From Rhodospirillaceae bacterium (lineage in GTDB: Bacteria > Pseudomonadota > Alphaproteobacteria > Bin65), in contig WTGH01000009.1 of NCBI GenBank assembly GCA_011523655.1, positions 35,151-99,150 on the forward strand: a stretch of 64,000 nucleotides of DNA, in the 5' to 3' direction. Every line of letters starts with the position of its first letter. Position 1 is the stretch's first letter. Positions 1-64,000 of this stretch are shown piece by piece. The position numbers and the translations under genes are program-made. The notes beneath the pieces were generated by a model. It was given only the letters and a program-made list of their open reading frames with translations. It searched no databases and was not told the origin of the DNA.

Positions 1-709
1 GCGCACGGGATACCGCCGCCTCCAGGGCCAGGCCCTGCGCCAGCCCGGCTGCGACGGCCGAAGCCAGGGTGCAGCCCGTGCCGTGGGTGTGCGGCGTGTC
101 GATCTTCTTCGCGGTCCAGCGCCGCGGCGCTGCGTCGCCGGCCGCCAGCAGGTCGACGATGTCGTCGCCCTCGAGGTGGCCGCCCTTGAGCAGGACCGCC
201 CCCGGTCCGAGCGCCAGCAGGGCAGCGGCGGCGTCCGCCATCCCGTCCCTGCCGGGCGGGTCGCGGTCCAGCAGAACGCCGGCTTCGGGCAGGTTCGGCG
301 TAATGATCGTCGCCATGGGCAGCAGCGTGTCGCGCAGGATGTCGACGGCCCCGGGCTCCAGCAAGGGCGCGCCGCCCTTTGCGACCATCACCGGATCGAC
401 CACCAGCGGAACTCCGGGTGTGAGGTCCCGGATCGCCCCGGCCACCGTCTCGATGACCGGGCCGCTGTGCAGCATGCCGGTCTTGATCGCGTCGACGCCG
501 AGATCGCCGACCACGACCTCGATCTGCTGCCGGATAAATTCCGGCTCGACTCCCACAACGCCATGCACGCCGAGGGTATTCTGGGCCGTGAGCGCCGTCA
601 CCGCCGTCATGGCGAAGCCGCCCAGCACCGTTACCGTCTTGATGTCGGCCTGTATGCCCGCGCCGCCGCCGGAATCGGATCCGGCGACGATCAGCACGCG
701 GCCGTTCAC
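1..709 (-). CDS. thiD: Hydroxymethylpyrimidine/phosphomethylpyrimidine kinase (3' end beyond window)
   Basis: Reverse-strand translation reads [41 protein letters not shown]... and [18 protein letters not shown], typical of ThiD; GTG start overlaps the glmM stop (GTGA). Confidence 0.9.
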
Positions 710-2064
710 CGGGCCGCCGCCTCGATGGAGGCGCACACCGACTCGACCACCGCTGCAACGAGGCTTTCGTCGTCGCCCTCCGCCATGACGCGGATCACCG
801 GTTCGGTGCCCGACCGGCGGATGACGAGCCGGCCGCCGTCGCCCAGCCGGCTCTGCCCGTCGGCGATCGCCTGCTTTACCGGGCCGGCGTCCAGCGGGGC
901 CGCTCCGTCGCCGGCCTGGTAGCGTACGTTCCTGAGCAGCTGGGGCGCCGGCTCGAACAGATGCATGACCTCGCTCGCCGGCTTGCCGGTGCGGACCAGT
1001 TCCGCCAGCACCTGAAGCGCGGTCACCAGGCCGTCGCCCGTGGCGATATGGTCGCTGAGCACGATATGGCCCGATTGCTCGCCGCCGACGTTGATGCCGT
1101 GCCTGCGCATGTCCTCGACTACATACCGGTCGCCGACACGGGCGCGGACCAGGGCCAGATCCATGCTCCGGAGATAGCGCTCAAGGCCGAGATTCGACAT
1201 CACGGTGGAGACGACGCCGCCGCCCCGCAGCTTGCCGGCGCGGCGCCAGGCCCGGGCGATCAGGGCCATGATCTGGTCGCCGTCGACGATCCGCCCGGCC
1301 TCGTCGACCATGCGGACCCGGTCGCCGTCGCCGTCCAGCGCGATCCCGACATGGGCATTGTGGGCCACGACCGCCGTGGCCAGGGTTTCCGGCGCCGTGG
1401 CGCCGCAATCCCGGTTGATGTTGAAGCCGTCGGGTGAAACGGCGACCGGCACCACCTCGGCGCCCAGTTCGAACAGCACGGTCGGGGCGGCCCTGTAGGC
1501 GGCGCCGTTGGCGCAATCGACCGCGATCTTGAGGCCGTCGAGGCGCAGCTCCGCCGGGAACGTGGCCTTGGCGAACTCCATATAGCGGCCGGGCGCATCG
1601 TCGAGCCGTTGGGCGCGGCCTAGGTCGCGCGGGCCGGCCAGCTCCTGCTCCGCGATCCCGGCTTCCATCCGCCGTTCGATCTCCAGTTCGATGTCGTCGG
1701 ACAGCTTGTTTCCGTCCGGCCCGAACAGCTTGATGCCGTTGTCCTGAAAGGCGTTGTGCGAGGCCGAGATCATGACCCCGAGATCGGCGCGCAGGGATGG
1801 GGTCAGCATGGCGATCGCGGGCGTCGGCATCGGGCCGACCAGAATGACGTCCATCCCCATGGAGATGAAACCGGCGGTAAGCGCCGGCTCGAGCAGGTAG
1901 CCGGAGAGGCGCGTATCCTTGCCGATCACCACCCGGTGACGGTGCGCGCCGCGGCGGAAATGGCCGCCAGCCGCCGCCGCCAGGGCCAGCGCGGTCGTCG
2001 CGGTCATCGGCTCGCGGTTGGCGATGCCGCGTATGCCGTCGGTGCCGAAGAATTTGCGGCTCAT
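706..2064 (-). CDS. glmM: Phosphoglucosamine mutase
   Basis: [30 protein letters not shown] phosphoserine loop; DGDGDR metal loop; [14 protein letters not shown]. Confidence 0.97.
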
Positions 2065-2106
2065 GTTCCGGATACGCTCCCCGGTCCGGACTGTTCGGCG
2101 GGATTC

Positions 2107-2997
2107 CTAAACGATCGCGGGGTTTTCGGCCATACCGGGCTTCGATCCATCCGGGGGCCCATCCGGGGGCCGCGGCATGGCAAATCCGGCGATCCGCAAC
2201 GCCACCCGGGTCTCGGCAACGTCGTGGACCCGCAAGATCGCTGCGCCCTTCTGCGCCGCCAGCACCGCCGCCGCGGTCGATGCCGCCAGGCGCACGCCCG
2301 CCGGCGCCGTCAGCGCAGCCAGCTTGCGCGAGGCGCCGACGCAGACCGGATAGCCGAGGGCGGTCAGCCGGTCCAGATCGTGAAGCAGGGCGAGATTGTG
2401 CCGATGGGTCTTGCCGAAGCCGAAGCCCGGATCGACGGCGATCTGCGATTTCAGGAGGCCGGCGGCCACGAAGCGTTCGGCCTGCTCTCCCAGCGTGTCG
2501 GCGACCTCTGCGACGACGTCGCCGTAGCGGGGGTCGTCGTTCATCGTCGCGGGATCGCCCTTCATATGCATGAGGATGACCGGCGCGCCGCTGCGCCGGA
2601 CGGTCTCGAAGCTGTCCGGATCGTGGGTCAGCGCGCTGACATCGTTGACGATCGCCGCGCCGGCGCCGAGCGCGGCCCGCATCACGGACGCATTGCGCGT
2701 GTCGATCGATACGGTCCGGCCGTCCGCCGCAAGACGGCGCAGTGCCGGCATGACCCGGTCGAGTTCGACCTCCGGCGCAACCGGGGTCGCGCCGGGCCGG
2801 GTCGATTCGCCGCCGATGTCGATGAAATCCGCGCCGGCTGCGAGCAATTGTCCGGCGTGGGCGAGCGCCGCATCGGGCGTCTCGTAGCGGCCGCCGTCCG
2901 AGAAACTGTCCGGCGTCGGATTGAGAATGCCCATCAGGGCCGGCCGGCCGGCGGGCAACAGGTCGGGCCAACGGGGGGTTGGGGCGGAGGAAGGCAA
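2107..2997 (-). CDS. folP: Dihydropteroate synthase
   Basis: MGILNPTPDSFSDGG, DIGGESTRPGA, NDVSA, DPGFGFGK motifs. Confidence 0.96.
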   Translation of the reverse strand: MPSSAPTPRWPDLLPAGRPALMGILNPTPDSFSDGGRYETPDAALAHAGQLLAAGADFIDIGGESTRPGATPVAPEVELDRVMPALRRLAADGRTVSIDTRNASVMRAALGAGAAIVNDVSALTHDPDSFETVRRSGAPVILMHMKGDPATMNDDPRYGDVVAEVADTLGEQAERFVAAGLLKSQIAVDPGFGFGKTHRHNLALLHDLDRLTALGYPVCVGASRKLAALTAPAGVRLAASTAAAVLAAQKGAAILRVHDVAETRVALRIAGFAMPRPPDGPPDGSKPGMAENPAIV

Positions 2998-3101
2998 GGC
3001 AGCATCTCGGCGGGAAAGCGAACGGGCGGGATGTTGGCCTTCGGCGCCGGGAAGGCAACAGGTCAGGGCGGCGCGTTCCGGCCCGTACCGGAGAACGCGC
3101 C

Positions 3102-4367
3102 TCAGAACCGGTCGGACCGATACGGCGTCAGGTCCACCCTCGGCTCGCGGCCGCAGGCCAGGTCGGCGATCAGCAGGCCGGTGATCGCGCCCAGGGTCAG
3201 GCCGAGCTGGCCGTGGCCGAAGGCGAAATAGGTGTTGGCATGGCGGCGCGACCGCTCGATGACCGGCAGGCTGTCGGGAATCATCGGCCGGTGGCCCATC
3301 CAGGGCCGGGTCTTCGCGCCTTTCAGGGCCGGCAGCATGTCCTGCGCCAGGGGCAGCATCATCTCGGCGCGTTCGTAGTTCGGTGCGGCGTCGAGACTCG
3401 CCAGTTCGACCATGCCGGCCAGGCGCAGGCCGCCCGACATGGGCGTCACGGCGAAATGCCGCTTGCCGTCCAGCACCGGCCCGTTGATCCGCACGGTCTC
3501 GTCGAGCAGCATCAGGTGATAGCCGCGCGCCGATTCGAGCGGCACCGAAACGCCCAGTTCCTGCGCGAATTTCTTCGAGAAAACGCCGGCGGCGAGAACC
3601 AGGCGTTCGACCGGGACGGTCCCGGAGGTCGTGCGCAGGGCTCTTGGCCCCGCTTCGCCCATCTCGATCCCGGTCGCTTCGGCCTTCCGGAAGACGCCGC
3701 CCATTTTTTCAAACGCTTCGGCGAGGCGCTCGGCGAGGTGCTTCGGATCGACGGTATAGAAGCAGTCCGGCAGGTGGAATCCGTGGGTGTAGTCCCGGTT
3801 GAGCGCCGGCTCCATCTGGCGCAGTTCGTCGGCGCCCACCGCGTCCACCCGGACGCCGTGGCGGCGGAACATATCCATCTCCCACTCGGCGTCACGGGCG
3901 TCCGCAGCGCCGCGATAGACGAACAGCAGCCCCTTGTGGCGCAGCATGTCCTCGGCGCCGGCCGCCCTGACCAGCTCGCGATAGGCGTCGCCGACATGAT
4001 CGAGCAGGCGCATCTGCGCGCGGGCATTGGCCTCGGTCCGGCGCGCCGACGACTGCCGGAGGAAGCGCCACAGCCAGGGCAGCAGCCGGGGCAGGTAGCG
4101 CCAGCGGATGACCAGCGACCCCTTCGGATCGAGCAGCATGGCGGGCACCTTGCGCAGCATGCCCGGCGTGGCCATCGGCATCGGCGTGCCGGTCTGGATC
4201 AGGCCGGCATTGCCGCTCGACGTGCCGGCGCCCGGCGTGTCCCGGTCGATCAGGGTGACGCTGAAGCCTTCGCGCTGCAGCGCCAGCGCGCAACAGGTGC
4301 CGACGATGCCGGCGCCGAGGACCGTGATCGCGCCCCGGCCGGCCCGGTTCGAAGCGTCAGTCGGCAA
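3102..4367 (-). CDS. FAD-dependent D-amino-acid dehydrogenase family oxidoreductase (DadA-like)
   Basis: VLGAGIVGTCCALALQREGFSVTLIDRD dinucleotide fold; MGHRPMIPDSLPVI and GHGQLGLTLG C-terminal motifs. Confidence 0.9.
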   Translation of the reverse strand: MPTDASNRAGRGAITVLGAGIVGTCCALALQREGFSVTLIDRDTPGAGTSSGNAGLIQTGTPMPMATPGMLRKVPAMLLDPKGSLVIRWRYLPRLLPWLWRFLRQSSARRTEANARAQMRLLDHVGDAYRELVRAAGAEDMLRHKGLLFVYRGAADARDAEWEMDMFRRHGVRVDAVGADELRQMEPALNRDYTHGFHLPDCFYTVDPKHLAERLAEAFEKMGGVFRKAEATGIEMGEAGPRALRTTSGTVPVERLVLAAGVFSKKFAQELGVSVPLESARGYHLMLLDETVRINGPVLDGKRHFAVTPMSGGLRLAGMVELASLDAAPNYERAEMMLPLAQDMLPALKGAKTRPWMGHRPMIPDSLPVIERSRRHANTYFAFGHGQLGLTLGAITGLLIADLACGREPRVDLTPYRSDRF

Positions 4368-4752
4368 GGGCGATGCACTCGATCTCGATATCGAAATCCA
4401 GCGGCCAGGACGCGACGGTGACGAAGCTGCGCGCCGGCGGGTCCTTCGGGAAATAGGTCTTGTAGACTTCGTTGAAGCGCTTGAAATGGGCGGCGTTGAC
4501 CGAAAAGACCGTCACCTTCACCACCTGCTCCATCGAGGAGCCGGCGCATTCCAGACAGTATTTCACCGCCTCCAGGCAGGCGCGGGTCTGGGTCTCCAGA
4601 TCGCCCTTGACCAGGTCGCCGGTCTCGATGTCGAACGGCGGCTGCCCGGAAACGAAGACGAAGCCGTTCGCCTTCACGACCGGCGACAGGGGCACATTGT
4701 TCTTGCGCAGGCCTTCGGACAGGCCGGGGACCTCGGGAATTTCTTTCGGCAT
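4357..4752 (-). CDS. RidA (YjgF/YER057c/UK114) family protein
   Basis: FVSGQPPFDIETGDLVKGDLETQTRACLEAVKYCLECAGSSMEQVVKVTVF; likely start MPKEIPEV within the longer ORF; overlaps the dadA-like start. Confidence 0.9.
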   Translation of the reverse strand: MPKEIPEVPGLSEGLRKNNVPLSPVVKANGFVFVSGQPPFDIETGDLVKGDLETQTRACLEAVKYCLECAGSSMEQVVKVTVFSVNAAHFKRFNEVYKTYFPKDPPARSFVTVASWPLDFDIEIECIALAD

Positions 4753-4844
4753 GGAGCGCTCCTTGACTGGTTCAGAGGGATCTCGGAAACCGCATGATGT
4801 ATAGCAATGCGAGACCCCGCTACGAGGAAATTCAGCGGGCCTGC

Positions 4845-4873
4845 TTGACACAACAATATTGTTGTTCTAAATA
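4845..4873 (+). promoter_or_regulatory. Putative promoter/operator: TTGACA plus perfect 16-bp palindrome ACAACAATATTGTTGT
   Basis: TTGACA at 4845-4850; palindrome at 4850-4865; TAAATA 17 nt downstream of the -35 at 4868-4873. AT-rich island in GC-rich surroundings immediately before the NTase/XRE pair. Confidence 0.65.
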
Positions 4874-5316
4874 TGCTTCCTGAGTTTGACGAAAATGGCC
4901 AGTTGCCTCCGGGCGTCCACCGGGCAACATGGAGCGAGTTTGTTGAGCGGTATGCGACAACGAACCACCGGCGCAAACTCCTGGAAGGCATGGAGCGCTT
5001 GATCGAACATCTGAAATCGATCGAATGCACTGCGCTTTATGTGAACGGGAGCTTTGTGACAAGCAAGGAAAGGCCAAATGACTATGACGCCTGCTGGAAT
5101 GTCCGGGGCGTCAAGTTTGAATTAATCGATCCCGTGTTGCTTGGTGCCGACGACGATGGCAAGCAAGCCATGCTTGAGAAATATGGAAGCGACATCCGTC
5201 CGGACCAGTTTTCGCCGGTTGAACTTGACGGAACCTATCTGGATTTTTTCCAGATCGACCGGGACGGGAACCCCAAAGGAATCGTTGAACTCTCGCTCGT
5301 GGAGATCGAACCGTGA
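4873..5316 (+). CDS. Small minimal-nucleotidyltransferase-like protein, putative toxin/antitoxin partner
   Basis: LYVNGSFVTSKERPNDYDACW fits hG-S-x(n)-DhD of minimal NTases, with a later acidic site (YLDFFQID); overlaps the next ORF by GTGA. Confidence 0.6.
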   Translation: MLPEFDENGQLPPGVHRATWSEFVERYATTNHRRKLLEGMERLIEHLKSIECTALYVNGSFVTSKERPNDYDACWNVRGVKFELIDPVLLGADDDGKQAMLEKYGSDIRPDQFSPVELDGTYLDFFQIDRDGNPKGIVELSLVEIEP

Positions 5317-5738
5317 TCAAGAACGACCGACAATTGGCGGCGGCTGAACGTCAGCGTGAAAAGCTGCGCGATGCTTCGGCGAGACCGGCGCCTGCGGACA
5401 CCGATGGTCGACTGGTCGAGGCGCACCGGCGGGCGCTCGAAGCGGACATAGCCAAGCTGGATGCCGAAATCTCCGCATACCAGGTCGCTCGAAGCGGTGC
5501 CGCAGACCTGGCTGCCTTAGGTGCAGTCGACGGTTTCGGAAAAGAACTGGTACTCGCGCGAATCGCCGCCGGGCTGACGCAAAAGGAACTTGCGGCCAGG
5601 CTTTCGAAGAAGACGCAGCAGGTTCAGCGGTATGAACAAAACCTGTATGCGTCTGCAAGTTTGAAGACTCTCACTCAAGTGGCGCATCTGTTCGTCGATG
5701 TGCTTCAAGAGCGGACGAAAACAACCATCGGCCGCTAG
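5313..5738 (+). CDS. XRE-family HTH protein with N-terminal coiled coil, putative antitoxin/regulator
   Basis: ELVLARIAAGLTQKELAARLSKKTQQVQRYEQNLYASASLKTLTQVA is a Cro/C1-type HTH; GTGA coupling to upstream NTase ORF. Confidence 0.8.
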   Translation: MIKNDRQLAAAERQREKLRDASARPAPADTDGRLVEAHRRALEADIAKLDAEISAYQVARSGAADLAALGAVDGFGKELVLARIAAGLTQKELAARLSKKTQQVQRYEQNLYASASLKTLTQVAHLFVDVLQERTKTTIGR

Positions 5739-5787
5739 AGTCTCGCAGACCGCCGCAGCTTCAGCTTTGTCTCGCCGATAGCAGCCG

Positions 5788-6999
5788 CTACGCCGAGCCG
5801 TGCACCTCGAACAGGCCGGCGGCGCCCATGCCGCCGCCGACGCACATGGTGCAGACGACGTATTTCGCGCCGCGCCGCCGGCCTTCGATCAGAGCGTGGC
5901 CGACCATGCGGGCGCCCGACATGCCATAGGGATGGCCGATCGAGATGGCGCCGCCGTTCACGTTGTAGATGTCCGGGTCTATGCCCAGCCGGTCGCGGCA
6001 GTACAGCGCCTGCACGGCGAAGGCTTCGTTCAGCTCCCACAGGTCGATGTCGTCGATCTTGAGGCCGTTGCGCTCCAGCAGCTTCGGCACGGCGAAGACT
6101 GGGCCGATGCCCATTTCGTCGGGGTCGCAGCCGGCGACCGCCACGCCGCGATAGACGCCGAGGGGCTCCAGGCCGCGCTTCGAGGCTTCGGTCGCTTCCA
6201 TGAGGACCGCGGCCGAGGCGCCGTCGGAGAGTTGGGAGGCGTTGCCGGCGGTGATGTGCTTGCCTTCCGCAATCGCCTGTCCGTTCTTGAACACCGGCTG
6301 CAGCCCGGCGAGGGTTTCATAGGTCGTGCCCGGCCGGTTGCCTTCGTCCTTTTCCAGCACGACGTCACGTTCCGAAATCGCGCCGGTTTCCCTGTCCTTG
6401 AACTTCATGGTCGAGGGCAGGGCCACGATCTCGTCGTCCAGCCGGCCCGCCTGCTGCGCCGCAGCCGTGCGCGCCTGGCTTTCCGCCGCAAATTCGTCCT
6501 GGCTCTCGCGCGGGACGCCATAGCGCTCGGCGACGACTTCCGCCGTTTCCAGCATCGTCATGTAGAGCGCCGGCAGCCGGTCGACGATCCAGGGATCGTG
6601 CGCCCGGTGCATGTTCATGCTCTCGTTCTGGACCAGCGAAATGCTCTCCAGGCCGCCGCCGACCGCAACCGTCATGCCGTCGTGGACGATCTGCCTGGCG
6701 GCGGTCGCGATCGCCATCATCCCGGACGAACACTGCCGGTCCAGCGACATGGCGGCCACCGTGTTCGGCAGGCCGGCGCGGATCGCGCACTGGCGCGCAA
6801 TGTTGCCGCCGGTCGAGCCCTGTTGCAGGGCGGCGCCCATGACGACATCGTCGATCTCCGCCGGATCGACCCCGGCGCGCCCGACCGCGTGGCGGATGGC
6901 GTGGCCGCCGAGCTCCTGGCCCTGGGTGTCGTTGAACGCGCCGCGATAGGCCTTGCCGATCGGCGTGCGGGCGGTGGAAACGATAACGGCTTCGCGCAT
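5788..6999 (-). CDS. Acetyl-CoA acetyltransferase (thiolase)
   Basis: [67 protein letters not shown]. Confidence 0.95.
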
Positions 7000-7221
7000 G
7001 GCGGGGCTCCGTGGAAGAGGCGTTTGCGCCGGCCTGAGGCCGGCAGGCTTCAGCCTATCCCTACAGGATGCAGGCCCGCCGCGGCCATGTGATCGGATGG
7101 CGCGGCCGACGTTTCGCTGTCCTGCCGGCAAGCCGGGCGAAGGGGATTGCGAGCGTGTAAATCGTTCGCCGATTTACACCGCGGCATTCCCGGCTATGCT
7201 GCGCCGGTTTGGGGAGGGCGC

Positions 7222-8019
7222 ATGGCGCAGGTGGAATCTTCCGGCACGATGATCTCGGTTCAAGGGGTGACGAAGCGGTTCGGCGGCCTGACGGCCGTCG
7301 ATAACTGTTCGCTCGAGGTCGCCGCCGGGACGATCACCGGCCTGATCGGGCCGAACGGGGCCGGCAAATCGACCCTGTTCAACATCATCGCCGGGGTCTT
7401 TCCGCTGACGGGGGGCGACGTGTTCCTGGACGGCGAGAACGTGACCGGCCAGAAACCGCACGAACTGTTCCGGCGCGGCCTGGTGCGCACCTTCCAGATC
7501 GCCCATGAGTACGCCCGGTTGCCGGTCATCGAAAATCTCATGGTCGTGCCGCCCGACCAGGCCGGGGAAAAGTTGGCGACCGCCCTGTTCCGGCCCGGCC
7601 GGATCCGCGCCCAGGACGCCGAGGTGCGCGGGCGCGCCGAGGACGTGCTCGATTTTCTGCGCCTGGCGCCGCTCAAATACGAACTGGCGGGCAACCTGTC
7701 CGGCGGGCAGAAGAAACTGCTGGAGCTCGGCCGCACGATGATGACGGATGCCCGCGTCGTGCTGCTCGACGAGGTCGCGGCCGGCATCAACCGGGCGCTG
7801 CTCGCCTCGCTCGCCGGCGACATCGAGCGGCTGAACCGCGAGCGCGGCTATACCTTCTTCGTCATCGAGCACGACATGGACCTGATCGGCCGGCTGTGCG
7901 ACCCGGTCATCGTCATGGCCCAGGGCAGCGTGCTGACCCGGGGCAGCATGGCGGAAATCCGGGCCGACCGGCGGGTCATCGAGGCCTATCTCGGGATGAG
8001 CGACGAGGAAGCCGCCTGA
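7222..8019 (+). CDS. LIV-type ABC transporter ATP-binding protein (LivG-like)
   Basis: GLIGPNGAGKSTLFNIIAG Walker A; LSGGQKKLLELGRTMM signature; VVLLDEVAAGIN Walker B. Confidence 0.95.
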   Translation: MAQVESSGTMISVQGVTKRFGGLTAVDNCSLEVAAGTITGLIGPNGAGKSTLFNIIAGVFPLTGGDVFLDGENVTGQKPHELFRRGLVRTFQIAHEYARLPVIENLMVVPPDQAGEKLATALFRPGRIRAQDAEVRGRAEDVLDFLRLAPLKYELAGNLSGGQKKLLELGRTMMTDARVVLLDEVAAGINRALLASLAGDIERLNRERGYTFFVIEHDMDLIGRLCDPVIVMAQGSVLTRGSMAEIRADRRVIEAYLGMSDEEAA

Positions 8020-8020
8020 C

Positions 8021-8791
8021 ATGCCCGGCGACATGCTACTGGCGGAAGGCATGACCGGCGGCTACGGCGGCGCCGATATCCTCAAAGGCGTCGACCTGGC
8101 GGTGGAGGCCGGCGAGATCGTGGCGATCATCGGCCCGAACGGCGCCGGCAAATCGACCGCGATGAAGGCGGTCTTCGGCCTGGTCCGGCTGCGCGAGGGA
8201 GAGGTCCGGTTCCGTGGCGAGGATATCGGCAGCTGCCAGCCCGACGAACTGGTCCGCAGGGGCATGGCCTATGTGCCCCAGGAGCGCAGCATCTTCCCGT
8301 CGCTCACCGTGCACGAAAATCTGGAAATGGGCGCCTTCATCCGGCGCGACGATTTCAGCCACGTTATCGACCAGGTCTACACCCTGTTCCCGCCGCTGAA
8401 GGACAAGCGCCGCCAGCAGGCCGGCGAGCTTTCCGGCGGCCAGCGCCAGATGGTCGCCTTCGGCCGGGCGCTGATGACCGAGCCGGCGCTTCTGCTGCTC
8501 GACGAGCCGACCGCCGGCCTGTCGCCGGTCTATATGCGCGAGATATTCGAGCGGGTGATCGCCGTGAACGAAACCGGCGTCGGCATCCTGATGGTCGAGC
8601 AGAATGCCCGCCAGGCGCTGAAGATCGCCCATCGCGGCTGTGTGCTGGCGACCGGCGAGAACATCTTCACCGATACAGGCGAGGCGCTGCTGGCAAACCC
8701 GGAAGTGGCTGAGAGCTTTCTCGGCGGCCGCAACGGCACTCGGGACGGGGGCAGTCGCGGCGGTGGCGGCCGGAGCGGGGCCGGCGCTTGA
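8021..8791 (+). CDS. LIV-type ABC transporter ATP-binding protein (LivF-like)
   Basis: IIGPNGAGKSTAMKAVFGL; ELSGGQRQMVAFGRALM; LLLLDEPTAGLSP. Confidence 0.95.
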   Translation: MPGDMLLAEGMTGGYGGADILKGVDLAVEAGEIVAIIGPNGAGKSTAMKAVFGLVRLREGEVRFRGEDIGSCQPDELVRRGMAYVPQERSIFPSLTVHENLEMGAFIRRDDFSHVIDQVYTLFPPLKDKRRQQAGELSGGQRQMVAFGRALMTEPALLLLDEPTAGLSPVYMREIFERVIAVNETGVGILMVEQNARQALKIAHRGCVLATGENIFTDTGEALLANPEVAESFLGGRNGTRDGGSRGGGGRSGAGA

Positions 8792-9711
8792 TCGACTTCG
8801 TCAACCAGTATCTGATCCCGGCGCTCGTCCTGGGCGGGATCTATTCGCTCGGCGCAATCGGCATCTCGCTGATCTACTCGATCCTGCGTTTCGCCCATTT
8901 CGCCCATGGCGACCTGATGGCGGCGGGCGCCTATATCGGGCTGCTCGTCGTCTGGCTGCTCGATGCCACGCCGCTCAGGGAACTGTCCGTCAACGTGCGA
9001 TTGCTGATCGGCCTGCCGCTGGCCTTCGCCGGCACCGCAGCGGTCGCGATCCTGATCGACCGCCTGTTCTACAAGCCGTTCCGGCGCGCCCGGTCGATGA
9101 TCGTCGTGGTCATCGCATCGTTCGGCGTGGCGCTCATGCTGCGCTCGCTGGTCCAGCTCTTCTTCGGCGTCGACGTCAACAACTACGCCGACGGCATCCA
9201 GTTCCCGCTCAAGGAGTTCCAGCCTTTGCGCATCCTGGAGCGCCACATCTACATCGTGGTGCTGACGGTCGTCCTCATGCTGGCCCTGCACCGTTTCCTG
9301 ACCCGCACCCGGACCGGCAAGGCGATGCGCGCGATGAGCGACGACGCCGACCTTGCCCGGGTCTCCGGTATCAACACCGAACGGGTGGTGATCTGGACCT
9401 GGATTCTCGGCGCCGGGCTGGTCGCCGTCGCCGGCGTATTCGTCGGCATGGACACGCGCCTCATCCCGACTATGGGGTGGGATATGCTGCTGCCGATGTT
9501 CGCCGCGGCGATCCTCGGCGGGCTGGGCCAGCCCTATGGCGCGATCGCCGGCGGGCTGATCATCGGCGCGATGGAGGAGCTTTCGACCTATCCGTGGATC
9601 GGCGAGGGCCCGCTGGTCCCGCCCGACTACAAGACCGCGGTCGCCTTCGCCGTCATGGTGCTGATGCTGATCTTCCGGCCCCGCGGCATCTTCCGGGGCA
9701 AGGTGCTGTAG
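8788..9711 (+). CDS. LIV-type ABC transporter permease (LivH-like)
   Basis: Multi-TM; LRFAHFAHGDLMAAGAY and AAAILGGLGQPYGAIAGGLIIG motifs; overlaps livF-like gene. Confidence 0.92.
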   Translation: MIDFVNQYLIPALVLGGIYSLGAIGISLIYSILRFAHFAHGDLMAAGAYIGLLVVWLLDATPLRELSVNVRLLIGLPLAFAGTAAVAILIDRLFYKPFRRARSMIVVVIASFGVALMLRSLVQLFFGVDVNNYADGIQFPLKEFQPLRILERHIYIVVLTVVLMLALHRFLTRTRTGKAMRAMSDDADLARVSGINTERVVIWTWILGAGLVAVAGVFVGMDTRLIPTMGWDMLLPMFAAAILGGLGQPYGAIAGGLIIGAMEELSTYPWIGEGPLVPPDYKTAVAFAVMVLMLIFRPRGIFRGKVL

Positions 9712-10653
9712 ATGGAGATTTACGGCCTCTTCCTGTTTGCCGTCGGCTTCCTGACCATGGCGATGATCTATGCGGTCGGCAGCCTGGGCGTGAACGTCAA
9801 CTGGGGCTTCACCGGCCTGTTCAACGTCGGCGTCGCCGGCTTTTTCGCGGTCGGGGCCTATTCTTCCGCGGTGCTGACCGCGCCGGAAAGCGTCAACCAT
9901 ATCGGCGGGTTCGGCCTGCCGGTGCCGGTCGGCATCCTCGCCGCCATGGCGCTGGCGGCCCTGGTCGCCTGGCCGGTCGGCAAGATCTGCCTGCGCCTGC
10001 GCTCTGACTACCTGGCGATCGCCACCATCGGCATCGCCGAAATCCTGCGCCTGACCGTGCGCAACTACCAGCCGATCGGCGGCGGGCCGTTCGGCGTCAA
10101 CAATGTCCCGCGGCCGTTCGAATCCCTGCCCGCACCGTGGGACCAGGTCGCCTTTCTGCTGCTGGTCGTCGTCATCGTCGGCGTCATCCTGTTCCTCGTC
10201 CAGCGCGCCTGGGCGGCGCCCTGGGGCCGGGTGCTGCGCGCGATCCGCGAGAACGAGGACGCAGCGGAAGCGGCCGGCAAGGATGTCGAGAAATTCCGGC
10301 TCCAGGCCTTCATTCTCGGCTCGGCGCTGATGGGCCTGTTCGGCGCCCTGATGGCCCATTACGTCAAGATCATCAGCCCGGAAGGCACCGAGCCATTGCT
10401 CGTCACGTTCCTGCCCTGGGTGATGCTGATCGTCGGCGGCGCGGGCAACAACAAGGGTGCGGTTCTCGGCGCGATCCTGGTCTGGGGCCTGTGGACGATG
10501 ACCGAGCTGCTGACCGGCCGGCTGCCCGACGAATGGGCCCTGCGCGTCGGCTATCTGCGCATCTTCCTGATCGGCCTGCTGCTCCAGATCGTGCTGCAGA
10601 AATTCCCCGGCGGCCTGCTCCCCGAACGCCCGCCGACGGTGCCGCGGAATTGA
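9712..10653 (+). CDS. LIV-type ABC transporter permease (LivM-like)
   Basis: NVNWGFTGLFNVGVAGFFAVGAY; LRLRSDYLAIATIGIAEI; abuts LivH-like gene. Confidence 0.92.
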   Translation: MEIYGLFLFAVGFLTMAMIYAVGSLGVNVNWGFTGLFNVGVAGFFAVGAYSSAVLTAPESVNHIGGFGLPVPVGILAAMALAALVAWPVGKICLRLRSDYLAIATIGIAEILRLTVRNYQPIGGGPFGVNNVPRPFESLPAPWDQVAFLLLVVVIVGVILFLVQRAWAAPWGRVLRAIRENEDAAEAAGKDVEKFRLQAFILGSALMGLFGALMAHYVKIISPEGTEPLLVTFLPWVMLIVGGAGNNKGAVLGAILVWGLWTMTELLTGRLPDEWALRVGYLRIFLIGLLLQIVLQKFPGGLLPERPPTVPRN

Positions 10654-10713
10654 GGCACTGTGCGAAGCCTCCGCAAAGGGTTTCCTTTACGAAAATCAGC
10701 AGGAATGCCCGGT

Positions 10714-10831
10714 CCCTCGATACGCCCCGGATTTGATCCGGGGCTACTCGGGATGAGGGCGTGTAACAAGTCCACTCCTCATTCACCCTCACCCTGAGTA
10801 GCCCCGGATTTAATCCGGGGCGTATCGAAGG
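10714..10831. repeat. Inverted pair of palindromic units (BIME/REP-like)
   Basis: CCTCGATACGCCCCGGATTTGATCCGGGGCTACTC (~10715-10749) and its near-perfect reverse complement GAGTAGCCCCGGATTTAATCCGGGGCGTATCGAAG (~10796-10830); each arm holds a CCCCGGATTNNATCCGGGG palindrome. Confidence 0.85.
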
Positions 10832-10867
10832 GGCGAACCAGAACAGGGCACTCCATCCAGGAGTCCA

Positions 10868-10930
10868 CTGCGAAAGGAGCATCGGCCGAATCCCCCTCCC
10901 CAAGGGTTTCCTCTGCGAAAAGGCGCACGG
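10868..10930. repeat. Short interspersed repeat unit (CCCCAAGGG[AT]TTCCTCTGCGAAAGG.GCA...CCGAATCCCCCTCC family)
   Basis: Same words recur at ~54770-54850 and, as CCTTTCGCAGAGGAATCC, at ~11583-11600, and at ~54911-54930. Confidence 0.75.
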
Positions 10931-11006
10931 CGGGCAACGCAATCCTGCGTGCCCTTCCATCCTTGCCGCCCTGCACCCCCATACGGCGGGCTCCGCCGGT
11001 CCGGTT

Positions 11007-11600
11007 TCAAAATAATTCCTTTTTTTCGATAATATTCCTTGACACGGCAGCTTCCGCGCCCTATATCGGCCCCGTCAACGCCCGAAGTGCGCCTGCCGCG
11101 GCCGGCCGACGCTCCTCCCGAAAGAAGCGAATGAAAAAACAGGTGGGAACCTGCCCGCTCTCCGGCCCGCCGCCGCCGGTCGGCCATCCGATCGCCCATC
11201 CAATGCGCCACCCTGCGCCATCCACTGCACCACGGGGCTTGACGGCCGGACCCCGTCCGGTTCGACCCTCCGATTCCGCCGGGCCATCCTGCCCCCGATT
11301 TTGGCCCCGATCCTGCCCGGCGGTGCCGTCCCCGGTGTCGACCGGCGCTTCCATTCGGCCGGGATGCTGGAAAAATTCCTATCGGGATTGATTTTGCACA
11401 TTTCCGAAAGGCGTCTTTCCAACGATTCCAAGGAGTTAGGGCTGCCAGGTGCAAAAAAACATGCTATTTAGAAAGGTCTGTCTAATGCCAAAAACAAAGC
11501 AATTTCAAAGACTTAGGGAAACTCAATTTGAACATTCGTTCAAAATCCGGCCGTTTTCCGGCGTCCGGCCCGTCCGGCACACCCTTTCGCAGAGGAATCC
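11007..11600 (+). repeat. ~0.6 kb promoter-bearing intergenic repeat, copy A (candidate ncRNA)
   Basis: Matches the reverse complement of ~54911-55517 over nearly its whole length; 54-nt perfectly shared block from the -10 onwards (CCCTATATCGGCCCCGTCAACGCCCGAAGTGCGCCTGCCGCGGCCGGCCGACGC). Confidence 0.85.
11039..11067 (+). promoter_or_regulatory. Sigma70-type promoter inside repeat copy A: TTGACA-N17-TATATC
   Basis: -35 at 11039-11044, 17-nt spacer, -10 at 11062-11067; both hexamers identical in copy B while three spacer positions differ. Confidence 0.75.
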
Positions 11601-11668
11601 CGTTGGGGGAGGGGGGGCGTCCGGGAGCGTTGACGCCTCGGAAACCGGACCGGGGCTGCCGTAATCCG

Positions 11669-13927
11669 CTATTCCGCAGCCGCCTTGGATACGTCGGCGA
11701 CGGGGTTGATCGCCGGCGCAACATAGGGGCTGGCGGTGGTTTGGTCGCCCTTTCCGCCGCCCGGCGGGGTCGCGGTGTAGTGGGCCGGGGCCGGCCCGCC
11801 GCGCTGCTTGCGCTCCCACGCTTCCGCCGGCGTCTCCAGCAGGGCCGCTGCCGCCAGCGCCGCCTTGCGGTCGACCGTATGGGGCGTCCCGGCGGCGTCG
11901 GGCGCCGGCATCATGTTGGCGTGGTAGTAGGCCATCTTCTGCTTGGCCGGATCGACGACGCGGGACGGGTCGATGTCGCGCCGGTTGGTGCCGACCCGCG
12001 GCTCGACGGCGATATCGTCGATGATCTCGTGGTCGAACCACCATTTCTTGACCGGATTGCGCGTGCCGTTGCCCAGCCAGTCGTCGGCCCAGGTGGCGAT
12101 CGGCACCATCAGCGGCTTGAGGAACATGGCGTTGACGCCCATCCAGCTCGCCGCGCGCGTCAGAAGCGGCCCGTCGGCGTCGATCACCTTGTTGATCGGG
12201 CAGGTCTTCATGCAGCGCCCGCAGGCCGCGCCCTTCATGTTGGTCAGGCGGTAGCGGGTGCAGCGCTCGGCGTCCGGCTTCCACATCTCGTAGCCGTTGA
12301 ACATCACCTTGTCGCCGAAGGGGATGGCGTCGCACGGGCATTCCCGGGCGCATTTCAGGCAGTTGTTGCAGAAATACTGGAGGCCGAAATCGATCGGCCT
12401 GTCGGGCTTGAGCGGCATGTCGGTGGTCAGCACGACCGACTTGAAGCGCGGGCCGACGAAGGGGTTGAGCACCAGTTCGCCGATCCGGCTCAATTCGCCC
12501 AGCCCGGCCCACAGGACCACCGGGATGTGCAGTACGTCGCTGTCCGCGTTGGTCTGGGAACGGGCCGGGAAGCCGAGGTCGCGGAGGAATTCGGCCATCA
12601 CCCCGGCGATCGCGGCGCCGCGCAGATAGGCGCGCATGGATTGCGTACCCGAGATCCAGTCGTCGCCGCTCGCACCCTCCATGGTGTCGAAGCCCTGGTC
12701 GATCAGCATGACGACGGCGTATTTGTGGTACGGCTCGATCGGCCGGCCGTCCTCCTTGTGGGAGAACCAGGCGTAGTGCGGGATCTCGCAGATGCCGGTG
12801 AGGTCGGAGCCGAGATGGTAGGACAGCGCCTTGATCGCCCTCGAGTTCGCTTCCGGGGCATTGGCTTCCGGATCGGCCAGGGCGTCCGGGCTGTCGGTAT
12901 CGACCGGCGCCGCCTCGCCGCCCTGGTGCGGCACCAGCGAGCGGATGACGCCGAGCAGGCCCTTGGACGTCGGGTGCTTGAAGGAGAAGCGCGAGCGCTC
13001 CTTCTGGGATTTCTCGCCCAGGTCGCCCTGCAGCGCGCGTTCGAAAAAGGCCGCCCGCTTCGGCACGCGCGGGACTTCGTCGTCCAGGATCAGGGTGGTC
13101 GGCCGGTCGACCCGCTTCACCTGCTCCATCGGATAGTAGCTCTCGTGGGACGGCCGGCGCGCGCGCCGGTTGCGCTCCCGGCCCGAGGTCGCGCCGTTCC
13201 GGCCCCACCAGTAGCCCAGGCCGCGCCCGTCCCGGGACGAGGCGGCGAGCGGCCGGTCGGTCGCCAGGGCGTAGTCCGTCGTGACGACGGCGAGCGAGAA
13301 GGCGGTATCGAGATAGGGGTTGACGAGATCCCCGTTCGAGCGGACGGCGAGGCCGGCCATCACGGCGAGCCGCTCGGCGTCGGTCCGCCGGTGCCCGGCC
13401 ACGTCGGCGCGGGCGGCGAAGCCCATCGCCCGGATGTGGCGCGCCACGCAGACCGCGATCTCGGCGGCCCGCATGTCCGACATCTCGCGCACTGCGGGCG
13501 CAACCCAGTCGTGGGCCGCATTGTGCGGCTCCGGCGCCCTGCCGTCTTCGATCAGCAGCACGACGGCGTGGCTGTGGGGCAGCGCTTCCGCACCCTCCAG
13601 CCAGGCGTTCGGCGCCATTTCGCAGATGCCGACCATGGCGGCGTCCATGAAATAGGCCATGCCCTTCGCATCGCGGGCGCGGGCTTCGAGATCGTCGGGG
13701 ACCGGCGCGCGGGCGGGCGCCGAATCCTGGTCGGCAGAGGCCGCGAAGATGTCCCGGTATTTCAGCGCCGCCGCCGCCATCGGGCCGTCGCCGGCCGTGT
13801 CATGCAGGCCCGCGCGGCGCGGCCGGTCCCGTTCCGCGGCCAGGATCGCGTCGTCCCGGGGCAGTGTCTCCAGCGGATAGGTGCCGAGCGAGAAGTCGCG
13901 GTCCCTGGAGCGGGGGTGAAGAAGCAT
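11669..13927 (-). CDS. Reductive dehalogenase (cytosolic, NpRdhA-like) with duplicated B12-binding-type modules
   Basis: Cluster CNNCLKCARECPCDAIPFG and C..YRLTNMKGAACGRCMKTCP; GICEIPHYAWFS and LVLNPFVGPRFKSVVLTTDMPL; no Tat signal visible; N-terminal half carries a second degenerate copy of the module. Confidence 0.8.
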   Translation of the reverse strand: MLLHPRSRDRDFSLGTYPLETLPRDDAILAAERDRPRRAGLHDTAGDGPMAAAALKYRDIFAASADQDSAPARAPVPDDLEARARDAKGMAYFMDAAMVGICEMAPNAWLEGAEALPHSHAVVLLIEDGRAPEPHNAAHDWVAPAVREMSDMRAAEIAVCVARHIRAMGFAARADVAGHRRTDAERLAVMAGLAVRSNGDLVNPYLDTAFSLAVVTTDYALATDRPLAASSRDGRGLGYWWGRNGATSGRERNRRARRPSHESYYPMEQVKRVDRPTTLILDDEVPRVPKRAAFFERALQGDLGEKSQKERSRFSFKHPTSKGLLGVIRSLVPHQGGEAAPVDTDSPDALADPEANAPEANSRAIKALSYHLGSDLTGICEIPHYAWFSHKEDGRPIEPYHKYAVVMLIDQGFDTMEGASGDDWISGTQSMRAYLRGAAIAGVMAEFLRDLGFPARSQTNADSDVLHIPVVLWAGLGELSRIGELVLNPFVGPRFKSVVLTTDMPLKPDRPIDFGLQYFCNNCLKCARECPCDAIPFGDKVMFNGYEMWKPDAERCTRYRLTNMKGAACGRCMKTCPINKVIDADGPLLTRAASWMGVNAMFLKPLMVPIATWADDWLGNGTRNPVKKWWFDHEIIDDIAVEPRVGTNRRDIDPSRVVDPAKQKMAYYHANMMPAPDAAGTPHTVDRKAALAAAALLETPAEAWERKQRGGPAPAHYTATPPGGGKGDQTTASPYVAPAINPVADVSKAAAE

Positions 13928-13995
13928 GGCGAAACTCCCTTGTCGCCGGACGTTCTAGCCGCCCGGCGCGGCCCTGTCATGCGATGCAGGATGCA

Positions 13996-14553
13996 CTAGG
14001 CCGCCGCGGCGCGCTTTTCCTCGGTCCAGGCGTCGAGCTTGTTGCGCGCGCTGGCCCGGGCATGGGCGATATAGTCCGCTTCCTCTTCCGCCAGCTCGTG
14101 GGTCAGCTCCAGGCGGTAGCCGTTCGGGTCGAAGAAATAGATCGACTGGACGAACTTGTGGTCCGTCGGGCCGATGACGTGGACTCCGTGGGCCTCGAGC
14201 CGGCTCTTGGCCTGGAGCACCTCGTCGACCGAATTCATGTGCAGCGCCATGTGGTTGCACCAGGAGGGCGTGTTCGGCGACAGGTCGGCGGCCTGGTTGT
14301 CGCCCAGGTCGAAGAAGGCGACCGCGGAGCCGTCCGGCATGCCGAAGAAGAGATGGACGTAGGGATCGCACTGTCCGGTCGAGGGCACGCTGTCCGCCCG
14401 GATGACGTGGATCAGCGGCAGGCCCAGGATATCCTCGTAGAACCGGCGGGTTTCCTCGCCGTCGCGGCATTTGTAGGCCCAGTGATGCAGCCGCTCGATC
14501 GGCGGCATGTCCGGCATGTTGCTGGTTGCCGGGCTCGTCTTCGGCATGGTCAT
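13996..14553 (-). CDS. VOC (glyoxalase/extradiol dioxygenase fold) family protein
   Basis: LHHWAYKCRDGEETRRFYEDILGLPL; FFDPNGYRLELTHE; CNHMALHM. Confidence 0.88.
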   Translation of the reverse strand: MTMPKTSPATSNMPDMPPIERLHHWAYKCRDGEETRRFYEDILGLPLIHVIRADSVPSTGQCDPYVHLFFGMPDGSAVAFFDLGDNQAADLSPNTPSWCNHMALHMNSVDEVLQAKSRLEAHGVHVIGPTDHKFVQSIYFFDPNGYRLELTHELAEEEADYIAHARASARNKLDAWTEEKRAAAA

Positions 14554-14810
14554 GGCAGGCACTCCTGCATTGCAGCGTCCAGTATGCCCCAAATTCCTTT
14601 CTTTGACCAAGGGTGCGCCGCCGCGCAGGCCTGCATGGCCGGGGTGCGAAAATGTCCTTACGGACGGCCGCCGGGCGGCGGGGCGGAATTGCCTCCGCGG
14701 CGATGTCGATGCTATTCGAAAGCGATCGCATCCGGGCGCCCTGTCGCGACGCGTCTGCAGGCGCCCGCCCTGTCCCGGAAACCCATGACGATCAAGCGCG
14801 GCAGTCGGTA

Positions 14811-15209
14811 ATGGACCGGGAATCGGGCCGATCCGGAATAAGCCCCCGGCGGGCCGTATGGTTTGCCGTCGGCATCGCGGCGCTCGCGCTTGCCGCGCTG
14901 GGCGCAGCGCTGCCGCTGCTGCCGACGACGCCGTTTCTTCTGGTCGCTGCCTACGCCTTCGCCCGGTCCTCGAAGCGCTGGCATGCCTGGCTGCATTCCC
15001 ATCGGGTGTTCGGGCCGCTCATCAGGGACTGGCGCGAGCACCGCGCCATCCACAGGCGCGCCAAGATCGTCGGCGTCGCCTCGATGGTCGCGGTCCTCGC
15101 GATATCGGTGGCGGCGGAGGTCGATCCGGTCATCCTGGCGGTGCAGGCGGTCGTCCTGAGCGCATCGGCGGCCTTCGTGCTGTCGCGGCCGTCGCCGCCG
15201 GACCGCTGA
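14811..15209 (+). CDS. YbaN/DUF454 family inner-membrane protein
   Basis: LGAALPLLPTTPFLLVAAYAFARSSKRWHAWLHSHRVFGPLIRDWREHRAI. Confidence 0.85.
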   Translation: MDRESGRSGISPRRAVWFAVGIAALALAALGAALPLLPTTPFLLVAAYAFARSSKRWHAWLHSHRVFGPLIRDWREHRAIHRRAKIVGVASMVAVLAISVAAEVDPVILAVQAVVLSASAAFVLSRPSPPDR

Positions 15210-15387
15210 AGCGGCGCCCGGCCGGAGCGGCACGGGTGCGCTTTCCGGCCGGTCCCAGCATTCCGGGTAATTATCCCGAAAATTCAGGCGATTGATTCAA
15301 CGGGCTCCGGCTTGGCGACGGCCGGCCGATCGCGTATGTGTCGGCGCCGTGGCGGTGCGAGGGTGCGTTGGGCAAAGGTGTGGGCCG

Positions 15388-15807
15388 ATGCGGGAATACC
15401 GGACTGAAATCACCGTGGAATGGGCGCATTGCGATGCGGCCGGGATTGTCTTCTACCCCTGGTTCTACACCTGGTTCGACCAGGCGACCGAGCGGCTGTT
15501 CTCCGCCAACGCGCTGTCCTATTCCGAGATGGAGCGCGACTTCGGCGTCAGCGGCATGCCGTTGCTGGAGACCGGCGCGACCTTCCGCAACGCCTGCCGG
15601 CTCGGCAACCGCCTGACGATGGCGAGCCATGTCAGCGAATGGGGCGGCAAGACCTTCACCGTCAGCCACGCGCTGACCCACGCCGATGGCCGCCCGGCGC
15701 TGGAAGGCTTCGAGAAGCGCGTCTGGGTGACTCCGGCGCCCGACCGCCCGGCCGGCATCAGGGCCGTCCCCGTCCCCGAAGAGGCCAGGGCGCGGTTCGT
15801 CGACTAG
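15388..15807 (+). CDS. Acyl-CoA thioesterase, 4-hydroxybenzoyl-CoA thioesterase-like
   Basis: VEWAHCDAAGIVFYPWFYTWFDQATERLF hotdog active-site motif. Confidence 0.88.
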   Translation: MREYRTEITVEWAHCDAAGIVFYPWFYTWFDQATERLFSANALSYSEMERDFGVSGMPLLETGATFRNACRLGNRLTMASHVSEWGGKTFTVSHALTHADGRPALEGFEKRVWVTPAPDRPAGIRAVPVPEEARARFVD

Positions 15808-15871
15808 GGCCTGTCCGTTTCTTTCGATTTCGCAATCAGCCGGTTGCAAAACCGTGGGGGACGTCGGCCGG

Positions 15872-17086
15872 CTACTCCGCCGGTGCAGTGGCGCCGAGTT
15901 CCGTACCCGAGCGGGACGGCAGCATCAGGGCGGCGGCGATCACCAGAAGCGCGGCGCCGGCAACGATCAGCATGACGGTCTCGAAGGAGCCGTCGTTGGC
16001 GAGCACCCAGCGGGCGGACATGATCGCCAACGCGCCGACCCCGAGATTGAGCAGGAATTTGACCGACAGAACCTTGGTGCGCCACTGGTCCGGCACATAG
16101 CGCGCGAGCACGGCGTCGGTGATCGGGATCTGGCCGAACACGAACGCCATCGCGAGCAGGGCGGCGGCGAACAGCGCGTAGTCGGTCTCCAGCGCCATCG
16201 CGGCGAGAAATACCGGCTGCGCAAGGGCGACGGGCACCAGCACCCGCCTGACGGGGTGGCGATCGATGAGCCGGCCAACGGCGAGCTGCGAAAAGGCGGC
16301 CGCGGCGTAAACGATCGCCGCGAGGGCGCCGGTGAGCGCGATGTCGTCCGTGATTCCGGTCATGCGCACGTCGAACAGGCGCGGCACCAGGAACGTCATG
16401 GCGCCGAACACGAATCCGCCGGCGCCGGTGACCAGGGCGAGTGCCACCAGCGCCCGCTGCCAGCCCGCGGCAAAGGACACATGCGCGCGCTCCCGGGCCG
16501 TGCCGGGCGCCGGATCGGCCCGGCCGCTGCGGATCATGCCGACATAGGCGAGGCCGAGGGCGACCGACATTGCGCCCGGAACGTAGAAGGCAGCGCGCCA
16601 GTCGATGAAGGACAGGATGAACCCGGTGAGCAGCGGCGCGCCGGCCACGCCCATATTGCCCCAGACGCCGTTGACGCCGAGGCGCCAGCCGACATTGCCG
16701 CCGCCCTGGATCACCATGGAGATGCCGACCGGATGGTAGATCGCAGCGAAGACGCCGATGACCGCCAGCCCGATCCCGACCTGGAGCGGCGATTGCGCAA
16801 GGCTCGTGGCGATAGAAGCCAGGCCAATGCCGACAAAGAACACCGCCATCATGGCGTTGCGCCGCCACTTGTCGGCCAGATACGCCGCCAGCGGGGCGCA
16901 GGCGGCGAACAGCACCATCGCCGGGATGCCGTAGGGCAGCATTTCCGCATACGCGCCGTTTTCCGCCAGACCGAACGCCAGCCCCGCGCTGAATGCCGCC
17001 TTGGCGAAGATCAGCATGAACAGGTGGTCGGCGAAATGGCCGACATTGAGGAACAGGAAATGGCTGCGGCTGGCGGACATGCGCAC
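15872..17086 (-). CDS. MFS transporter
   Basis: About 12 hydrophobic segments; LNVGHFADHLFMLIFAKAAF; PLAAYLADKWRRNAMM loop. Confidence 0.88.
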   Translation of the reverse strand: MRMSASRSHFLFLNVGHFADHLFMLIFAKAAFSAGLAFGLAENGAYAEMLPYGIPAMVLFAACAPLAAYLADKWRRNAMMAVFFVGIGLASIATSLAQSPLQVGIGLAVIGVFAAIYHPVGISMVIQGGGNVGWRLGVNGVWGNMGVAGAPLLTGFILSFIDWRAAFYVPGAMSVALGLAYVGMIRSGRADPAPGTARERAHVSFAAGWQRALVALALVTGAGGFVFGAMTFLVPRLFDVRMTGITDDIALTGALAAIVYAAAAFSQLAVGRLIDRHPVRRVLVPVALAQPVFLAAMALETDYALFAAALLAMAFVFGQIPITDAVLARYVPDQWRTKVLSVKFLLNLGVGALAIMSARWVLANDGSFETVMLIVAGAALLVIAAALMLPSRSGTELGATAPAE

Positions 17087-17218
17087 CGGTTCGTGCAGGA
17101 GCGGGCCGGCGAAAGATAGGCGCCGCTGCGGCCGATGTCATTGACAACCTGCCGCCCCGGAATTCTCAATGCGCAGACCGTCAATGCGCCGGATGCGCAG
17201 CGGGGAGGGCAGGGAGCG

Positions 17219-17548
17219 ATGTCTGCAACGCTGGTCTACATGACCGCCGGTTCGGTGGAGGAAGCGCGGTCCATCGGCGCCAGCCTGGTCGAGCGCCGGC
17301 TGGCTGCCTGCGTCAACATCCTGCCGGGCATGCTGTCCCAGTATCGCTGGGAGGGCAGCATCCAGACCGACGAGGAGGTCGTTCTGATCGCCAAGACGCG
17401 CAGCGATCTGGTCGACTCATTGACCGGCCATGTGCAGGAAATCCACAGCTACGATTGCCCTTGCGTCGTCGCGCTGCCGATCGACGGCGGCAATCCGGCC
17501 TTCCTGCAATGGATCGAAGAGGAAACGGCTGAGGCTGCGGACGGTTGA
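17219..17548 (+). CDS. cutA: Divalent-cation tolerance protein CutA
   Basis: ARSIGASLVERRLAACVNILPGMLSQYRWEGSIQTDEEVVLIAKT. Confidence 0.95.
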   Translation: MSATLVYMTAGSVEEARSIGASLVERRLAACVNILPGMLSQYRWEGSIQTDEEVVLIAKTRSDLVDSLTGHVQEIHSYDCPCVVALPIDGGNPAFLQWIEEETAEAADG

Positions 17549-17580
17549 CCGCCGTCGGCCGAACCGGCGGCCACCCTGCC

Positions 17581-18315
17581 CTACATGAAGTCCCGTTCGT
17601 GGACGATCGCCGTGAGATAGGCCGCGGCCAGCAGGCGGCGGGTGTCGGTCATTTCGTGCGGCTGTTCCTTGCGCCAGGCGTCCAGCACGTCGGTCGCGCG
17701 GTTTTCGGCGACGGTGCGGATTTTGTCGTCGTATTGCGCCATCCGCGCGTCGTCCTCGGCGGCGTCGGCCTTGCCGGACAAGACCCGGGCGATCTCGGCG
17801 ACCTCGCCGTTATTGGGGCCGAACGCCCGCTCCCGCTCCGCAAGGGCCTTTTCGAGGAGCGTCTCAGCCGCCGCGTCCTCGTCGAGGAAGAGGCGCGCAA
17901 TTCCGAGATTGAAGCGGGTCAGTGCCACGGCGCCGGTCAGGAACGCGCGGTGCCGCGCGCGCCGGACGTCGCCGTAGGTCTCGACATGGCGCTGTTCCAG
18001 GCGCTGGTGGAACATCGAACTGCGCGCCGCCGGCGACACCGCCATGCCGCCGGTCCAGTCGAGCGCTCCATCCCAGGCAGCGAGCGCCGAAGTCAGGGCG
18101 GCGGCGGCACTCTCATGGGCCTGGTCGATCAGCAGGGCCAGCGCATCGTTGTTCGCGCTGGCGGCCCGGCGCGGGTCGCCCGCCGGGAATTCCCGCGCCA
18201 GAGCACCCGCCCGCTGCCACAGATGGACGGCCTCCTCCCGCCGCGCTGCCCGATAGGCTTCCAGCGCCGCGGCCGAGAAGGCCTCCCATTCCCATTCTGC
18301 GGCTTGGGCGCCCAT
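17581..18315 (-). CDS. Hypothetical protein, helical TPR-like repeats
   Basis: Alpha-helical Ala-rich ORF; start MGAQAAEWEW chosen because longer starts run into the FMO gene. Confidence 0.55.
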   Translation of the reverse strand: MGAQAAEWEWEAFSAAALEAYRAARREEAVHLWQRAGALAREFPAGDPRRAASANNDALALLIDQAHESAAAALTSALAAWDGALDWTGGMAVSPAARSSMFHQRLEQRHVETYGDVRRARHRAFLTGAVALTRFNLGIARLFLDEDAAAETLLEKALAERERAFGPNNGEVAEIARVLSGKADAAEDDARMAQYDDKIRTVAENRATDVLDAWRKEQPHEMTDTRRLLAAAYLTAIVHERDFM

Positions 18316-18347
18316 CGCCGGGCGATGACAGGCCGGCCAGGGCGCCG

Positions 18348-19691
18348 CTATCCGCTGCCCAGATAGCTCGCCATCGAATCGTCCATCGCCTCGACCCAGG
18401 GCGTGTGGTGGACCGGGGCGTCGGTGCCCGTGATGGCGGACCTGTGGCCGTGGTCGCGGTAGCTCATGATCCCCTGCTTCTTGTATTTCTTCCACTCGAA
18501 GAACGCTTCGTCGGTGTTGTCGACGTTAAAGCTGGGATAGTCCGTGTCGGCGGTCAGCTCGCGGACGTAGTCGCCCTGGTAGCTGATCGCGCCGTAGTCG
18601 TCCTCGAGCGCGTCCTCCCGGGCCTCCCGGTCGGCCACGTCCGCCGCCCGGGCGTCGCGGTCCGGCACCGCGATCCGGCCGAGGATGATGTCGCGGACAT
18701 ACCAGGCCTGGGCGTCGAACATGCTGAAGGTGTACCACTGGTCCTGCATGCCGAGATAGAACAGCTTCGGATTGTCGACCCAGACGACGCCCTTGTAGAG
18801 GTCGGCGGCCGCCAGCCGGTTGGCGGTCTTCAGGCACAGCTCCGGCGCCATGAACGGGAAATGGTGCAGATAGCCGGTGCACAGGATGATGGCGTCGATG
18901 TCGGCGGTCGAGCCGTCCTTGAAGGTGCAGGTGTTGCCCTCGACCTTTTGGAGCAGCGGCACCTCCTTCCAGTTGTCCGGCCAGTCGTAGCCCATGGCTG
19001 CGGTGCGGTGGCTGACGGTGACCGACTTGCAGCCATATTTCCAGCACTGCGAGCCGATGTCCTCCGCCGAGTAGCTGGTCCCGATGATCAGGATGTCCCT
19101 GTCGACGAACTCGACGGCGTCGCGGAAATCGTGGGCGTGCATGACCCGGCCGTTGAACCGGTCGAGACCGTCGAAATGCGGCACGTTCGGCGTCGAGAAG
19201 TGGCCCGTCGCGACGATGACGTTGTCGAACTCCTCGCTGTATTCTTCGTCCGCTGCGAGATCATGGGCCGTTACCGTGAACCGGCCGCTCGCCGCGTCGT
19301 AGTCGACGCGCCGAACCGGGGTGCGGAAGCGGATCCAGTCGCGCACGTCCGACTGTTTCGCCCGGCCGGTGATGTAGTCGAACAGGACTTCCCGCGGCGG
19401 GTAGGACGCGATCTGCCTGCCGAAGTGGGTCTCGAAGGAATAGTCGGCGAATTCCAGGCCTTCCTTCGGCCCGTTGGACCACAGATAGCGGTACATCGAG
19501 CAATGCACCGGCTCGCCGAATTCGTCCGTGCCGGTGCGCCAGGTATAGTTCCACAGGCCGCCCCAGTCGTCCTGCTTCTCGTAGCAGACGATCTCCGGAA
19601 TTTCCGCTCCACGGGCTTTCGCCATCTGAAACGCCCTCAACTGTGCAAGGCCGCATGGACCTGCACCGATTACCGCAATGCGTTTGCTCAT
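18348..19691 (-). CDS. Flavin-containing monooxygenase
   Basis: [68 protein letters not shown]. Confidence 0.93.
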
Positions 19692-19773
19692 GGTCTTACT
19701 CACACTCCCTGCCGGTCGCTGCACTCCGCCCGAAACACCGGCATCGTTTCAGATTCTGCAACCTCTGCACATA

Positions 19774-19798
19774 CCAATCTGCACCAATATACACCAAT
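19774..19798 (+). promoter_or_regulatory. Three ACCAAT direct repeats at exact 10-bp period
   Basis: CCAAT at 19774, 19784 and 19794 (ataCCAATctgcaCCAATatacaCCAATtg). Confidence 0.55.
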
Positions 19799-19956
19799 TG
19801 AATCTCGGATTCTACCGGCGCCGGAATCCGGCCCGGTATCGCCTGCTCGATAGGATAGTCATAATAATGCATATTTCTCTTGCATCCATCCCCTAAATTG
19901 TCATGCTGTGTAGCATCGACTGCAACAGCATTAAGCTTGGACAGCAAGCCGGACTA

Positions 19957-19972
19957 ATTGGTCTGAATTGGT
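19957..19972 (-). promoter_or_regulatory. Two ATTGGT direct repeats at 10-bp period (inverted relative to the 19774 array)
   Basis: ATTGGT at 19957-19962 and 19967-19972. Confidence 0.5.
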
Positions 19973-20110
19973 TCAATCGCCCAAGGATTGTTCTGCAGTT
20001 GCGGTCTTGCGGGCCGTTCGGTGTCCTTCCGGCTTCCGACCGGCCGATGGGCGGCGCCTCCCGGTTTAGGATGCCGAGGCGGCCGCCGCGAATCATGGGA
20101 GGCAGGTCCA

Positions 20111-21415
20111 ATGCGAAAGACACTCGACCGCAAATTGAGCAGGCGGAAATTCCTCGGGACGACGGCGGCGTCGGGGGCTGCGCTGGCCGCGACGGGCACG
20201 GGCCTGTCGCGGGTTTCCTTTGCCGCCGGCCACACCATCAAGATCGGCTTCCTCGCGCCGTTCACCGGCCCGGTCGCGGCCTGGGGCAAACCCGGCTACG
20301 ACGGCTGCCTGATCTGGGCTGACTGGGTCAACGCCAAGGGTGGCGTGAAAATCGGCGACAAGTCGTACAGGATCGAGTTCGTTGGCTACGACAACGAATA
20401 CGATGCCGGCAAGGCGAAAACCGGCGCGACCAAGCTGATCAAGGAAGACGGCGTCAAGTTCATCATGATGCTGGGCGGCGACACCTGGCCGGGCGTGGAG
20501 AAGATCGCGGAGCGGGAAGGCATGCTGTTCTCGACGCTGCTGCCGAGCGATCTGTCGCCGGACACGAAGACGCTCGTGGCGCCGTGCGAGGTGCATCCGA
20601 TCTACAACGTCACCGGCGTCGAATGGCTGGCGGAGAACAAGAAGAACCTGAAGACGGCCGCGATCTGCGCCCAGGACGATGCGCTGGGCAAGCCTTCGGT
20701 GGCGACCTACCTGGCGGCCTTCGAGGCGGCCGGCATCAAGATGGTCGACGCGCCGCTGTTCTTCGATCCGGCGACGACGGACTTCGCGCCGGTCATGACC
20801 AAGCTGCTGGCCAAGAAGCCGGACATCCTGTGCCTGGACACTTGCTACGCCGACTATGTCCACCCGCTGTGCGAGCAGGCGTTCCAGCAGGGCTACAAGG
20901 GGCAGATCATTTCCTGCACCGCCGACTTCTACCAGGTGATCGTCGAGAAGACGTCGAAGGACTTCATGGAAGGCTTCGTCTTCCAGTTCCCGGATTTCGA
21001 CGACCCGGCGCTCAACGCCAAGGAAGTGAACTTCGTCAATCCCAACGAGTTCTATGCCGAATATTCCAAGCGCTACGGCGCCAAGGAATGGAGCGCGGTG
21101 TCCTGGGAATACGCTTCGATCATGGACCTGTGGGCCGACGCCGCCGGCAAGGCGGGCAGTGCCGACCCGGGGCCCGTCCTGAAGGCGATGAAGGCCGGCG
21201 GCACCGGCAAACACGCCTTCGGCGACGCCAAATGGTGGGGCAAGGAGCTGTTCGGCATCGACAACGCGCTGGTCGGTAACTGGCCCGTCGTGGTGATCGA
21301 GGGCGGCAAGGCCAAGATCAAGGCCTTCAAGTCGATTCCCGCCTGGTGGGCGAAGCACAGCAAGCTGATGATCAAGCACATGACGGCCCTGGGCCAGATG
21401 TGGAATCAGCGCTGA
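20111..21415 (+). CDS. ABC transporter substrate-binding protein (LIV/amide family) with Tat signal
   Basis: MRKTLDRKLSRRKFLGTTAASGAALA Tat motif; IKIGFLAPFTGPVAAWGKPGYDG periplasmic-binding fold. Confidence 0.93.
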   Translation: MRKTLDRKLSRRKFLGTTAASGAALAATGTGLSRVSFAAGHTIKIGFLAPFTGPVAAWGKPGYDGCLIWADWVNAKGGVKIGDKSYRIEFVGYDNEYDAGKAKTGATKLIKEDGVKFIMMLGGDTWPGVEKIAEREGMLFSTLLPSDLSPDTKTLVAPCEVHPIYNVTGVEWLAENKKNLKTAAICAQDDALGKPSVATYLAAFEAAGIKMVDAPLFFDPATTDFAPVMTKLLAKKPDILCLDTCYADYVHPLCEQAFQQGYKGQIISCTADFYQVIVEKTSKDFMEGFVFQFPDFDDPALNAKEVNFVNPNEFYAEYSKRYGAKEWSAVSWEYASIMDLWADAAGKAGSADPGPVLKAMKAGGTGKHAFGDAKWWGKELFGIDNALVGNWPVVVIEGGKAKIKAFKSIPAWWAKHSKLMIKHMTALGQMWNQR

Positions 21416-21463
21416 TAAATCGCCGCAATCCGCATGGCGCCTCTGCCGTGCGTGTATAATCCG

Positions 21464-21500
21464 CCGGGGCCGGGCCTTTCCCGGCCCCGGCATCGTTTTT
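21464..21500 (+). terminator. Intra-operon Rho-independent terminator/attenuator
   Basis: Perfect 11-bp stem CCGGGGCCGGG-CCTTT-CCCGGCCCCGG (21464-21490) followed by T-run (21495-21500) between SBP stop and livH start. Confidence 0.85.
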
Positions 21501-21522
21501 TCGCCCCAGCCGTCGAGGCCCG

Positions 21523-22389
21523 GTGATGGACCTGCTGTGGCAGACCGCCATCAACGCCATGTATGCCGCCAGCTATATGGCGCTGATCGCGGTCGGGCTG
21601 GTGATGATTTTCGGCGTCATGGGCGTGATCAACTTCGCCCATGGCGAACTTTATATGGCCGGCGCCTATTGCGTCGTGTTCCTCTACGCTCAGGAGAAGT
21701 TTCCCTTCCTGGTGGGGGTTGCCGCGGGCCTAATCTTCGTCGGGGCCATCGGCCTCCTGATGGAGCGCGGGTTGTTTCGCCCGCTGCGGAAGAATCCGCT
21801 GGGCGGCCTCATCGCGTCGATCGGATTTCTTCTCATCCTGCAAACCCTGGCCGTGTTCGGCTTCGGCCGGCGTATGGGCCATGTCCCGCCGCCGACCCAG
21901 GGCAAGATCGAGATATTCGGCGCGATCCTGACCTATCAGCGCCTGTTCGTGATCGTCGCCGCCATCCTGCTGCTGGCTGCGCTGTGGGCCTTCCTCAAGC
22001 GCTCGAAGTTCGGCTGGGCATTGCGCGCCTGCGCCCAGGATGCCGAAGCCGCGTCCCTCCAGGGCATTTCGATGAACCAGACCGCGCGTATCGCCATGTT
22101 CATCGGCGCCGCGCTTGCCGGCGTTGCCGGGGCCCTGACCGCGCCCCTTGTCAGCCCGACGCCCTATATCGGCCACTCGATCATCGTTACCGCCTTTATC
22201 ATCATCATCGTCGGCGGCATCGGCAGCCTTGAGGGCGCGGTGATCGCGGCCGTGCTCTACGCCTTCGTCCACACCTTCGTCACCACCTTCTTCGACGGCG
22301 TGATCGCCAACATTGTCGGACTCGCGCTGATGTTCGCCGTGCTGGTGGTGCGGCCGACCGGCCTGTTCGGAGCCAGGGAACGTGCCTGA
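21523..22389 (+). CDS. LIV-type ABC permease (LivH-like)
   Basis: VINFAHGELYMAGAY; IIIIVGGIGSLEGAVIAAVLY. Confidence 0.94.
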   Translation: MMDLLWQTAINAMYAASYMALIAVGLVMIFGVMGVINFAHGELYMAGAYCVVFLYAQEKFPFLVGVAAGLIFVGAIGLLMERGLFRPLRKNPLGGLIASIGFLLILQTLAVFGFGRRMGHVPPPTQGKIEIFGAILTYQRLFVIVAAILLLAALWAFLKRSKFGWALRACAQDAEAASLQGISMNQTARIAMFIGAALAGVAGALTAPLVSPTPYIGHSIIVTAFIIIIVGGIGSLEGAVIAAVLYAFVHTFVTTFFDGVIANIVGLALMFAVLVVRPTGLFGARERA

Positions 22390-23428
22390 ACCGGCGGTCG
22401 CCCCGTCGGGATCCCGGGCGGGCAGCCCGGCCGGGCGGATCGTCTGGCGCCTGCGGTTTGCGCTGCTGTTCGCGGTGTTGGCGGTCCTGCCCTATCTGCT
22501 GAGCTATTCGCAGCAGGAAATCGCCGTCCTCCTCGTCATCAACGTGCTGCTGGTCTCCAGCTACCGGCTGCTGACGTTGACCGGCGAATGGTCGCTCGGC
22601 CATGTCGTGATCATGGGCGTCGGGGCCTATGCCAGCGCGCTGCTCGCCAAGCGGCTCGGCGTGCCGGTGCCGTTCTCCATGCTGATCGGCGGCTGCATGG
22701 CGGCGGCGACCGCCGCGATCCTGAGCTTCCCGCTGTTCCGGATGAAGGGCTTCTATTTCCTGATCGGCTCCTTCGCCGCCGGCGAGATCATCCGCCTGAT
22801 CTGGAAACGCTTTACCGACCCCTTCGGCGGCCCCAAGGGCCTGAAGCGCATCGACGCCTTTCCCAATATCGACACCGGTTTCCTGTCGATCGATTTCTAC
22901 GAGCCGGTCAACTATTATTTTCTCGCATTGATAATAGTTTCCATATCGTTATTCATCCTTTACAGGATCGAACGGTCGCGCATCGGGCTGACCTTCCATG
23001 CGATCCACTGGCAGGACAGGCTGGCCGAGTCGATCGGCGTCGACACGTTCCGCTACCGGACCCTGGCCTTCGTCATCGCCTCCTTCTTCGCCGGGATCGC
23101 CGGCGGCCTCTATGCCCATTATGTCGGCACGGTGAACCCGACCCGCTTCGGCGTCGACCAGATGGTCTACGTCCTGGTCTGGGCCATCGTCGGCGGCACT
23201 GCGACCTTCCACGGCCCGATCCTCGGCGTCATTGTATTGACCGTCATCAACGAGATCGTCCTGCGCGGCCTGGGCCTGGATACGGCGCGGCCGCTGATCT
23301 ACGGCGCCATCCTGATCCTTTCGGTCCTCTATCTGCCGGATGGCCTTGAGAGCCTCGGGCCGAAACTGCGGGCCTGGCTGCAACGCCGGCGGCGCGGGCC
23401 GGCAACGGCCGGGGGAGAGGCGGCATGA
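22382..23428 (+). CDS. LIV-type ABC permease (LivM-like)
   Basis: LTLTGEWSLGHVVIMGVGAYASALL; MVYVLVWAIVGGTATFHGPILG. Confidence 0.93.
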   Translation: MPEPAVAPSGSRAGSPAGRIVWRLRFALLFAVLAVLPYLLSYSQQEIAVLLVINVLLVSSYRLLTLTGEWSLGHVVIMGVGAYASALLAKRLGVPVPFSMLIGGCMAAATAAILSFPLFRMKGFYFLIGSFAAGEIIRLIWKRFTDPFGGPKGLKRIDAFPNIDTGFLSIDFYEPVNYYFLALIIVSISLFILYRIERSRIGLTFHAIHWQDRLAESIGVDTFRYRTLAFVIASFFAGIAGGLYAHYVGTVNPTRFGVDQMVYVLVWAIVGGTATFHGPILGVIVLTVINEIVLRGLGLDTARPLIYGAILILSVLYLPDGLESLGPKLRAWLQRRRRGPATAGGEAA

Positions 23429-24249
23429 ATGCGCCGGGCGGCCAGCCGATCCCGGACGCGCCCATCCTGGAGGCGCGGGGGCTGACGCGCCGGTTCGGCG
23501 GCCTGGTGGCGGTCGACGATTTCAGCTTCGCGGTGCGCGAGGGCGCGATCCACGGCCTGATCGGGCCGAACGGCGCCGGCAAGACCACGACCTTCAACGT
23601 GATCAGCGGTTTCTACGCGCCGACGTCCGGGCAGGTGCTCTATCGCGGCCGGGACATTTCCGGGCGCAAGACCAGCGCGCTGGCCGAGATGGGGCTGGTG
23701 CGGACCTTCCAGGGCTCGACGCTGTTCCAGGAATTCTCCGTTCTGGACAATGTCCGGGTCGGCCGCCATCTCGGCGCCCGCGCGGGATTCCTGAGCCGGC
23801 TGCTCGGCACGGACCGCGGGTCGGAAGCGCAGGCCGATGCCAGCGCGCGGGAGGCCCTGGCCTTTTTCGGCCTGGAAGAGCTGGCGGACGAGCCGGTCTC
23901 GAACCTGCCGCACGGCCATCAGCGCATGCTCGGCATGGCGGTCGCGCTGGCGGCGGAACCCGAGGTGCTGCTGCTCGACGAACCCTTCACCGGCATGAAC
24001 CCGGAGGAGACCCGGCGCATGATGGCACTCGTCCGGCGCATCCGCGACGGCGGCGTCACCGTCATGCTCGTCGAGCACGACATGCAGGCGGTGATGAATC
24101 TGTGCGACATCATCACGGTGATGAATTTCGGCGCCCTGCTGGTCGAGGGCGCGCCGGACGAGGTGCGCAACGATCCTGCGGTGATCGAAGCCTATCTCGG
24201 CTCTGCCACGGGCAATGGGGCGGGCAACGGGGCGGGCGATGCTGCTTGA
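23425..24249 (+). CDS. LIV-type ABC ATPase (LivG-like)
   Basis: GLIGPNGAGKTTTFNVISGFY; LPHGHQRMLGMAVALA; LLLDEPFTGMNPEE. Confidence 0.94.
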   Translation: MNAPGGQPIPDAPILEARGLTRRFGGLVAVDDFSFAVREGAIHGLIGPNGAGKTTTFNVISGFYAPTSGQVLYRGRDISGRKTSALAEMGLVRTFQGSTLFQEFSVLDNVRVGRHLGARAGFLSRLLGTDRGSEAQADASAREALAFFGLEELADEPVSNLPHGHQRMLGMAVALAAEPEVLLLDEPFTGMNPEETRRMMALVRRIRDGGVTVMLVEHDMQAVMNLCDIITVMNFGALLVEGAPDEVRNDPAVIEAYLGSATGNGAGNGAGDAA

Positions 24250-24946
24250 AATCCGCGATATCGAGGTGCGCTACCAGAAGACCGCGGCGCTCAAGGGCGT
24301 CTCGATGGTTGTGCCGGCCGGCGGCATCGTCACCATCATCGGCGCGAACGGCGCCGGCAAAACGACGACCCTGCGCGCCATCTCCGGGCTCGAACCGCTG
24401 ACACGGGGCGAGATCCATTTCGACGGCGCGCGCATCGACGGCCGGCCGCCGGAGGAGATCGTGCGCCGCGGCATCGCCCACGTTCCCGAGGGGCGGCGGG
24501 TGTTCCCGGACCTGACGGTCGAGGAGAACCTGCGCACCGGCGCCTTCCTGCGCACCGACAGGGCGGCGGTCGAGGCCTCGCTCGCCGACGTTTTCGGGCG
24601 CTTTCCGCGCCTCGCCGAGCGGCGTAGGCAGTGGGCGCGCTCGATGTCCGGCGGCGAGCAGCAGATGCTGGCGATCGGCCGGGCGCTGATGAGCGCGCCG
24701 CGGGTGCTGCTGCTCGACGAGCCGTCGATGGGCCTTTCGCCGGTCATGGTGCAGGAGATCGCGCGCATCGTCACCGACATCTCCGCCCAGGGCACGCCGG
24801 TCGTCCTGGTCGAGCAGAATGCCGAGATGGCGCTGCTGCTGGCCCGGTACGCCTATGTGCTCGAGACCGGCGCCGTTGCGCTGGAAGGCCCGGCCGGCGA
24901 CCTGCACGAAAACGACCACGTCCGCCGCGCTTATCTCGGCGGGTAG
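24239..24946 (+). CDS. LIV-type ABC ATPase (LivF-like)
   Basis: IIGANGAGKTTTLRAISGL; MSGGEQQMLAIGRALM; LLLDEPSMGLSP. Confidence 0.94.
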   Translation: MLLEIRDIEVRYQKTAALKGVSMVVPAGGIVTIIGANGAGKTTTLRAISGLEPLTRGEIHFDGARIDGRPPEEIVRRGIAHVPEGRRVFPDLTVEENLRTGAFLRTDRAAVEASLADVFGRFPRLAERRRQWARSMSGGEQQMLAIGRALMSAPRVLLLDEPSMGLSPVMVQEIARIVTDISAQGTPVVLVEQNAEMALLLARYAYVLETGAVALEGPAGDLHENDHVRRAYLGG

Positions 24947-24999
24947 CGCCGGCGGATTGGCATCGTTAGGGTAGGGCTCCGCACACCGGGAGCCCCGCC

Positions 25000-26745
25000 A
25001 TGCCCGACGGTCCGAACGCCTCTGCGCCGCTCGAATCCGGCCGCCGCGCGAACCGCAGGTTGCGTTCGCGCATCACGACCGACGGCCTCGACCGGGTCGC
25101 CCACCGCGCCTTCATGCGGGCGATGGGGCTGGACAGCGAAGCGATCGCACGGCCGATGGTCGGCGTCGTGACCACCGAGGGCGAGATGACCCCCTGCAAC
25201 ATGGGCCTCGCCAACCAGGCCGATTACGCCCGGCGCGGCATCGTCGAGGCCGGTGGCACGCCGCGGGAATTCCGGACGATTTCGGTGTCCGACGGCATTT
25301 CGATGCAGCACCAGGGCATGAAATTCTCGCTGCTGTCGCGCGAGATCATCGCCGACAGCGTCGAGGCCGTGGTGCGCGGCCACGCCTACGACGCGCTGGT
25401 CTGCTTCGCCGGCTGCGACAAGACCCTGCCCGGCATGATGATGGCGATGGCGCGGCTCAACGTGCCGTCGGTCTTCATCTACGGCGGCTCGATGCTGCCC
25501 GGCACGCGCGGGGGCGAGGACGTGACGGTGCTGACCGCCTACGAAGGCGTCGGCGGCGTGCTGGTCGGCACGGTGCCCGAAGAAGAAGTCAACGAACTGG
25601 AGCTGGTCTGCGCGCCGACCATCGGCGCCTGTCCCGGCCAGTTCACGGCAAACACCATGGGCATGGTCTCCGAGGCGCTCGGCCTCGCACCGCTCGGCTC
25701 GTCGATGATCCCGGCGGTCTTCGCCGAGCGCCACGGCATCGCCCGGCGCGCCGGCCACGCCGTCATGGCGGCGCTGGAGAAGGGCGGTCCGCTGCCGCGG
25801 GACCTGGTGACCCGCACGAGCCTGGAGAATGCCGCGGCGGTGGTCGCGGCGACCGGCGGCTCGACCAACGCGGCGCTGCACCTGCCCGCCATCGCCAACG
25901 AGGCCGGCATCGCTTTCGATATGGACGATGTCGCCGGTGTGTTCGACCGCACGCCGCTGGTTGCCGATCTGCAGCCGGGCGGCCGCTTCCTCGCCAGGGA
26001 CGTTCACGGCATCGGCGGCGCGCCGGTCGTCTTCCGCCTGCTGATGGAAAGCGGCCTGTTCGACGGCGCGGCGCTGACCTACACCGGCGAAACGATGGCC
26101 GAGGCGCTGAAAGGTGTCCCCGATCCGGACGGCGAAATCATCCGCAGGAAAGGCGACGAGCGTTCGCCGGACGGCGGCGTGATCGTGCTCAAGGGCAACC
26201 TGTGCCCGGACGGCGCGCTATTGAAGGTCGCCGGGCTGAACTCGACCTATTTCAAGGGCCCGGCCCGGGTGTTCCACGAAGAGGAGAGCTGCAACGCTGC
26301 GGTGCAGGCCCAGGCCTACGAGGACGGCGAGGTCATCGTCATCCGCAACGAAGGCCCGGTCGGCGGCCCCGGCATGCGCGAGATGCTCGGTACGACGGCG
26401 CTGATCTACGGCCAGGGCCGGGGCGAGAAGGTGGCGCTGCTGACCGACGGCCGCTTCTCCGGCGCGACCCGCGGCATGTGCATCGGCTACGCGGCGCCGG
26501 AAGCCGCAGTCGGTGGCCCGCTGGCGTTGATCCGCGACGGCGACATCATCGAGATCGACGCCGCCGCGCGCTCGATCAACGTCCTGCTCCCGGACGACGA
26601 ACTGGCCGCCCGCCGCGCCGCCTGGCAGGCCCCGGACCCGCGTCGGCTCGGCGGCGCGCTGGAGAAATACGCAAGGCTGGTCGGCCAGGCCAACACGGGC
26701 GCCGTCACCCATTCCGGCGCCGTCGAGTGGGCGTGGGAGGAGTAG
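25000..26745 (+). CDS. IlvD/Edd family dehydratase (dihydroxy-acid dehydratase-like)
   Basis: [55 protein letters not shown]. Confidence 0.92.
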
Positions 26746-26751
26746 GGCGAC

Positions 26752-28230
26752 CTATTTGCGGTGCCGCCGCCAGGTCCAGAATATGGTGAAGACCGCGGCG
26801 GCGAGCAGCAGGGCGGCAATCGGGCGCGTCACGAAGACGGTGGCGTCCATGTCGTTGGCGGTGAGCGCGTTCCTGAGGTTGGTTTCGACCATCGGGCCGA
26901 GCACGAGGCCGAGGACGACCGGCGCCATCGGGAAGCCGAAGCGGATCAGGACATAGCCGGCGAGGCCGAGCACCGCCATCAGGCCGACCTCGAAGGTCGT
27001 GTTGTTGATCGCGAAAGCGCCGGTCGCACACAGCACGCCGATGACCGGAATGAGGATGCGCGGCGGCAGCTTCAGGATCGCCGGCAGCCAGCGCCGCGTG
27101 CCGAGGCCGATGACCAGGATGCAGATGTTCGCAAACAGCAGGATGAGCAGGATCTGCACGAACAGGTCGCTCTTCTCGGCGATGAAGAACGGGCCGGGAT
27201 CGATGCCCTGGATGAGCAGGGCGCCGATCAGCACCGCGGTCACCGTATCGCCCGGAATGCCCAGCGTGAGCAGCGGGATGAGCGCGCCGCCCGTGACCGC
27301 GTTGTTCGCCGTCTCCGCCGCGATGACGCCGCGCGGATCGCCCTCTTCCTGCGCTTGCGGCGCCTTCTTGCGGGCCGATTCGCCGTAGGCGATCCAGGCC
27401 GCGATGGTCGGCCCGGTGCCGGGCAGGATGCCGATGCCGGTGCCGATGAACGCGCTGCGCAGCGTCAGCCACTTGTTGCGCAGATAGTGCGAAAGCACTT
27501 CGCCCGCGCCGACCCGGCGTTGCGCCGGCAGGGTGGCCAGCGTGTCCTGGCGCGCGGCCTGCACCAGCATTTCCGAAACCGCGAAAAAGGCGATCAGCGC
27601 CGGCATGAGCGGCACGCCGCCGAGCAGGTTCGGGTCGCCGAAGGTCAGCCGCGTCATGCCGCCGACCGGGTCGATGCCGCTGCAGCCGAGCAGCATGCCG
27701 AGCGCGGCGGCGATCATGCCCTTGAGCAGCGAGCCGCCGGAGACCGCGGCGACGCAGACCAGCCCGAAGGTGCCGAGCGCGAAATACTCGACCGAGGTGA
27801 ATTCGAGCGCGAAGTTGGCCAGGTTCGGCGCCGCCAGCATCAACACGAGGATCGAAACGAACCCGCCGATGAAGGACGAAACGACCGACAGGCTGACCGC
27901 GAGATCGGCGTTGCCGCGCCGCGCCATGCGGTAGCCGTCGAGCGCCGTCGCCGCGTTGCCCGGCGCGCCCGGCGTGTTGATTAGGATGGCCGGAATCGAG
28001 CCGGCGAAATAGCCGCCGCAATAGATGCCGAGCAGCAGGGCCATGGCGACCTCGAAGGAGGCGCCGAAGGTCAGCGGGGTCGCGATGGCGACGCCGGCGG
28101 TCGCGGTCAGGCCGGGCGCCGCGCCGAAGATCAGGCCGACGACGACCCCGATCAGGATCCAGAGCAGGATCATCGGATCGGCGATTGCGCCGAGGGCCGT
28201 GCCGATCGCGGAGAAGGAGATCAGATCCAT
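26752..28230 (-). CDS. Tripartite tricarboxylate transporter TctA-family permease
   Basis: FGAAPGLTATAGVAIATPLTFG; LLGIYCGGYFAGSIPAILINTPGAPGNAATALDGY. Confidence 0.95.
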   Translation of the reverse strand: MDLISFSAIGTALGAIADPMILLWILIGVVVGLIFGAAPGLTATAGVAIATPLTFGASFEVAMALLLGIYCGGYFAGSIPAILINTPGAPGNAATALDGYRMARRGNADLAVSLSVVSSFIGGFVSILVLMLAAPNLANFALEFTSVEYFALGTFGLVCVAAVSGGSLLKGMIAAALGMLLGCSGIDPVGGMTRLTFGDPNLLGGVPLMPALIAFFAVSEMLVQAARQDTLATLPAQRRVGAGEVLSHYLRNKWLTLRSAFIGTGIGILPGTGPTIAAWIAYGESARKKAPQAQEEGDPRGVIAAETANNAVTGGALIPLLTLGIPGDTVTAVLIGALLIQGIDPGPFFIAEKSDLFVQILLILLFANICILVIGLGTRRWLPAILKLPPRILIPVIGVLCATGAFAINNTTFEVGLMAVLGLAGYVLIRFGFPMAPVVLGLVLGPMVETNLRNALTANDMDATVFVTRPIAALLLAAAVFTIFWTWRRHRK

Positions 28231-28661
28231 GTCGGCAGCAGCACGGTGAAGCCGTAGCGGAATACGGCATACACCGCGGCCGAAACCGCAACCGGGATCA
28301 GGGCCAGTTCAAGCGGCCGGCGCGAGTCCAGAATCCACAGGGCGAGGATCGTGAACGCCCAGGTGCCGAGGCGGAAATCGACATAGCGGAAGGTCAGGCA
28401 GTAGAGCAGGAACAGGGCGGCGATCAGCAGGCCGCGCCGCCGCATCAGCCCGGACAGCGCGTCGGCCGTGCCGAGTTCCCCCGGCCGCAGCGCGAGCAGG
28501 CCGCCGAGCAGGACCAGCGCGCCGGCCAGCAGGCCGGGGAAGAAGCGCGCCGAAAGGGTCGATTGCCGTTCGTTGATCTCGATGCCGGCGACCAGCAGCG
28601 CCAGCACAAGGCCGAGCGCGACGACCGCCAGCCCGACGATCCGGTCCGCCCGTTTCGGCAC
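28221..28661 (-). CDS. Tripartite tricarboxylate transporter TctB-family small subunit
   Basis: Small 4-TM protein overlapping tctA-like gene; LSARFFPGLLAGALVLLGGLLALR. Confidence 0.88.
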   Translation of the reverse strand: MPKRADRIVGLAVVALGLVLALLVAGIEINERQSTLSARFFPGLLAGALVLLGGLLALRPGELGTADALSGLMRRRGLLIAALFLLYCLTFRYVDFRLGTWAFTILALWILDSRRPLELALIPVAVSAAVYAVFRYGFTVLLPTWI

Positions 28662-28703
28662 GCGCCCTCCCCGGGCTCGGGGACGGACCGGATCGGCGGC
28701 CCG

Positions 28704-29675
28704 CTACTTGATCAGGCCGATATCCTTGAGCACGACCCGGTGCTTCGCGACGTTGGCGTCGATGCGCTTCTGGAATCCCTCGCCGTCGAGGAACGCCTCG
28801 TTGAAGTTGAACTTCTTGTAGAGCGCCGACGTCGAAGCCTGGTTGGCGACCTTCTTCACGACCGCGCGCAGCCTGCTCACCACGGCCGCCGGCGTGCCCT
28901 TGCGGGTCAGCAGGCCGAACCACACGGCGACCGTGAAGTCGTAGCCCTGCTCCTTGAAGGTCGGCACGTCCGGGAAGTAGGGCACGCGCTTGTCCGCCGC
29001 GATGCCGATCACCCGCAGCTTGCCGCCTCTGGCGAGCCCGGTGTAGTTCGGCGCGCCGACGAACACGAAATCGACCTCGCCCGACAGGGTCTTGGTGACC
29101 GCGCCCTTGCCGCCCCGGCCGCCGATATGCTTCATCTTGATGCCCTGGGCCTTGGCGAAAATCTCCATGTTGATGTGCTGGGTCGCACCCGGCCCCGGCG
29201 TGGCGTACTTGACGCCGCCGGGCTTGGCTTTGGCCGCCGCGACGATGTCCTTCACCGACTTGAACGGGCTGTCCGCCTTGACGGCGAGGCCGATCGGCAC
29301 CTCGACGAGCTGGGCCAGCGGCACGAAATCGCTCGTGACATAGCCCGGCTTGGAGATCAGCGGCCGGGCCGTCAGCGCGCCGGTCGAGCCCATCAGGAGC
29401 GTGTAGCCGTCGCCCTTCGCCTTGTTGGCCTCGGCGGTTCCCTTGCCGCCGCCGGCGCCCGGAATGTTCTGCACCACAAAGGGCACCTTCAGCTCCTTCT
29501 TGAGCTGCTCGGCGATCACCCGGGCGGTGCCGTCGAGCGAATCGCCGGCGCCGAACGGCACGACGATCTTGACCGGCTTTTCCGGATATTCCGCGGCCGC
29601 GGGGCCGGCCACCGCGGCAACGGCGAGGCCGGCCGCAACAGCGAGCGGACGCGTAAGCGATAACGATAAATTCAT
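28704..29675 (-). CDS. Tripartite tricarboxylate transporter TctC-family substrate-binding protein
   Basis: Signal peptide MNLSLSLTRPLAVAAGLAVAAVAGPAAA then EYPEKPVKIVVPFGAGDSLD. Confidence 0.92.
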   Translation of the reverse strand: MNLSLSLTRPLAVAAGLAVAAVAGPAAAEYPEKPVKIVVPFGAGDSLDGTARVIAEQLKKELKVPFVVQNIPGAGGGKGTAEANKAKGDGYTLLMGSTGALTARPLISKPGYVTSDFVPLAQLVEVPIGLAVKADSPFKSVKDIVAAAKAKPGGVKYATPGPGATQHINMEIFAKAQGIKMKHIGGRGGKGAVTKTLSGEVDFVFVGAPNYTGLARGGKLRVIGIAADKRVPYFPDVPTFKEQGYDFTVAVWFGLLTRKGTPAAVVSRLRAVVKKVANQASTSALYKKFNFNEAFLDGEGFQKRIDANVAKHRVVLKDIGLIK

Positions 29676-29807
29676 AACCTTTTCCTCCCGATTTCCGGTC
29701 CGTGCCCGGCCCCGGAGTCCGGCGAACCGGATACGGCGCGGCCTGCATGGACTTGACGGAAGCGTATTTCTATCATCGGAACCGGTCAACGGCAGCAGGG
29801 ACGGCTC

Positions 29808-30812
29808 ATGCCCGACATCTCGATTTCCTATCTCAACGGCAGGGACGTCGACGCGCTCGCCATGACCGAGGACGAGATCGTCGCCGCGGTCGAATCCGGC
29901 CTGCGCGCCCAAGGCAATGGCGAGACGGTTCTCGAACCGCGCGTCCACCTGGTGCCCGAATCGTCGGACAAGGGCCATTTCAACCTGCTGCGCGGCTACA
30001 TCAAGCCGCTGGGCTTCGCCGGTTTCAAGATGGTCGGCGACTTCGTCGACAACTACAAACTGGGCCTGCCGTCGGAGATGGCGATCCTGTGCCTGTTCGA
30101 TCCCGAAACCGGCATGCCGCGGGCCATCGTCGACGCAACGGCGATCACCGAGATGCGCACCGGCGCGATGACGGCGATCGGCGCGAAGTATCTGGCGCGC
30201 CGCGATTGCCGGACCCTCGGCCATATCGGGGCGCGCGGTACGGCCTACTGGAACGTCCGGCTGCTCGACCACCTGTTCGATTTCGACGAGATCCGCGTCC
30301 ATTCCCGTCGGCCGGAAAGCCGCGAGGCCTTCGGCGCCCGGCTGAGCGAAGACCTGGGCAAGACGGTGATCGTCACCGACAACTGGAAGGACTGCCTCGA
30401 CGGCGCCGATATCCTGGTCGAGGCGTCGCGCCTGCCGGCGCCCGAGCCGCTGTTCCTGACGGAATGGGTGAGGAAGGGCGCCTTCGTCGTCCCCTACGGC
30501 ACGATGAGCAGCGTCGAGCTCTCGCTCACCGACATCATGGACAAGATCGTGGTCGACGACTGGGGCCAGTGCAAGCCGGGCAAGCCCTTCGGCTCGCTGC
30601 GCCGTCACGTCGACGAGGGCAGGCTGACCGAAGAGACCCTGCACGCCGAGATGGGCGAGATCGTCGCCGGCCTGAAACCCGGGCGCGAAAGCGACGGCGA
30701 GACAAACCTGTTCTGGCACCGCGGCCTGAGCCTGAGCGACATCGCCCTCGGCGCGGCCATGCTGGAAAAGGCGGAACGCAACGGCATCGGCGCGACGCTG
30801 CCGTTCGCTTGA
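29808..30812 (+). CDS. Ornithine cyclodeaminase/mu-crystallin family protein
   Basis: GFAGFKMVGDFVDN; AIVDATAITEMRTGAMTAIGAKYLARRD; GHIGARGTAYWNVRLL. Confidence 0.9.
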   Translation: MPDISISYLNGRDVDALAMTEDEIVAAVESGLRAQGNGETVLEPRVHLVPESSDKGHFNLLRGYIKPLGFAGFKMVGDFVDNYKLGLPSEMAILCLFDPETGMPRAIVDATAITEMRTGAMTAIGAKYLARRDCRTLGHIGARGTAYWNVRLLDHLFDFDEIRVHSRRPESREAFGARLSEDLGKTVIVTDNWKDCLDGADILVEASRLPAPEPLFLTEWVRKGAFVVPYGTMSSVELSLTDIMDKIVVDDWGQCKPGKPFGSLRRHVDEGRLTEETLHAEMGEIVAGLKPGRESDGETNLFWHRGLSLSDIALGAAMLEKAERNGIGATLPFA

Positions 30813-30887
30813 GTCATCGCCGCTGTCGGCACGGCTCCGCTATCGGGCCGGTAATGCAATACCGGTCGGGCCGGCAGCCTGGCGGCC

Positions 30888-31511
30888 TCACGCCGCCAGC
30901 GCGTCCAGAAACCCGCAGATCCGCTCCACCGCCAGCGCCAGGTTGCTGTCCTCGGTACGGCCGGAGGCCTTGCGCGGCTTGAAACTGTGGTCGCCGTCGG
31001 GCAGCCAGGCGAGCGAAATGGTTTCGGAGAGACTATAGCAGGGCACCTCCTCGGCGCGGCCGAACGGGTCGCGTTCGCCCTGCAGGATCAGCGCCGGTGT
31101 TGCCAGCGTTTCCAGATGCGCCGTGCGCAGCCTGTCCGGCCGGCCGGGCGGATGGAAGGGATAGCCGAGGCAGACCAGCCCGCGCACCCCGGCTTCATCG
31201 GCTATCATGCTCGCCATCCGGCCGCCCAGGCTCTTGCCGCCGATGACGAGCGTATCCGCCCCGAGATCGGCGATGACGCTGCGCCAGGTCCCGGTCAGCA
31301 CGGGTTCCCGGTCCGGCGGCTTCTTCGCACCGGTCGTGCGCCGCGCCGCCATGTAGGGAAATTCGAACCGGACGACGCGCCAACCGGCGGCGGCCACACC
31401 TTCGGCGATCAGGTCCATGAAGGGGCTGTCCATCGCCGCGCCGGCGCCGTGGGCGAGGATCAGGGTGAGCGGCGCGTCGGCCGGTCCATCCGTCAGGGTC
31501 GGAACGCTCAC
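30888..31511 (-). CDS. Alpha/beta-hydrolase family protein
   Basis: LILAHGAGAAMDSPFM; LVIGGKSLGGRMAS nucleophile elbow; PALILQGERDPFGR. Confidence 0.88.
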   Translation of the reverse strand: MSVPTLTDGPADAPLTLILAHGAGAAMDSPFMDLIAEGVAAAGWRVVRFEFPYMAARRTTGAKKPPDREPVLTGTWRSVIADLGADTLVIGGKSLGGRMASMIADEAGVRGLVCLGYPFHPPGRPDRLRTAHLETLATPALILQGERDPFGRAEEVPCYSLSETISLAWLPDGDHSFKPRKASGRTEDSNLALAVERICGFLDALAA

Positions 31512-32044
31512 CGCTTCTTGCGGAAGGAATCCAGGTTCACGACTTCGCCGGTCTGCGCCGCCCGGTCCGCTGCTTCGTCCGCCGGCCCGTCCGCTTCGGG
31601 GCCGCCCCCGGCGTCTTCGTTGCTCGCCGCCGGCGGGGCGTCGTCCGGCCCGGCGCCGGCTTCGTCCTCCTCCGCCGCTTCGGCATCGGCGGTCAGTTCG
31701 AATTTCAGGCCGAAGGGCACGGAGGGATCGGCGAAGGACGTGACGCAGTCGAACGGCACTTCCAGCCGTTCCTGCCGCCGGTTGAAGCTGAGTTCGACGG
31801 AGAACAACGCCTCGCCGACTTCCAGGTTCCAGAACTGGTGCTCCAGAACGATGGTCATCTCTTCCGGATAGGTCCGCGCCAGACGCTCGGGGATGTCGAC
31901 GCCCGGTCCCGCCGTGAGGAAAGTGATGTAGAGCCCATGGCCTTCGGGCAGGCCGAAGGTCGCGACCTGCTCCAGCGCGGTGCGCACGACGCCGCGCAGC
32001 GCGTCCTCAACGATCTTCTCGTAATGCAGGAGTTCCGGCTCCAT
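31508..32044 (-). CDS. sspB: SspB-family ClpXP adaptor (alphaproteobacterial type)
   Basis: GLYITFLTAGPGVDIPERLARTYPEEMTIVLEHQFWNLEV; acidic linker and C-terminal VVNLDSFRKKR. Confidence 0.88.
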   Translation of the reverse strand: MEPELLHYEKIVEDALRGVVRTALEQVATFGLPEGHGLYITFLTAGPGVDIPERLARTYPEEMTIVLEHQFWNLEVGEALFSVELSFNRRQERLEVPFDCVTSFADPSVPFGLKFELTADAEAAEEDEAGAGPDDAPPAASNEDAGGGPEADGPADEAADRAAQTGEVVNLDSFRKKR

Positions 32045-32149
32045 CGCCCCGGCCGTCTTGCCCTGCCGCGCCCGGCGGCTCTCGTCCCATTATGGAGCGC
32101 CGGGTGAATGCCGCAAGCGGGGAATGGCGCCGGCCGCGTTCGGTGGGGG

Positions 32150-32480
32150 GCTTCTGTTGCCCGGCGCCCCCCGGGCCGCGCTTTCCTAGAAGCTAGGCAG
32201 CGAGTGCCAAACGATCGTTGTCGTTAGCATTTGTGAATGTAGCCCGATAACGGTGGTACAATGCCGGGCGAAAAGCGAACCTTTTACTGCACGTCGATCC
32301 TGTTTCGCCCCCATGAAGGGCCGGGCCGTCGGCGGCGCGCGGGATGCAAACCCGCCCCTAAACCGCCGGGCCCGGCGAAACTGGTGGAGGCGCCGGGTAC
32401 TGCCCCCGGGTCCGCAACAGCTATTGCGCACGCCGTTTATCGCCATAGTCGCCCGAAGGCGACATTGCGAAGATAGGGCC
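32150..32480 (-). ncRNA. ssrA: Circularly permuted two-piece tmRNA (acceptor piece, IVS, coding piece); tag ANDNDRLALAA
   Basis: Minus strand: acceptor piece ends GGCGCCTCC-A-CCA (32382-32392); IVS ~32313-32381; coding piece starts GGGGGCGAAACAGGATCGACG (32312 downwards). Acceptor stem GGGGGCG/CGCCTCC pairs with G3.U70. Tag frame GCTAACGACAACGATCGTTTGGCACTCGCTGCCTAG at 32193-32228. Confidence 0.93.
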
Positions 32481-32583
32481 TCGCGGCGAATTTTGAAAGA
32501 GGGACGGGGCAGCGATACCCGGTGACGCGGCGGGAGCGAAACGCTAGTTTCGCCATCGAATGCGAACGTAACGATTGCCGAGA

Positions 32584-33567
32584 ATGCCGAACGAGTCCGA
32601 CAGCCTGCCGCCGGGCCCCCTTTCGAATCCCGGCGCCAACGCCACGGCCGACCAGATCGCCGAGATCGAGGAGGCGCGCGCCCGCATGGCGGAGACGCGG
32701 CGCGTCGTTGCTCCAGGGCTGGAGGAGGTGCTCTACACCGCCTTCCCGGTGCTCGATCACGGCTTCGTCCGGGTGGTCGACTATATGGGCGACGACGCCG
32801 CTGTCGTTCAGGCCGCCCGCGTATCCTACGGCCGGGGCACGAAATCGGTGCGCAACGATGCCGGGCTGATCCGCTACCTGCTGCGCCACCGGCACACCAC
32901 GCCGTTCGAGATGTGCGAGATCAAGCTCCATGTGAAGCTGCCGGTCTTCGTCGCGCGCCAGTGGATCCGCCACCGTACCGCCAACGTGAACGAATATTCG
33001 GCGCGCTATTCCGTACTCGACCGCGAGTTCTACATCCCGGCGCCAGAGCACCTTGCGGCCCAGTCCGCCGCCAACCGGCAGGGCCGGGGCGACGTGCTGG
33101 AGGGCGACGAGGCCGCGCGCGTCCTGCAACTGCTGCGCGACGACGCGGCGGCCTGCTACGACCATTACGAGGAAATGCTGAACGAGGGGCCGGACGGCGC
33201 GCCGGCCGATCCCGGCCGCCAGGGCCTCGCCCGCGAACTGGCGCGCATGAACCTGCCGCTCAACGTCTATACCCAGTGGTACTGGAAGACCGACCTGCAC
33301 AACCTGCTGCATTTCCTCAGCCTGCGCGCCGACGCGCATGCGCAATACGAAATTCGCGCCTATGCGGATGTCATGCTGGCGCTGACCGAGCGGTGGGTGC
33401 CGATCACGGCGCAGGCCTTCCGCGACTACAGCATGGGCGCGGTCAGCCTGTCTGCCCCGGCGCTCGCCGCGGTCCGGCGCATGATTGCCGGCGAAACGGT
33501 GACGCAGGAGGACAGCGGACTCAGCGCCCGCGAATGGCGCGAAATGATGGCGGCGCTGGAGCGGTAG
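32584..33567 (+). CDS. thyX: Flavin-dependent thymidylate synthase
   Basis: [19 protein letters not shown] contains the RHR-x7-S signature; [17 protein letters not shown]. Confidence 0.97.
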
Positions 33568-33664
33568 GGGCTTTGCGTTGTTCCCTTCGGCCTGCGCACA
33601 GGCCGATCCCGGTGCATATCGCGGCCGATCGGGCGATGGACGAATTTCCGGAGAATGATGAACG

Positions 33665-34372
33665 ATGGCGACCGATCCGGCACTGATCGCCGCGCTGCGC
33701 GGCATCTCGACCGCGACGCTCACGATGCAGCTTCTCAAGCGCGGCGTCCGGCGCGGCTGGATGGCCGGGACGAAGCCGCTGCAACCGGGCGGGCCGCGGC
33801 TCGCCGGGCCGGCCTTCACCCTGCGCTTCGTTCCCGGCCGCGAGGACGTCTCGACCCGGGAGAGCTACGCCGCGCCGAATTCGCTGCGCGACGCCATCGA
33901 GGCCATGCCGGAGGGCGTCGTCGCCGTGATCGACAGCCGGGGCGAGCAGGGCGCCGGAACCCTGGGCGACATCCTGGCCGGCCGGATGAAGCGGCGCGGC
34001 GTGGCCGGCATCGTCAGCGACGGCCCGATGCGGGACGTTGCGGGAATCCGCGCCGTGGATATCCCGGTCTGGTGCAATGGCGCCGCTGCGCCGCCGTCCA
34101 TCGCGGCTCTGTGGTTCGCCGGCTGGCAGGAGCCGATCGGCTGTGGCGGCGTGGCGGTGTTTCCGGACGACATCGTCGTTGCCGACGACGACGGCGCCGT
34201 GGTCCTGCCCCGGGCCCTTGCCGCCGAAATCGCCGAAGACGGCGCCGAGCAGGAAGACCTGGAAGCCTGGATTCTCGGCGAAATCGAGCGCGGCGAGCCG
34301 GTCAAGGGCCTCTATCCGCCGGACGAGGCGGCGCTGACGCGGTATCGTGCCGCGAAACGGGATTCCGGCTGA
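33665..34372 (+). CDS. RraA-like/demethylmenaquinone methyltransferase-fold family protein
   Basis: GRMKRRGVAGIVSDGPMRDVAGIRAVDIPVW; DDIVVADDDGAVVLPRALA. Confidence 0.88.
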   Translation: MATDPALIAALRGISTATLTMQLLKRGVRRGWMAGTKPLQPGGPRLAGPAFTLRFVPGREDVSTRESYAAPNSLRDAIEAMPEGVVAVIDSRGEQGAGTLGDILAGRMKRRGVAGIVSDGPMRDVAGIRAVDIPVWCNGAAAPPSIAALWFAGWQEPIGCGGVAVFPDDIVVADDDGAVVLPRALAAEIAEDGAEQEDLEAWILGEIERGEPVKGLYPPDEAALTRYRAAKRDSG

Positions 34373-34480
34373 TTTGGAGCAAAAAGCATCAATTTCTAAC
34401 CGTGCTCGGCAACATATTGTAGCGACTATAAGATGATTGGAAGCATAATTTATCATTAAAATGTCAAATAAAATATTCTA

Positions 34481-34509
34481 TTGACAATATATTATTCATT
34501 TGCCATATA
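34481..34509 (+). promoter_or_regulatory. Promoter upstream of VapBC-like module: TTGACA-N17-CATATA
   Basis: -35 at 34481-34486, -10 at 34504-34509 in an AT-rich island upstream of the antitoxin ORF. Confidence 0.65.
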
Positions 34510-34566
34510 GCCTGCATCGTACCGGCCACGGGACGGAATTCATGATCCGGAAAGGTATCCAATACA

Positions 34567-35043
34567 ATGACTCCACACGAAAATATGTCGGCGATAGCCG
34601 AGGGACTGCCGACGAAATCGGCAAAAATCCGGGCTTTGGACGCCGCAGGCTACAAGCGCGCCGATATCGCGCGCTTCCTCGACATCCGCTATCAGCATGT
34701 CCGTAATGTGCTGATCCAGGGGCCGCCGAAAAACGAACGTCCCGCCCTTGCCGCAGAAGCGGACGATAGGGAGACGATCCCGGGCGCCAACGACCGGGTC
34801 AAGGTAAAGATCGGCCCCGGCGGCCGGATCGTCATCCCGGCGGCATTCCGCCAGGCGATGGAGGCGGAAGAAGGAGATACGCTTGTCGCGACGATCGATG
34901 AAGACGGCATCGTCCGGCTGGCCAGCGCTTCGGCGGCGATCCGGATGGCCCAGCGCATCGTGTGCGCCGCGGTCCCCGCCGGTGTCAGCCTGTCGGCCTC
35001 GCTGATCGAGGACCGGCGGCGCGAAGCGGCGGGCGAAGCGTAA
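34567..35043 (+). CDS. VapB-like antitoxin: N-terminal HTH-like segment plus AbrB/SpoVT DNA-binding domain
   Basis: SAKIRALDAAGYKRADIARFLDIRYQHVRNVL (HTH-like); VKVKIGPGGRIVIPAAFRQAMEAEEGDTLVATIDEDGIVRL (AbrB). Confidence 0.85.
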   Translation: MTPHENMSAIAEGLPTKSAKIRALDAAGYKRADIARFLDIRYQHVRNVLIQGPPKNERPALAAEADDRETIPGANDRVKVKIGPGGRIVIPAAFRQAMEAEEGDTLVATIDEDGIVRLASASAAIRMAQRIVCAAVPAGVSLSASLIEDRRREAAGEA

Positions 35044-35062
35044 CCGCGTTCAGGGTCGCGAC

Positions 35063-35446
35063 ATGCCCGATGCCGTTCTCGATGCGTCGGCCGTTCTGGC
35101 ACTGCTGCACCGCGAGCCGGGCGGCGAAATGATCGAATCCATCCTTGAGGACAGCGCCATTTCCACGGTCAACATTTCGGAGGTGATCGCCAAGCTCGTC
35201 GAGAATGGCACCGACCCTGGCAGAGCGGTCCTGCTGACGGAAGCGCAGCCTTTCCAGCCCGCGGATTATACGCTTGCGCAGGCGCAGGTTGCGGGCAAAT
35301 TGCGGGCGGCGACACGCCACGCCGGCCTTTCGCTCGGCGACCGGGCCTGCCTCGCCCTGGCGCTTACCCTGAGGTTGCCCGTCTACACGGCCGACCGGGC
35401 GTGGCGGGACCTGCTGCTCGACGTCGATGTCCGCTTGATCCGGTAG
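35063..35446 (+). CDS. PIN-domain toxin (VapC-like)
   Basis: AVLDASAVLALLHREPG; NISEVIAKL; LGDRACLALAL; VYTADRAW: all four PIN acidic motifs. Confidence 0.9.
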   Translation: MPDAVLDASAVLALLHREPGGEMIESILEDSAISTVNISEVIAKLVENGTDPGRAVLLTEAQPFQPADYTLAQAQVAGKLRAATRHAGLSLGDRACLALALTLRLPVYTADRAWRDLLLDVDVRLIR

Positions 35447-35513
35447 CCCCGGCGTACAGGAACGGTCTCGTTGACTCCCGCCGCGGCAAGCGATCTGGGA
35501 CAAATTCAGAAGC

Positions 35514-35849
35514 ATGGCGAAGAGGAAGAACAGCGACGACGAAAGCGATTTCTGGCGCGTTTCGATGGGCGTGGGCGGGCGTGCCGTGATCCCCGCTGCG
35601 GTTCGCGACGCGCTGGGTTTCGCGAAGGGCGAGCCGCTTGTGCTGACTATCGACGACGGAACGGTGCGGATCGAAACCTACGCGCGCAGCGCCGAGCGGC
35701 TCCGGGCGCAGGTCCGGGCGATGATGCCGCCGACCGGCGACCTCGTCGACCGGTTCCTCGCCGACAATCGAGCGGAAGCGGCGCGCGAGGACGCCCGCGA
35801 CGCCGAACGGGTACAGGCCGATACGCCTGTCGAGCGGGCTGTGGAGTAA
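35514..35849 (+). CDS. Second AbrB/SpoVT-domain antitoxin
   Basis: SMGVGGRAVIPAAVRDALGFAKGEPLVLTIDDGTVRIET. Confidence 0.85.
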   Translation: MAKRKNSDDESDFWRVSMGVGGRAVIPAAVRDALGFAKGEPLVLTIDDGTVRIETYARSAERLRAQVRAMMPPTGDLVDRFLADNRAEAAREDARDAERVQADTPVERAVE

Positions 35850-35853
35850 CCCG

Positions 35854-36018
35854 TTGAACGGCAAGCGGGTCGTTCTCGATTCGTCGGCGGTCCCGGCCAT
35901 GATGTCCGGCGACCGGATTTGCCTGAGCCTCGCGGGAAAGCTGGAACTGCCGGTCTTCACCTGCGATACCATGTGGCGCGAACTCGATATCGGCGTCGAT
36001 ATCCGTGTGCTCCGATAG
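35854..36018 (+). pseudogene. Internally deleted PIN toxin (54 aa, TTG start)
   Basis: Translation LNGKRVVLDSSAVPAMMSGDRICLSLAGKLELPVFTCDTMWRELDIGVDIRVLR aligns to both ends of the upstream VapC-like protein (VLDASAVLAL ... LGDRACLALALTLRLPVYTADRAWRDLLLDVDVRLIR), middle missing. Confidence 0.75.
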
Positions 36019-36171
36019 CTATCGAAAGCGTTGGGCAGAGGCGCCCGGAATTTGCCGAGGTTGATCTGGAGCAATGCGGATTGCGCCGGGCTGCGCTAGA
36101 AGCGCGTCCGATATTCGCCGGGTCGGACGAAGTTTCGACCTGCAGGAGAATCGGGCGACAAGGAGGCCACC

Positions 36172-37371
36172 ATGACCGCAACTGCCAACGCCGACCCCGT
36201 CGTCATCGTCAACGGCGCACGCACGCCGATGGGGAGTTTTCAGGGCACGCTCACGGACATTACCGCCACGGCGCTGGGCGCCGTCGCCATCGAAGGCGCA
36301 CTCAAGCGCGCCGGGGTGGCCGGTGAGGATGTCGACGAAGTCATCATGGGCTGCGTGCTGCCGGCCGGGCTGGGCCAGGCGCCGGCGCGTCAGGCGGCGC
36401 ACGGCGCGGGCATCCCGTGGGACGCCGGCTGCACCACCGTCAACAAGATGTGCGGCAGCGGCATGAAGGCGGCCATGCTGGCCCACGACATGCTGGCGGC
36501 CGGCGTCAACGAAGTCATGGTCGCCGGCGGCCTCGAGAGCATGACCAACGCGCCCTACCTGATGGACAAGGCGCGCGGGGGCCTGCGCATGGGCCACGGC
36601 AAAGTCTGGGACCACATGTTCCTCGACGGTCTGGAAGACGCCTACGAGCCCGGCCGCCTGATGGGCGCCTACGCCGAGGATACGGCCCAGCATTACCAGT
36701 TCACCCGCGAGGCCCAGGACGATTTCGCGATAACGTCGCTCAAGCGGGCCAGGGCGGCGAACGAAAACGGCTCCTTCGACCGCGAAACCGAGCCGGTCAT
36801 CGTACGGACGCGCAAAGGCGAGGTCACGGTTGCGCAGGACGAGCAGCCCTTCAATGCCGATCTGGGGAAAATTCCGAAGCTGAGGCCCGCCTTCCGCACG
36901 GACGGCACAGTGACGCCGGCCAACTCCTCGTCGATCTCGGACGGCGCTTCCGCCCTCGTCCTGACCACGCAGTCGGAGGCCGAGAAGCGCGGCCTGACGC
37001 CCCGCGCGCGCATCGCCGCCCACGCGACCCACGCCCAGGAGCCGGCCTGGTTCACCACCGCCCCGGTCGGCGCCATCGACAAGGTGCTGGAAAAGGCCGG
37101 CTGGACGAAGGCCGACGTCGGTCTCTACGAGGTCAACGAGGCCTTCGCCGTGGTTACCATGGCAGCGATGAAGGAGCACGGCCTGCCCCACGACATCGTC
37201 AACGTCCACGGCGGCGCCTGCGCCCTCGGCCACCCGATCGGCGCCTCGGGCGCGCGGATCATCGTGACCTTGCTGAACGCGATGGAGCAAAAGGGCGTCG
37301 AGCGCGGCGTCGCCTCCCTGTGCATCGGCGGCGGCGAGGCGACGGCGATCGCGATAGAGCGGTTGCACTGA
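36172..37371 (+). CDS. Acetyl-CoA acetyltransferase (thiolase)
   Basis: VIVNGARTPMGSFQGTL; NKMCGSGMKAAMLAHD; NVHGGACALGHPIGASGARI; CIGGGEATA. Confidence 0.96.
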   Translation: MTATANADPVVIVNGARTPMGSFQGTLTDITATALGAVAIEGALKRAGVAGEDVDEVIMGCVLPAGLGQAPARQAAHGAGIPWDAGCTTVNKMCGSGMKAAMLAHDMLAAGVNEVMVAGGLESMTNAPYLMDKARGGLRMGHGKVWDHMFLDGLEDAYEPGRLMGAYAEDTAQHYQFTREAQDDFAITSLKRARAANENGSFDRETEPVIVRTRKGEVTVAQDEQPFNADLGKIPKLRPAFRTDGTVTPANSSSISDGASALVLTTQSEAEKRGLTPRARIAAHATHAQEPAWFTTAPVGAIDKVLEKAGWTKADVGLYEVNEAFAVVTMAAMKEHGLPHDIVNVHGGACALGHPIGASGARIIVTLLNAMEQKGVERGVASLCIGGGEATAIAIERLH

Positions 37372-37407
37372 GTACGGCGCGGGCGGGTTGGCTGCGCGTG
37401 ATACCGG

Positions 37408-37551
37408 CTCGGCAAGCCGGTGATTGCGATTGACGCGGCGACCTGCCGGTGGCCGCTGCGCCGGCAGGGCATCGACGACAAGACCTACGCCCGGGGCAGC
37501 CTGGTGCAGGATCATGAGGGCAGGCCGGAGAGTGGCCAGCTGCCCGATTAA
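37408..37551 (+). pseudogene. Possible 3' remnant of an Asp/Glu racemase / maleate isomerase family gene
   Basis: In-frame GKPVIAIDAATCRWPLRRQGIDDKTYARGSLVQDHEG resembles the C-terminal GxPVISSNQATLWxALRLAGI... segment of that family; no upstream body present. Confidence 0.4.
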
Positions 37552-38438
37552 TCTCCGGTATCGAGGCGGAAGGCCTCCCGGTGGCGCACGATGCGGCCGG
37601 CGACCGGGGTCGGAAAATGCCCGGCGAGCAGGATCGATTCGGTATCGGCCAGCCGTTCGATCATGGCCGTGCGGCTGCGCGCCGACATCGCCGGGTCTTC
37701 GCAGAAGGCGCTCGACAGGCCGGGGTCGCACAGTTGCAGGGGCGTGTGCATGGTGTCGCCGCACAGCAGGGCGTGACGGCCGCCGCCGCGCACGTTGACG
37801 TTCACGTTGCCCGGCGTGTGGCCGAAGGCGGGCTCCAGCCAGACGCCATGGTCCAGCTCGTGGTCAGCCTCGACCAGCACCGCCCGTCCGGCCTCCATGA
37901 CCGGCAGGACGCTGTCGTCAAAGCTGCCGTGATTGGGCGGCTCCTGCATACCTTCGGCCTTCGCGCGTCGGGCTTCGGCTTCCCAGAACTCGTACTCCCG
38001 GCGCGCAAAAACGTAGCGCGCGTTCGGGAAGGTCGGCACCCAGCGGCCGTCGACCAGCTGCGTGTTCCAGCCGACATGATCGGCGTGCAGATGGGTGCAC
38101 ATCACGATGTCGATCTCTTCCGGCGCCACGCCGGCGGCGCGCATCGTGTCGAGGAACGGCGTCTGCTGCCGGTGCCACGTCGGGCGCAGCGGCCGGTCCT
38201 TGTCGTTGCCGACGCAGCAATCGACCAGGATGGTCCGGCGCGGCGTGCGCAGGACGAGCGCGTGGAAGGCCATGATCAGCTTGCCGTCCGGTGCGATGAA
38301 ACGGGGCGCCAGCCAGTCGGCGTTGGCGTCGACCAGGTCCTGCGTCGCACCCGGCAGGATGAAACCGAAATCGGCGAAGGCGCCCTCGGCCTCGACGATC
38401 CGGTCGATGACGATGTCGCCGATCAGCTGGGTCTTCAT
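37548..38438 (-). CDS. MBL-fold metallo-hydrolase
   Basis: CTHLHADHVGWNTQ; FGHTPGNVNV; LLCGDTMHTPLQ. Confidence 0.93.
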   Translation of the reverse strand: MKTQLIGDIVIDRIVEAEGAFADFGFILPGATQDLVDANADWLAPRFIAPDGKLIMAFHALVLRTPRRTILVDCCVGNDKDRPLRPTWHRQQTPFLDTMRAAGVAPEEIDIVMCTHLHADHVGWNTQLVDGRWVPTFPNARYVFARREYEFWEAEARRAKAEGMQEPPNHGSFDDSVLPVMEAGRAVLVEADHELDHGVWLEPAFGHTPGNVNVNVRGGGRHALLCGDTMHTPLQLCDPGLSSAFCEDPAMSARSRTAMIERLADTESILLAGHFPTPVAGRIVRHREAFRLDTGD

Positions 38439-38451
38439 GTCCGGGCGCCGG

Positions 38452-39156
38452 CTACTCCGCCGCCACGGCGCCCGCACCCCTCAGGGCCCCGATCACCTCG
38501 CCGGTCGTCATGATGTCGGCGAAGCTGATCGACATGCTGGTCAGGCTGGCGTTGTGGATGGCGTCGGTATAGGTCGCGTTGCCGTCCGCCACCATGATGA
38601 CGTGGAAGTTGCGCATCATGGCGTCGCGCGCCGTCGCCTCGCAGCAGACGTTGGTGAGCGTGCCGGTAATCGCCAGCGTGTCGATGCCCCTGGCGCGCAA
38701 TTGCGCCTCGATGTCCGACGATCCCTGGATGAAGGCGCTGAACCGGTTCTTGACCGCCCGCATGTCGCCGTCCTCGGCATCCATGTCCGGCCACAGGGGA
38801 TGGCCCTCGGCGCCGGCCATGAGCTGCTCCGCGATCCGTCTTGCGGTCTCCGGGCTGGCGGTGCCGCCCAGGAAGGACGACCATTCGGTGAAGATCCTGT
38901 CGTCGAAGGTGGTAGTGACCCAGACGACCGTCCCTCCGGCTGCCCGGAAGGACGCCGCGAGGCGGTTGATGTTGGGCACGATCTCGCGCGCCATCGGCAC
39001 CTCCGACGGCAGGCCCTCTTTCAGGAACGCCGTCTGCATGTCGACCACGACCAGGGCCGTGCGCGCCGGATCCAGCGTATCGCGCACATGCAGCCTGCCG
39101 CCGCGCCGCATCCTGATGAGCCGGACTGCGTCCGGGTGGATTTCGGTCTTGTGCAT
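38452..39156 (-). CDS. Isochorismatase/cysteine hydrolase family protein
   Basis: TALVVVDMQTAFLKEG; LAITGTLTNVCCEATARDAMMRNFHVIMVADGNAT. Confidence 0.92.
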   Translation of the reverse strand: MHKTEIHPDAVRLIRMRRGGRLHVRDTLDPARTALVVVDMQTAFLKEGLPSEVPMAREIVPNINRLAASFRAAGGTVVWVTTTFDDRIFTEWSSFLGGTASPETARRIAEQLMAGAEGHPLWPDMDAEDGDMRAVKNRFSAFIQGSSDIEAQLRARGIDTLAITGTLTNVCCEATARDAMMRNFHVIMVADGNATYTDAIHNASLTSMSISFADIMTTGEVIGALRGAGAVAAE

Positions 39157-39365
39157 ACCTTCCTTCCGGTCAGGCTCCGCCGGCTCGCTCCCGGCATCGA
39201 AGCAAGGGTGCACAGGAAGCCGGCCTTGTCCAGCGTGGCGCTTCGCGAATCCATGTCCCCTTGGGCTGAGGCCGGTTCGGGGACTCCCCGCTATCGACCC
39301 GGTCCGTTTCCGCCTATAAGGACGTGCAAGTTCGGGGTACCTGCGGCAGCGGCGGAGTAAGGTCG

Positions 39366-40385
39366 ATGAGTCAGGACAGGCATATTCCGTTCGAAGCGCC
39401 GGTGGTCGATCACCTGTCGGTGCGGGTCGTCGTCGACTCCCGCCACGAGCTCATTCTGCCGAAGGCCGACCATTCGCACGTCCACATCGAGCATGTCGGG
39501 ATGATCCCCGGACAGCATATGACGACGCTCGCCGGCGAATGGGGCCTATCGCTGCATCTCGAATCGACGGCAGGCGGGCACAAGGCCGCGTACCTGCTCG
39601 ATTTCGGCTATACGCCGGAGATCCTGAACCGGAATTTCGCGCTGCTGAACATCGATCCGGCGCGGCTGAACGGCCTGATCCTGAGCCACGGGCATCGCGA
39701 TCACTACGGCGGTCTGGAGGGCTTCGTGGCGCGCCACCGGAACGAAATGGGCGACGACCTGAATCTCTACGTCGGTGCGGAGGAAGCGTTTCATGTGCGC
39801 TGGGTTCCGGCCGGTCAACCGCCTCCCGGCGAGGAGCCGGAGATGCTGCCCTGGGGTGCGCCGGACCGCGACTCGCTGGTCGCGCACGAGGTTGCGCCGG
39901 TGTGTTGCGACGGGCCCCGGGCGCTCGCCGGCGCCTTCACCACCGGCTACATCGAGCGCGATTCCTTCGAGGAGGTCACCGGCGGCACCAAACTGGAGGT
40001 TCCCGACCATTTCAGCGAAGCCGAACGCCGCGGGGAGCTGGTGTTCGACAGCCACCCGGAGGAGCACGCGACCTGCTATCTGGTCCGCGGGCGCGGACTG
40101 GTCGTCATTTCGTCCTGCGGCCATGCCGGCATCGTGAACTCGGTCCGGACCGCGATGGCGGTTGCCGGCACCGACAGACTTCACGCCGTGATCGGCGGTT
40201 TCCATCTCGGCCTGGCGAAGCCGGACTACATCGAATTCACCATCGACGAACTGGAGAAGCTCGAGCCGGATGTCGTCGTCCCGATGCACTGCACGGGAGA
40301 GCCTTTCATCGAAGCGATGCGCCGGCGCATGCCGGAGCGGCTTGTGCGCTCCTTCCTCGGCACCAGGATTTCATTCGGCGTTTGA
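39366..40385 (+). CDS. MBL-fold hydrolase of the dihydropterin/beta-RFAP synthase-like subgroup
   Basis: LILSHGHRDHYGGLEGF; VVISSCGHAGIVNSVR; VIGGFHLGLA; VVPMHCTGEP. Confidence 0.88.
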   Translation: MSQDRHIPFEAPVVDHLSVRVVVDSRHELILPKADHSHVHIEHVGMIPGQHMTTLAGEWGLSLHLESTAGGHKAAYLLDFGYTPEILNRNFALLNIDPARLNGLILSHGHRDHYGGLEGFVARHRNEMGDDLNLYVGAEEAFHVRWVPAGQPPPGEEPEMLPWGAPDRDSLVAHEVAPVCCDGPRALAGAFTTGYIERDSFEEVTGGTKLEVPDHFSEAERRGELVFDSHPEEHATCYLVRGRGLVVISSCGHAGIVNSVRTAMAVAGTDRLHAVIGGFHLGLAKPDYIEFTIDELEKLEPDVVVPMHCTGEPFIEAMRRRMPERLVRSFLGTRISFGV

Positions 40386-40809
40386 TCCCGGATATCGGCC
40401 CCGGCGCCGTCCGGCACGCGCCGGGCCCGATCGCTGCGCCCGCGGGCAAGCCGCACTGCGGCTCGCAGCGTCCCGACACACCCGGCATTGCTTCCGTTCT
40501 CCGCTGCTGCAATCGAACTTTCCGGCAGGTCGCGCCGCAGCCTAACGGCCGTATCGGTTCAAACAACTCCTTTCGCGCCCTTACATGACATTTTCTTGCC
40601 AGATGGTCGCGTGGCCGGTAACATCTGCGCACGGGAGAACGAATAATCGATTAATTCGCCCACTTTCGCCGCTTCGTGTCGGGCCGTAGCAACAGGCGAC
40701 AGCAGCCTTCATTTTTTTGAAGCTGACCGTTTCCGGCTGCGAGAAGGAATTCGACACGCTTACAAGCGATGCGGAAGCGCCACGGGGCTCCTTTTGACCG
40801 GGAGCAGAC

Positions 40810-41862
40810 ATGATGTCCAGGCCGACACTAAGCCAGATTGCCGAACAGCTGGGAGTTTCAACTGCAACTGTGTCGCTTGCCATGCGCGGCAGCCCGAAAA
40901 TCTCACAAAAAACCCGGGAGAGAGTGGCGGTCGCTCTGAAGGAATCGGGATATATCTACCAGCGCAGCGCTGCCGGCCTGCGAACCGCGAAGACCCATAC
41001 AGTCGGCGTCGTCCTGAACAATATTTCCGATCCGTTTTGCAGCACTCTTCTGGTATATATCGAGGAAGAACTGTCGAAAGCAGGACGAACGATATTCTTG
41101 TGCAATAGCAATGAATCCGTTCAAAGACAGACCGAATTTCTAAGATCTATGGCGGAATATAATGCCGATGGCGTGATTATTTCGCCGGCAATCGGCTCGA
41201 CTGCCGAGGATATACTTTCACAAAAGGCCTTGTTGCCGCCCCTGGTCTTCGTATCGAGGGCGGTGTTCGACGTGAACGCGGATTATGTCGTCAACGACGA
41301 CCGTCAGGCCGCGAACCTGGCGGCAAAGCGGCTTCTCGATTGCGGGCACCGCCGGATTGCCCTGGTCGGCGGCGATCCGAGCGTCAGCTGTTTCGCCGCA
41401 AGGCTGGAGGGCTACAAGGAAGCGCTTGGCGAAGCCGCCATCGCTTTCGACGACGCGCTGGTTCGGGCGTGTGCGCCCACGCGGCCGGCCGGTTTTGCTG
41501 CCGCGCGCTGGGTCGCCGAACTGGCCCCGCGGCCGACCGCTGCGATCTGCTACAACGACCCTCTGGCGCTCGGCTTCATATCCGGCCTCGGTCACGAAGG
41601 TCTGCATCCGGGTATCGATTTCGCGCTTATCGGCCATGAAGACATTGAAGAGGCCGGCTTCGTCTCGCCTTCGCTCAGCTCGACTGCGGTATTGCACGAG
41701 GAGATGGGCCGGACGGCAGCCGCGGTTCTTTTGGAGCGGGTGGCCAATCCCGATGCGCCGCTGCAACGGCATGTCCTCCCGTCAGAACTTGTCGTCCGGG
41801 AAACCTGCTCGGTTTCCAATGACACCGCTCTTCAGGCCGGTTCGGTCCGCGAGCGTAACTGA
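40810..41862 (+). CDS. LacI-family transcriptional regulator
   Basis: PTLSQIAEQLGVSTATVSLAMRGSPKISQKTRERVAVAL HTH; VGVVLNNISDPFCSTLL. Confidence 0.94.
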   Translation: MMSRPTLSQIAEQLGVSTATVSLAMRGSPKISQKTRERVAVALKESGYIYQRSAAGLRTAKTHTVGVVLNNISDPFCSTLLVYIEEELSKAGRTIFLCNSNESVQRQTEFLRSMAEYNADGVIISPAIGSTAEDILSQKALLPPLVFVSRAVFDVNADYVVNDDRQAANLAAKRLLDCGHRRIALVGGDPSVSCFAARLEGYKEALGEAAIAFDDALVRACAPTRPAGFAAARWVAELAPRPTAAICYNDPLALGFISGLGHEGLHPGIDFALIGHEDIEEAGFVSPSLSSTAVLHEEMGRTAAAVLLERVANPDAPLQRHVLPSELVVRETCSVSNDTALQAGSVRERN

Positions 41863-42718
41863 CGGCCGGCGCCGGGCCGGCCGGCATCGAAAATTTCTCA
41901 AATCCTGCGCAGCGTACGGATAATTTGTTCGATCGGGATGTATCCGGTCTTGCCGCATCCTGGCGGCTTTCCAGTGCCATCGTTCTATCCCGAAAAATCC
42001 GAAGAAAACTGCTCGGCGTATGACTCTGAATTTTCCCGGTCGTAACTGCAGGATTTTTTCGTTTTGCAAACACGAAGAAACAAAATAATTTGCGAAGTCT
42101 GTTTGAACTTGTCGCTCATTCAAATCGTATTACGATCTTCCTCGTCGAATTTCCGTCCACAATAATTTGCGCTTCCGTTGTTCGGTGTTGAATTTGTCCG
42201 ACGCGTCCCGTCCGGTGCGCCGGCGATTGCCGGACAACTCCGGAAAACAGCGCTCTCCGGACCGACGAATCGTCGAAAAGCGCAGTCGAACAAAGGATTT
42301 GCCGTGAGTTTGAACCCTTTGGCCGGTTAGCGTCGCCTGCGGCGGATGCCCGATGCGCAGGTCATATAACCGATTTAATTCGCCGGATTTGAGGAAATGA
42401 CCGCCACAGCTGCCGCGACCGTTCCCGATCGCAACTTGGTTTTGGCAGCGTTGGACTCCTGAATTGCCGGCGCCATACCGGGGCGCTCAACAGTGCCGCC
42501 GTCTCCGACGGCCGAATTGCATTCGTCAATCGGTGGCAGGCCCACGGCAAGCGGGCGCGTCCGATCTTGCAGCGCGGCAGGTGCGGCACGCCCGCCGGCG
42601 AAAACGGGCAGCGAGGCTCACCGGACCGAGGGGTTGCCGCGCCGTTGCCGTTTGCGCCATTTATCCCTTATCGCTGGCCATGGGCCGGGACGGCCGGCCG
42701 GAATCCGGAGGACAGGCT

Positions 42719-43681
42719 ATGGGTTTGATGATTGACGGCGAATGGCACAGGGAGGACCGGTTGGCCGGCTCGGACGACGGGCACTACCGGCGCGCGGTCA
42801 CCGCATTCCGCGATTTCGTCACCGCCGAAGGATCGTCGCCGTTCAGGGCCGAGCCGGGCCGCTATCACCTCTATGTGGCGCATGCTTGCCCCTGGGCGCA
42901 CCGGACGATGATCCTGCGCAAGCTGCGCAAGCTGGAATCGGCGATCTCGGTATCGGTCGTCGATCCGCATTTGAGCGACGAGGGCTGGCATTTCAGCGAC
43001 GGGCCGGGCTGCATCCCCGACAGCGTCAACGGCGCGCGCTATCTGCGCGACATCTACAAGAGGGCGAAGGACGACTATACCGGCCGGGTTTCCGTCCCCG
43101 TTCTGTGGGACAGGAAGGAAGCGACCATCGTCAACAACGAATCGCCCGAGATTCTCCGGATGCTCAACACGGCATTCAACGAATGGGGCGACGGCGAGCC
43201 GGACTTCTATCCGCCGCACCTGCGGCGCGAGATCGACGCCGTGAACGAACCGATCTACGAGAATGTCAACAACGGCGTCTACAGGACCGGCTTCGCCACG
43301 ACGCAACAGGCCTACGAGGAGGCCTTCGAGGCCCTGTTCGCGACCCTGGACGAACTCGAAGCGCGCCTCGACCGGCAGCGCTACCTGGTCGGCAACCGCA
43401 TCACCGAGGCGGACTGGCGGCTGTTCCCGACCCTGGTGCGCTTCGACGCCGTCTATGTCGGCCATTTCAAGTGCAACAAGCGCCGGATCGCGGACTATCC
43501 CAACCTGGGCAACTACCTGCGCGATCTCTATCAGCAGCCCGGCATCGCTGAAACGGTGAACATGGACCACATCAAGCGGCACTATTACGGCAGCCACCTG
43601 CGCATCAACCCGACCGGCATCGTGCCCACGGGGCCGGCGCTCGACCTGACGCACCCCCACGACCGCGGCCGTTTCGGCTGA
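42719..43681 (+). CDS. Glutathionyl-hydroquinone reductase (Xi-class GST, YqjG/PcpF-like)
   Basis: LYVAHACPWAHRTMILRKL; DIYKRAKDDYTGRVSVPVLWDRKEATIVNNESPEILRML; LTEADWRLFPTLVRFD-like segment. Confidence 0.92.
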   Translation: MGLMIDGEWHREDRLAGSDDGHYRRAVTAFRDFVTAEGSSPFRAEPGRYHLYVAHACPWAHRTMILRKLRKLESAISVSVVDPHLSDEGWHFSDGPGCIPDSVNGARYLRDIYKRAKDDYTGRVSVPVLWDRKEATIVNNESPEILRMLNTAFNEWGDGEPDFYPPHLRREIDAVNEPIYENVNNGVYRTGFATTQQAYEEAFEALFATLDELEARLDRQRYLVGNRITEADWRLFPTLVRFDAVYVGHFKCNKRRIADYPNLGNYLRDLYQQPGIAETVNMDHIKRHYYGSHLRINPTGIVPTGPALDLTHPHDRGRFG

Positions 43682-43799
43682 CCGGCGAGCGCTTGCCGAC
43701 GGGTTATCCGCTTAGCCCGCAATTCTCACCACGGTCACGGCCTGCGCGGCGGCACTCGCCGGCGCCCGGCTTGCGGCACGGGGCGGCCTCGCCTCCTTT

Positions 43800-46343
43800 T
43801 CAGAACTGCGCGTTGAGCGTGAAGAAGAAAGTGCGGCCCCAGCCGGCCTCCGTCGGCCCGTCGACGCTGCTGGGGTTCGCGCTGTCCACCGAAAGCTTGG
43901 CGTCGGTGACGTTGAACACGCCCGCCGTGATCCGCGCGCCGTTCAGGCCCATCGGAGCCTTCCAGTCGAGTACCGCGTCGTGGCCGAACCAGGACTTGAA
44001 ATCTCCGGTGCCTGCCGAGTTCCTGAATCCGGAACGGTAATTGGAGGTCCAGATGAAACTCAGATTGCCGCGGCGCGCCAGGACCCCGGCGCGAACCATG
44101 TTCCTGGGAATGGCGTATCGTTCCGTATTGCCCGCGACACGCCGTTTGGCGCGGGTGACGTGCCGCCACGCGCCGCGTGCGCCGAGAATGCCCCAGCTCG
44201 TTCTGAAGCCGCCGCCGAACCGGGCGGTTACGCCCTGGAGTTCGGTTTCGACGATATTGGCATAGCTATCGTAAATCGTGATGCCCTGGGCATGATCGAT
44301 GCAGTTCGATTTGTTGCCGCCCTCCTCGCATACTTCCAGATTGCGTATCGCCCAGTCGGCCCTGTTCAGCCCCGCCACGCCGGCGCGCGAGAGCCGATAC
44401 CACTCCACCCCCAGAAAATACTGCCGCTTGCGGGCCTCGACGCCGATGGCGAACCTCTCGTTATCCGATGGGTCGAGCCCGGGATTGCCCGTGATCTCGC
44501 GCGCCACTTGGCGCGCGTTGAGACTTGTGCAGGGACGGGGAGGGGGTTGCGTAAGGTCGGGGACGCATCCGACATAGGGGTGAGACTGCGCGGCGGTGCT
44601 GTGGAGGCTCGACATCGAGGGCGGAGTCTGCCCTGCGCTCCAGGAACTGCGCAGCGTGAGGATTTCGCTCAGACGATAGCTGGCTCCCAAGCTCCAGGAC
44701 GTCAGTCCGCCCACGTCGTCCGCCCGGCCACCGGTGCCCGCAATCCTGAAGTCCAGCTTGTCGGTCAGCGGCAGGGACAATTCCGCAAAAGCCGTAACGG
44801 TCTCGCGCTTGCCCGCATAGCTGACCCCGCCGGAGCCCAACACCTTGGTCACGGGATGGGTCTTGCCGTCCCTGCTGCGAAAGCGCATGAGTTCATGCGC
44901 TTCCAGGCGGCTCAGCCTGACGCCTGCGGTCCAGGCCGCGCTCCGGCCGCCGATCGAAAATCCGCCGCCTTCCAGCGCCAGCCGGGCGCCGAGATATTCC
45001 CCGCCGAATTCGATCTCCTCCCGGAGGCTGCTGAACGCAATGGCCTGCCGATGCGCCGCAGCGTCCGAAAGGGGGTTTTCGAGGTCGTAATCGCCGTCTT
45101 CGACAGCTTGCCTTATCCTGTCGGTATGGACGAAGGTGTTGCCGGACAGCGAACCGGCGAGCCGGTAGGCTTCGAGGCGGGTGTCGTAGCCGAGCCAGTC
45201 GGCGATCCGGCCCTCGACGCCCACGGAGATGTCGTATTCCTCCCACTTCGTATGCCAGTCCCGGTTGCCGTGGCCGATGAAACGGTGCGAGACAAAGAAC
45301 CAATCGTTGTTGTCTCCGATGTCGCTCTTGGCTGCTGCATTGATCGTATCTATCAGGGCCTGACTCGGTGTGAAGCCGAACGTGCCGACCGGCGGGGCGT
45401 AGCGAAATGCCGAATCGCCCTGCCCGACATTGGCGTCCACATGGAATTTGGCCTTGTTGCCGAGCGGGTAATCCAGATTGAGGATCAAGGTTTTCTGGTT
45501 AATGCGGCTGGTGTTCCACGCGATATCGCCGTAGGCGAAACCGCAGCCCTTGTCGCCCGGAGTACGGGCGCCGGGCGGATTGTCGAGCTGGCCGGTATAG
45601 CCATTCGCCGGGTCGCATTCCCCCAGCGCCGCCGATCTTTGGCCGGTTATATTTTCGTCGGCGTCCCGCTGGAGGACCCAGACGGTGTTGCCGCCGGGGC
45701 TGACATTCCTCGCCTGGGCGAAGGTGCCGCCTTCCTGCCAGACGGAGCGGCTGTAGTCCCGGCTGCGCGAGGCGATTTCCTGGCGCCTGAGAATGTCCAC
45801 GCCGAGGGTCATGCGGCCCTTGCCGACCGCCCCGCCCCAGAAGACGCTGCCCTGCAAGCCGGTGCCGCCTTCCCTGGCCGGCACCCGCGCGAGCGCCCGC
45901 GTCTCGAAGCCGTTCAGATCAGTGCGCAGCACGATATTGAGCGCGCCGCGCAGGGCGCTGCCGCCTTGCGTGCCCAGGCTGTCGCCGCTCAGAATCTCGA
46001 TGCGCTCGATGGCCGAAATCGGCAAGGTGTCCAGATCGCCGGAGGTCGAGGCATAAGGCCTGCCGTTGACCAGGACGGGCAGCGACTGCCCGCCGGTGAG
46101 GAAATAGCGGATAATGCCGGTATTCAGCAGTTCCTCCAGCGTCTGGGAGCCGGATCGCTCAAGAAAGCCGCGCTCGTACTTGGCGATGACGCGCGGCTGA
46201 GGCGCGAGCGAACCGGCACCGGCGTTCGCCGCCGGTCCGACGACAAGCGCCCCTGCCAGGCACCACAGGGTGAGCGACCGGCGGAACATCCGCCGATGCG
46301 GCGGCTTCCGGCCGCGGCGCCCGAGTTTCGACATACGACGCAT
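43800..46343 (-). CDS. TonB-dependent outer-membrane receptor
   Basis: LEELLNTGIIRYFLTGGQSLPVLVNGRPYASTSGDLDTLPISAIERIEILSGDSLGTQGGSALRGALNIVLR plug; C-terminal FFFTLNAQF ends in Phe; GAGGAG upstream of MRRMSKL. Confidence 0.88.
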   Translation of the reverse strand: MRRMSKLGRRGRKPPHRRMFRRSLTLWCLAGALVVGPAANAGAGSLAPQPRVIAKYERGFLERSGSQTLEELLNTGIIRYFLTGGQSLPVLVNGRPYASTSGDLDTLPISAIERIEILSGDSLGTQGGSALRGALNIVLRTDLNGFETRALARVPAREGGTGLQGSVFWGGAVGKGRMTLGVDILRRQEIASRSRDYSRSVWQEGGTFAQARNVSPGGNTVWVLQRDADENITGQRSAALGECDPANGYTGQLDNPPGARTPGDKGCGFAYGDIAWNTSRINQKTLILNLDYPLGNKAKFHVDANVGQGDSAFRYAPPVGTFGFTPSQALIDTINAAAKSDIGDNNDWFFVSHRFIGHGNRDWHTKWEEYDISVGVEGRIADWLGYDTRLEAYRLAGSLSGNTFVHTDRIRQAVEDGDYDLENPLSDAAAHRQAIAFSSLREEIEFGGEYLGARLALEGGGFSIGGRSAAWTAGVRLSRLEAHELMRFRSRDGKTHPVTKVLGSGGVSYAGKRETVTAFAELSLPLTDKLDFRIAGTGGRADDVGGLTSWSLGASYRLSEILTLRSSWSAGQTPPSMSSLHSTAAQSHPYVGCVPDLTQPPPRPCTSLNARQVAREITGNPGLDPSDNERFAIGVEARKRQYFLGVEWYRLSRAGVAGLNRADWAIRNLEVCEEGGNKSNCIDHAQGITIYDSYANIVETELQGVTARFGGGFRTSWGILGARGAWRHVTRAKRRVAGNTERYAIPRNMVRAGVLARRGNLSFIWTSNYRSGFRNSAGTGDFKSWFGHDAVLDWKAPMGLNGARITAGVFNVTDAKLSVDSANPSSVDGPTEAGWGRTFFFTLNAQF

Positions 46344-46488
46344 ATCGAATCTCCTCAAAACAGATGGGAATGGCCACATCGTGGACATGCGGCAGGATCG
46401 AAACAACCCTGTAAATCGTTATATGCACGCAAGGAATTTGTTATAGGCGGCGTAACGCATCCGGCTCGCAACGACGGGGGAGAGCCCC

Positions 46489-47709
46489 TTGCCCCAGGCC
46501 TTCGACAGCATTCGCATTCTCGATTTCACCCAGGTCGTCGCCGGGCCCTATGCCGCGCAATTGCTGGGCAACCAGGGAGCGGAAGTCATCAAGGTTGAAC
46601 CGGCGCAGGGCGACCAGCTGCGCAAGATCTTCAAGACGGGCTCCCAGCCGCCGGACGCCGATTCGGCGGCCTACCAGCTGGTCAACCGGGGCAAGCGTTC
46701 GATAGCGGTCGATCTGAAAAACACGGCCGGCCGCGACGCGATCCTGAAGATCGCCGCCGGCTGCGACGTGCTGCTGGAGAATTTCCGGCCCGGTGTCATG
46801 GCCCGGCTGGGGCTGGACTACGATGCGATCGGGCGCGTGCGGCCGGATATCGTCTACTGTTCGATTTCCGGCTACGGCCAGACCGGGCCGCTGGCCGGCG
46901 AACCGGCCTATGACGGCACGATCCAGGCGATATCGGGCATGATGTCGAACAACGGCCATCCGGAGACCGGCCCGACCCGCGCCGGCTTCCTGCCGGTCGA
47001 CGTGCCGAGCGCCTTCCTCGCCGCCTACGCCGTCGCCGCCGCCCTGTTCCGCCGGGCGCAGTGCGGCCGCGGCCAGTATATCGATCTGGCCATGATCGAC
47101 GCCGCCATCCTCATGCAGCTCTCGGTCTTCTCGCGGGTCTTCACCGACGGCAGCGGCGGCGGCCTGATCGGCAACCGCTCGACCGCAGCCGTCCTAACGG
47201 CGGACGCCTTCCCGTGCAGCGACGGCTATATCGCGGTGAGTGCGGTCACCCGGCCCCAGGGCCGGATCGTGCTCGAACTGGCCGGGCTCGATCCCGATCT
47301 GTGGGACGATTTCGATCCCGAGAACCCGACCGCCCCGCGCTCGCAAGAGGTCGTGGACATCGTCTACGCGGCGTTCCGCAGGCGCCCGATGAAGGAATGG
47401 GAGGCCCGGCTGCGCGAGGCCGGGCAGTCGGCCTCCTGCGTGCTCGACGCCAAGGCCGTTGCGGCACTGGACCAGATGGCCCACCGCGCCGTGTTCCGGG
47501 ACGATCCGGCCGACGATCCCGCGGCCCCGCGCACCATCGGCGGCGCCTTCGTGGCAAACGAGGACGGGCCGGACATTCGCGGCGCGGCATCGGCCATCGG
47601 CGCGGATACCGAAGCCGTGCTGGCCGATTTCGGCTTTTCCGGCCCGGAGGTCGCAGCGCTCCGCGAATCGGGCGCCATCCCGGTCGCCGGCGCACCGGCT
47701 TCTTCGTGA
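46489..47709 (+). CDS. CaiB/BaiF family CoA-transferase
   Basis: DFTQVVAGPYAAQLLGNQGAEVIKVEPAQGDQLRK; VNRGKRSIAVDLKN; TTG start. Confidence 0.94.
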   Translation: MPQAFDSIRILDFTQVVAGPYAAQLLGNQGAEVIKVEPAQGDQLRKIFKTGSQPPDADSAAYQLVNRGKRSIAVDLKNTAGRDAILKIAAGCDVLLENFRPGVMARLGLDYDAIGRVRPDIVYCSISGYGQTGPLAGEPAYDGTIQAISGMMSNNGHPETGPTRAGFLPVDVPSAFLAAYAVAAALFRRAQCGRGQYIDLAMIDAAILMQLSVFSRVFTDGSGGGLIGNRSTAAVLTADAFPCSDGYIAVSAVTRPQGRIVLELAGLDPDLWDDFDPENPTAPRSQEVVDIVYAAFRRRPMKEWEARLREAGQSASCVLDAKAVAALDQMAHRAVFRDDPADDPAAPRTIGGAFVANEDGPDIRGAASAIGADTEAVLADFGFSGPEVAALRESGAIPVAGAPASS

Positions 47710-47724
47710 CCGGAAACGGGACGG

Positions 47725-48597
47725 TCAACCGGCACGCGCGAACTCTTCCCCGATCCAGTCGACGAAAGTGCGCGCCGCCGGCGTTTCCTCATGTTTCGGC
47801 GCGGCGAGCAGGAAATAGCCCTCGGGCAATTCCACGCTGTGCGCGTACGGCCGCTCGAGCCGCCCGTCGGCCAGCAGGTCCCGCGCCAGCGAATCGTGGG
47901 TGATGGCGAGGCCGCCTCCGGTCAGGGCCGCGGTCATCGCGACGACATAAGTCGAGGCGAGGGTGACGCTCCGGTCCCGCGGCAGGCTGAGCCCCTGGCT
48001 GGAGAGCCAGGCCTCCCAGTTCGTCGTCACGCCGACGGTATCGAACAGCGGCGCGGTTTCCCAGCGGCGCATGTCCGGTCCGGCCTCCGGCGCGCAGACC
48101 GGATAGACCCGTTCGACCGCCAGCCGTTTCGCCGTTCCGGGCATCAGCGCGGCGCGGCCGAAGCGGATTTCCACTTCCGGAACGCCTTCTCCGTGCAATG
48201 GGTCCCAGATCGGCGTCGACAGGTTGAGCGACAGCCAGGGATGGGCCGCCAGCAGGCCGCCGAGCCGCGGCGCGAGCCAGAAGGTCGAGAAGGCGAGATT
48301 GCAGGTCACCATCAGGCGCCGGCCCCGGTCGCCGCCGGTCAGCGCGCGGGTGCCGCTGCCCAGGATTTCGAACGCGTCCTGTACGATCGGCAGGTAGTTC
48401 GATCCGGCCTCGGTCAACTGGAGCGCCCGGGTCTTGCGGACGAACAGGCCGAGCCCGAGCGCGGCCTCCAGGCTCCGGACATGCTGGGACACCGCCGACT
48501 GGGTGAGATTCAACTCCGCCGCCGCCTGGGTGAAGGAGAGATGCCGCGCCGCCGCCTCGAAGGCGCGCAGCCAGGTGAGGGGAGGGAGGCTCGCCAC
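47725..48597 (-). CDS. LysR-family transcriptional regulator (GcvA-like)
   Basis: LTWLRAFEAAARHLSFTQAAAELNLTQSAVSQHVRSLEAALGLGLFVR. Confidence 0.95.
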   Translation of the reverse strand: MASLPPLTWLRAFEAAARHLSFTQAAAELNLTQSAVSQHVRSLEAALGLGLFVRKTRALQLTEAGSNYLPIVQDAFEILGSGTRALTGGDRGRRLMVTCNLAFSTFWLAPRLGGLLAAHPWLSLNLSTPIWDPLHGEGVPEVEIRFGRAALMPGTAKRLAVERVYPVCAPEAGPDMRRWETAPLFDTVGVTTNWEAWLSSQGLSLPRDRSVTLASTYVVAMTAALTGGGLAITHDSLARDLLADGRLERPYAHSVELPEGYFLLAAPKHEETPAARTFVDWIGEEFARAG

Positions 48598-48625
48598 GGC
48601 CGCTGGTCTCCATGCGCAACCGATA

Positions 48626-48642
48626 CATTAGTATTCCTAATG
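48626..48642. promoter_or_regulatory. Candidate LysR-box CATTAG-TATTC-CTAATG
   Basis: 6-bp perfect inverted repeat containing a T-N11-A pattern, ~30 bp upstream of the LysR gene in the divergent gap with the desaturase. Confidence 0.6.
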
Positions 48643-48719
48643 TTACCGTTCCGAATCCATCGTTTGTCAATCCTGAGCCGGCTGCGCAGGGTTGGACCGG
48701 AAGGCCCGACAACAGGCCG

Positions 48720-49769
48720 ATGGCGATGCCGGACTGTGCCCCGACTAATGCGGCCCCGACCAATGCGGCGTCGAGCGGCATAACCCTCGACCGGAAGACG
48801 CTGAAAGCGCTCGCGCAGCGATCCGACCGGCCGGGCCTGGCCTATCTCGCGCAATGGGGCTGCGGGCTGCTGGCGTCCGGCGCCCTGGTCTGGCTGTCCC
48901 TCGGCACGCCCTGGCAATGGCCGGCCATGTTCGTCCACGGCGTGCTGCTCACGGTTCCGGCCTACGCGCTCAGCCACGAAACGGCCCACGGCACCGCGTT
49001 TCGCAGCCGCCGCCTGAACGAAACGGTCCTCTGGCTCACGTCGCTGCTCTACATGGAGGAGCCGCTGCACCGGCGCTACACCCACACCAATCACCACACC
49101 CACACCTGGCATGTCGGCAAGGATTGCCAGATGCCGTTCGACACGCCGCTGGCGCTGGGCGGCTGGCTGGCGGAGGCCTCGGGGCTGGCATTGCTGCGCT
49201 ACCAGGCGACGGTCCTGCTGCGCCTGGCGGCCGGCCGCTACACCGGAGTCATGCGCATGGTGACGCCGGAGGGCGAACTGCCGAAGATGACGCGCAACGC
49301 GCGCATCTTTCTCGCCGTTTATGCCGGCGCCGCCCTGCTCGTGGCGCTCGGAGGCTCTTGGCTGCTCTGGTTCCTGGTCCTGCCGCGCCTCCTCGGCATG
49401 CCGGTCATGATGCTGTTCACGCTGATCCAGCATGTCGAGATGCAGGAGAACTCACCGTCGATCCTCGAGAGCACGCGCTCGTTCCGGACAAACCGTCTCG
49501 GCCGGTTCCTGTACGCGAACATGAATTGGCATGTGGAGCACCATCTTTATCCCCAGGTGCCTTTCTTCGCCCTGCCGGCGCTGGCCCGCGCTGTCGCCGC
49601 GCAGGTGCCGGCGCCCGATCCGGGCTTTTTCCGCACGAATTGGGCGGTGTTCGTCGTCGTCGTCCGGCGCAGCCTGGGCCTGTCGACCGGCGCGCCGTCG
49701 ATCCGCCAGGCGCCGCACATGATTACCGACGGCGGCGCCTTCGCGCGCGTCGCCCAGCGGACCATGTGA
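48720..49769 (+). CDS. Membrane fatty-acid desaturase family protein
   Basis: Histidine boxes HETAH, HTNHHTH and HVEHH; multiple TM. Confidence 0.92.
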   Translation: MAMPDCAPTNAAPTNAASSGITLDRKTLKALAQRSDRPGLAYLAQWGCGLLASGALVWLSLGTPWQWPAMFVHGVLLTVPAYALSHETAHGTAFRSRRLNETVLWLTSLLYMEEPLHRRYTHTNHHTHTWHVGKDCQMPFDTPLALGGWLAEASGLALLRYQATVLLRLAAGRYTGVMRMVTPEGELPKMTRNARIFLAVYAGAALLVALGGSWLLWFLVLPRLLGMPVMMLFTLIQHVEMQENSPSILESTRSFRTNRLGRFLYANMNWHVEHHLYPQVPFFALPALARAVAAQVPAPDPGFFRTNWAVFVVVVRRSLGLSTGAPSIRQAPHMITDGGAFARVAQRTM

Positions 49770-49845
49770 TGGACAGGCTGATCACTGGTCCGGCCGAAAA
49801 GCCGGCAGCACTTACCGAAGTTTCCAGCCGGCTGCCGATGCACCG

Positions 49846-51144
49846 ATGAACGAGGCGGCGGACTATCGGAAGACCTTCGCCGCCCGGCCCCAGCCGCTGA
49901 CGCTGGAACAGGCCGCGCGGATCACGCCGCCGGCCCGGGTCACGGACACCGAGGGGCTGCTCGACGTTCCGCGGATGCGCGCCTGGCGGCAGAACCGGCT
50001 GCGCGAACAGATCGCCGCCCACGGGCTGGACGCCGTCGTCCTCGTCGAGCCGCTGTCGATCCGCTACGCTGCCGGCGTGCGCAACTGCGCGCTGTTCCAG
50101 ATGCACATCCAGGCCGGATACCTGTTCGTGCCCGCCGACGGCCCGGTGATCTATTTCGACAGCGAGCCGGGGCGGCACACCGGCCGCCAGCTCGAAACGA
50201 TCGACGAGGTCCGGGACGATCTCCTGCCGCTCTCCTACATGTTCGCCGGCTCCCGGCAGCGCGAAACGGCGCGCAAGTGGGCGGCCCAGATGGGCGATCT
50301 CCTGAAAGAGCATTGCGGCGGCGGGGCGCGGGTCGCCGTCGACCGCATCGGCCGCCGCGCCGCGCAGGCGTTGATCGAAAATGGCTTCGCTCCCGCCGAT
50401 GCCGCGCCGATCCTCGCCCATGCCCGCAGGGTCAAGTGTCCGGAGGAAATCCTCGCCATGAATCTGGCGCTGGCGGCGGCCGAGGACGGCATGAACCGCA
50501 TGCGCGAAGCCCTGCGCCCCGGCATCGCGGAGCAGGATCTTTGGGCCCTGATGTGGCAGGCGACGATCGAGCATGGCGGCGAATGGCTCGACTATCGCCT
50601 GCTCGCCTCCGGGGAGCGGACCAATCCGTGGCAGCAGGAAGCGTCGGGCCGGGCGATCCGGGCCGGCGACCTGGTGGTTTTCGACTGCGGTATGGTCGGG
50701 CCGCTCAGCTACGGCGCCGATGTCAGCCGCGCCTTCCATTGCGGTCCCGGGCGACCGAGCGACGAGCAAAGGAAACTCTATACGCTTGCCTGGAACGAGG
50801 TGACGCACAACACGGAACTGCTGCGCGCCGGCACGTCGTTCCGCGATTTCATCGCCGCCCGCTATATCCAGGAGCCGGGCTACGGCGACCAGCCCTATCC
50901 CTGCCTCGCACACGGCGTCGGCATGGGCGACGAGTGGCCGGTCATCCACCATTCGCCCGAGCATGACGATCATTATGACGGCGCGTTTGAAGCCGGCATG
51001 GTGATTTGCGTCGAGAGCTATGTCGGCGAGGTCGGCGGCGTCGAAGGGGTCAAGCTGGAGGACCAGGTTCTCGTCACCGAATCCGGGCCGATCGTGCTGT
51101 CGCGCTATCCCTATGAGGACTCGCTCCTCGGCCGCGAGGTCTGA
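49846..51144 (+). CDS. M24 (creatinase/Xaa-Pro aminopeptidase fold) family protein, DddP-like
   Basis: GGEWLDYRLLASGERTNPW; CLAHGVGMGDEWPVI; AGMVICVESYVGEVGGVEGVKLEDQVLVTE. Confidence 0.85.
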   Translation: MNEAADYRKTFAARPQPLTLEQAARITPPARVTDTEGLLDVPRMRAWRQNRLREQIAAHGLDAVVLVEPLSIRYAAGVRNCALFQMHIQAGYLFVPADGPVIYFDSEPGRHTGRQLETIDEVRDDLLPLSYMFAGSRQRETARKWAAQMGDLLKEHCGGGARVAVDRIGRRAAQALIENGFAPADAAPILAHARRVKCPEEILAMNLALAAAEDGMNRMREALRPGIAEQDLWALMWQATIEHGGEWLDYRLLASGERTNPWQQEASGRAIRAGDLVVFDCGMVGPLSYGADVSRAFHCGPGRPSDEQRKLYTLAWNEVTHNTELLRAGTSFRDFIAARYIQEPGYGDQPYPCLAHGVGMGDEWPVIHHSPEHDDHYDGAFEAGMVICVESYVGEVGGVEGVKLEDQVLVTESGPIVLSRYPYEDSLLGREV

Positions 51145-51160
51145 GGAAGGAGGCCGGCCC

Positions 51161-51469
51161 GTGGGCGCATGGATCGAGGTCTGCGCGGCGGGCGATATCG
51201 AGCAAGAGGACCTGATCCGCTGGGACTACGGAAGCCGGAGCTTCGCGATCTACAATACCGGGAAGGGCTATTTCGCGACCGACGGCTATTGCACCCACGA
51301 GCGGCAGCATCTCGGCGACGGCCTCGTCATCGGCCCGGTCATCGAGTGTCCCCTGCATCAGGGACGCTTCGACATCGCCACCGGCAAGGCGCTCACCCCG
51401 CCGGTCTGCGAGGATTTGGCGACCTATCCCGTCAAGGTCGAAGGCGGCGTCGTCTTCGTGCGGCTATAG
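51161..51469 (+). CDS. Rieske-type [2Fe-2S] ferredoxin
   Basis: CTHERQHLGDG and CPLHQGRFDIATGKAL; GTG start 16 nt after M24 gene. Confidence 0.92.
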   Translation: MGAWIEVCAAGDIEQEDLIRWDYGSRSFAIYNTGKGYFATDGYCTHERQHLGDGLVIGPVIECPLHQGRFDIATGKALTPPVCEDLATYPVKVEGGVVFVRL

Positions 51470-51525
51470 CGCAGCGGGGAAAGCGCCGCCCGCAACGGCC
51501 AGCCGCTGTTCGGGAAAATCCCGGA

Positions 51526-52260
51526 TCAACGGCCCAGGACGCTGTAGTCGCCGTCCGCGATCAAACGAATGGAAACGTAAAGTCCAAGCAGCGCGCAGAG
51601 CACCCAGGGGCAATTCATTCCATAGATATAGATATACTTCTCACGCCGGCTGATCTGCGATTGCCGATCAGCTACGAAGAAACTGACCCAGTAGACCGAC
51701 GTCATGTAGATCAATTGCCAGAACAGCATCGCTCCGATAATTCCCGCGACGAGGGCGGGCATCAGATCGACCGAACAGGCGGCATACAGGATCAGCGTCG
51801 GCACCGGCGTCGCAAAGCCGTTTGCGATATCCACGTTGAAGCCGTAAGTGCGCCGGTCGGCGTAGGAGCCGTCATATTGGGCATAGGTCGCCCAGACATC
51901 CGCCCATTGCGTCGGCGAAAACAGCTTTGCCAACGGCACCCTTGCGCGAAGGAATTCGGCGACCGGCGACCGGCCGGTCTCGCGCCGCCGGTCGCGCCAA
52001 TACCCGGTGCGGCGCTCGATATGGTCCCGGCGGAGAAACAGGCAGATTTCCCAATAGCAGACCACCAGATTGACGGAAAAGAACAGGCTCAGGAGCGCAT
52101 GGACGATGTCAAAATCCCCTCTGATCCAGTAACGCCCGCCGATCCCGGCGAATACCAGAATCGCGACGGCCAGCGCCGCAACCTGTCCGGCGGGAAGCGC
52201 GGCTCCGGTCCGTTGTGGGTCGAGATCGGGATGCGCTCGATCGGATCGGTGTTCCGGCAT
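51526..52260 (-). CDS. Hypothetical multi-pass membrane protein
   Basis: Several hydrophobic segments (VAALAVAILVFAGIGG; ALLSLFFSVNLVVCYW; ALVAGIIGAMLFWQLIYM); start MPEHRSDR chosen. Confidence 0.6.
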   Translation of the reverse strand: MPEHRSDRAHPDLDPQRTGAALPAGQVAALAVAILVFAGIGGRYWIRGDFDIVHALLSLFFSVNLVVCYWEICLFLRRDHIERRTGYWRDRRRETGRSPVAEFLRARVPLAKLFSPTQWADVWATYAQYDGSYADRRTYGFNVDIANGFATPVPTLILYAACSVDLMPALVAGIIGAMLFWQLIYMTSVYWVSFFVADRQSQISRREKYIYIYGMNCPWVLCALLGLYVSIRLIADGDYSVLGR

Positions 52261-52325
52261 GTATCCTGATCCCTGCGGGCAATCCGGCGTTCGGTCCTGC
52301 CGCGTTATACCCTGCCGGGCAGCCG

Positions 52326-53114
52326 TCACCCGCTTCGCGGTTTGAGTGCCCGGGCCAGCATCCGCGCCGGTTCGTCGGTTTCGAACGAGGCGGCGAAAGC
52401 GTCGATGCTGACGGCGACCGCTTTGGTCAGGGACATTTCCTGCCATTCGTTGAGCAGTTTCTTCTGGGTGCGCACGGCGGCCGGGCCGCAGGCGAGGATC
52501 GCGTCGAGCCAGGCGTCGACGGCGGCGTCCAGGTCCGGCGGTGCGGTCACTCTCTGCAAAAAGCCAATATCGGCGGCCTCTTCCGCGCCGTATTCCCGGC
52601 CGGTCAGCAGCATCTCCCGCGCCGCGCCCCAGCCGACCAGGCCGGGCAGCAGCGCCGCCTCGATCACGCTCGGAATGCCGACCCGCACTTCCGGCATGGC
52701 GACGATCGCCGTGGTGTCGCCGGCGCGAAAATCGCAGGCTGCCGCGAGTTCGACGGCGGCGCCCAGGCAATGGCCGCGGATTGCGGCGATCACCGGCACG
52801 GGCAGGGTACGCACGGCATCGATGGCTTCGTGCAGGGCGGTGATGAAGGTGCGGGCGCTGTCCGGCGTCAGACCGGCCATCGTGTTGACATCGGCGCCGG
52901 CCGCGAAGGTCCGGCCGCCGGCGCCGGCAAGGATGACAGCGCGCAGATCATCGTCAGCCGCCAGTTCCGCGCAGGAGTCCCTGAGGCCGGCGATCACCCC
53001 CGGTCCGATGGCGTTGCGCTTTGCCGCGCGGTCGATCAACAGGCGCGCCACCCGGCCGCCCCCGGCGCCGCCGGGCCGTTCCTCGTAGTCGATCCTGGCG
53101 CCGCCGTCCGTCAT
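52326..53114 (-). CDS. Enoyl-CoA hydratase/isomerase family protein
   Basis: RAVILAGAGGRTFAAGADVNTMAGL; AIRGHCLGAAVELAAACDFRAG. Confidence 0.92.
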   Translation of the reverse strand: MTDGGARIDYEERPGGAGGGRVARLLIDRAAKRNAIGPGVIAGLRDSCAELAADDDLRAVILAGAGGRTFAAGADVNTMAGLTPDSARTFITALHEAIDAVRTLPVPVIAAIRGHCLGAAVELAAACDFRAGDTTAIVAMPEVRVGIPSVIEAALLPGLVGWGAAREMLLTGREYGAEEAADIGFLQRVTAPPDLDAAVDAWLDAILACGPAAVRTQKKLLNEWQEMSLTKAVAVSIDAFAASFETDEPARMLARALKPRSG

Positions 53115-53296
53115 TCCGCATCTGTCCCCGCCGTTCCGGCGACGGCGGTAACACGAAGCGGAACGGCGAAACAGGCTTTTCGCCCTGCGCCGATCCGGCC
53201 GCCCGGCGGCGGTTGGCAAGCCGCGAGGGCGGGCGCTATATCTCCCCGCGAACGGCGCAACGCCGGTATCACGATCAATCGCGAGGAAGCAGCAGC

Positions 53297-54730
53297 ATGT
53301 CGGCCAACAATCTGAAATTCTACATCGGCGGCGCATGGGTCGATCCGGCGGAGCCCCGGACGCTGGATGTCATCGACCCGGCGACGGAGGAACCGTGCGG
53401 GCAGATCAGCCTCGGTTCGGCCGCCGATGTCGACAAGGCCGTCGCCGCCGCCCGCGCCGCGTTCGACAGCTACGCCGAGACCAGCCGTGAAGAGCGGCTC
53501 GACCTGCTGAACCGGATCATCGAGATCTACAAGCGCCGGATCGGCGATCTGGGCGAAGCCATCTCCAGCGAGATGGGCGCACCGCTCGTTTTCGCGAAGA
53601 AGGTCCAGGCGCCGTCGGGCCTGGCCCACATCAAGACCGCCGCCCGCGTGCTCCAGAATTACGAATTCGAGGACATGCAGGGCAGCACGCTGATGCGGCG
53701 CGAGCCGGTCGGCGTCGTCGGCATGATCACGCCGTGGAACTGGCCGCAGAACCAGATCACCTGCAAGGTCGCGCCGGCGCTCGCCGCGGGCTGCACCATG
53801 GTGCTGAAGCCGAGCGAGATCGCGCCGCTCGACGCGATCATCTTCGCCGAAATCCTCGACGAGGCCGGCGTGCCGGCGGGCGTCTTCAACCTGGTCAACG
53901 GCGACGGGCCGACGGTCGGCGAGGCCATGTCCGCCCATCCGGACATCGACATGATGTCCTTCACCGGCTCGACCCGCGGCGGCGTCGCCGTGGCGAAGGG
54001 CGCGGCCGACACGGTCAAGCGCGTGACCCAGGAGCTCGGCGGCAAGTCGGCCAACATCCTGCTCGACGACGCCGACATCGCCAGGGCGGTCAAGAGCGGC
54101 GTCTTCGTCTGCGCCGGCAACACCGGCCAGTCCTGCAACGCGCCGACCCGGATGCTCGTGCCGATGGACCGGATGGCCGAGGCCATCGAGGCGGCGCAGT
54201 CGGCGGCGGGCAAGATCGCGGTCGGCGATCCGCGCGACGAGGCCACGACCATGGGGCCGCTCGCCAGCGCGATGCAGTTCGACAAGGTCCAGGGCCTGAT
54301 CGAGAAAGGCGTCGAAGAGGGCGCCGAGCTGGTCGCCGGCGGCCCCGGCCGGCCCGAGGGGCTGGACAGGGGCTACTATGTCCGCCCGACCGTGTTCGCC
54401 AACGTCTCCAACGACATGACGATCGCGCGCGAGGAGATTTTCGGCCCGGTCCTGTCGATCATCGGCTATTCGAGCGAGGACGAGGCCGTCGCCATCGCCA
54501 ACGACACGCCCTACGGCCTGTCCGGCTACGTCTCCTCGGCCGATCCGCAGCGGGCGGCCCGGGTGGCGCGCCGGCTGCGCACCGGCAACGTCCATATCAA
54601 CGGCGCGATGCCGGACCTGTCGGCGGCGTTCGGCGGCTACAAGCAGTCCGGCAACGGCCGCGAATGGGGCGAGCACGGCTTCGAGGAATTCCTCGAGGTC
54701 AAGGCCATCTTCGGCGCCGACGCCGCCTGA
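53297..54730 (+). CDS. Aldehyde dehydrogenase family protein
   Basis: TPWNWPQNQITCKVAPALAAG; FTGSTRGGVAVAKGAADTVKRVTQELGGKSANILLDDAD; GNTGQSCNAPTR catalytic Cys. Confidence 0.95.
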   Translation: MSANNLKFYIGGAWVDPAEPRTLDVIDPATEEPCGQISLGSAADVDKAVAAARAAFDSYAETSREERLDLLNRIIEIYKRRIGDLGEAISSEMGAPLVFAKKVQAPSGLAHIKTAARVLQNYEFEDMQGSTLMRREPVGVVGMITPWNWPQNQITCKVAPALAAGCTMVLKPSEIAPLDAIIFAEILDEAGVPAGVFNLVNGDGPTVGEAMSAHPDIDMMSFTGSTRGGVAVAKGAADTVKRVTQELGGKSANILLDDADIARAVKSGVFVCAGNTGQSCNAPTRMLVPMDRMAEAIEAAQSAAGKIAVGDPRDEATTMGPLASAMQFDKVQGLIEKGVEEGAELVAGGPGRPEGLDRGYYVRPTVFANVSNDMTIAREEIFGPVLSIIGYSSEDEAVAIANDTPYGLSGYVSSADPQRAARVARRLRTGNVHINGAMPDLSAAFGGYKQSGNGREWGEHGFEEFLEVKAIFGADAA

Positions 54731-54764
54731 CCGGCGGCTCCTCGATACGGCCCGCAAACGCGCA

Positions 54765-54850
54765 AACTTCCCCTTCCCCAAGGGATTCCTCTGCGAAAGG
54801 GGCACTGACCGAATCCCCCTCCTCTTGGGGGAGGGGTTAGGGGAGGGGTC
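54765..54850. repeat. Short interspersed repeat units (same family as 10868-10930)
   Basis: CTTCCCCAAGGGATTCCTCTGCGAAAGGGGCACTGACCGAATCCCCCTCC followed by CTTGGGGGAGGGG dyad. Confidence 0.75.
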
Positions 54851-54910
54851 GCCTGCCGCCGCGCCGATGTCGGAACCCGGCACCGCTCCGGCCGCCCCAT
54901 ACCCTTTAGG

Positions 54911-55517
54911 AATTCCTCTGCGAAAGGGTGTGCCGAACGGGCCGGACGCCGGAAAACGGCCGGATTTTGAATAAATGTTCAAAATCGGTTTGCCTAAGTC
55001 TTTGAAATCGCTCTGTTTTTGGAATTGGACAGACCGTTCTAAATAATATGTTTTTTTGCACCCGGCAGCCCTAACCCTTTGGAATCGTTGGAAACACGCC
55101 GTCCGGAAGTGCGCAAAAACACTCTCGGTAGGAATTTTTCCAGCTTCCCGGCCAGGCGGGAGCGCCGGTCGACACCGGGGGCGGCACCGCCGGGCAGGAT
55201 CGGGGCAGGATGGCCCGGCGGAATCGGAGGGTCGAGCCGGAGGGTCCAATCGGACGGGGTCCAGGCCGTCAAGCCCATTGGCGCATGGGGCGGCGCACAG
55301 GATGGCCGCCTGGCGGCGGCGGACCGGAGAGCGGGCCGGAAAGCGGGAAAGACGGAACGGTCCCGCACGGTCCTCCGCCGGTTTCTTCGTTTGCTCTTTT
55401 TTCGGGAGGGGCGTCGGCCGGCCGCGGCAGGCGCACTTCGGGCGTTGACGGGGCCGATATAGGGCACGGGATCTGCCGTGTCAAGGAATAATATCGAAAA
55501 AAAGGAAATTTTTTTGA
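54911..55517 (-). repeat. ~0.6 kb promoter-bearing intergenic repeat, copy B (inverted relative to copy A)
   Basis: Reverse complement matches 11007-11600, including CCAACGATTCCAA, GGTGCAAAAAAACAT and CCGGCCGTTTTCCGGCGTCCGGCCCG blocks. Confidence 0.85.
55456..55484 (-). promoter_or_regulatory. Sigma70-type promoter inside repeat copy B: TTGACA-N17-TATATC
   Basis: -35 at 55479-55484, -10 at 55456-55461 (complement), 17-nt spacer. Confidence 0.75.
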
Positions 55518-55590
55518 TGGCCGGCTCCGGTTCGCGCCGTTCGCAGAGAAGCCGCTTCGGCGGGGGAAGGATATGAGGCTGCCGGCAGGT

Positions 55591-56430
55591 TCAGGCGGCG
55601 GTCGCCGAGACGATCCAGCAGGCGCTGTCCAGGATCACCGCGCCGTTGCGCAGGTGTGGCACGAGGTCCTCCGCCAGTGCCGTCTCCGCCCGCTCGGCGA
55701 GATCGCCGCCGGCTTCGGCGAGCAGGGCCGCCCCCGGCCCCATCTGGAGCAGGAAGCGGGCGGCTTCGAGCGGCGTACCCGGCATTTCCAGCGCGATGTC
55801 GAGCGGCTCGAAGCGGCAGTCGCGCCAGCCGGCGCCCTCCAGCCAGCCGGTCGCCAGTTCGGCATCGGCCCACTGGAACTGGCTCGGCTCGCCCGGCGCC
55901 GGGCGCGGCGGCAGCTCGACGAAGGCCTTGGCCGCCGAAACCGGGATCATCACCCACGGGTTCTCCCGCGGCTCGCGCCAGACGATGAAGACCAGCCGCG
56001 CGCCCGGCCTGCACGCCCGGCGCAGGTTGGCGAGGGCGGCCGGCGTGTCGCGGAAGAACATGATGCCGAAGCGCGAGAACAGGATGTCGAACGTCTCGTC
56101 CCGAAACGCGTAGTCCTGGGCGTCGCCTTCCGCGAAGCACACATTCCTGCGCCCTTTCGCCCGTTGCCACGCCCGTTCGAGCAGGGGCGGCGACACGTCG
56201 ATGCCGGCGGCGGACCCGCTTTCGCCCGCAGCGTCGGCCAGCGCCAGCGTGGTCCCGGCCGCGCCGCAGCCGATGTCGAGACAATGCCTGCCGGCGATGT
56301 CGCCGAGCGCGGCCAGGCCGGCCTCGGTGAACGGCGTCATCATCCGCTCGATGCGGTCTTCGAGGCGCAGCCACTTGTGGCCCTGGGTGGTGGACCAGAA
56401 TTCGATCTGGTCCCGGTTCGCCTCCGCCAC
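55591..56430 (-). CDS. Class I SAM-dependent methyltransferase
   Basis: AGRHCLDIGCGAAGTTLALADAAG; FDILFSRFGIMFFRDTPAALANLRRACRPGARLVFIVWR. Confidence 0.92.
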   Translation of the reverse strand: MAEANRDQIEFWSTTQGHKWLRLEDRIERMMTPFTEAGLAALGDIAGRHCLDIGCGAAGTTLALADAAGESGSAAGIDVSPPLLERAWQRAKGRRNVCFAEGDAQDYAFRDETFDILFSRFGIMFFRDTPAALANLRRACRPGARLVFIVWREPRENPWVMIPVSAAKAFVELPPRPAPGEPSQFQWADAELATGWLEGAGWRDCRFEPLDIALEMPGTPLEAARFLLQMGPGAALLAEAGGDLAERAETALAEDLVPHLRNGAVILDSACWIVSATAA

Positions 56431-56432
56431 GG

Positions 56433-57416
56433 TCAGGCGGCCTCCGCCGCGCTTTCCAGGACGAGGCCGCAGGAGTCAAAGGCCGCCCGCGTCGCCGCCT
56501 TCTCCGCCTCGGTCAGCGGCAGGCCGGGACGGCGGACATGGCCGCCGGTCTGGCCGAGCAGGTCCTGCCAGTATTTCTGGTGGCTGTGCGGCTTGCCCGG
56601 CGGGCGCGTGCCCTTGAGCGCCCTGCGCACCGGATCGAGGCTGTCGCGCACCGCGCGCGCCTGCGCGGTCTCGCCGGCGAAGGCGAGGTCGGTATATTCG
56701 CGCATCCGCTTGTCGGCGGCGGTCTGGATCAGGTAGGGCGGCGAGGAGCAGAGATAGAGCCGCCAGCCCAGCTCGACGATATTGTCGAACCATTCGTCCT
56801 CCGACGCGGTGCTGACCAGGATGCGGTCGCCGGCGAGGTCGGTGAGGCGCGCATACATCTCGCGCGGAACGCTGTATTTGATCGCCACGACATTCGGCAG
56901 GTCGGCGACCCGGCTGCACAGTTCCGGGCTCATCAGATAGCCGCTGTCCGGGTGGCTCCACATGGCGACGGCGATATCCACCCGCTCGCAGATATAGCGG
57001 TAATACTCGTAGACCGTGTCGTCGGGATCGTTGTTGAAATGGAGCACCGGCGCGTGGACGACGATATAGGGGCTGCCGACGGCCTCGGCATGCCGCGCCA
57101 GGTCGATCACGACGTCCAGATTCTGGTCCGAGCAGGACATGATGGTGGAGGCCGGGCCGCCGGCGCACTCTTCGACGGCGATCTCCAGGCAGCGCTTGCG
57201 CTCGTCCAGCGACATGGCGAAGAACTCGCCCTGCTTGCCGGAAATGAAGAAGCCGTCGACCTCCAGATCGTCGATCCAGTGGCGCAGATTGCGCCGCACC
57301 GCGGCCTCGTCGATTGCGCCGTCCCCGGCGAACGGGGTGAGCGCCGCCGCCCAGATGCCCTTCATGTGCTCGCGGGCATAGTCCTTGGCTTCGGATTTCC
57401 GGTAGGGGAGGGCCAT
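56433..57416 (-). CDS. Dihydrodipicolinate synthase family (DapA/NanA superfamily) lyase
   Basis: GIWAAALTPFAGDGAIDEAAVRRNLRHWIDDLEVDGFFISGKQGEFFAMSLDERKRCLEIAVE; VAIKYSVPREM Schiff-base Lys. Confidence 0.92.
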   Translation of the reverse strand: MALPYRKSEAKDYAREHMKGIWAAALTPFAGDGAIDEAAVRRNLRHWIDDLEVDGFFISGKQGEFFAMSLDERKRCLEIAVEECAGGPASTIMSCSDQNLDVVIDLARHAEAVGSPYIVVHAPVLHFNNDPDDTVYEYYRYICERVDIAVAMWSHPDSGYLMSPELCSRVADLPNVVAIKYSVPREMYARLTDLAGDRILVSTASEDEWFDNIVELGWRLYLCSSPPYLIQTAADKRMREYTDLAFAGETAQARAVRDSLDPVRRALKGTRPPGKPHSHQKYWQDLLGQTGGHVRRPGLPLTEAEKAATRAAFDSCGLVLESAAEAA

Positions 57417-57420
57417 TCCT

Positions 57421-59628
57421 CTACTCCTCCTGCTCGTGCTCGATCCCGGCGCCGGACCCGGAGTCGGTTTGGGTGTCGGTTCGGGCGTCGCGGATCGCCT
57501 GCCAAATATGTGCAGGGGTGTAGGGCATGTCGAGATGCTTCACGCCGAGCGGGCGCAGGGCGGCCATGACGGCGCAGGCGATCGCCGCCGGCGCGCCGAT
57601 GGCGCCGGCCTCGCCGATGCCCTTGGCGCCCAGCAGGTTGGCCGGGCTCGGCGTCTCCATCCGCTCCAGCGTCACCGGCGGCATGTCTCCTGCGCGCGGA
57701 ATGCCGTAGTCCATGAACGACCCGGTAAGCAACTGCCCGTCCGCGTCGTAGACGATGCGTTCCAGCACCGCTTCGCCGACGCCCTGAGCAATGCCGCCGA
57801 GCAGCTGGCCCTCGGCCAGCATCGGGTTGACGACCGTGCCGGCGTCGTCGAGCCAGACCAGCCGCTCGACGGTCAGCACGCCGGTTTCCGGATCGATGGC
57901 GACGGTGCAGCCGACCGCGCCGTAGCCCCAGGCTTCGCCTTCGGCGCTGTAGGTGACGTCGGCGACCAGGTCTCCGGCCTGTGACGCGATGGCGGTCCAG
58001 TCCGGACGGTCGCCGATGGGCCTGCCCAGCCGTTCTTCCGCCTGCCGGCGGAGGTCGCGGCAGGCTGCGACCAGCGCGCTGCCGCCGATCGGCGTGCTGC
58101 GGCTCGCCAGCGCGCCGATGGCGGTCGCCGGGGCGCGGCTGTCGCCATGGACGACGGCAACCGTATCAGGATCGACGCCCAGTCCCCCGCCGACGATCTG
58201 CCGGACGGCGGTGGTGCGGCCCTGGCCCTGGGCGGTCGAGCCGGTTGCGGCGGTCATCGTGCCGTCGGCGCTGAGCGTCAGGCGCGCGGTCTCCCAGCCC
58301 AGGCCGGAAGGCTCGATATAGGCGACAGTCGCGCAGCCGCGCAGCCGGCCATCGTCCGCCGGCGGCTGGGTGGCCATGAGGGCCTTGGCCCGGTCGTAGG
58401 CGGCGGCGTAGTCGCCGCTGTCCAGGGTCTGGCCGGTCGGCGTCGTCCACGGCATGTCGGTGGCGGGTACGAAATTCCGGCGGCGCACGTCTTCAGGCGG
58501 CAGATCGAGCGCGCCGGCGAGCCGTTCGATCAGCAGTTCCATGGCGAGCGCGGCTTCCGGCCGGCCGGCCCCGCGATAGATGCCGACGGCGGCGCCGTTC
58601 GTCTCGATGCCGGCGGCGTCGATTTCGACGGACGCGACCTTGTAGGGGCCGGGCAGGATCCGCCCGGCGTTGCGCGCCGGCACGACCGCGCTGTAGGGCA
58701 TCCACGAACCGAGCGGCGCCCGGACCGCGGCGTCGAGATGGAGCAGCGTCCCGTCGGCGGCGGCGCTCAGGCCGGCCTCGACGGTCTGGCCGCGGCCCTG
58801 GGTGGCGGCGAGAAACTCCTCGCTGCGGGTAGCGATCCATTTCACGCAGCGGCCGAGCGCCCGGGCGGCGAAGGCGACGGCGATATCTTCGGGATAGAGC
58901 GACGCCTTCATGCCGAAAGCGCCGCCGACATCCGGCGCCACGATGCGAACCAGGTCCGGGTCCAGCCCGAGCACGGCGGCCAGTTCCTCGCGCGCCCGGT
59001 GCGGCGACTGGCTGCCGAGCCAGACGGTCAGGCGTCCCGGTTCGGTAGCGGCATCGGCGACCAGCCCGCGCGGCTCCAGCGCCGCCGGAGCGAGCAGGGG
59101 CTGGCGGAGCGAGACGGTGGCGCGCGCCGCCGCATTGCGGGTATCCGCCGCCGGCAAATTCCACGCTTCGCGCGCCCGGTGCGGCCCCGCTTCGCCGTTC
59201 GGCGGGATCGGGGGAAGCGGATCGATTTCGGCAAAGACGGCTTCAGCGGCGTCGAGCGCGGCGGCGGCGGTCTCGGCCACGACCAGGGCGACGGGCTGGC
59301 CGACGGCCGAGACCGTTCCGGTTGCCAGCGGCTCGGGGGGAAGCGGCCGGAGTTCGGGCATGAGCGGGTTGACCGAGGTCCTGCCGAGACCGGCAAGGTC
59401 CACGCCGGTGAAGATGCGCACGACGCCGGGTAGGGCGGCTGCTTCCGCCGTATCGATCCCGACGATCCGGCCGTGCGCCTCCGGGCTGCGCACGAAGGCG
59501 GCGTGGAGGCAGCCGGCGATCCGGATATCGTCGGTGAAGCGGCCCCGGCCGGTCAGGAGCGCCCGGTCCTCGACACGCAGGCGCGCCTGTCCGACGCCGC
59601 CGGACGATGCGGTTGAAACTGGTGTCAC
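57421..59628 (-). CDS. Xanthine dehydrogenase family molybdopterin-binding (large) subunit
   Basis: RVEDRALLTGRGRFTDDI; APDVGGAFGMKASLYPEDIAVAFAARALGRCVKWIATRSEEF; GAKGIGEAGAIGAPAAIACAV. Confidence 0.93.
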   Translation of the reverse strand: MTPVSTASSGGVGQARLRVEDRALLTGRGRFTDDIRIAGCLHAAFVRSPEAHGRIVGIDTAEAAALPGVVRIFTGVDLAGLGRTSVNPLMPELRPLPPEPLATGTVSAVGQPVALVVAETAAAALDAAEAVFAEIDPLPPIPPNGEAGPHRAREAWNLPAADTRNAAARATVSLRQPLLAPAALEPRGLVADAATEPGRLTVWLGSQSPHRAREELAAVLGLDPDLVRIVAPDVGGAFGMKASLYPEDIAVAFAARALGRCVKWIATRSEEFLAATQGRGQTVEAGLSAAADGTLLHLDAAVRAPLGSWMPYSAVVPARNAGRILPGPYKVASVEIDAAGIETNGAAVGIYRGAGRPEAALAMELLIERLAGALDLPPEDVRRRNFVPATDMPWTTPTGQTLDSGDYAAAYDRAKALMATQPPADDGRLRGCATVAYIEPSGLGWETARLTLSADGTMTAATGSTAQGQGRTTAVRQIVGGGLGVDPDTVAVVHGDSRAPATAIGALASRSTPIGGSALVAACRDLRRQAEERLGRPIGDRPDWTAIASQAGDLVADVTYSAEGEAWGYGAVGCTVAIDPETGVLTVERLVWLDDAGTVVNPMLAEGQLLGGIAQGVGEAVLERIVYDADGQLLTGSFMDYGIPRAGDMPPVTLERMETPSPANLLGAKGIGEAGAIGAPAAIACAVMAALRPLGVKHLDMPYTPAHIWQAIRDARTDTQTDSGSGAGIEHEQEE

Positions 59629-59808
59629 ACGGGGCCTTGCGCTGGAGGGTTTGTGCCGACCGATTCAGGCTAGCATGCGGCCGGCGCCTGTTGTAAGGGG
59701 TGCGCCCCCTTCCGTGAGGGTCACGGTAGGAACGCGGAAGGCAGGGCATCGCCGGCCGTCCTGCGCCGGCCGGCGCCTCGCCCCGCCGCCGATCGAAGGA
59801 GGGTTGCC

Positions 59809-61329
59809 ATGGCCCGACGCGCCCGGGCCGCGCGCCAACGGTCTGCTGCCGCCAAGGGGGCGCCGGCTTCGCCCTATATCCGGCGGCGCCTGCCGGCATT
59901 CGAAGTCCTCGACGAGGAAGAGCTCCGGCGCATCGAAACCCAGGTCGACTGGATCGTGCAGGATGTCGGAATCGCCTTCCGCGGCGATCCCGAGGCGCTG
60001 CAATTGTGGCGGGAGGCGGGCGCCACCGTTGACGACGATCTGGTCCGCGCGCCGGCGGACTGGGTCCGCGCGATGTGCGCGAAGGCGCCGCGCCAGTTCA
60101 CGCAGCGTGCGCGCAATCCCGACCGCTCCGTGGTCATCGGCGGCGACAACCAGGTCTATGCCGCGGTCTACGGCCCGCCTTTCGTGCGCGACCTCGAGGG
60201 CGGCCGGCGCTATGGCGATCTCGAGAGCTTCCGGAACCTGGTGAAGCTCATCTACATGCACCCGCACCTGCATCACGGCAGTTTCGTGGTCTGCGAGCCC
60301 TGCGACATTCCGGTGAGCACACGCCACCTCGACATGCTTCACGCTCACATGACGCTGAGCGACAAGCCGCATTTCGGCGCCATTACCGAGAAGAGCCGGG
60401 CGCAGGACAGCGTCGACATGGCCGAGATCGTCTTCGGCCGGGAGACGATGGACGAGCACTGCGTCATCCTCGGCAACGTCAACACCAACTCGCCGCTGCT
60501 GATTGACAAGGTCGTGACAGAAGCCATCCGGGCCTATTGCGGACGGGGGCAGGGCATCGCCGTGGCGCCCTTCATTCTGTCCGGCGCCATGGGGCCGGTC
60601 TCGACCGCCGCGTCGGTCGCCCAGGCCCTCGCCGAGGCGCTGATGGTCTGCGCCTTCGCCCAGCTCGTGCGGCCCGGCGCGCCCTTCATCCTCGGCAATT
60701 TCCTGACCTCGATGTCGCTGAAATCCGGCGCGCCGACCTTCGGGACTCCGGAGCCGGCGCTGTCGCACTATGTCATGGGCCAGCTCGCCCGGCGGGCCGG
60801 GCTGCCCTTGCGCTGCGGCGGATCGCTGACCTCCTCGAAGATCGAGGATGCGCAGGCGGCCTACGAATCCGCCGATTCGATGCATTCGACCGTGCTGGCC
60901 GGCGCCAACTTCGTGCTCCAGGCGGCCGGCTGGCTGGAGGGCGGCCTGTGTACCGGGTTCGAGAAGCTGGTCATGGACGCCGACCGGCTCGGCGCGTACC
61001 GGAAACTGGTCGGCGAAGGCCTCGACACCGGCGACGAGGCCCTCGCCCGCGACGCCTATGGCGAGGTCGGCCCCGGCGGCCACTTCCTGGGCTGCGGCCA
61101 CACGATGCGCAACTACCTGACCGCGTTCTACGAGCCCGCTCTGTCCGACAACGACACCATGGAAAACTGGCTCGAACGCGGTTCGACCGACATGCGCCGC
61201 CGCGCCCATGCGCGCTGGAAGGAAATGCTGGAGCAATACGCGCCGCCGCCGATGGACGAAGCCGTGCGCGAGGAACTCGACGCCTTTGTCGCCCGGCGCA
61301 AGGAGGAACTGCCGGAAGCGTGGTATTGA
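59809..61329 (+). CDS. MttB-family (non-pyrrolysine) trimethylamine/quaternary-amine methyltransferase homolog
   Basis: LPAFEVLDEEELRRIETQVDWIVQDVGIAF; PFILSGAMGPVSTAASVAQALAEAL; long uninterrupted ORF. Confidence 0.88.
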   Translation: MARRARAARQRSAAAKGAPASPYIRRRLPAFEVLDEEELRRIETQVDWIVQDVGIAFRGDPEALQLWREAGATVDDDLVRAPADWVRAMCAKAPRQFTQRARNPDRSVVIGGDNQVYAAVYGPPFVRDLEGGRRYGDLESFRNLVKLIYMHPHLHHGSFVVCEPCDIPVSTRHLDMLHAHMTLSDKPHFGAITEKSRAQDSVDMAEIVFGRETMDEHCVILGNVNTNSPLLIDKVVTEAIRAYCGRGQGIAVAPFILSGAMGPVSTAASVAQALAEALMVCAFAQLVRPGAPFILGNFLTSMSLKSGAPTFGTPEPALSHYVMGQLARRAGLPLRCGGSLTSSKIEDAQAAYESADSMHSTVLAGANFVLQAAGWLEGGLCTGFEKLVMDADRLGAYRKLVGEGLDTGDEALARDAYGEVGPGGHFLGCGHTMRNYLTAFYEPALSDNDTMENWLERGSTDMRRRAHARWKEMLEQYAPPPMDEAVREELDAFVARRKEELPEAWY

Positions 61330-61358
61330 ACGCAGGCGTTACCGGCAGCGGAGCCCGG

Positions 61359-62252
61359 TCAGACCTTGCCCTTCCACGGGACGAGGGCCCGCTCGATACG
61401 CCGCATGATAAGATCGAAAATGAAGGCGACGGCGCCGATAACCACGATGCCGAGGAAGACGATATCGGTGGCGAGGAAACGGGCGGCGTTCAGCACCATC
61501 ACGCCGATTCCCGCCTTGGCCGCGACCATCTCGGCGGCAACGAGGGTGGTCCAGCCGAAGGCGATGGCGACCCGCATTCCGGTCAGGATTTCCGGGAGCG
61601 CCGCCTTGATGACCACCTGGCGGATCACCTGCTGGCTGGTTGCGCCCATCGAATAGGCCGCATGGATCTGCTCGATCGATACCGAACGCACCCCGGCGCG
61701 CGCGTTGATCGCAATCGGCGCGAAGCAGGCCAGATAGATCAGGAAGAGCTTGCCGGATTCCCCGATGCCGAACCAGATGATGGTCAGCGGCAGATAGGCG
61801 AGCGGCGGAATCGGCCGGTAGAATTCGATCGGCGGGTCGAACACGCCGCGGGCGTAGCGGCTCATGCCCATGGCGATGCCGATGGGCACCGCGGTTATGA
61901 CCGCCAGGAAGAAGGAGCCGAAGACCCGGTAGAGGCTCCAGAGAACATGCTCGTGCAGGGCATGTTCGCTGAAGCCTTGGCATTCGGACGTGACCGCCGC
62001 ACTGGCGCCGATCAGGACGAGCAGTTGTTCGAAATAGTAATCCGTGCAGGCGATCCTGTTGAATTTCGAGATCACCATCTCGGGCGCCGGCAGGAACAGG
62101 GGCCGGATCAATTCGAGTTGCGTGGCGAGCCACCAGCCGCCCAGGATGATCACGATGGTCACCGCGCTGATGGCGGTGCTCCTGCCGCGCCCCGGTGCGC
62201 CGTACTGGTCTACGACCTCCGATTTCCGGCGCGAGAATATCCCGAGATTCAT
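61359..62252 (-). CDS. ABC transporter permease (TauC/SsuC-like)
   Basis: AYSMGATSQQVIRQVVIKAALPEILTGMRVAIAFGWTTLVAAEMVAAKAGIGVMV EAA-loop motif. Confidence 0.93.
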   Translation of the reverse strand: MNLGIFSRRKSEVVDQYGAPGRGRSTAISAVTIVIILGGWWLATQLELIRPLFLPAPEMVISKFNRIACTDYYFEQLLVLIGASAAVTSECQGFSEHALHEHVLWSLYRVFGSFFLAVITAVPIGIAMGMSRYARGVFDPPIEFYRPIPPLAYLPLTIIWFGIGESGKLFLIYLACFAPIAINARAGVRSVSIEQIHAAYSMGATSQQVIRQVVIKAALPEILTGMRVAIAFGWTTLVAAEMVAAKAGIGVMVLNAARFLATDIVFLGIVVIGAVAFIFDLIMRRIERALVPWKGKV

Positions 62253-63049
62253 GGCTCCAGCCCGCTCCTCTCTTCGCCGTAGATGATCGAGAGGATCTCT
62301 TCGCGCATCGCGATGAATTCGGCCGAGGACTTGACCTGCCTCGCATTGCCGGATTCGAAATACTGGTTGTAGAAATCGAGTTTGTACTCGTGCGTGATGC
62401 GGCCCGGCCGCGGCGACATGACGACAAGGCGGGTCGCCATGAACAGCGCTTCCTCGACGCTATGGGTGATGAAGAAGACGACTTTCCGGGTCTTCTGCCA
62501 AACGTCGAGAATCAGTTCCTGCATATTCTCGCGGGTGAAGGCGTCGAGGGCGCCGAGCGGTTCGTCCATCAGCAGCATGTCCGGGTCGCAGGTCAGCGCC
62601 CGCGCCAGCCCGACCCGTTGCTGCATCCCGCCGGAAAGCTGGTAGATCGGATAGTTTTCGAAGTCCGACAGGCCGACCAGGGCGAGGTTCTCGCGCGCCC
62701 TGATGCGCCGCTCGGCGCTTGCCACGCCCTGAAGCTTGAGCCCGAACTCGGTGTTCTGAATGACGTTGAGCCACGGAAGCAGGGCGTGTTTCTGGAAAAC
62801 GACGCCGCGGTCCCGGCCCGGCCCGCTGATCGGATCGCCCTTGTGCAGGACCTGGCCGGATGTCGGCGGCAGAAACCCGGCGATGACGTTCAGCAACGTG
62901 GTCTTGCCGCAGCCCGAAGCGCCGAGCGCGACGACGAATTCGTTTTCCCGGAACTCGAAGTTCACGTCTTCGAGCGCCTTGACGCTTCCCAGCCCTTGCA
63001 GGGCGGGAAACACCATGGCGACGTGATTGAGGCTGATGACCGCGGTCAT
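62249..63049 (-). CDS. ABC transporter ATP-binding protein (TauB/SsuB-like)
   Basis: ALGASGCGKTTLLNVIAGF; LSGGMQQRVGLARALTCDPDMLLMDEPLGALD. Confidence 0.95.
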   Translation of the reverse strand: MTAVISLNHVAMVFPALQGLGSVKALEDVNFEFRENEFVVALGASGCGKTTLLNVIAGFLPPTSGQVLHKGDPISGPGRDRGVVFQKHALLPWLNVIQNTEFGLKLQGVASAERRIRARENLALVGLSDFENYPIYQLSGGMQQRVGLARALTCDPDMLLMDEPLGALDAFTRENMQELILDVWQKTRKVVFFITHSVEEALFMATRLVVMSPRPGRITHEYKLDFYNQYFESGNARQVKSSAEFIAMREEILSIIYGEERSGLEP

Positions 63050-63145
63050 GGGTGCCTGCCGATGTACGGCCGGTCCGGGCGCTCATGCGAAGGACGGTTC
63101 GGGAAACGCGCCCTTCCGAGCGGTTGAAGCCGGACGCTGCCATCC

Positions 63146-63180
63146 CGGCCGGAACCGGCGCCCATCGCCGGTTCCGGCCG
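63146..63180. promoter_or_regulatory. Perfect 15-bp stem-loop between SBP and ATPase genes
   Basis: CGGCCGGAACCGGCG-CCCAT-CGCCGGTTCCGGCCG; no T-run on the minus-strand 3' side. Confidence 0.8.
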
Positions 63181-63212
63181 AAACGACATTTGTGTGCGGC
63201 AGTCCCCGGCGC

Positions 63213-63956
63213 CTAGCAGCCGCCTTCCAGCGCCATCTTGGCGAATTTCGGGTTCGCCGAATCCGCGTAGCTGTCCAGCACCTTGTCGAGCTTGCCCTGG
63301 GCCTTCAGGAACTCCGAGGCCGCCTTCAGCGCGTTCTGCACGCCGCCGCCCAACCAGGTTCCGGAAATCTGCTGCTGGAGCGTCGGGTAGTCGTACAGGG
63401 CCAGCACGCCGCCGACCTGGCTCTCGTCGCCGGACACCGCGGCCGCGATCCCCTTGGCGTTGGCGGTGCCGGGGCCGTACTTGCCGGGGTTGGCGCGATA
63501 GTCGGCGTCAGCCGCCGCCACCATCTTCACCCACTGGCAGGCAAATTTCGGGTTCTTGTCGGTGAAACCCTTGCGCGCGACCATGGCGTCGAACGTGGCT
63601 TTGCCCCAGTTGCTGAGGTCGCCGGAGGTCAGCAGAACCCGCCCCTTCTTCTTCATGCGGCCGAGCGCCGGATCCCAGACGAAACCGCCGTTGATGTCGC
63701 CGCGTTCCCACGCCGCAACCATATCCGGCGGAGACATGTCGATGACCTTCAGTTCCTTCGGCGAGATGCCGAACTGCTCCAGGGCGAACATCATGTGGAA
63801 ATGGGTCGTCGAGCCGAATGGCACGGCAATCGTCTTGCCCTTGAGGTCCTGCGGCGCAGTCACCGACTTGTCGACGACCAGGGCTTCGGCATCGTTGATG
63901 TTATCGTAGATGTAGATGACCTGCAGGTCGACGCCCCGGCTGTAGCCGGTGACGTA
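63213..63956 (-). CDS. Taurine/nitrate-type ABC substrate-binding protein (partial; 5' end disrupted near window edge)
   Basis: YVTGYSRGVDLQVIYIYDNINDAEALVV..APQDLKGKTIAVPFGSTTHFHMMFALEQFG; in-frame TGA at 63957-63959 just upstream. Confidence 0.85.
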   Translation of the reverse strand, partial: YVTGYSRGVDLQVIYIYDNINDAEALVVDKSVTAPQDLKGKTIAVPFGSTTHFHMMFALEQFGISPKELKVIDMSPPDMVAAWERGDINGGFVWDPALGRMKKKGRVLLTSGDLSNWGKATFDAMVARKGFTDKNPKFACQWVKMVAAADADYRANPGKYGPGTANAKGIAAAVSGDESQVGGVLALYDYPTLQQQISGTWLGGGVQNALKAASEFLKAQGKLDKVLDSYADSANPKFAKMALEGGC

Positions 63957-64000
63957 TCAGGGTTTGTGTCATGGGAAGCGAGGGGGGTACTCCGTGGGTT

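Follow-up and report, generated by a model that had tools for sequence, protein, structure and literature searches.

A MITE-like intergenic repeat family with a conserved promoter and leader in a Rhodospirillaceae bacterium

Copies A and B and the family to which they belong

The window analysed here, a stretch of 64,000 nucleotides from the genome of a Rhodospirillaceae bacterium (G000), contains two copies of a non-coding repeat in opposite orientation, the second of them between an aldehyde dehydrogenase and a methyltransferase gene whose stop codons are 860 bp apart. In a global alignment of 10880-11680 (+) against 54820-55600 (-), copy A (11007-11600, +) matches copy B (54911-55517, -) end to end, from the A/T-rich block above the -35 hexamer to the CCCTTTCGCAGAGGAATCC end, and the likeness of the two is far above chance. 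An inverted second copy at ~54911-55517 had been proposed in the initial annotation, and the alignment confirms it over the whole interval, together with identical hexamers (TTGACA and TATATC) and a 17-nt spacer with three differences between A and B; the distal A7 tract, dyad and CCGGCCGTTTTCCGGCGTCCGG of copy A likewise lie where they had been placed (Table 1). Some details are in need of revision. The block described as 54 nt of perfect conservation from the -10 onwards is indeed identical and ~55 nt long, but it starts 4 nt before the -10, from which ~51 nt remain; the interval of copy A stands except for its 5' end, as the unit reaches at least to 10905, where a motif resembling a terminal inverted repeat (TIR) is found; and the repeat is real but does not consist of two copies, as ~24 are present in this genome.

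Table 1. Coordinates of features of copies A and B in the window
Feature	Position	Strand	Basis
Copy A, whole unit between two terminal inverted-repeat-like motifs	10905..11600	+	TIR-like motifs; internal match to ~23 other copies
Copy A, left terminal motif GGTTTCCTCTGCGAAA, abutting CCCTCCCCAAG	10905..10920	+	mirrored at 11585-11600
Copy A, right terminal motif GGATTCCTCTGCGAAA (inverted), followed by CGTTGGGGGAGGG	11585..11600	-	terminal motif search
Copy A, A/T-rich, UP-element-like block AAAATAATTCCTTTTTTTCGATAATATTCC above the -35	11009..11038	+	kept among copies
Copy A, -35 TTGACA	11039..11044	+	intact in 23/24 own-genome copies
Copy A, -10 TATATC	11062..11067	+	intact in 24/24 own-genome copies
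Copy A, conserved leader GTCAACGCCCGAAGTGCGCC, predicted to be transcribed	11074..11093	+	also in second element family
Copy A, variable, indel-rich, non-coding middle	11094..11365	+	syntenic pairs; no open frame
Copy A, conserved 3' module, ending in A-tract and dyad AGAAAGGTCTGTC (11470-11482)	11366..11488	+	alignment of 50 copies
Copy A, A7 tract	11453-11459	+	sequence
Copy A, TTTGAAC-N4-GTTCAAA dyad	11527..11544	+	sequence; aligned in copies
Copy A, CCGGCCGTTTTCCGGCGTCCGG	~11547-11568	+	sequence
Copy B, whole unit	54910..55553	-	terminal motifs 54910-54925 and degenerate 55539-55553
Copy B, -35 TTGACA	55479..55484	-	sequence, alignment with A
Copy B, -10 TATATC	55456..55461	-	sequence, alignment with A
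Copy B, leader GTCAACGCCCGAAGTGCGCC	55430..55449	-	copy comparison
Copy B, 3' module with dyad AGAACGGTCTGTC (55028-55040)	55022..55144	-	alignment of copies, pattern search

A search of the source genome with copy A returned 38 matches, which resolve into these ~24 dispersed intergenic copies (best paralogues at E < 1e-160). Fifteen are near full length at 78-85% identity, one has an inserted middle, and shorter ones are missing the 3' dyad, or the middle as well, giving the family a size range of 0.4-0.75 kb. The modules follow a common order: the A/T-rich block, TTGACA-17-TATATC, the leader GTCAACGCCCGAAGTGCGCC, a GC-rich middle that varies between copies, and then a conserved 3' module that runs GGAAAATTTCCTA...TTTCCAACGATTCCAAAGGGTTAGGG...A-tract...AGAMCGGTCTGTC. 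The dyad of the 3' module, AGAAAGGTCTGTC in copy A, has the family form AGACCGGTCTGTC / AGAACGGTCTGTC, and the more distal GAAC/GTTC dyad occurs in some copies only. Two further loci, L060 (G000:C31) and L157 (G004, site A), hold the A-tract and AGACCGGTCTGTC module without the 5' cassette; both stretches also contain GAACATTATATGAAC, which resembles an alphaproteobacterial LexA box.

Three genomes of the same genus (G001, G002 and G003) carry the family at 76-89% identity, and G001 and G002 each give 25-30 match segments. G004 and G005 contain diverged relatives together with a second family in which promoter and leader are alike and the body is different. The exact promoter-leader pattern occurs in six of seven genus genomes (20, 19, 9, 7, 7 and 2 matches; reversed control zero throughout) and is absent from four genomes from other genera of the family Rhodospirillaceae; one genus member, G006, is without the repeat family. 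By these genome searches the repeat family is restricted to the genus. The matching public records are titled Rhodospirillaceae or Alphaproteobacteria MAGs, one of them from Spongia, and by these titles the hosts are sponge-type Rhodospirillaceae MAGs. Members of the second family, with bodies marked by TTCAGGAAAACCGG... and AAGGATTATTATCCTT, are found at L056-L059 in G000 and at L061-L066, L201 and L211 in G004 and G005, and are often invaded by repeats bounded by GGATTCCTCTGCGAAA.

Nothing matching the element was returned by blastn against a plasmid collection, the exact promoter-leader pattern is absent from the viral contigs searched, and Rfam 15 yields nothing credible on either copy at gathering or relaxed thresholds. 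A named IS or MITE, or an rRNA leader, either of which would by the initial annotation have spoken against a new ncRNA, thus turned up neither in Rfam nor in the plasmid search. The sole credible Rfam match of the window lies elsewhere, at 32142-32502 (-), and is a full-length alphaproteobacterial (permuted) tmRNA (RF01849, 241 bits).

A strong -35/-10 pair below an A/T-rich block is reminiscent of rRNA promoters, and the 5' stem of the second family, CGCCCG/CGGGCG, resembles a leader hairpin. The proposal that A and B are a duplicated rRNA-type promoter and leader would expect GTCAACGCCCG in the rRNA leaders of this species. The genus offers a single 16S upstream region, on one partial 16S contig of G006, a species without the family (the G000 MAG itself being without 16S), and that region has no such promoter and no such motif. 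Moreover, rRNA genes stand beside none of the copies examined, and the conserved 3' modules are unrelated to rRNA and without an Rfam match. An rRNA origin, although raised in the initial annotation, finds no support and is highly improbable.

Insertion sites and element ends

A non-autonomous mobile repeat carrying a promoter had also been considered, and this reading is supported by the dispersal of the ~24 copies, by inverted terminal motifs and by an empty site B. In G001, G003, G004 and G005 the same two genes that flank copy B are adjacent, with the matched ends 32-187 bp apart, whereas the site is occupied in G002 as well as in G000; the simplest reading would place the insertion of copy B in the lineage shared by G000 and G002, after the species split. 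Site A is filled in G002, and the DNA found there in G001 and G004 is unrelated. In G001 this position (L156) holds two small genes, by eye PIN-domain toxin-antitoxin-like, where G000 and G002 carry copy A.

The 16-bp motif GGATTCCTCTGCGAAA stands in inverted form at the two ends of copy A, as it does in several other copies, and is degenerate in copy B. At no more than one mismatch the genome has 52 occurrences (reversed control 0), typically between the C-rich CCCTCCCC and G-rich GGGGAGGG arms of a palindrome. The 5' flanks of several copies are different, and 200-bp elements of unrelated content are bounded by the motif too; many of the 52 motifs form inverted pairs spaced by ~200 bp, apparently a short repeat class in its own right. 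Tandem and nested GGATTCCTCTGCGAAA motifs with C-rich/G-rich palindromes are present in the window at 10679-10920 and 54783-54925, and the region between livM and copy A (10710-10850) contains an imperfect inverted repeat, CGATACGCCCCGGATTTGATCCGGGGCTACTC ... GAGTAGCCCCGGATTTAATCCGGGGCGTATCG, with similar ones in relatives.

No clean target-site duplication is seen at A or B, the flanks of the empty sites being too diverged for exact boundaries. IS110 and Y1/RAYT transposases are both absent from the G000 assembly (a MAG, also without 16S), and on that ground were rejected as mobilisers. The elements are short, have no coding capacity, are dispersed and are present or absent between relatives, as MITEs are; since neither a target duplication nor a transposase of these two families was found, the term 'MITE-like' is as far as the claim should go.

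Constraint on promoter, leader and transcript

Selection was gauged by placing 15 G000 copies beside the copies at the same genes in the sister species G002 and pooling the substitutions. Over these 15 syntenic pairs the -35 is changed at 2/90 positions and the -10 at 0/90 (hexamers together 2/180), and the 20-nt leader at 4/300, against 56/255 in the 17-nt spacer. The A/T-rich upstream block is changed at 87/673 positions (12.9%), the middle at 510/3148 (16.2%, with 554 gap columns) and the 3' module at 132/1219, its A-tract/dyad block at 13.1%; Fisher tests on the syntenic-pair counts gave p values of 3e-12 and 7e-17. Base composition is no explanation, because the upstream block is just as A/T-rich and the middle just as GC-rich, and both drift. 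Neighbouring genes of G000 and G002 differ at 427/4439 four-fold sites (9.6%) and at 2.7% and 2.2% of codon positions 1 and 2. Neutral decay would be expected to produce ~17 changes in the hexamers and 29 in the leader, and 2 and 4 are observed (Poisson 5e-6 and 1e-8).

This rate comparison is complicated by exchange between copies: the syntenic copy is its partner's best match in only five of the 15 pairs and many elements diverge beyond four-fold sites, so there is recombination between copies or replacement of one by another. The five best-match pairs have less power and point the same way (hexamers 2/60, leader 2/100, spacer 13/85, rest 193/2383). Overwriting from a master copy would have reset the spacer too, and no such reset is observed. 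The substitution pattern thus indicates that the promoter hexamers and the leader are under purifying selection at many copies, which in turn would imply transcription; constrained hexamers around a free spacer are the signature expected of a working promoter, and the promoter probably fires.

This constraint bears on whether the elements serve only themselves. A purely selfish MITE-like repeat, in which promoter and leader would aid mobilisation alone, for example as a binding or transcription signal read by an unseen transposition machinery, and be of no use to the host, would be in keeping with the mobility, the inverted terminal motifs, the frequent replacement or recombination of copies and a mostly intergenic location, often at convergent spots where little harm is done. 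However, a resting selfish copy should lose its hexamers and leader at the neutral rate, and in copies that occupy the same site in two species these are the parts that stay unchanged as the rest drifts. A wholly selfish repeat is therefore regarded as unlikely.

With regard to the product of the promoter, the earlier impression that the repeat is non-coding was well founded: of the 591 pairwise indels among 13 full-length copies, 450 (76%) have lengths that three does not divide, no frame runs open through the copies, and a protein-coding reading is ruled out by indels and stops. The proposal of an independently transcribed ncRNA gains indirect support from the constrained hexamers and 20-nt leader and from the missing coding frame; covariation is weak. 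The constrained leader starts about where the predicted RNA would start, and copy A has no intrinsic terminator on its + strand. Whole predicted transcripts of the two copies are modestly more stable in folding than shuffled sequences (z -2.2 and -1.9). In the leader of the second family a CGCCCG/CGGGCG hairpin has 99% of cells paired and an invariant outer stem; its covariation amounts to one compensated pair, a level reached by 34/500 shuffles and hence at the edge of noise, and the first family is without the CGGGCG partner.

Consensus folding of the 3' module gives no convincing RNA structure (-4.7 kcal/mol), and a structured 3' module was rejected on this ground. As the dyad nevertheless keeps its palindromic symmetry, the 3' dyad and A-tract (AGACCGGTCTGTC) are more likely a protein-binding DNA site than an RNA stem. 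It could be argued from this that the elements act as DNA altogether, with promoter, A-tract and AGACCGGTCT dyad as protein-binding or chromosome-organising sites and the RNA as a by-product. The unstructured 3' module, the paired changes through which dyad symmetry is kept (AGACCGGTCT, AGAACGTTCT) and the occurrence of A-tract and dyad without the 5' module (L060; G004 at site A) would agree with such a role, yet the strongest constraint falls on the hexamers and leader and not on the dyad, with its block at 13.1%, and short variants do without the dyad entirely. A role as DNA only is accordingly quite improbable. Driving the downstream gene was likewise discarded as a general role, because an ORF heuristic puts the gene that follows the promoter on the other strand in roughly two thirds of copies. 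Copies are often found between convergent genes.

A mobile repeat with a putative non-coding RNA

The mobile-repeat and ncRNA readings are mutually compatible. We consider it fairly probable that A and B belong to a MITE-like non-autonomous repeat with a selected sigma-70-type promoter and a non-coding transcript that the cell would put to use. The family would insert between genes, often into short CCCTCCCC...GGGGAGGG palindromes, and a transposase supplied from elsewhere may move the elements. The strong sigma-70-type promoter of each copy would transcribe across the element to yield a non-coding RNA, the constrained part of which would be the 20-nt leader at its 5' end, and which would end within or near the element. 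Selection would then reflect the use that the cell makes of this RNA or of its transcription, and the pattern of constraint suggests that copies make a useful RNA. A bolder and rather doubtful extension is that of a bacterial counterpart of SINEs: mobile ncRNA genes in which one promoter-leader cassette is selected at dozens of loci as the bodies change, the host having recruited most copies as related regulatory RNAs.

Promoter-bearing MITEs are already known. The Correia repeat enclosed elements of Neisseria are 204 bp long and lie mostly just upstream of genes (PMC10969869). QMITE1 and QMITE2 of Coxiella burnetii comprise ~50 copies, with QMITE1 at 0.3-0.4 kb; their positions are kept between strains, and some copies are transcribed as sRNAs, being the source of CbsR3, CbsR13 and CbsR16 (PMC5896051). 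For these sRNAs the promoter is located upstream of the QMITE1 insert or is supplied only in part by QMITE2, and QMITE1 copies encode DUF1658 proteins (PMC5896051). Compared by description, the present family resembles the Correia elements in its dispersed intergenic non-coding repeats with inverted ends and strong sigma-70-like promoters, and differs in its size of 0.4-0.75 kb, its frequent position between convergent genes and a common 20-nt leader that is predicted to be transcribed. With the QMITEs it shares multicopy repeats at positions conserved between relatives; unlike them, again by description, it has a full, selectively maintained promoter inside every copy and no DUF1658 proteins. 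By analogy the element may work like the Correia and QMITE repeats, and membership in neither is claimed, as sizes and modules differ. A tie to short C-rich/G-rich palindromic repeats is also seen in the REP/REPIN system (RAYT, Y1) and in IS110/IS1111 elements that insert into REP palindromes; here, in contrast, the assembly contains no Y1 or IS110 transposase and a promoter is carried. REPINs are, moreover, far shorter than these units.

What seems to be new is a complete internal promoter and leader selected at many insertions, and the use of one cassette in front of different bodies. MITEs with promoters have usually been viewed as parasitic, their promoters gaining importance through chance of location. 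With the rate comparison, the idea that a mobile repeat family has turned into a group of functional ncRNA genes can be put to the test, and scoring hexamers against spacer in syntenic copies is a recipe that can be applied to other intergenic repeats. With regard to the source of the promoter-leader cassette, a phage origin is possible. At L119 (G001:C55) the same promoter-leader stands at position 1554 and precedes by ~0.4 kb a gene for a phage head-tail connector (PF12236, E 1e-83).
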